Below are positions 1 through 22,154 of a DNA stretch of 22,154 nucleotides, piece after piece (the stretch's first letter is position 1; every line of letters starts with the position of its first letter). The stretch covers positions 1 through 22,154 of IMG/VR virus record IMGVR_UViG_3300021960_000579; one strand, 5' to 3'. This stretch comes from a virus. A program made the position numbers and the translations under genes. The notes beneath the pieces were generated by a model. That model was given only the letters and a program-made list of their open reading frames with translations. It was not told the DNA's origin and did not search any database.

Positions 1-1
1 A

Positions 2-1048
2 AACTACATTATCAAGGGATGGTTGAGCGACGATAGCATGTCAATCGTGTATGGCGCGTCAAACGTGGGCAAAACTTTTTTCTGCCAAGACATGGCGTGG
101 CACGTTGCTGCAAATGAACCTTGGCAGGGCAATAAGGTGCGTGGTGGGCCTGTGCTTTACCTGCAAACTGAGGGCGGGCTGTCATGGCAAGCGCGTATTG
201 CTGCGCTGCGCAAGAAATATCCAGAACATAAAAACGTGCGCTTAGCGATGCGCGCTGCACCTATTAACCTGTTCAACAGCGAAGAGGACATGGGGCGGGT
301 CAAAGCAATCTTGGAAGAGATGACAAAGAAGTTTGGACCTGTGCGCATGATCGTGGTCGATACAATTAGCCGTGCCACACAGGGGCAGCTAAACGAAAAC
401 GACAATAGCGAAATGGCGCAATTCGTCGCAAATTGCGACTCTTTGCGTGCAGAAACTGGCATTCATGTGCAGATGGTGGCGCACTCTGGAAAAGATGCAT
501 CGAAGGGCGTGCGTGGCGCGTCAAGCCTAAAGGCGGCAGCAGATACAGAGATCGAACTAACGCTTGACGAAGAAATGAGCGTCAGAACAGCCGTTGCAAC
601 AAAACAGCGCGACATGGAAGTGGGCAAATCGTTCAACTTTATTCTGGAAACGCAAACGATGGGCGAAGATGATGACGGCGATCCCATCACAACCTGTACT
701 ATCCGCGAAGCCACAGGCGAAGAGATGGAGCAAAAGCGCAAGACAAAGATCACTGGCAAGCAGCAACTGTTATTCAAAAAGGTATTCTATCAGTTGCGCG
801 GTGAGCGTGTCGGCAAGCCAAACCCTGCAGGTGCGGGATGGCCTGACGCGGGTCGCTTCTGGTGCATCCCAGAGGAAACCATCAAGGATCACTTCAAGGG
901 AAAATTGGTGGGCGCAACCAATCCAAGCCAAACCTATAAACAGGCGGTAAATGGCTTGCTTGAGGGTGGTCATATTGCTGCAAATGAGGGTCAAATTTGG
1001 TTTACTGACAAGGATGGCATGCTGAAAGACCCGTTCGACGCTGACTAA
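2..1048 (+). CDS. RecA/RepA-like AAA ATPase (helicase-type), 5' truncated
   Basis: The frame is open from base 2, so the gene begins left of the window; the TTG at 23 is inside the protein. The first residues (IIKGWLSDDSMSIVYGASNVGKTFF, cut by the window) have the layout of AAA_25/RepA-like ATPases. Walker A is GASNVGKT (bases 53-76). Walker B is MIVVDT near base 350, followed by a QMVAHSGKD segment and GVRGASSLKAAAD, matching the sensor/arginine area of the hexameric RSF1010 RepA/RecA-fold family. The C-terminal third (about bases 750-1020) looks like a winged-helix domain. In phages such proteins act in DNA replication or recombination as ring ATPases, often with a primase. Family assignment is solid; the exact role (helicase or recombination ATPase) is inferred. 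Confidence 0.85.
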   Translation, partial: NYIIKGWLSDDSMSIVYGASNVGKTFFCQDMAWHVAANEPWQGNKVRGGPVLYLQTEGGLSWQARIAALRKKYPEHKNVRLAMRAAPINLFNSEEDMGRVKAILEEMTKKFGPVRMIVVDTISRATQGQLNENDNSEMAQFVANCDSLRAETGIHVQMVAHSGKDASKGVRGASSLKAAADTEIELTLDEEMSVRTAVATKQRDMEVGKSFNFILETQTMGEDDDGDPITTCTIREATGEEMEQKRKTKITGKQQLLFKKVFYQLRGERVGKPNPAGAGWPDAGRFWCIPEETIKDHFKGKLVGATNPSQTYKQAVNGLLEGGHIAANEGQIWFTDKDGMLKDPFDAD

Positions 1049-1090
1049 TAATGACATTAGCAGCAAAAACAACGACTTAGGTGCGGTAAA

Positions 1091-1116
1091 TATTAGTTTT
1101 ATTAGCGAAATATTAG
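1091..1116 (+). repeat. three TATTAG repeats about one helical turn apart
   Basis: TATTAG occurs at 1091, 1100 and 1111, within an AT-rich block flanked by imperfectly inverted GTGCGG and CCGCGCAC. Further CTAAT/ATTAG copies lie at about 1043-1057, 1131 and 1171-1176. The spacing of 9 and 11 bp would put sites on one face of the helix. This fits binding of a regulator or intrinsic bending. No function is known. Confidence 0.4.
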
Positions 1117-1130
1117 CCGCGCACTAACAA

Positions 1131-1176
1131 CTAATAATAATAATAAAATGCCTATAGGCATTATTATTAAATTAGT
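1131..1176. promoter_or_regulatory. dyad element, copy 1 (CCTATAGG-centred)
   Basis: A perfect 16-bp palindrome AATGCCTATAGGCATT, centred at 1154.5, is flanked by TAA-repeat and TTA-repeat arms. The first 39 nt match copy 2 at 5440-5486 except for two positions (20 and 29), which are symmetric: G/C here and A/T there. The symmetry is therefore kept by compensating changes. It sits about 10-55 bp upstream of the nuclease-like gene. It could be an operator for a dimeric phage regulator or an RNA hairpin in the leader. Confidence 0.6.
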
Positions 1177-1186
1177 GGGGCGAATT

Positions 1187-1855
1187 ATGATTGAGATTGA
1201 GACAACTGAAGATCATAGAACTGCAGCCAAAGAACAAGCTAAGAATATGAAGCATCTTGGATCGCTTACTGCAGGTAAAAGGGATGCGCATGCCGCGCTT
1301 GCTGAGATTGTAGCGTGCGAATATGTGGGCGGCGAAATGGTGCGAGACTACAACCACGATTTTAAAACGTGGTGGGGCTTGAAGGTAGACGTAAAGAGTA
1401 AAATGCGTAGCGTACCGCCTGAGCCACATTTTGACGTAAATATTTTAGAATACACAAGGAAACAGGCATGCGACTTTTTGCTTTTCACCAGTGTTCTAAA
1501 AAATGGCTCTAAGGTTTGGATTTGTGGCGGGTATGGCAAGCAAGCATTCCTGCGCGATGCAAAGCTAATTAGGGCAGGTGAAACGCTTGGGTCAAATGGG
1601 CTAAAGATCACCCAAAACAATTATAGCATGCAGATCAAAGACATTTGGCAAGCTGAACCTGTGGTCAAAATGCTGCGTGGTGAGGGCGAGGCCAAGGCAA
1701 GGCCGCTGCACAAAATCCTACAAAGCATCCACACGCTAGAAGAGCTTGAAGGGCTTGCCAATCGTCGCAAATGGTTGCGCTCAGATTTGCCGCGTTGGAC
1801 TGAGGCAGAAATTGCGCAAATCAAGGAAAGAAAATGGCAGATCGAAAACCTATAG
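1187..1855 (+). CDS. probable PD-(D/E)XK-fold nuclease
   Basis: The start at 1187 is preferred because GGGG lies 6 bp upstream. The earlier ATG at 1148 lies inside the dyad element, has no ribosome site and would add 13 odd residues. The 222-residue protein has an N-terminal helix with AALAEIVACEYVGGE (candidate Glu40/Glu45), then D58 followed by the strand GLKVDVKSK with D68-x-K70, and a later alternating strand-helix segment DFLLFTSV. This is the order expected for PD-(D/E)XK nucleases. Residues 170-222 form a charged helical tail. It lies downstream of a replication-type ATPase, so recombination, resolution or host-DNA degradation are plausible roles. The fold is an inference from motifs; no closer family was recognised. 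Confidence 0.6.
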   Translation: MIEIETTEDHRTAAKEQAKNMKHLGSLTAGKRDAHAALAEIVACEYVGGEMVRDYNHDFKTWWGLKVDVKSKMRSVPPEPHFDVNILEYTRKQACDFLLFTSVLKNGSKVWICGGYGKQAFLRDAKLIRAGETLGSNGLKITQNNYSMQIKDIWQAEPVVKMLRGEGEAKARPLHKILQSIHTLEELEGLANRRKWLRSDLPRWTEAEIAQIKERKWQIENL

Positions 1856-2019
1856 TGTGGACCGTGCATCCAGATGGCGTTCACGTCCACACAGAGGGCC
1901 GCCTGATAGGGGTAATACCTGTTTCGCAGGGTATGTACCTGATCGAGCAGTTAGCGCCCTCTGTGGTGGCTTATATGCACTCACTGCAGGACAAACAAAA
2001 AACCCCGCAACCTGACTAG
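1834..2019 (+). CDS. small hypothetical protein, 61 aa
   Basis: The ATG at 1834 lies inside the last codons of the preceding gene, 22 bp before its stop, and is preceded by AAGGAAAG at good distance, so translation is probably coupled. The product begins MADRKPIVWTVHPDGVHVH and is soluble, with a short beta-rich N-terminal half and a helical C-terminal half ending in a Gln/Lys/Pro tail. The stop codon TAG (2017-2019) falls in the loop of the convergent terminator hairpin. No family recognised. Confidence 0.65.
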   Translation: MADRKPIVWTVHPDGVHVHTEGRLIGVIPVSQGMYLIEQLAPSVVAYMHSLQDKQKTPQPD

Positions 2020-2030
2020 CAGGAGCGGGG
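1991..2030 (-). terminator. rho-independent terminator of the minus-strand operon
   Basis: Stem CCCCGC (2003-2008) pairs with GCGGGG (2025-2030). An inner CCTG/CAGG stem tops it with a five-base loop. On the minus strand the hairpin is followed by six T's (complement of 1997-2002) then GTTTG, a classic terminator. On the + strand only CATTTTG follows, so it would be weaker for the rightward genes that converge here. Confidence 0.85.
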
Positions 2031-2056
2031 CATTTTGTGGCGAATGTTTGTTTCAA

Positions 2057-2386
2057 TTATTCATCGGCTGTATCGTCGTCGTCTGACATTTCAAACCAGA
2101 TACCCGCGCCAAAATCCCAATCAAGGCCATGCTCTCGCATGTTTTCTATTTGGTGATCGCATGGCTCAGTTCTGCTGAATGCGTTGTATAAACCCCACCG
2201 CGCGTTATCTAGCTCTCTAAGATCGCTCAGCAGAATTTCGAAACCATCGCTAACGCTGTCGATGATGCTGTTGACTGAGGCTTGCGCCTCTATCAATGCT
2301 TTGCGCTGCTCAGGTGTTAAACCTCGCATACCTAAGTTGCGGCTCTGCATACCCTCAAGCATGTCGATGTAATCTTGTTTAGTCAT
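2057..2386 (-). CDS. small hypothetical protein, 109 aa (last gene of minus operon)
   Basis: The start at 2386 has GAAAGGACACGCT directly upstream, a variant of the ribosome site shared by this operon. The protein is acidic and mostly helical: MTKQDYIDMLEGMQSRNLG at the start, a Pro-Glu-Gln helix, a helical stretch with FEILLSDLRELD, then an aromatic segment and a DDDD-containing acidic tail ending at 2057. It follows the 97-aa gene by 13 nt and is followed by the operon terminator. No family recognised. Its acidity could suit a DNA mimic or host-protein binder, but nothing in the sequence proves that. Confidence 0.75.
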   Translation of the reverse strand: MTKQDYIDMLEGMQSRNLGMRGLTPEQRKALIEAQASVNSIIDSVSDGFEILLSDLRELDNARWGLYNAFSRTEPCDHQIENMREHGLDWDFGAGIWFEMSDDDDTADE

Positions 2387-2399
2387 AGCGTGTCCTTTC

Positions 2400-2693
2400 T
2401 TATTTAAACGCTGTTAAAATTAGTTCTGCGCGCTCTGTGTCGCTTTGTTGCTGCAGCAACTCACGTAGCTGCAATTCAAGGCGCTCAACATCCGCAAGCG
2501 CTTTGTTTAGTATGTCATCAAGCTCATTGGCTTGACGTTCGATAATGGCGCAAGCAACCTCGCGGCCCGCATGGTCAAGCACGGTCACGCGCTTGATATT
2601 GGTTTGCATTGCGCCGTTCTGCGTAATCGCTGCGCTCAACTTTTGGTCAAGCGCGTCTGCGTTTACTAATGCTTTGCTGATTGTGTTGGTCAT
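2400..2693 (-). CDS. small coiled-coil protein, 97 aa
   Basis: The ATG (2691-2693) overlaps the TGA of the upstream gene as ATGA, with GGAGG 9 bases upstream inside that gene, so translation is coupled. The N-terminal half is a helix then a short beta stretch (IKRVTVLDHAGREVACAII). Residues 55-97 are a long Leu/Glu/Gln helix (DVERLELQLRELLQQQSD) with heptad-like spacing, suggesting a dimeric coiled coil. It lacks the hairpin leader of the early genes in the operon. Function unknown. Confidence 0.7.
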   Translation of the reverse strand: MTNTISKALVNADALDQKLSAAITQNGAMQTNIKRVTVLDHAGREVACAIIERQANELDDILNKALADVERLELQLRELLQQQSDTERAELILTAFK

Positions 2694-2881
2694 AGCGCGG
2701 CCTCCAACATGCCCTCGAACTGTTCAACAATATCGTCGGTCATCTTGCGATTGATTGGCAAACGTAAATCTAATTCATGGCGCAACGTGTCGAGGGCGTA
2801 AACAAATTTATCCTCTGTCGCTGCGTATTCCATAGCGCGGTCAAGCGATACCAAACGCTGCATTTTTTCTGTTAGTGTCAT
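2690..2881 (-). CDS. small helical hypothetical protein, 63 aa
   Basis: The ATG at 2879-2881 is preceded by GAAAGGACAGAGC, one base different from the operon's shared ribosome-site block. An upstream in-frame ATG at 2935 lies inside the preceding gene and would only add translated leader, so it is rejected. The 63 residues are almost wholly helical and charged (MTLTEKMQRLVSLDRAMEY at the start). The stop overlaps the next start as ATGA. No family recognised. Confidence 0.7.
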   Translation of the reverse strand: MTLTEKMQRLVSLDRAMEYAATEDKFVYALDTLRHELDLRLPINRKMTDDIVEQFEGMLEAAL

Positions 2882-2894
2882 GCTCTGTCCTTTC

Positions 2895-3062
2895 TTACAG
2901 TTCGATGATGAATAGATGACCATCAAGGTCAACAAATTGGTGGGCCTCTGTGATTGCTACCGTGTAGTCAGGATCAAGAGGATCAGCAGCGCAAAAGACA
3001 ACGTGCCCATCGTGCCACATGTTGTGCGCTTGCTCTGTGTCGTAGGTTTCTAGCTCTGTCAT
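2895..3062 (-). CDS. small hypothetical protein, 55 aa
   Basis: The start at 3062 follows GAAAGGACACAGC, identical to the ribosome-site block of the hairpin-led genes, and this block begins inside the stop (TGA) of the 35-aa gene upstream. The product is short and acidic, with His/Trp-rich N-terminal part (QAHNMWHDGHVVFCAADP) and beta-like C-terminal half (HQFVDLDGHLFIIEL). The hairpin itself is missing here. No family recognised. Confidence 0.65.
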   Translation of the reverse strand: MTELETYDTEQAHNMWHDGHVVFCAADPLDPDYTVAITEAHQFVDLDGHLFIIEL

Positions 3063-3073
3063 GCTGTGTCCTT

Positions 3074-3181
3074 TCATGGTGTCACGTATAAAAACGCGAA
3101 TGTGATAATGATTACTGCCACGCCACCTAGCCAATCTGACAAGGTGGCATGCTTTGCTGCCTCAATGAATTGCTTGATCAT
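3074..3181 (-). CDS. 35-aa single-pass membrane micro-protein
   Basis: The ATG (3179-3181) overlaps the stop of the upstream gene as ATGA; GAGGGG lies just upstream. The protein is MIKQFIEAAKHATLSDW followed by a hydrophobic stretch of about 16 residues (GGVAVIIITFAFLYV) and the end TP. This is one predicted membrane helix with an amphipathic N-terminus. It fills an otherwise empty 116-bp gap and its stop merges with the next gene's ribosome site, which supports it being real. Phage micro-proteins of this shape often act on the inner membrane (lysis timing, exclusion), but the role here is unknown. Confidence 0.6.
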   Translation of the reverse strand: MIKQFIEAAKHATLSDWLGGVAVIIITFAFLYVTP

Positions 3182-3405
3182 TTTGCCAACCCCTCAATCA
3201 ATGATTGCGGAACAACGCGCGCATCGCCGAACGCATCGCCTAAATATTTCTTGATATGCTTTGACGTTGTTGGACTAAACTTTGTGTCAGTCTTAAACGC
3301 GCCTTGGTCATCCCAACCCGCAACAGGTGTTGAATATGAAAAGGCAAAGGTCATGCCGTTGATTTGCAATTCTGTCAGATTGCTTGCGATTGTTTTGATT
3401 TTCAT
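3178..3405 (-). CDS. small hypothetical protein, 75 aa (FSYxTPVA / TTSKHI type)
   Basis: The start at 3405 is set by the conserved leader ending GAAAGGACACAGC just upstream; reading further upstream translates the hairpin leader and is an artefact. The protein has MKIKTIASNLTELQINGM, a beta strand with FAFSYSTPVAGW, then FSPTTSKHIKKYLG. From memory this resembles a small family found in phages and plasmids with an FSYxTPVA strand and a TTSKHI helix; no function is established for it that I know. Its stop overlaps the 35-aa membrane gene. Confidence 0.75.
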   Translation of the reverse strand: MKIKTIASNLTELQINGMTFAFSYSTPVAGWDDQGAFKTDTKFSPTTSKHIKKYLGDAFGDARVVPQSLIEGLAK

Positions 3406-3472
3406 GCTGTGTCCTTTCTTTGGTTTGATTGCATGTGCAGGCAATGCCGTGACATTGCCCCAGATGAAATCA
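3406..3472 (-). ncRNA. covarying hairpin leader, copy 1
   Basis: This 67-nt leader begins with the stop TGA of the upstream gene and ends at the base before the next ATG. Outer stem P1 pairs TGATTTCAT with ATGCAATCA (one T-C mismatch). Inner stem P2 is GGCAATGT/GCATTGCC (last pair U-G) with loop CACG. The tail AACCAAAGAAAGGACACAGC carries the Shine-Dalgarno AAAGGA and looks unstructured. Identical to copy 2. Confidence 0.75.
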
Positions 3473-3727
3473 GTCATCCCAACCGTGGCCTAACTCAATC
3501 GCATTTTCCAAGGCGATCTCAACCATATCTGCGGCGAAGTTGGGGAACGCTGCGCGGTCAATCGTAAATGGTGCGAAATTCTCTAAACGCTCTGACAAGA
3601 TGTCATAAGCGATAAAGCAATCCTCAGCGTCTGCATGCGCGTTATCATCGCGGCGACAGTCGCCAATGCCCTCAAGCTCAGTAAGCAAAAGCTCAAGATT
3701 GTTTTTGGTTTTGATATGTAAGTTCAT
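3470..3727 (-). CDS. small acidic hypothetical protein, 85 aa
   Basis: The start at 3727 follows the shared leader (copy 2); the longer in-frame version from 3766 only translates that leader. The product is acidic and helical: MNLHIKTKNNLELLLTELEG, then a Cys-Arg-Arg-Asp segment, a helix with ERLENFAPF, and an Ala/Glu helix ending GHGWDD. Its TGA stop is the first triplet of leader copy 1. No family recognised. Confidence 0.7.
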   Translation of the reverse strand: MNLHIKTKNNLELLLTELEGIGDCRRDDNAHADAEDCFIAYDILSERLENFAPFTIDRAAFPNFAADMVEIALENAIELGHGWDD

Positions 3728-3794
3728 GCTGTGTCCTTTCTTTGGTTTGATTGCATGTGCAGGCAATGCCGTGACATTGCCCCAGATGAAATCA
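3728..3794 (-). ncRNA. covarying hairpin leader, copy 2
   Basis: Sequence identical to copy 1 over all 67 nt, again starting with the TGA of the upstream gene and ending at the next ATG. P2 is GGCAATGT/GCATTGCC with loop CACG. The identity to copy 1, compared with the diverged inner stems of copies 3 and 4, suggests a recent duplication or gene conversion. Confidence 0.75.
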
Positions 3795-4100
3795 GTTTTT
3801 AATTGTATGCGCCAACGTCACGTTTGCGCTGGTTGTGGGATTGCCATTGCCAACAATGAACGTGTAGCGATGAATATCGCATGCCAAAACGCCAAAACGA
3901 GTTGCATCGTGATGCTTGCTGAAATGTGGTTCTTCTTCCATATCTACTGGTTCGGACGTACCGTAAGTCTCAACCGACCAGTGGCAAAAATCATGGAACG
4001 CTTTTTCATCCTCATATTCAAATCCGCTTGTGTCATCGTAAAACAATGCAGTGGCCCAGAAATCAGGCAATTCCAATGTTATGGTCTCCATCTTTGTCAT
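3792..4100 (-). CDS. small hypothetical protein, 102 aa
   Basis: The start at 4100 follows leader copy 3; a second Met at residue 4 is possible but the leader spacing favours the first. The sequence has a short beta start (ITLELPDFWATALFYDD), an acidic aromatic middle, then EEPHFSKHHDATRFGVLACD and a beta strand YTFIVGNG. From memory this resembles a small bacterial/phage family with WAxALxxGD near the start and HDAxxxGVLA near the end; no activity is known to me. The stop TGA is the first triplet of leader copy 2. Confidence 0.7.
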   Translation of the reverse strand: MTKMETITLELPDFWATALFYDDTSGFEYEDEKAFHDFCHWSVETYGTSEPVDMEEEPHFSKHHDATRFGVLACDIHRYTFIVGNGNPTTSANVTLAHTIKN

Positions 4101-4167
4101 GCTGTGTCCTTTCTTTGGTTTGATTGCATGTGAAGGCAGTCTCGAAAGACTGCCCCAGATGAAATCA
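4101..4167 (-). ncRNA. covarying hairpin leader, copy 3
   Basis: Same 67-nt length and same P1 and tail as copies 1 and 2, but P2 is GGCAGTCT/AGACTGCC with a TTCG tetraloop. Three P2 base pairs differ from copy 1 (G-C for A-T, C-G for G-C, and T-A for T-G), each change keeping pairing. It starts with the TGA of the upstream gene. Confidence 0.8.
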
Positions 4168-4407
4168 AAGGTTGCTTGTGTTTACTGCACGTATGACACC
4201 GTGTCGCGTCATCCATGCCGTGTTGTTGATCAAGAAGCGCTCACCATCATTTTGTGTGACGGTCAGCCCTTCACGCTCTGCGGCGCGTTGCATTGCACCA
4301 GCATCACCGTAAGGTAAGTCAAAGGCACCTGATTGGATCAGGTAGTAGTTAACGATTGAACCGTGGTTTGCTGCGCGGTGCATTGTGCGTGTGATGATAT
4401 TTTTCAT
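4165..4407 (-). CDS. small hypothetical protein, 80 aa (first gene of minus operon)
   Basis: The start at 4407 follows leader copy 4 with the shared GAAAGGACACAGC block. The frame stays open upstream to 4608, but that part lacks a ribosome site and runs through the leader hairpin, so it is not taken. The protein has a basic helical start (MKNIITRTMHRAANHG), a beta segment NYYLIQSGAFDLPYGD, a helix with MQRAAEREGLTV and a C-terminal part with FLINNTAWMTRHGVIRAV. It is promoter-proximal and probably the most abundant early product. No family recognised. Confidence 0.7.
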   Translation of the reverse strand: MKNIITRTMHRAANHGSIVNYYLIQSGAFDLPYGDAGAMQRAAEREGLTVTQNDGERFLINNTAWMTRHGVIRAVNTSNL

Positions 4408-4475
4408 GCTGTGTCCTTTCTTTGGTTTGATTGCATGGTGATGCAGCATCGAAATGCTGCACTCGATACAATCGA
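4408..4475 (-). ncRNA. covarying hairpin leader, copy 4
   Basis: The most diverged copy (68 nt). P2 is TGCAGCAT/ATGCTGCA with loop TTCG. P1 is GATTGTAT/ATGCAATC, fully paired (one U-G), where the other copies carry a T-C mismatch. There is no upstream gene here, so the element does not depend on a preceding stop codon. It sits at the end of the long 5' untranslated region of the operon. Confidence 0.75.
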
Positions 4476-4643
4476 AGAGAAACAAACATTCGCCTGAAAC
4501 CACGTTGCGGGCCATGATCTGATTTAGGGGTTCCTCACAGGTACAGCGGGCGACAACGTACAAGTCGTGCGGCCTATATGGCCTGAGCTGAGAGGCGGGG
4601 CGTGTCATGCGCGGGGCAATGCCCGATCTCTCAACCTATCAAA
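4476..4643 (-). other. long 5' untranslated region of the minus operon
   Basis: If transcription starts near 4637, about 160 nt precede leader copy 4. I see possible pairing of ACGTTG (4502-4507) with CAACGT (4554-4559), GGCC-N5-GGCC (4571-4583) and GGGC-AAT-GCCC (4614-4624). No ribosome site and no convincing gene were found. Known riboswitch classes were not recognised. Confidence 0.35.
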
Positions 4644-4661
4644 TTGATAGCATGGATCGGG
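4622..4661. promoter_or_regulatory. nested inverted repeat, operator-like
   Basis: CCCGATC (4622-4628) and GATCGGG (4655-4661) enclose the 15-bp dyad CTATCAAATTGATAG (4636-4650). The inner dyad covers the predicted -10 of the minus-strand promoter, so a bound dimer would block transcription. Confidence 0.6.
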
Positions 4662-4673
4662 AAAGGGCGTCAA
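4644..4673 (-). promoter_or_regulatory. predicted sigma70-type promoter of the minus operon
   Basis: On the minus strand TTGACG (4673-4668) lies 18 bp before TATCAA (4649-4644), five and four matches to consensus. Being a host-type promoter placed before the small-gene operon, it suits early expression. It overlaps one TATC-N5-GATA dyad and lies next to another. Confidence 0.5.
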
Positions 4674-4683
4674 CTAAAAATGT

Positions 4684-4696
4684 TATCTAAATGATA
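4684..4696. promoter_or_regulatory. second TATC-N5-GATA dyad
   Basis: TATCTAAATGATA repeats the TATC-N5-GATA plan of the dyad at 4637-4649 with a centre-to-centre distance of 47 bp. It lies just upstream of the predicted -35 of the minus promoter, a usual place for a second operator. Confidence 0.5.
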
Positions 4697-4735
4697 GGTT
4701 TTTTACGGGCAGCCCTAAAGGGCTGAGAATGTCAA

Positions 4736-4858
4736 ACAATGGGCAAAATATATCGCGATGATAGCAAAATTAGGGGTAACGACATTTTATGACCTGAGCA
4801 TTGCGAGAAATTTACCTGCACTCAGCGGGCGTTTCTGGGCCTCTCAGAGGTATTTCAC
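4736..4858. other. non-coding stretch, nothing recognised
   Basis: This AT-rich part of the divergent region holds no convincing gene; short open frames here lack ribosome sites and have implausible composition. Just to its left, AGCCC-TAAA-GGGCT (4711-4724) forms a small hairpin without a T-run. Confidence 0.4.
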
Positions 4859-4914
4859 GTTTTGTTCTGGTTTTGCGGCAGTTTTGCGTGGGTGCGCGGT
4901 ATACCATTGTTTTG
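4859..4914 (+). repeat. GTTTTG direct repeats with 11-bp period
   Basis: GTTTTG starts at 4859, 4870 and 4881, exactly 11 bp apart, with a fourth at 4909. The third and fourth units share GTTTTGCGTGG/GTTTTGCTTGG (10 of 11). Phased T-tracts suggest bending or iteron-like protein binding. No gene overlaps them. Confidence 0.55.
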
Positions 4915-5018
4915 CTTGGTATTTCATTGTGCGGGATTTGGCAGAGTGAGTGCAAAGCTGGACGCAACGCACATTGAAACACAGAGTTGCGCACGGGCGC
5001 GCGCGAATAGCACATTGT

Positions 5019-5228
5019 GAAACATTCGTACAGCCTTTGTACTGCTCAGTACTGTTTTTGTGCAACCGTGTACAATTTAGTGCAATGCGCGGGCATTGTT
5101 TCTCATTGTACTAAATCAGTACAATGCAATACCGTGCGAAACATTCGCGTGTCTATTGTTCTTGACTGTACTGGGTCAGGCGCTTGCAATACTGAGCAGT
5201 ACAATCCAGTGCAACGGTATGCAATCTT
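5019..5228. repeat. cluster of GTAC-centred dyads and direct repeats, origin-like
   Basis: Dyads: GTACTG-CT-CAGTAC (5039-5052), CAATGC-GCGG-GCATTG (5083-5098), ATTGTACT-N5-AGTACAAT (5105-5125) and TACTG-AG-CAGTA (5190-5201), the last being the first in opposite orientation. Direct repeats: GAAACATTCG at 5019 and 5138, and TACAAT followed by GTGCAA at 5071 and 5200. The density and lack of coding content fit a replication origin or a multi-site operator; the choice between them is open. Confidence 0.5.
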
Positions 5229-5235
5229 GCAAAAG

Positions 5236-5265
5236 CCCCCCCCGTCACACCCCCACCCCTACCCC
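5236..5265 (-). repeat. G-quadruplex-like block (C-runs on + strand)
   Basis: Four C-runs of 8, 5, 4 and 4 (5236-5243, 5250-5254, 5256-5259, 5262-5265) give four minus-strand G-runs separated by loops of 1-6 nt, which satisfies the usual G-quadruplex pattern. It lies right next to the dyad cluster. Confidence 0.6.
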
Positions 5266-5319
5266 TGTTATTATTATACATTCCCACACAGAAAAATTTG
5301 TGCTACACATTTTGTCGAG

Positions 5320-5382
5320 CGCTGCAGTCCTCTAGTCCAAACCCCTCCCTAATGGACGCTTTCTTCCTCACTGGCTGCAGCG
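5320..5382. repeat. nested inverted repeats upstream of terS
   Basis: Outer arms CGCTGCAG (5320-5327) and CTGCAGCG (5375-5382) enclose inner arms GTCCA (5335-5339) and TGGAC (5353-5357). About 140 bp before the terminase small subunit gene, this is where cos or pac recognition sites often lie. Function not demonstrated. Confidence 0.4.
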
Positions 5383-5394
5383 TTCATTTTGCCT

Positions 5395-5423
5395 TTGAAA
5401 ATCTATCAAAGTAATACTAATAT
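5395..5423 (+). promoter_or_regulatory. predicted sigma70-type promoter before terS
   Basis: TTGAAA (5395-5400) and TAATAT (5418-5423) are separated by 17 bp, five and four matches to consensus. Transcription would start near 5430 and put the CCTATAGG dyad into the leader of the late operon. Confidence 0.45.
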
Positions 5424-5439
5424 CGGTACAGTGCTGGGA

Positions 5440-5486
5440 CTAATAATAATAATAAAATACCTATAGGTATTATTATTAGTATTAGT
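5440..5486. promoter_or_regulatory. dyad element, copy 2 (CCTATAGG-centred)
   Basis: The perfect palindrome AATACCTATAGGTATT, centred at 5463.5, carries the same TAA/TTA arms as copy 1 at 1131-1176. Only one symmetric base pair differs in the shared 39 nt. It lies 34-80 bp before the terS start and is surrounded by CTAAT/ATTAG words, as copy 1 is. Confidence 0.65.
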
Positions 5487-5519
5487 ACAGTACACGCAAG
5501 GCTAATTTAGGAGTTATGT

Positions 5520-6017
5520 ATGGCTGGTAAGCCTAAGTTGAAAGCTGCTCTTGCAGCCCTTGATAGAAGGGGTGGCCCTGAAGCTTTGCAGCAGGAATTG
5601 CTTTCGGGCAAAACCATTCCAATGATTGCGAAAGAGCTTGGGTTAGATCGTGGTTATTTGCAGCGCAACCTGATGAAGAACGAAGAGTACGGCAAGGCGA
5701 TAAAAGAGGTTGAAGCTGAGGTTGCTGACGTGCAGGCTGCTCTTGCTCTTCAGGAGCTTGTTGAGTTGAAGGAAGAGCGTGCTGATGAGAAGGCGGCTGC
5801 ACGCAATCCTGATAATGAAGCTGTGGATAAAAACCTGCAGTATGTCAGTCAGGTTGATATTGGCATTGCCAAGGGCTTAGCCCACCAGCGCAACTTTATT
5901 GCTGCTAGTTTTAATAAGGCGCGCTATGGTAGCGGCAATCAGCAGAACATTCAGATCAACATTGGTGACTTACATTTGGATGCGCTGCGGAAAGCTAAGG
6001 TGATTGACCATGAGTGA
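5520..6017 (+). CDS. terS: terminase small subunit
   Basis: The start at 5520 has AGGAG (5509-5513) 6 bp upstream. The 165-aa protein begins basic (MAGKPKLKAALAALDRRGG), then has a helix-turn-helix at about residues 30-55 (SGKTIPMIAKELGLDRGYLQ), a long helical stretch (60-125) for oligomer formation and a basic C-terminal segment. This order and size, together with direct overlap with the large subunit gene, fit the DNA-recognition subunit of the packaging motor, which binds a cos or pac site. The neighbouring non-coding repeats are candidate targets. Its final codons overlap the terL start by 8 bp. Confidence 0.85.
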   Translation: MAGKPKLKAALAALDRRGGPEALQQELLSGKTIPMIAKELGLDRGYLQRNLMKNEEYGKAIKEVEAEVADVQAALALQELVELKEERADEKAAARNPDNEAVDKNLQYVSQVDIGIAKGLAHQRNFIAASFNKARYGSGNQQNIQINIGDLHLDALRKAKVIDHE

Positions 6018-7416
6018 CGACAGCCACAGCGCAATGCTGGACTTTGTTGAGCGGTACGGCAAGAAGCCTGCTTTATTTGTGCAAGAGGTGCTTGGCGTAG
6101 AACCATTGCCGTATCAGGCAGAATTTCTGGAAGCGATTGCGTCTGGCGAACGCAAGATTAGCATTCGGTCGGGTCATGGTACTGGTAAGTCTACAGCGGC
6201 ATCGTGGGCAATGCTATGGTATTTTTTGATGCATTACCCAAATAAAGTTGTTGTAACTGCGCCAACTTCTAGTCAGCTTTTTGATGCGCTGTTTGCAGAG
6301 TTAAAGCGCTGGATAAACGAGCTTCCAGAGGGCTTGCAGAGCATACTGAATACCAAGTCTGACCGTGTGGAGCATACGTCTGCGCCGTCTGAGATGTTTA
6401 TATCGGCACGTACTAGTAGAGCAGAAACTCCAGAAGCCTTGGCTGGGGTTCACTCTGAGCATGTTATGCTCGTTGTAGATGAAGCCTCTGGTGTACCTGA
6501 GCAGGTATTTGAGGCTGCGGCTGGCTCTATGTCGGGTCATAACGCGACTACGATTATGCTGAGCAACCCCACGCGGAGCAGTGGTACGTTTTTCGAAAGC
6601 CAGACGCGCATGGCAGATAGCTGGTGGACCCGCCGTTGGTCATGCGTGGATAGCCCTCTGGTGAGCGATGAGTTTGTTGAAGAGATGCGCTTGCGGTATG
6701 GCGAGGAGAGCAATGCGTTTCGCATTCGTGTGCTTGGTGAATTTCCGCTTGCTGACGATGACACGATTATCCCGTTTCATCTTGTGGAGAATGCCACGCA
6801 CCGCGATGTGCAGATTGATGAGGATACCAAGGCGGTCTGGGGTTTGGATGTAGCGCGCTTTGGGCAGGATAAAACTGCGCTGTGTAAGCGTCAGGGTCCG
6901 ATTGTGACTGAGCTTAGAGCTTGGTCTGGGCTGGACTTGATGCAGACTGTGGGTCGTGTTGTTGCTGAGTATGAGGCGTTATCGCCTAGCAGACAGCCCA
7001 GAGAGATACTTGTCGATAGTATTGGCGTAGGCTCAGGTGTGGTGGATCGCCTGCGTGAGATTGGCCTGCCTGTGCGCGGCGTGAATGTTGCTGAAGCGCC
7101 AAGCATGGGCGATACCTATCTAAACCTTAGAAGTGAGCTTTGGTTTAAGACGAAAGGTTGGCTTGAGGATCGTTCTTGCAAGATACCGAAGAATGACCAA
7201 CTTATCGCAGAGCTAACCAGCATTCGCTACAGCTTTACCAGTTCAGGCAAGATGAAAGCTGAGAGTAAAGATGAGATGCGCAAGCGTGGCTTGGCTTCAC
7301 CTGACTTGGCTGATGCGCTGTGCTTGACGATGGCGAGTGATGCTGCAACTGCGTTATCTGGGTCATTCTCTAGCTGGCGTGGCGAAATTAGAAGGAATTT
7401 GCGTGGAATAGCGTAA
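6010..7416 (+). CDS. terL: terminase large subunit (packaging ATPase and nuclease)
   Basis: The ATG at 6010 is taken over the in-frame TTG at 6004 because ATG is the stronger start; it overlaps the terS stop. In the 468-aa protein, Walker A is RSGHGTGKS (53-61), Walker B is MLVVDE (153-158), and the coupling motif is IMLSNPTRSSG (182-192). The nuclease domain has the acids D280 (WGLDVARFGQD), D336 (ILVDSIGVG) and D435 (SPDLADAL). All key residues of the two-domain motor are present and the length is normal. It drives DNA into the procapsid through the portal and cuts concatemers. Confidence 0.95.
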   Translation: MSDDSHSAMLDFVERYGKKPALFVQEVLGVEPLPYQAEFLEAIASGERKISIRSGHGTGKSTAASWAMLWYFLMHYPNKVVVTAPTSSQLFDALFAELKRWINELPEGLQSILNTKSDRVEHTSAPSEMFISARTSRAETPEALAGVHSEHVMLVVDEASGVPEQVFEAAAGSMSGHNATTIMLSNPTRSSGTFFESQTRMADSWWTRRWSCVDSPLVSDEFVEEMRLRYGEESNAFRIRVLGEFPLADDDTIIPFHLVENATHRDVQIDEDTKAVWGLDVARFGQDKTALCKRQGPIVTELRAWSGLDLMQTVGRVVAEYEALSPSRQPREILVDSIGVGSGVVDRLREIGLPVRGVNVAEAPSMGDTYLNLRSELWFKTKGWLEDRSCKIPKNDQLIAELTSIRYSFTSSGKMKAESKDEMRKRGLASPDLADALCLTMASDAATALSGSFSSWRGEIRRNLRGIA

Positions 7417-7447
7417 TGTGATACGTTTGCAGCAAAAGGAGTTAGCT

Positions 7448-7528
7448 ATGAAACCATGTAAAGGTTGCCCAACACCTGCCGCGTGTAAGCGTGCTGGTAT
7501 GTGCATGAAAAAGAAGTATGGCAAGTAA
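7448..7528 (+). CDS. 26-aa Cys-rich micro-protein
   Basis: A very good ribosome site (AAAGGAG) precedes the ATG at 7448. The product has four cysteines at residues 4, 7, 13 and 19 (CKGCPTPAACKRAGMC) and a Lys-rich tail. The CxxC pair plus two more Cys could bind one zinc ion. I recall similar Cys-Pro-Thr-Pro-Ala micro-proteins beside terminase genes in marine phages, but no function is known to me. The strong ribosome site argues against chance. Confidence 0.6.
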   Translation: MKPCKGCPTPAACKRAGMCMKKKYGK

Positions 7529-7564
7529 ATGGCTAAAGCTGCTAAGAAGAAAGTGAAGAAGTGA
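7529..7564 (+). CDS. possible 11-aa Lys-rich peptide
   Basis: An ATG directly follows the TAA of the 26-aa gene and gives MAKAAKKKVKK. It could be a coupled peptide or simply spacer. Too short to judge; kept only because phage operons here leave almost no unused bases. Confidence 0.2.
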   Translation: MAKAAKKKVKK

Positions 7565-7568
7565 TGTA

Positions 7569-7760
7569 ATGTTTACCGCGTTTGTTCTTTTGTGCGCTCA
7601 GAATTACTGCTTTGCAGTCGGTGGTCCTGCGTATGTTGATGAGAATGAATGCATTGCTGATTTTATGCAGAACGGAGTTCCATCTTTGCAGGTGAAATAT
7701 CCAACGTATACAATCAAGCAGGTTAAGTGTTATGAATGGGAAAAGCAGGTGAAGTCCTAA
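7569..7760 (+). CDS. 63-aa protein with hydrophobic, signal-like N-terminus
   Basis: It begins MFTAFVLLCAQNYCFAVGGP: a short hydrophobic helix, then a small-residue region that could be a cleavage site (CFA/VGG), though the usual basic N-region is missing. The rest is polar with cysteines at 28 and 54, which could form a disulfide outside the cytoplasm. The stop overlaps the next start as TAATG. Small envelope-directed phage proteins can serve in lysis or exclusion, but no family was recognised and the role is open. Confidence 0.6.
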   Translation: MFTAFVLLCAQNYCFAVGGPAYVDENECIADFMQNGVPSLQVKYPTYTIKQVKCYEWEKQVKS

Positions 7761-7882
7761 TGCCGTATTCTAAATATAGCCCAAAGCAAAAAAAGTTAGC
7801 CGCAGTGGCTCCACCACGCAAGAAAATTACTGGCGCAGACTTGAAAAAGCTGAGCAAAAGCAAAAAAGGTAAAAAGAAATGA
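7760..7882 (+). CDS. 40-aa strongly basic protein
   Basis: The ATG at 7760 shares its A with the previous TAA stop, and its own stop overlaps the next start as ATGA, so it is tightly coupled on both sides. The product begins MPYSKYSPKQKKLAAVAPPR and ends in a Lys/Ser tail, with about 16 basic residues of 40. It is likely to bind nucleic acid, but nothing more can be said. Small basic proteins with a PPRxKITGAD segment are, from memory, common next to phage packaging genes. Confidence 0.65.
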   Translation: MPYSKYSPKQKKLAAVAPPRKKITGADLKKLSKSKKGKKK

Positions 7883-8907
7883 AAGCAGGAGCAGCACTAG
7901 GATTACTCGCTGGTTTAGGCGCGCTGAATGCAATTCGTGGCGGGCGTGAAGGCGCAGGCAAGCGTTTTACTGGCTTGATGGATATGCTAGACGGTGGTGG
8001 CGCTGGCGCATCTGGGGATCGCTTCGAGGGCGGGGGCTTGCTTTCTATCTTGGGTAATCTCTTTGCCAAACCGCTTGAGGCGCAGGATAACGTCGAGCGC
8101 ATTGCTGCTGACACGAATGCGACTAAGGCTGTGACAAAAACGCTTGAGGACATGGCTAAGGGTGGCGCGCTTACATCGCGTTTGGATGGTAAGGATGGGT
8201 TAGGCACCGACTACAACTCTAAAGATATTTATGGCATTGGTCGTGGCGGTGAATTTGCTGGCGCGATGTCGCGTCCTGATGTGCTTGGTTCGCAGCAAGG
8301 GCTGCTTGCTGCGCAGGCGGCAAACGAAGGTCAGGTTGGATTGGGCGCATTTGGTGGCGCAAAAACACCAATGGAGATCGAAGCAGAGCGCAAAATGGGG
8401 TTAGACCCGTTTGGCGGCGTTGCGCCACCCAGACCAGAAATGCAATACGGTGGTCGCGGCACATATCAAATGCCAAAGCCTGACATGCAGTATGGTGGTC
8501 GTGGTATGCTTGGCATGCCTGCTGAAAATGTTATGGCAAATGTCCAAAATCCTGTTGCAACAGGCGCAAGTAGCGCTGCGCAAAACGAGGCAAACAAAGC
8601 TCAAATGCGCATAAACATGGCTGGCGTTACTAGAGAGCAGTATGACGCAATGACTAATGCTGAAAAACGTGAGCGTGGGCTTCCAGTTAGCGGGCTTGAC
8701 CTTGCGTTTGTTGGCGCAGATGCGTTCGCTCAGCCAATGCAGTATAGCGGCAGAGGCATAAGCGCTGGTGGTTTAAACATGCAGATGTACGCTGACATGA
8801 TTGACGCGCTTAACGCAAATGATCCAGATTTCGTCAAGAATGCAGACTCAGAAACCTTGATGGATGTTTACAGCACTTACGTGCAAAACGCAGGATCGCT
8901 TTACTAA
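7879..8907 (+). CDS. 342-aa Gly/Ala-rich protein with MQYGGRG repeats, probable virion protein
   Basis: It starts at the ATGA overlap with the basic gene. The N-terminus is Gly/Ala/Leu-rich and hydrophobic (MKAGAALGLLAGLGALNAI), followed by low-complexity Gly regions. MQYGGRG occurs at residues 188 and 203 (15-residue period) and as MQYSGRG at 287. The C-terminal part is acidic and helical. Low complexity, Gln/Gly/Met content and place in the late operon resemble the ejection-type proteins at the far end of the cluster. No family recognised; virion location is an inference from context. Confidence 0.6.
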   Translation: MKAGAALGLLAGLGALNAIRGGREGAGKRFTGLMDMLDGGGAGASGDRFEGGGLLSILGNLFAKPLEAQDNVERIAADTNATKAVTKTLEDMAKGGALTSRLDGKDGLGTDYNSKDIYGIGRGGEFAGAMSRPDVLGSQQGLLAAQAANEGQVGLGAFGGAKTPMEIEAERKMGLDPFGGVAPPRPEMQYGGRGTYQMPKPDMQYGGRGMLGMPAENVMANVQNPVATGASSAAQNEANKAQMRINMAGVTREQYDAMTNAEKRERGLPVSGLDLAFVGADAFAQPMQYSGRGISAGGLNMQMYADMIDALNANDPDFVKNADSETLMDVYSTYVQNAGSLY

Positions 8908-9167
8908 TGCCTAAAGACCCCCGCCTCGCCCGCGCTGGAGTATCGGGTTATAATAAGCCCAAGCGCACTCCAAGCCATAAAACTAAGTCACACGTAGTTG
9001 TGGCTAAAGAGGGCGATAAGGTTAAGACAATTCGCTTTGGTCAGCAAGGCAAGACGGGCGATAAGACTATGACAAAGCGTGCTAAGTCGTTTAAGGCAAG
9101 GCACGCTAAAAACATTGCCAAGGGCAAGATGAGCGCCGCATATTGGGCAGATAAGGTTAAGTGGTAA
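8907..9167 (+). CDS. 86-aa basic protein, conserved marine-virus type
   Basis: The start shares its A with the TAA of the gene before, and its own stop overlaps the adaptor start the same way. The protein is rich in Lys and Arg: MPKDPRLARAGVSGYNKPKR, then KSHVVVAKEGDKVKTIRFG and SFKARHAKNIAKGKMSAAYW. From memory this family recurs in marine phages, with the SFKARHAKNIAKGKMSAAYWA block most conserved. No activity is known to me; binding of DNA or RNA is plausible from charge. Confidence 0.7.
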   Translation: MPKDPRLARAGVSGYNKPKRTPSHKTKSHVVVAKEGDKVKTIRFGQQGKTGDKTMTKRAKSFKARHAKNIAKGKMSAAYWADKVKW

Positions 9168-9784
9168 TGGCTATTACAACCTACGCAGAACTAAAGACCG
9201 CAATCGCCAACTGGCTAAACCGCGATGATCTTACGAGTGTTATTCCTGATTTCATCAGTCTTGCAGAGGCTGACATGGATCGCAAAGTGCGCCACTGGCG
9301 TATGGAAGAGCGCAGCACAGCAGCAATCGACGCAAGATATACTCAGTTGCCCAGTGGCTTTATGGAAGCTGTACGCTTTCACTTAGATGTAGATGAGCGC
9401 CCCATTGAGCTGGTTACGCCATTAGCGCTGCAGTCTTATCGCAGAGGCGGTGCCGATACGACAGGTAGACCAAAGTATTACTCTGTAATTGCAGGTCAGC
9501 TTGAAGTTTGGCCCACGCCAGACAGCGCTTACACAGGTGAGCTTTATTACTACGCACGCACCACACCGCTAGACGACAGCAATACCTCAAACTGGATTTT
9601 GCAATACTTTCCTGATGCGTATTTGTATGGTGCTTTGATGCACTCTGCGCCTTACTTAGTTGATGATCAGCGCACGACAGTTTGGGCATCGTTGTACCAA
9701 AGTGCGATTGATGGTATCAATAGTAACAACGAAAAGGCCAAGTTTGGCGGCTCAGGCTTGCGCATGCAGGTCAACACATTCTAG
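9167..9784 (+). CDS. head-tail adaptor-like protein (P22 gp4-like / T7 gp11-like)
   Basis: The ATG at 9167 overlaps the previous stop (TAATG); the GTG at 9161 lies inside the preceding gene and is not needed. The 205-aa protein starts TTYAELKTAIANWLNRDD, then ISLAEADMDRKVRHWRME, with a central GRPKYYSVIAGQLEVWPTPD and a YYARTTPLDD segment. This is the usual plan of phage adaptor proteins that sit under the portal and connect to the tail (ring of 12). The P22 gp4-like type is favoured by the gp10-like partner downstream. Family fairly sure; exact position in the virion inferred. Confidence 0.75.
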   Translation: MAITTYAELKTAIANWLNRDDLTSVIPDFISLAEADMDRKVRHWRMEERSTAAIDARYTQLPSGFMEAVRFHLDVDERPIELVTPLALQSYRRGGADTTGRPKYYSVIAGQLEVWPTPDSAYTGELYYYARTTPLDDSNTSNWILQYFPDAYLYGALMHSAPYLVDDQRTTVWASLYQSAIDGINSNNEKAKFGGSGLRMQVNTF

Positions 9785-9793
9785 GAGAAAGAC

Positions 9794-10165
9794 ATGGCAA
9801 CCATTTCAGATTATGTGCTAGACGCGGCACTTTCCAAGCTGGACTTAGAGGCAGATCGCATAGACATTTGCTCACAGGAGCCTACGACTTACGCAGAGGC
9901 GACAAGCACCTACACGCTAGGCAATAGCACCTCAGTGTCGTTTGGTGCGCCAGAGGACGGTGATACGTCAGGCCGCAAGACAGCCTGCGCAGCGATCTCA
10001 GACGGCTCAGTGACAGGCTCAGGTACTGCAACGCATTACGCAATTACAGACGTATCTGAGAGCCGTCTGCTTTGCACAGGTTCTCTAACGACATCTCAGG
10101 CGGTTGTATCTGGCAACACATTCACAGTTGCTACGTTTGACGTAGAAATCCCTGATCCAGCATAA
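9794..10165 (+). CDS. 123-aa predicted virion protein
   Basis: AGGAGA lies 7 bp before the ATG. The protein begins MATISDYVLDAALSKLDLEA, then a Thr/Ser-rich stretch (EPTTYAEATSTYTLGN) and beta-rich segments ending FDVEIPDPA. It is typical of small phage structural proteins encoded between adaptor and fibre genes; I recall relatives in marine phages with the same EPTTYAEA block, of unknown exact function. No membrane segment or catalytic motif seen. Confidence 0.65.
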   Translation: MATISDYVLDAALSKLDLEADRIDICSQEPTTYAEATSTYTLGNSTSVSFGAPEDGDTSGRKTACAAISDGSVTGSGTATHYAITDVSESRLLCTGSLTTSQAVVSGNTFTVATFDVEIPDPA

Positions 10166-10175
10166 GGCGTAAAAC

Positions 10176-11786
10176 ATGGTTAAGTTAGCCAATCGCGTTA
10201 AAGTTGCCACGGCGACGACAGGCACAGGCACAGTTACGCTTGGGTCTGCTGAAACAGGCTACCAAACGTTTGCAGATGGCGGCGTAGCTGATGGCGATAC
10301 TGTTCGCTACACCATTGAGGATGGTAACGATTGGGAGATTGGCACTGGAACCTACACAGCGACAGGCACGACTTTAACGCGCACCTTGACAGAAAGTTCC
10401 ACTGGATCGCTTCTTAGCTTAACTGGAAGCGCTGTTGTATTTCTGTCTGCGGTCAATGAAGATGTTGTTCTCTGGCAGAGTGAGTGGCCAGAGGATACTG
10501 GCGCGTATGGTGATAATGTACCTATTGGCAATCGGGCTTTGCACAACCTTACAGATGGTTATACAAATACTGCGGTGGGGGATAATGCATTAGCGGGTAT
10601 AATTACTGGCCATCATAATACGGCGATTGGAACTGGTGCTGGCCCTTCTAATAGCACTAACGCTTCAGGTACTGATTATGGCACTTTTATAGGAAGTCTT
10701 GCTAATTTCAACGCTAGTAGTGACGCTAATTACAAAACTGTTTTAGGCTATTATGCTGCCCCTTCAAGCGATGGACTTGGGGGTACCGTTGTTGGCGCAC
10801 TTGCTGGCAACAGCATGACGACGAGCTCAGAGGATACTGTTATAGGTTACCAAGCAGGTCAAGGTCTAGTTAGCAGCGGATACTCTGTGATAATCGGAGG
10901 TTGGTCTGGCGTAAATTATAACGCTGGCAGTTTAATGGCTATCGGCTATGGGGCAAAATGCAACGGTACATCATCCATAAGTTTGGGCTATTTCGCAGGG
11001 CAAAACGCAACTGGACAATCTGATCTTTGCGTAAACATTGGCCAGTATGCAGGACGCTATGAGGGTGGCGGTGATCGCAATGTTCGCATAGGCGGCAGAA
11101 ACTCTTATAGCTATTATTCAACTGGCCTAGAAAACGTTGCTGTTGGGTATTATTCAAATAGATATGAGCAATATGGGCGGTCTAATACATCAGTTGGAGC
11201 GTATGCTAACTACGAGGGCAACTCTACTGATTACAGTGTAAATATTGGATATAACGCTGGGCGATACAATTACTATAATGATTATTGCACTAATGTAGGT
11301 GTCCAAGCTGGTAACTACACATCTACCATGCAGGGTCAATATTGCACATCTATAGGAGCTTATGCCCAGCCAAATAGTCGTACATCGTGGGGGCAATTTA
11401 CCCTTGGCAATAACCAAGTTAGCACTTTAAGATGTAATGACACTTCCATATCAACGCTATCTGATGAGCGCGATAAAACAAACATTCAAGACATTCCATA
11501 CGGACTAGACTTTATTAACTATGTTCGTCCAGTTTCATTTGATTGGAACAGGCGCGATGGATCAATGGGCACCCGAAAAGATATTGGCTTTATTGCGCAA
11601 GACCTTGTTGATGCTGAATTAGAGTTTTCGTCTGTTCAACATACAAGGCTTGTTGATTACAGTGATCCTGAAAAACTAGAAGCCAGAACACACGCAATTT
11701 TTCCAATTTTGGTTAAAGCGGTTCAAGAATTATCACAGAAAAACGATGCGCTTGAAGCGCGCATTGCTCAACTAGAAGGAAACTAA
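10176..11786 (+). CDS. tail fibre 1 with S74-type intramolecular chaperone
   Basis: The 536-aa protein has a beta-rich N-terminal domain (1-105) probably for virion attachment, a long middle (110-420) of repeats like [27 protein letters not shown] and CTNVGVQAG that resemble the left-handed coil of trimeric adhesin heads, and a C-terminal Peptidase_S74 domain. The self-cleaving site is at S429-D430 in [11 protein letters not shown], with the usual SFDW, IGFIAQD and [10 protein letters not shown] blocks and a final coiled coil. In this family the chaperone helps the trimer fold, then is released by cleavage. It probably binds the host surface. Confidence 0.9.
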
Positions 11787-11788
11787 CA

Positions 11789-12031
11789 ATGGCGGTTAAT
11801 GAATTAGATCGTGACTTTTTAAGATTGCTGCACACTTGCGATCAGATTGATAATCTTATTGCTGGGATTAAAGGCCGCGATTTTGACGAAGTGGATCGTA
11901 AACAGCAAGTCGGCAACATGGTAATGCTCCTTGAAACAGAAATGTTAGACAGCAAATACACTGACGCTGGCAAAGATGTGACGCCCATTAACGACGCTAT
12001 TGCTGCTGGTCGTACTTACTGGAAGTCATAA
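11789..12031 (+). CDS. 80-aa hypothetical protein between fibre genes
   Basis: AAGGA lies 9 bp upstream of the ATG and only two bases separate it from the fibre stop. The protein is helical and acidic (MAVNELDRDFLRLLHTCDQI, then IAGIKGRDFDEVDRKQQVG). It has no membrane helix. It lies exactly between fibre 1 and the repeat protein, so a fibre-assembly or virion role is possible but not shown. Confidence 0.6.
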   Translation: MAVNELDRDFLRLLHTCDQIDNLIAGIKGRDFDEVDRKQQVGNMVMLLETEMLDSKYTDAGKDVTPINDAIAAGRTYWKS

Positions 12032-12034
12032 CAC

Positions 12035-13282
12035 ATGCTAGGCTTTACACCATTAGCGGCTGCGCCTCTCGCAGATGATGGTGTAGAGGTATCCACAGGC
12101 GGCGGAACATCTATCCCCGTAAACGACATCACGGCTGGAGCGCCAGCCGTTGATAGTATTGGTGTAAGTCCTGTCTACAATTTCAATGCAGACGACATAA
12201 CAACAACTCCAGTTGTTGATGCTATTGGCACACCAATAACTTACAATCTTAGCGTTGACAGTATAGAGACAGCGCCTGTCGTTGATGCGGTCAGTGTTGG
12301 GGTTGTTCATGTATTTAATGCGAATGATGTAACGTCTACACCTGTTGTTGATAGTGCAACCGCATTATTTACAGATGTTCTGAGCGCAGTCAGTTTAGGC
12401 CCAGAGGTCACAAACTACACTGTGACTGTCGCCGACAATGGTGGCAATAAATTTTACATTGATGGAACGTCAAACCCAACGCTATCTTTGGTGCGTGGGC
12501 AAAAGTATGTCTTTGATTTAAGTGACAGTAGCAACACAGGTCACCCTCTTGTCTTTACGCTATCAGATGGAACAACCAGTTATACTGATGGCGTAACGTC
12601 AGTTGGAACTGCTGGTTCATCTGGCGCGACTGTGACGTTTTTGGTGCCAAGCGATGCGCCCGCAAGTTTGCGTTACGTCTGTAGTGTTCACGGCTCTAGC
12701 ATGGGCAACACTATTAGCGTATCAACGCAAACCATTGGATTACGGCCAACCGTTGATGACGCAACCCCGCAATACACTGACGTTCTTTATGCGGATGACA
12801 TTGCGTCTGGAGCGCCCACGGTAGACGGAGCAACCCCGCAATATACAGATGTACTTTCTGCCGACGAAATCACGCTTGGCTCGCCCATCGTTGACACTGC
12901 ACCTGTCTTTGAAAACGAGACTTGTGATGTTGACGACATTGCGTCTGGCGCTCCTGTCGTAGATGCCGCAAGCGTTCAATATACAGATGTTCTTGCGGCA
13001 GACGACATCACTGCAAGCGCACCGCAAATTGACACACTGCCATTCTTCCAAGAATACGCGCTGACAATGGTGGAGATCACGGCGGGCGTACCGACACTGC
13101 CTGCTCGCTTTACTTGGGACTATCAGGAGCCGCCCACCGATAGTTGGACAGATCAGGCCGATGATGATAGTGTATGGACAACGCAGGCTGACAGTAGCGA
13201 CACTTGGACGGAAGCTACAGAGCCAACAGATATATGGACTGATGTTACTGACCCAACCGACACATGGTCAGAAGCTGCATAG
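12035..13282 (+). CDS. repeat protein with embedded blue-copper-like (cupredoxin) domain and Trp-periodic tail
   Basis: In this 415-aa protein, residues 28-122 and 235-350 hold 22-23-residue repeats of the pattern ADDIxSGAPxVDxAxxQYTDVL. Between them, residues 126-231 read as a cupredoxin domain: a beta sandwich with H170 (TGHPLVF) and C216-S-V-H219-G-S-S-M223, the ligand order of type 1 copper sites. The C-terminus has tryptophans at 361, 371, 381, 391, 401 and 411, exactly ten residues apart, in Thr/Asp-rich units. It lies between two fibre genes and is probably an exposed virion component. Copper binding is predicted from ligand spacing only. From memory, similar cupredoxin-like domains occur in marine phage structural proteins. 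Confidence 0.75.
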   Translation: MLGFTPLAAAPLADDGVEVSTGGGTSIPVNDITAGAPAVDSIGVSPVYNFNADDITTTPVVDAIGTPITYNLSVDSIETAPVVDAVSVGVVHVFNANDVTSTPVVDSATALFTDVLSAVSLGPEVTNYTVTVADNGGNKFYIDGTSNPTLSLVRGQKYVFDLSDSSNTGHPLVFTLSDGTTSYTDGVTSVGTAGSSGATVTFLVPSDAPASLRYVCSVHGSSMGNTISVSTQTIGLRPTVDDATPQYTDVLYADDIASGAPTVDGATPQYTDVLSADEITLGSPIVDTAPVFENETCDVDDIASGAPVVDAASVQYTDVLAADDITASAPQIDTLPFFQEYALTMVEITAGVPTLPARFTWDYQEPPTDSWTDQADDDSVWTTQADSSDTWTEATEPTDIWTDVTDPTDTWSEAA

Positions 13283-13291
13283 GAGACTTAG

Positions 13292-14653
13292 ATGGCTGAT
13301 ACAACGACAACAACGTATGGTCTAACCAAGCCAGAAGTAGGAGCTTCTGCTGATAGTTGGGGTACAAAGCTCAACACGAATTTGGACACCATTGACGATC
13401 TTCTTGATGGCACAACTGCTATTGCGCCAAACCTGACTGAGGGTTCATGGCAAATTGGCGGTACTGCGATTACAATCACAGCGGCAGAACTTAATGAGCT
13501 TGCAGACTTTGCAGGTACGTTCGCGCTTCCAGCCTCTGACGGAACAAATGGTCAGGCGTTGGTAACAGATGGCTCTGGCAATCTTTCATTTTCTGGCAGC
13601 ACACTAACTGGCTCAACAACTTCAACGACAACGGCATTAGGTGTGAGCGCAGATGCGAATAACACCAATGTTGTCGCCGTGGGTAATAATGCAAACGCAT
13701 CTGGTACAGCGGGAAACCATAGCACTCTTATCGGTGCTTATGCTGGCTATCAGCTTGAGGCCACATCAGATACGAATACCTGCATTGGCTACAACACAAT
13801 GCGTAATTATACGGGTTTAAGTGGCTCAAACACATGTATTGGCTCTGAGGCAAACTATGGCCTTTCACGAACAGGCGGTGCGTATAATACTGTAGTTGGT
13901 CATAACGCGGCAGTTTATGGGTATTCATCATCAGGTGATTACAATATCGCGGTAGGTGCAGGAGCAAGTGACTACGGTGGCAGCGGTAGCAACAATATCG
14001 GTATTGGTTACCATACTGTAAGAGGTTCAGTGTCAACTGGCGTAACGGGGAGTTACAACATTGGCATAGGTTACACTTCTGGAAGTGCTTTATCTAGCGG
14101 GGGTTACAATACTGGCTTAGGATACGCCTCTGGCGCTCTTGTAAGCACTGGCTCTTATAACACTACACTTGGATACAACGCTGGTAGCGCGTTTTCTCCA
14201 TTTCAGCTAAGTACCCAAAGTAACAGGGTCATTATTGGTGATAATAACGTCACAAATGCATATGTTAGAGTTTCTTGGACTGTGACATCAGACGCGCGTG
14301 ACAAGGCAGATGTTACGCCAATCCCTTCAAGCCTAGACTTTGTTGAAGCACTAAACCCAGTTACGTTTAAATGGGACAACCGTTCGGATTATTACGTCAT
14401 GGACGATGACGGCAACATTACAGACAAGCCAACACCAGACGGGACACATAAAGGTGACAAGCTGTTCGCTGGTTTCCTTGCGCAAGAGGTGCAGCAAGTC
14501 ATTGATGACCTTGGCTACGTTGACGATGTAATCGTGGACAATGAGCAAGAAGATTTGCTGAAAATCAAAGAAACCGCGTTAATCCCTGTACTGGTCAAAG
14601 CGGTGCAAGAATTAAGCGCGAAGGTTAAGGTGCTTGAAGCTGCGGCGGGGTAA
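13292..14653 (+). CDS. tail fibre 2 with S74-type intramolecular chaperone
   Basis: AGGAG overlapping the previous stop gives the ribosome site. In the 453-aa protein, the N-terminus [20 protein letters not shown] and [13 protein letters not shown] is a common phage fibre attachment segment. The middle (120-310) has [36 protein letters not shown] and similar repeats. The C-terminal S74 domain has the cleavage pair S333-D334 in [23 protein letters not shown] and [11 protein letters not shown]. It is a paralogue of fibre 1 in plan but with a different N-terminus and an insert in the chaperone domain, so both may sit on one virion. Confidence 0.9.
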
Positions 14654-14658
14654 CATAA

Positions 14659-16152
14659 ATGCCACTCATACCTCTAAAGATACCAGCGGGGTTCTACAGA
14701 ACAGGCACTGACCTTGATGCCTCTGGACGCTGGCGCGATGGCTCACTTGTGCGCTGGCGTAATAATTCGCTCAGACCGATTGGCGGTTGGACTGAAAACA
14801 CTCTGATCGGCACAGATGGCGACTTAGGTATGACCAACGTGCCGCGCGGTATGCACACTTGGCAGGCCATTGATGGAACGCGCTACATTGCAGCGGGATC
14901 ACATAATGAGCTTTATGCGGCACTTGCGTCAAATACAACGTATGACATCACCCCATCTGGGCTGACAGCGGGTCAAACAGACGCCACGTTTGAGGATGGG
15001 TATGGCTACGGCGCATATGGACGCGAGACATACGGCACTGCGCGTACCACTGGGACACTTATTGAGGCTACAACGTGGAGCTTGGACAACTGGGGTGAAT
15101 ACCTCGTTGCCTGCTCACCCGCTGACGGGAAGCTATACGAGTGGCAGCTAGATGGCGCAGTCGCAGCCGCGCAAATCTCAAACGCGCCAGTTGATAACCT
15201 TGGCCTAATCGTTACAGAGGAGCGCTTCCTGTTTGCGCTGGGCGCGGGCGGTAATCCCCGCAAGGTGCAGTGGAGTGATCGCGAGGACAACACAACATGG
15301 ACACCAGCGTCAACAAACGAGGCTGGCGACATTGAGTTGCAATCGGCGGGCGAAATCCAAACAGCGATCCGAACACGCGGCCAGACGCTAATCCTAACTA
15401 CAACATCAGCACATACGGCGCGATACATCGGCCCACCCTACGTTTACTCTTTTGAGCGTGTCGGAACGTCATGCGGTGTTATTTCGCGCCAAGCTGTGGC
15501 AGATGTTGATGCAGGTACATTCTGGATGGGTCAGCGTGGCTTCTTTGGCTTCAACGGCAACACTGTGACAGAGATACCGTGCGAGGTTCACGATTACGTC
15601 TTTGGCGACATCAATACGGGTCAGGTAAGCAAGACATGGGCCTTGGCAAATGGTCAGTTTGGCGAAATCTGGTGGTTCTATTGTTCGTCAGGTTCTAACG
15701 AGATTGATCGCTATGTGGCATACGATTACAAAGAGGGTCATTGGCTAATTGGCAATCTATCCCGCACATGCGGTGTTGAGCGCGGCGTGTTTACCTATCC
15801 TATGCTGATTGATGGTAGTGCGGTAGTTTATGACCATGAGCGCGGTTTGGCGCACAGTGGCGGGACAGTCTACGCTGAAAGCGGGCCAATCAGCATTGGT
15901 AACGGCGACAACATCATGCAAGTTACTGACCTCATCACAGATGAGCAGACGCAGGGCGATGTCAACGTAACATTTAAAAGCCGCTTTTACCCGAATGACA
16001 CTGAGTACACGCACGGGCCATACACTCCCTCAGACCCAACGTCTGTGCGGTTCTCAGGTCGTCAGGTGCGCATGAAGGTGGAGGGTCAGACACTGGCCAA
16101 CTGGAAGGTCGGCACAATGCGCGTTGATGCTAAAGCGGGTGGGCGTAGGTAA
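14659..16152 (+). CDS. tail hub/stabilisation protein (P22 gp10-like / T7 gp12-like)
   Basis: The 497-aa protein begins MPLIPLKIPAGFYRTGTDLD and carries the landmarks of this widespread podovirus family: RWRNNSLRPIGGW near the start, YGYGAYGRETYGT, WSLDNWGEYLVACSPADGKL, FLFALGAGGNPRKVQWSD, GQTLILTTTSAH and SVRFSGRQVRMKV near the end. It forms the nozzle under the adaptor ring and binds the fibres. Length is usual. The last base of its stop is shared with the next ATG (TAATG). The family is recognised from memory; a database search would confirm which of the two reference types is closer. Confidence 0.85.
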   Translation: MPLIPLKIPAGFYRTGTDLDASGRWRDGSLVRWRNNSLRPIGGWTENTLIGTDGDLGMTNVPRGMHTWQAIDGTRYIAAGSHNELYAALASNTTYDITPSGLTAGQTDATFEDGYGYGAYGRETYGTARTTGTLIEATTWSLDNWGEYLVACSPADGKLYEWQLDGAVAAAQISNAPVDNLGLIVTEERFLFALGAGGNPRKVQWSDREDNTTWTPASTNEAGDIELQSAGEIQTAIRTRGQTLILTTTSAHTARYIGPPYVYSFERVGTSCGVISRQAVADVDAGTFWMGQRGFFGFNGNTVTEIPCEVHDYVFGDINTGQVSKTWALANGQFGEIWWFYCSSGSNEIDRYVAYDYKEGHWLIGNLSRTCGVERGVFTYPMLIDGSAVVYDHERGLAHSGGTVYAESGPISIGNGDNIMQVTDLITDEQTQGDVNVTFKSRFYPNDTEYTHGPYTPSDPTSVRFSGRQVRMKVEGQTLANWKVGTMRVDAKAGGRR

Positions 16153-16811
16153 TGGCAGCACCCGTATTACCGCCAATCACGGACAACCTCAAAACGTGGG
16201 GGCGTGAGCTTACAACGTATTTGCAGCGTCAGTTGCCGCGTTTGTACTTCAAAACGTCTACAGACAGCCCAGCGGAAAATGGCATTATTCTGTGGGACGA
16301 AACGAACAAGTATCCTGTTGTGTCCAAGGATGGCGCGTTTGTGCAGATCGTCTTAGAGGATGGTCACGCCAACCTGATCCGCACGACAGACGTAACGGCT
16401 GCGGCAGTAAACACAGCCTACGCAATACAGTATGACACTCCGACAGGTAATGTTGGTATTTCACTAGATGGCACTGATCCAACGAAGATCGTCTTTGCGG
16501 AGGCGGGTGAATACTTGCTGATGTTCTCAGCGCAAATTAGCTCAACGTCGTCTAGCACGGTCAACTTCTACTTTTGGCCTCGCCTGAACGGCACAGACGC
16601 CGAAGGTTCAACTATGAGAAACAGTTTGCACCAAAATGGGTCAACGCTTGTTGTGTCACGCGCGGCAAAGTTTGACGTTTCGGCTGGCGATTACTTGCAG
16701 GTTATGTGGGCGGTGGATAGCACGTCAGGCTTTTTGGATGCGACTGCGGCGGCATCGCCAGTGCCAGCGGCACCAGCGACAACTCTTGCGATTACGAGGA
16801 TGCACGGATGA
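16152..16811 (+). CDS. 219-aa virion protein with jelly-roll-like C-terminus
   Basis: It starts at the TAATG junction. The N-terminus (MAAPVLPPITDNLKTWGREL) with YLQRQLPRLYF resembles proteins that attach to the tail hub. Residues 90-219 form a beta-rich domain (VGISLDGTDPTKIVFAEAGE, FDVSAGDYLQVMWAVDS, TTLAITRMHG) similar in pattern to C1q/TNF-like jelly rolls found at the tips of phage fibres. A capsid- or tail-decorating role is inferred from the pattern and position. The stop overlaps the next start as ATGA. Confidence 0.65.
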   Translation: MAAPVLPPITDNLKTWGRELTTYLQRQLPRLYFKTSTDSPAENGIILWDETNKYPVVSKDGAFVQIVLEDGHANLIRTTDVTAAAVNTAYAIQYDTPTGNVGISLDGTDPTKIVFAEAGEYLLMFSAQISSTSSSTVNFYFWPRLNGTDAEGSTMRNSLHQNGSTLVVSRAAKFDVSAGDYLQVMWAVDSTSGFLDATAAASPVPAAPATTLAITRMHG

Positions 16812-17182
16812 ATGCGCACACGCCCATAGACGTATTGCTTAAATGCAAGCCTTGGATAGAGGCGGCTTTAGAGCGCTCTGGCGGTCACAATACGTGGGAT
16901 GAGGTATGCGAGGGCATACGCTCTGGCAAGATGCAGTTATGGCCTGCAGAGCGTGGGTGCATTATTACAGAAATCGTGGTATATCCTAACACAAAAGCCT
17001 TGCATGTGTTCCTTGCAGGTGGTGAATTGGATGAAATTTTACAAATGACTGAAAATGTGAAAGAATGGGCAAAATTGCAAGGCTGTTCGTTTGCCTCATT
17101 TGATGGTCGTTTTGGATGGCAGAAACCTTTGGAGAAAATAGGCTGGAAGCCTCACTCCATAACAATGCATTTGGAGTTTTAA
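16808..17182 (+). CDS. GNAT-like virion-associated protein (T7 gp13-like type)
   Basis: Coupled by an ATGA overlap. The 124-aa protein has VLLKCKPWIEAALERSGGHN, MQLWPAERGCIITEIVVYPN, then LHVFLAGGELDEI and a C-terminal GRFGWQKPLEKIGWKP. This alternation and the central strand pair match small acetyltransferase-fold proteins that many podoviruses encode before their ejection proteins, as T7 does with gp13. The catalytic role is doubtful because the acetyl-CoA loop is not obvious. Family from memory, moderately sure. Confidence 0.6.
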   Translation: MNAHTPIDVLLKCKPWIEAALERSGGHNTWDEVCEGIRSGKMQLWPAERGCIITEIVVYPNTKALHVFLAGGELDEILQMTENVKEWAKLQGCSFASFDGRFGWQKPLEKIGWKPHSITMHLEF

Positions 17183-17183
17183 T

Positions 17184-17861
17184 ATGGGTAGCAAGTCTAC
17201 ACAATCAACTCAAATCCCAGAGTATATTGAGGAGGCTGGCAAGCTGGCACTTCAGCGCGCTCAGGAAGTTCAGGCGATGGGCTATGTACCCTACATGGGT
17301 CCAGAGGTTGCGACAATAAATCCATACGAGCAAGCTGCGGCAGCAAATGTCGGTGGCATGGCTTCTGCTTTTGGAATGCAAGCGCCTACTGGGTTGGACA
17401 TGGGCGGCATGCCAACGGTCACTCAGGGCGGTATAACAGGTTATAGTTCATATCCAGCGTATCTGTCCGCAATGGAGCGTTTGCGTGAGCAGCGCCCAGA
17501 CCAGTATGAATACCTCTCAGGAATGGGTCGATTTGATCCAATCACTGGTGCGGTTAATCCAAACTACAACATGCCCGTCATGGAAGGCGAAACTGCAAGC
17601 AATATGCCAGTGGTGTCACCATCCTCAGGTGGCGGGAATGATGACGCGCCAAGTCATGCTGAGATCATGCAGATGCATTATGGTATCAAGCCTGCGGGCA
17701 ATGTTTCTGGCTTAATGGATACGAAGGGCCAGATTGGAAAGTATTCAGGGTCAATGCAAGGCATGTCCCCTACTGATAAAATCAAATCAGACCTAGGGTA
17801 CGCTAAAGCGACAGTTAAAAAAGATGTAGGAAAGCTGTTTGGCGGCTTGTTCGGAGGTTAA
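17184..17861 (+). CDS. predicted ejection/internal virion protein, 225 aa
   Basis: The protein begins MGSKSTQSTQIPEYIEEAGK, then a helix ALQRAQEVQAMGYVPYMGPE, with a Gly/Met/Pro-rich low-complexity middle and a basic Gly-rich end (DVGKLFGGLFGG). The start IPEYIEEA...GYVPYMGPEVA with low complexity is, from memory, typical of marine podovirus ejection proteins. Lies directly before the Gln/Ala-rich gene. No catalytic motif seen. Confidence 0.6.
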   Translation: MGSKSTQSTQIPEYIEEAGKLALQRAQEVQAMGYVPYMGPEVATINPYEQAAAANVGGMASAFGMQAPTGLDMGGMPTVTQGGITGYSSYPAYLSAMERLREQRPDQYEYLSGMGRFDPITGAVNPNYNMPVMEGETASNMPVVSPSSGGGNDDAPSHAEIMQMHYGIKPAGNVSGLMDTKGQIGKYSGSMQGMSPTDKIKSDLGYAKATVKKDVGKLFGGLFGG

Positions 17862-17864
17862 GAC

Positions 17865-18848
17865 ATGGGTGCATCAGGTAATCAACCAAAGGCAGGGCCA
17901 ACCGTTTTCGCTCCGCAGCCAGCGGCTCCCACTCCTACCCCCACCCCAATGGCGCAACCAACTGGGCCGAATGCGTTTCAGCAGGCTCAGGGATACCAAG
18001 CGCAAGCAGGTGAGGCTTACGGTGGCCTAGCTGGGTTTCAGCCTCAAACCGCGCAGGCTGCTCAAATATCACCCGCATCAACTATGCAGGGCGTAGGTCA
18101 AGCGGGCCAGCCAATCCAAGCGGGGCAAATTGCTCAAACCAATATTGGGCAGTATATGTCACCTTATACGCAGCAAGTTATTGAGCGCGGTGAGGCAGAT
18201 ATTGCAAGACAGCGTGAAAAAGCTCTAAACCAGCTAGGCGCATCTGCTACTGCAGCAGGGGCATTTGGCGGGTCGCGCCAAGGCTTAGCTGAGGGTGAAA
18301 CATACGGTCAGTATGGTCGCATGGCTGCTGATTTTGCGGCGCAGCAGCGTGAAAAGGCGTTCCAGCAAGCGCAGCAAGCTGCTCAGTTTGACATCGGCAC
18401 AGGCATGCAGGCTCAGCAGCTCAATCAACAAGCAGCAGAGGCAGCGGCAGCGCGTGAGCAGGCAGCACGTTCAGGAAATATGGCAGCGGCTAATCAGTTT
18501 GCGATGCAGCAAGCTCAGCTTGAACAGCAAGCAAATCTTGCAAATCAGCAGGCAGCGCTTTCTGGCGCGGGCATTCGTCAGGCTGGCGCAGCAGGTCTTG
18601 GCGCGCTTGGCTCACAGCTATTCGGGCAAGGCATGGGTGTTCAGCAGCAAATCTCGCAACAAGCCGCTCAGCAGCGTGCATTGCAGCAACAAATGATCGA
18701 AGCTCAGCGCAGACAGGTCATGGGTGCCTATGGCGCACCTCTATCTGGACTTGGTGCGCTAAGTCAGATTTTAAGTGGTACACCATACGGGACATCAACC
18801 ACGACTAGCCAACCGTTTAACCCTGCATCTCTACTAATGTTATTGTGA
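17865..18848 (+). CDS. predicted ejection protein, Gln/Ala-rich coiled coil, 327 aa
   Basis: The N-terminal 60 residues are Pro/Thr/Ala-rich and probably disordered. Residues 100-160 hold YMSPYTQQVIERGEADIARQ then a segment with ATAAGAFGGSRQG, a landmark of phage DNA-ejection proteins as I remember them. Residues 160-290 are long Gln/Ala helices likely to form coiled coils. The C-terminus (GAPLSGLGALSQILSG) is hydrophobic and might insert into a membrane. Together with its neighbours it would be stored in the capsid and pushed into the cell during infection. Confidence 0.7.
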   Translation: MGASGNQPKAGPTVFAPQPAAPTPTPTPMAQPTGPNAFQQAQGYQAQAGEAYGGLAGFQPQTAQAAQISPASTMQGVGQAGQPIQAGQIAQTNIGQYMSPYTQQVIERGEADIARQREKALNQLGASATAAGAFGGSRQGLAEGETYGQYGRMAADFAAQQREKAFQQAQQAAQFDIGTGMQAQQLNQQAAEAAAAREQAARSGNMAAANQFAMQQAQLEQQANLANQQAALSGAGIRQAGAAGLGALGSQLFGQGMGVQQQISQQAAQQRALQQQMIEAQRRQVMGAYGAPLSGLGALSQILSGTPYGTSTTTSQPFNPASLLMLL

Positions 18849-18854
18849 TTTGAT

Positions 18855-20408
18855 ATGGCACTAACTTGGCAACAGCATCAGCAAAACATTTTCGCAGGCG
18901 AAAGCGGTGGCGATTATGATGCTTTGTTTGGATATCAGAACAGGCCAGACGGCATCTTTTCTGGCATCAAAGTGTCTGAGATGCCTATTGCTGACGTTAT
19001 CAAGTTCACAAGCCCAACTGGTGCATATGGACAATACGTCAAGGGTCAAGTTGGGCGCGTAGCTACGCCAGTTGGCGCATATCAGGTTGTTGGCTCTACG
19101 CTGCGTGACGCTGTTGAGGCGCTTGGCCTTGACCCAAGCCAAAAGTTTGACAAGGCAACGCAGGATAAGATTGGTCAATATATTCTAAAAACCCAAGGCA
19201 CAGGTGCTTGGGAAGGTTACGGAAAAGGTGGTGCAGCAATGGCTCAAGAACCTCAACAACCTCAAGGTTTGCTAGGTGGCCTGCTTGGTGGGCAGGGCAT
19301 AGGTGGCGCTCTGGGAATGAGCGATGACTTTCGCGATAAACTTGCTATGGCAGTCATGGCGGGATCAGGTGATGCGCGACTAGCGCCGCTTATCCAGCAG
19401 CGTGCGGCAAGCATGAAAGAGCGTAGGGCTGAGGCTAAAGAGCTAAAATCTACCAATAAAACATTAGAGTATCTAAAAACTAGAGCAGATGCTGGAGATA
19501 GCTTGGCGCGCGCTTATCACGATGCGGTCGCAACTGGCACGCTCAAAGGTGGAGCTGCTGTTGCTAACTACCTGAAGGACAGCCAGACAGGCGCTAAGGA
19601 CACGGCGCTAATCAGGCAAGCTCTTGCCGCAGGGCTAAAGCAGGGTACGCCAGAGTTCCAAAGATATATCCTAAGCGGCGGTGACATATACAGCCAAGAA
19701 ACCGCATTATTAGCAAGCCTACCAAAGCCTGAAAAAGGCATGCGCTACCAATTTGATAAGGATGAAACTGGCGCAATCGTAAATTACAGGCTTATCCCTA
19801 TTACTGGCAGCGCGGCTGATAAAGAAGCTGAGAAAATCCAGCAGGCAGCAGAGGCGCAGCGTGCTGCACAAAGTGCGTCTGGCATGGTAGTGCTTGAGGA
19901 TATAGGGAAAGCCATTGATATCGCTAAAGAAAACCCCGTTCTGTCTACTGGGTTTGTTGGTGGTATATTAAAGAATATTGGCGGCACTGCCGCAAAAGAT
20001 TTGGCCTCACTGACTACAACAATCAAAGCAAACATTGGCTTTGATAGGCTGCAGAGAATGCGCGAGGAAAGCCCGACAGGCGGTGCGCTTGGTCAGGTTG
20101 CGGTACAGGAACTTGAAGCGCTTCAGTCAACGCTTGGTAACTTGGATAACTCGCAAAGCAACGAGCAAGTTGTCTCTAACTTGGAGCGACTAGAGGCTCA
20201 GTATCGCAAGTCTATGCGTGAAATCTACAATGCAGCCTTAGCTGACCAGAAAAAAGGACTTATCAATAAGCGCACAGGCCAGCCCGTAAGTCCTATGGAT
20301 TATTTCTCAGAGGCAGACATTGCAATGCTGTCGGGCCAGACGCAGGCCGCACCAGCGCAAACGCAACCTCGCACTGACGATGACCTGCTGAAAAAGTATG
20401 GGGGCTAA
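18855..20408 (+). CDS. ejection protein with lysozyme-like N-terminal domain, 517 aa
   Basis: Residues 1-125 look like a lysozyme/transglycosylase-type domain: NIFAGESGGDYDALFGYQN with candidate catalytic E16, a GIKVSEM segment, TPVGAYQVVG (71-80) and a helical GQYILKTQGTGAWEGYG. A short Gln/Gly linker (130-155) leads to long charged helices up to residue 480 and a Gln/Pro-rich tail. Virion-associated murein hydrolases fused to ejection proteins open the peptidoglycan during DNA entry (compare T7 gp16). Fold from pattern only; the catalytic residue is inferred. Confidence 0.7.
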   Translation: MALTWQQHQQNIFAGESGGDYDALFGYQNRPDGIFSGIKVSEMPIADVIKFTSPTGAYGQYVKGQVGRVATPVGAYQVVGSTLRDAVEALGLDPSQKFDKATQDKIGQYILKTQGTGAWEGYGKGGAAMAQEPQQPQGLLGGLLGGQGIGGALGMSDDFRDKLAMAVMAGSGDARLAPLIQQRAASMKERRAEAKELKSTNKTLEYLKTRADAGDSLARAYHDAVATGTLKGGAAVANYLKDSQTGAKDTALIRQALAAGLKQGTPEFQRYILSGGDIYSQETALLASLPKPEKGMRYQFDKDETGAIVNYRLIPITGSAADKEAEKIQQAAEAQRAAQSASGMVVLEDIGKAIDIAKENPVLSTGFVGGILKNIGGTAAKDLASLTTTIKANIGFDRLQRMREESPTGGALGQVAVQELEALQSTLGNLDNSQSNEQVVSNLERLEAQYRKSMREIYNAALADQKKGLINKRTGQPVSPMDYFSEADIAMLSGQTQAAPAQTQPRTDDDLLKKYGG

Positions 20409-20410
20409 TA

Positions 20411-22084
20411 ATGGCTACATATGAGCAGTACATGAATGCAGCTAGAAACGCAGACGCGCAGGGTGATGAGGATGCTGCGCGTCAGCTAGTTCAGGCTGCA
20501 ATTCGGGTTCGCGACGAGGCTAAATCGGCAGAAAAGGCTGATCGAACTTTTGGCGAAATGCTTTACGAGAACATTGTTGGCGAAGGTGAGGTTGACACCT
20601 TTGGCGAAAGAGTTGGTGATGTAATCGGCAGCGCCGCACGCGGCCTAATCCGTGGCGGCAAGGCTGCTGCTGAGTTGCCAGAGATGGCTGGGCGCGGCGC
20701 AGTTCGCTTGGGCGAGATTGCCACTGGCGCTGAGACAAGAACTCCAATCCTAGACACAGCTACGGGTCGCGCGATAGAGGGCGCGTATCAAGGCATAAGC
20801 GATATAGGAGAGGCAGTTGGCATACAAAGCCCTGAGCTTGCTGCGCGGGGGCAAACCTTGGGCGGGCAGTTTGCTGGCACTGTTGGCGAGTTTGTTGGCG
20901 GTGGCGTAGGCTTTGCACCTGTCGCTGGTGCAGTTTCTAAAGGCTTGCGCGCAGCAGGCGCAGCGCGAGGCGCGGATATTGCTGCAGACATTGGCCGTGC
21001 AGGGCTAACTAAATCTGGCATGCGCGCAGCAGCGGGAGGTGGTATCGCAAGCGAGGCTGCTGGTCAGCTAACAGAGGGAACGGCGGCAGAGCCTTATGCG
21101 CGCATTGTTGGGGCGTTTGCTGGTCCTGCAGCAGTCAGCCGTGCGGGCAAGGTCTACAACAAAACTGCGGAAGCCCTGCGCCAAAAGAACTTCAAATCAC
21201 CAGCCCTAGAGACTGCTGAGAAATCTAAAAACAAGGCTTGGGATGAGTTCGAGCAGGTTGCTGGTAAACTTGCAATCAACATGGATGACGTAAACAAAAA
21301 CCTTGGACTAGAGATTGCTGCAAACAGAAAAGACCTATTTGTGGGTTATTCCGCAGGGGCCAAGGGTGATGCTGAGTACATTGACGAAGCTATTAAGATG
21401 GTAGCGGCGCACACTGGCGACACATTTAACGCATCACAGCTTAATAACTTGGTAAGAGAGCTAAACAATGTTTATCGCAAAAGCGGGTACAAGCCGCAGG
21501 TCGCATTTATTCGTGACAATGTGAAAAACACACTTGATACAAAGGCAACCCAAGCTGCGTCTGTTATAGGTGGTGACGCAGGTGATCTTTTAAAGAACGC
21601 GAATGCAGAAAGCAGAAAGTACTACAAAATCAAAATGTTTGATGAGGCGATGGACAAGGCGAAGCGCAATGTGGCATCAACTGGATCAGGCGGTAACGTA
21701 GTGAATACCTACAAGCAGGCGATTAAGAACATACTCAATAACCCCAAAAACAGAATGCAGTTCGATCAAGACGAAATCATAATGATGGAGCGCTTTGTTA
21801 GGGGCAGCATGACTGACAATATGCTGCGTCTTATGAGTAAGTTGTCCCCCACAGGCAATGGGCTGATGGCTGCTTTGAATGTCGGCGCGGCTGCGGCAAA
21901 CCCAGCTATGCTTGGTGTAACTGCGGCAGGCATGACCGCAAAGGGCGTGATCGACAGGAAAACACTGAGTGCGGTTGATCAAATCAAGGACACAATTATC
22001 TCAGGTGTGCGCCCTCAATTCCGCGATAAGCTACAAAAAGACATCACTAAGGCCATAGGTCTATCAGCAGGATCGGAGCAGTAA
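20411..22084 (+). CDS. large predicted ejection/internal virion protein, 557 aa
   Basis: The ATG follows the previous stop by two bases. The N-terminus is a short helical repeat (YEQYMNAARNADAQGDEDAA). Residues 65-235 are very rich in Gly and Ala with repeated hydrophobic helices (TVGEFVGGGVGFAPVAGAVS), which may be membrane-inserting. Residues 250-460 are charged helices, and 475-525 contain another Ala/Met-rich hydrophobic stretch. This build suits a protein that forms a channel in the cell envelope during ejection. Position next to the lysozyme-like gene supports this. No family firmly recognised. Confidence 0.6.
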   Translation: MATYEQYMNAARNADAQGDEDAARQLVQAAIRVRDEAKSAEKADRTFGEMLYENIVGEGEVDTFGERVGDVIGSAARGLIRGGKAAAELPEMAGRGAVRLGEIATGAETRTPILDTATGRAIEGAYQGISDIGEAVGIQSPELAARGQTLGGQFAGTVGEFVGGGVGFAPVAGAVSKGLRAAGAARGADIAADIGRAGLTKSGMRAAAGGGIASEAAGQLTEGTAAEPYARIVGAFAGPAAVSRAGKVYNKTAEALRQKNFKSPALETAEKSKNKAWDEFEQVAGKLAINMDDVNKNLGLEIAANRKDLFVGYSAGAKGDAEYIDEAIKMVAAHTGDTFNASQLNNLVRELNNVYRKSGYKPQVAFIRDNVKNTLDTKATQAASVIGGDAGDLLKNANAESRKYYKIKMFDEAMDKAKRNVASTGSGGNVVNTYKQAIKNILNNPKNRMQFDQDEIIMMERFVRGSMTDNMLRLMSKLSPTGNGLMAALNVGAAAANPAMLGVTAAGMTAKGVIDRKTLSAVDQIKDTIISGVRPQFRDKLQKDITKAIGLSAGSEQ

Positions 22085-22085
22085 C

Positions 22086-22154
22086 ATGCAGCCACAAGCA
22101 AAAGACAGACGCGAGATTGAAGGTATCGTTCAAGACGCTATGGCGCAGGCTGTA
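22086..22154 (+). CDS. start of a further gene, possibly portal (3' truncated)
   Basis: GGAG lies about 8 bases before the ATG. Only 23 residues are visible (MQPQAKDRREIEGIVQDAMA then QAV). A charged start followed by a helix of this kind is seen at the beginning of some podovirus portal proteins, and portal is one of the genes still missing from the cluster. This is a guess from very little sequence. Confidence 0.5.
   Translation, partial: MQPQAKDRREIEGIVQDAMAQAV

Follow-up and report, generated by a model that had tools for sequence, protein, structure and literature searches.

What is the role of a structured sequence that is repeated in front of successive genes of a viral operon? The question is raised by a 22-kb virus record (IMG/VR IMGVR_UViG_3300021960_000579, positions 1 to 22,154), the whole of which was analysed and is referred to here as the window. 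The window carries a plus-strand gene set including helicase, terminase and structural genes, and its minus strand carries an operon of small genes, the first four of which are each preceded by a repeated leader (Table 1). The leaders are one family of structured intercistronic mRNA elements, located between a stop codon and the next Shine-Dalgarno (SD) sequence. A DNA search with the whole operon against isolated phages gave no match.

Four leaders in the window

Each leader consists of a two-tier hairpin followed by a conserved SD tail. A repeat search recovered the four leaders as 74-nt copies, and minimum free energy (MFE) folding gave for each an outer stem, an inner stem of 8–9 bp and a 4-nt loop, in agreement with the first-pass annotation made from the sequence. 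Copies 1 and 2 are identical letter for letter, and the four copies counted there thus amount to three independent sequences. The z-scores of the folds against shuffled sequences were -1.4 (copy 1), -3.2 (copy 3) and -2.7 (copy 4). Leader 1 reads TGATTTCATCTGGGGCAATGTCACGGCATTGCCTGCACATGCAATCA AACCAAAGAAAGGACACAGC ATG on the minus strand, and its 47-nt fold, (((((.(((.(((((((((((....))))))))).)).))).))))), comprises 5 bp, a mismatch, 3 bp, a C.C mismatch, a clamp and inner stem with one bulge, and a 4-nt loop.

When the three distinct copies are compared, both partners differ in four of the inner pairs (G-C/T-A, A-T/G-C, T-A/C-G and G-C/C-G/A-T). One further pair changes on a single side (T-G/T-A), so that the covariation reported earlier holds, with its "five or more" pairs a slight overcount. 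Two other details described before were found again: in copy 4 the outer T.C mismatch becomes a G-C pair, and in copies 1–3 the first triplet of the outer stem is the TGA of the upstream gene. In copy 4, which opens the operon without an upstream gene, the adjoining C-G becomes T-G.

Table 1. Positions of the leaders, their genes and other features in the window.
Feature	Position	Strand	Remarks
Leader 1	3406–3472	-	repeat copy 3401–3474, identity 100%
Leader 1 hairpin	3426–3472	-	before gene 1; 5' TGA terminates gene 2
Leader 1 tail	3406–3425	-	A-rich spacer and SD (AACCAAAGAAAGGACACAGC)
Leader 2	3728–3794	-	repeat copy 3723–3796, identity 100%
Leader 2 hairpin	3748–3794	-	identical to leader 1; 5' TGA terminates gene 3
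Leader 2 tail	3728–3747	-	SD
Leader 3	4101–4167	-	repeat copy 4096–4169, identity 85%
Leader 3 hairpin	4121–4167	-	inner stem GGCAGTCT/AGACTGCC, loop TTCG; 5' TGA terminates gene 4
Leader 3 tail	4101–4120	-	SD
Leader 4	4408–4475	-	repeat copy 4403–4476, identity 72%
Leader 4 hairpin	4429–4473	-	inner stem TGCAGCAT/ATGCTGCA, loop TTCG; first in operon, no gene directly upstream
Leader 4 tail	4408–4428	-	SD
Gene 1	3178–3405	-	75 aa, phrog_5643, behind leader 1; ATG at 3405–3403
Gene 2	3470–3727	-	85 aa, behind leader 2
Gene 3	3792–4100	-	102 aa, sub-threshold DUF6926 match, behind leader 3
Gene 4	4165–4407	-	80 aa, first gene of the operon, behind leader 4
Junction without hairpin	3063–3085	-	before the 55-aa gene at 2895–3062
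16-nt repeat GGCGAATGTTTGTTTC	2039–2054	+	flanks the operon
16-nt repeat GGCGAATGTTTGTTTC	4479–4494	-	flanks the operon
AT-rich inverted repeat ACTAATAATAATAATAAAATRCCTATAGGYATTATTATTA	1130–1169		upstream of a plus-strand gene
AT-rich inverted repeat ACTAATAATAATAATAAAATRCCTATAGGYATTATTATTA	5439–5478		upstream of a plus-strand gene
Non-coding gap	4970–5230		dense CATTGT and GTACTG/CAGTAC repeats
Tail-spike-like proteins	10176–11786, 13292–14653		neighbouring
Repeat-containing protein	12035–13282		69-nt period at 12745–13020

Several other repeats were observed in the window. The perfect 16-nt inverted repeat GGCGAATGTTTGTTTC flanks the minus operon, with one copy in the operon 5' leader and the other just before the 3' terminator-like GC stem, and it recurs at one or both operon ends in close relatives (at both in L003 and L093). 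The ends of the operon mRNA may pair through these copies, or the copies may be repeats at the ends of a segment open to exchange. The two copies of ACTAATAATAATAATAAAATRCCTATAGGYATTATTATTA are 95% identical and differ by a compensating pair; AATGCCTATAGGCATT is present twice in L085, too. The repeat-dense gap between the divergent operons is possibly an origin or operator. Among the structural genes, the two tail-spike-like proteins have similar C-terminal regions and match the same PHROGs, and another protein carries tandem repeats of about 23 residues.

Familiar identities did not account for the leaders. Permissive E-value scans of positions 1–6000 and seven related loci against Rfam 15 returned only chance matches below the gathering scores. 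We rejected an intrinsic terminator or attenuator, as the tail is AAACCAAAGAAAGG, with no U run and no terminator-like minus-strand site at the leaders. No match in a promoter scan covering the sigma-70-like type overlaps a leader, and a leader peptide starting from the ATG in the right arm was discarded since its frame shifts with spacer length between relatives. Scanning for hairpins by energy alone was too noisy to use.

Covariation in related leaders

Close relatives, all of them metagenomic contigs, were collected from IMG/VR by exact and gapped DNA patterns that fixed the flanks and left the inner stem free. In an alignment of 18 close leaders built without reference to structure (A2), 92.9% of the cells pair. 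Changes on both sides occur at 10 of the 18 pairs, including 8 of the 9 within the inner helix, counts that are inflated by kinship among the rows, with the slid controls of equal kinship remaining near zero. The covariation score was 0.414, against 0.149 for shuffles and 0.001–0.077 for slid partners. Unaided, RNAalifold predicted both helices from A2, including 15 of the 18 pairs.

A covariance model from A2 (R1) was used to search distant contigs encoding a close terminase, where it found leaders of other sequence, nearly all strong matches preceding an SD and ATG in the minus operon. Nineteen leaders from four other lineages formed a second alignment (A4), with 95.9% of the cells paired, a proportion set partly by construction through the pairing-demanding descriptor that chose the rows; two of these lineages were independently recovered by the flank-only patterns. 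Both-side changes were found at 13 of the 18 pairs of A4, and its covariation score was 0.630 (0.198 for shuffles, at most 0.068 for slid partners). With the covariance model from A4 (R2), a leader in L065 that belongs to the window's lineage but not to the training set was recovered at an E-value of 3.4e-7, to be read as rough like the other covariance-model E-values, and this match ties the lineages together. R2 was also run on 75 loci, a set with many unrelated phage contigs brought in by chance pattern matches; it gave ten matches at E<=1, and all ten sit in contigs fetched via the flank patterns.

The covarying arms of the relatives in A2 and in A4 strongly support selection on structure rather than sequence, as had been proposed from the four copies. 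From the alignments, it is nearly certain that the leader structure is real and that the fold is kept by selection while nearly every letter changes. This result contradicts an account in which the leaders are leftover copies of a mobile repeat sharing their structure by common descent. The copies are indeed homologous and repeated, with one identical pair, but common ancestry by itself does not explain why 10 to 13 of the 18 pairs change on both sides when the slid controls stay close to zero, and we regard that account as scarcely credible.

A common architecture with a C.C mismatch

In most lineages the leaders follow one plan, in which the outer stem is followed by a C.C (rarely U.C) mismatch, then by a clamp that covaries, an internal loop and finally the inner stem. 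The outer stem often ends in CAT/ATG. The clamp has 2 bp (TG/CA, CA/TG, GG/CC or GC/GC), the internal loop is 1x2 or 3x3 (e.g., TTA/CTT or TGT/CAT), and the GC-rich inner stem measures 7–9 bp. Two-tier hairpins followed by an SD and ATG within 50 nt occurred 36 times in 675 kb, against 0, 0, 0, 0 and 1 (weak) in five Markov shuffles.

When the mismatch was left free in the window and 80 terminase loci, a score of at least 14 and an SD and ATG within 50 nt selected 30 unique hairpins, 26 with C.C and 4 with T.C, some of the T.C calls being alternative registers of C.C hairpins. No other kind of mismatch was present among these 30. Hairpins lacking the SD and ATG showed all kinds, with G.G the commonest because it is the antisense of C.C. 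Clear U.C cases are one leader each in L001 and L065. The C.C mismatch is not universal, as it is absent from the type H leaders of L085 and from a second leader type of L082 and L087.

These other leader types deserve a description of their own. The L085 type, whose middle is conserved (TGATGACCAGCC...GGCTGGCATTCA), is present in several copies; in four of them, at 2912–2977, 4149–4220, 4965–5033 and 5898–5967 on the minus strand of L085, the distal stems differ between copies and still pair. The second type (AATAATATTATCAGACTAGCC...) was observed at 4527–4592 (-) of L087 and before an 87-aa gene of L082, in the same phages that carry the C.C type.

The folded strand and the anatomy of the junction

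Folding of the mRNA strand predicts G.U rather than A.C at its non-Watson-Crick positions. With the register of the inner stems set by Watson-Crick pairs alone, the sense strand shows 20 G.U against 1 A.C, events that are partly non-independent. This asymmetry indicates that the folded molecule is the mRNA strand and not DNA. The orientation of a leader always matches that of its gene. Forty leaders have an upstream frame of 30 codons or more; in 34 of them the upstream stop falls at positions 0 to +5 relative to the estimated base of the stem, and most of the others are off by 1–5 nt. Since the stop may be TGA, TAA or TAG and the stem sequences vary, the placement of the stop at the base survives sequence change.

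On the downstream side, the 3' base of the hairpin lies 16–45 nt before the ATG and the 3' internal loop 32–60 nt before it (32–51 nt in 38 of 39 leaders; 32–36 nt in most leaders of the window's lineage). In the computed folds the SD has a median unpaired probability of 0.78 and the inner stem a median paired probability of 1.0, showing that the leaders, as modelled, leave the SD mostly free.

The same observations bear on whether the leaders could be DNA-level sites, folded as single strands or palindromic, that serve in recombination or cassette exchange or are bound by DNA-binding proteins, the kind of site suggested for the extended start-associated sequences (ESAS) of other phages. The modular gene content between leaders, the identity of copies 1 and 2 and a junction at which the hairpin is present or absent (see below) would suit such sites. 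However, the wobble pairs are biased to the sense strand, the orientation is fixed directly before SD and ATG with a stop at the base, and no sigma-70-like promoter or terminator overlaps a leader, which makes a DNA-level role highly improbable. Of the functions put forward in the first-pass annotation, the folded single-stranded DNA site is therefore disfavoured by the wobble asymmetry and the strict orientation by the SD, and the RNA-level roles of processing site, insulator or protein-binding RNA are retained.

Modularity, distribution and host

Genes of 29 protein groups have a leader in front of them, and the type of leader before gene 1 orthologues differs between lineages. Operon maps of the window's close relatives show that units of hairpin and gene are gained and lost. 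At the junction before the 55-aa gene, a hairpin is found in L003 and L012 and none in the window and L097, the adjoining genes being kept; the element is thus separable and not tied to a gene. In L002, leader and gene 1 directly follow 9 nt matching the end of gene 3, an apparent loss of gene 2. As this site lies at a contig end with identical repeats, the loss may be an assembly effect, and it was excluded from the evidence.

The phage clade, which is marine and uncultured, has at least 592 relatives in IMG/VR. A terminase relative with 79% identity in a Rhodobacteraceae bin (one binned contig) and the closest relative of a structural protein, in an Octadecabacter phage (one isolate), suggest an alphaproteobacterial host. 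An R1 search of the isolate relatives Octadecabacter DB virus 2, Sinorhizobium phiM5 and MW202879 found no leader, and the Rhodobacteraceae genome with the terminase relative had no R1 match in a search run without a positive control.

Possible functions of the leaders

Since their geometry resembles that of T7 sites, the leaders are best read as intercistronic mRNA-processing and insulating hairpins working like T7 RNase III sites, a proposal by analogy to which we give an even chance. Counting against it are the atypical cutting of R1.1 by the S. meliloti enzyme and its preference for longer dsRNA (PMC6121014), the slightly smaller size of the leader hairpins, the leader types lacking C.C and the tentative assignment of the host. 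In this scheme, cleavage by a host RNase specific for double strands would fall close to the internal loop, some 32–51 nt ahead of the next start. The upstream message would be left capped by a 3' hairpin and the downstream gene would gain a short 5' leader of its own, which would make expression of each small gene independent of the adjoining one. While terminating at the stop in the outer stem, a ribosome would briefly disrupt that stem, so that translation of the upstream gene could influence whether the site forms or is cut.

The hairpin could also remain uncut, acting as an insulator or stabiliser that separates termination from the next initiation, opens the A-rich SD region and shields mRNA ends without an endonuclease. 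The position between stop and SD in every lineage, the free SD and the retention of structure through sequence change would all fit this tentative alternative, as would the junction that has a plain overlapping SD in two phages and a hairpin in two others. However, a plain barrier should need no fixed C.C mismatch, clamp and internal loop at a set distance from the base, and we consider it possible rather than probable.

The conservation of the C.C mismatch in the leaders but not in T7 also speaks against the processing reading, as it asks for something more specific than generic double-strand cutting. A phage or host RNA-binding regulator might read the C.C mismatch, clamp and internal loop and control translation or decay of all leader genes, the lineage-specific outer stems tracking changes of the regulator. 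C.C or U.C is fixed across unrelated stem sequences, the outer region is common to the leaders of one phage, and orthologous genes in different lineages bear different types, all of which such a regulator could explain. Recombination between copies could likewise keep the outer parts alike, however, and even the leaders of a single phage differ freely in inner stem and loop. As the SD is not sequestered and no candidate protein was found, we consider a regulator unlikely. More broadly, and with doubtful prospects in our judgement, the leaders might constitute a cis-acting phage RNA family in which a dedicated factor reads the invariant C.C mismatch and clamp, ribosomes stopping in the stem switch the element, and a portable module gives acquired small genes their own translation unit.

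The leaders represent an RNA family with good support and no Rfam counterpart, in a phage clade known from several hundred IMG/VR contigs. With them, the T7-style idea of one structured site per junction reaches another phage group, in a site that evolves by compensatory change. They also offer an explanation for the gain and loss of single small genes, each of which brings or meets a standard junction of stop, hairpin and SD. The doubted idea of structured start-associated repeats also becomes testable at the RNA level.

Comparison with known systems

The earlier statement that no named element fits stands with respect to Rfam, but known systems match the leaders in part: T7 RNase III signals in architecture and ESAS in placement. 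REP-type and other 3'-stabilising intercistronic hairpins follow directly after a stop codon within an operon. Unlike the leaders, they have no fixed association with a conserved SD tail or with the start codon that follows.

Start-associated sequences (SAS) and ESAS have been described in Cluster K mycobacteriophages (PMC3203893) and Cluster EF Microbacterium phages (PMC7302621). Like the leaders, ESAS present a repeated conserved motif at the SD position before many small non-structural genes; some have an inverted repeat just upstream, and the consensus varies by phage subgroup. In Cluster K, imperfect 17-bp inverted repeats with a variable spacer lie upstream of the SAS GGGATAGGAGCCC. The ESAS authors found no support for RNA pairing in the way the arms change and preferred to read the elements as DNA sites, and SigA-like promoters were later identified in ESAS (PMC11373665). 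The leaders differ in their strongly covarying arms, in showing no sigma-70-like promoter, and in a tail of AAAGAAAGGACACAGC instead of GGGATAGGAGCCC, with hairpin arms unrelated to those of ESAS.

The T7 early RNase III signals R0.3, R0.5, R1, R1.1 and R1.3 are likewise two-tier hairpins of about 50 nt between genes of a polycistronic phage message, and both they and the leaders comprise an outer stem, a mismatch, an internal loop, an upper stem and a small loop. Four of the five T7 cut sites sit 27–35 nt before the next start, with site positions and fold windows set by literature coordinates. Folded in the manner of the leaders, the five T7 sites yield a closely similar picture. The T7 sites have no sequence kinship with the leaders, R2 finding none in the T7 early region (L260), and they are without the invariant C.C mismatch and 2-bp clamp. 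R1.1 is a 60-nt hairpin with a 4/5 internal loop and is cut into fragments of 47 and 13 nt (PMC6121014, PMC4858673). RNase III of the alphaproteobacterium S. meliloti cuts the R1.1 substrate, atypically, and prefers longer dsRNA (PMC6121014). Cleavage is proven for the T7 sites, and for the leaders it is predicted from their likeness. Over 51 nt, R1.1 folds as (((((.(((.(..((((((((((....))))))))))...).))).))))), i.e., 5 bp, a mismatch, 3 bp, a mismatch, 1 bp, a 2x3 loop, 10 bp and a 4-nt loop. The leader hairpins are slightly shorter, and leader 1 and R1.1 have a nearly identical folded geometry, each an irregular two-tier hairpin with an internal loop between cistrons.
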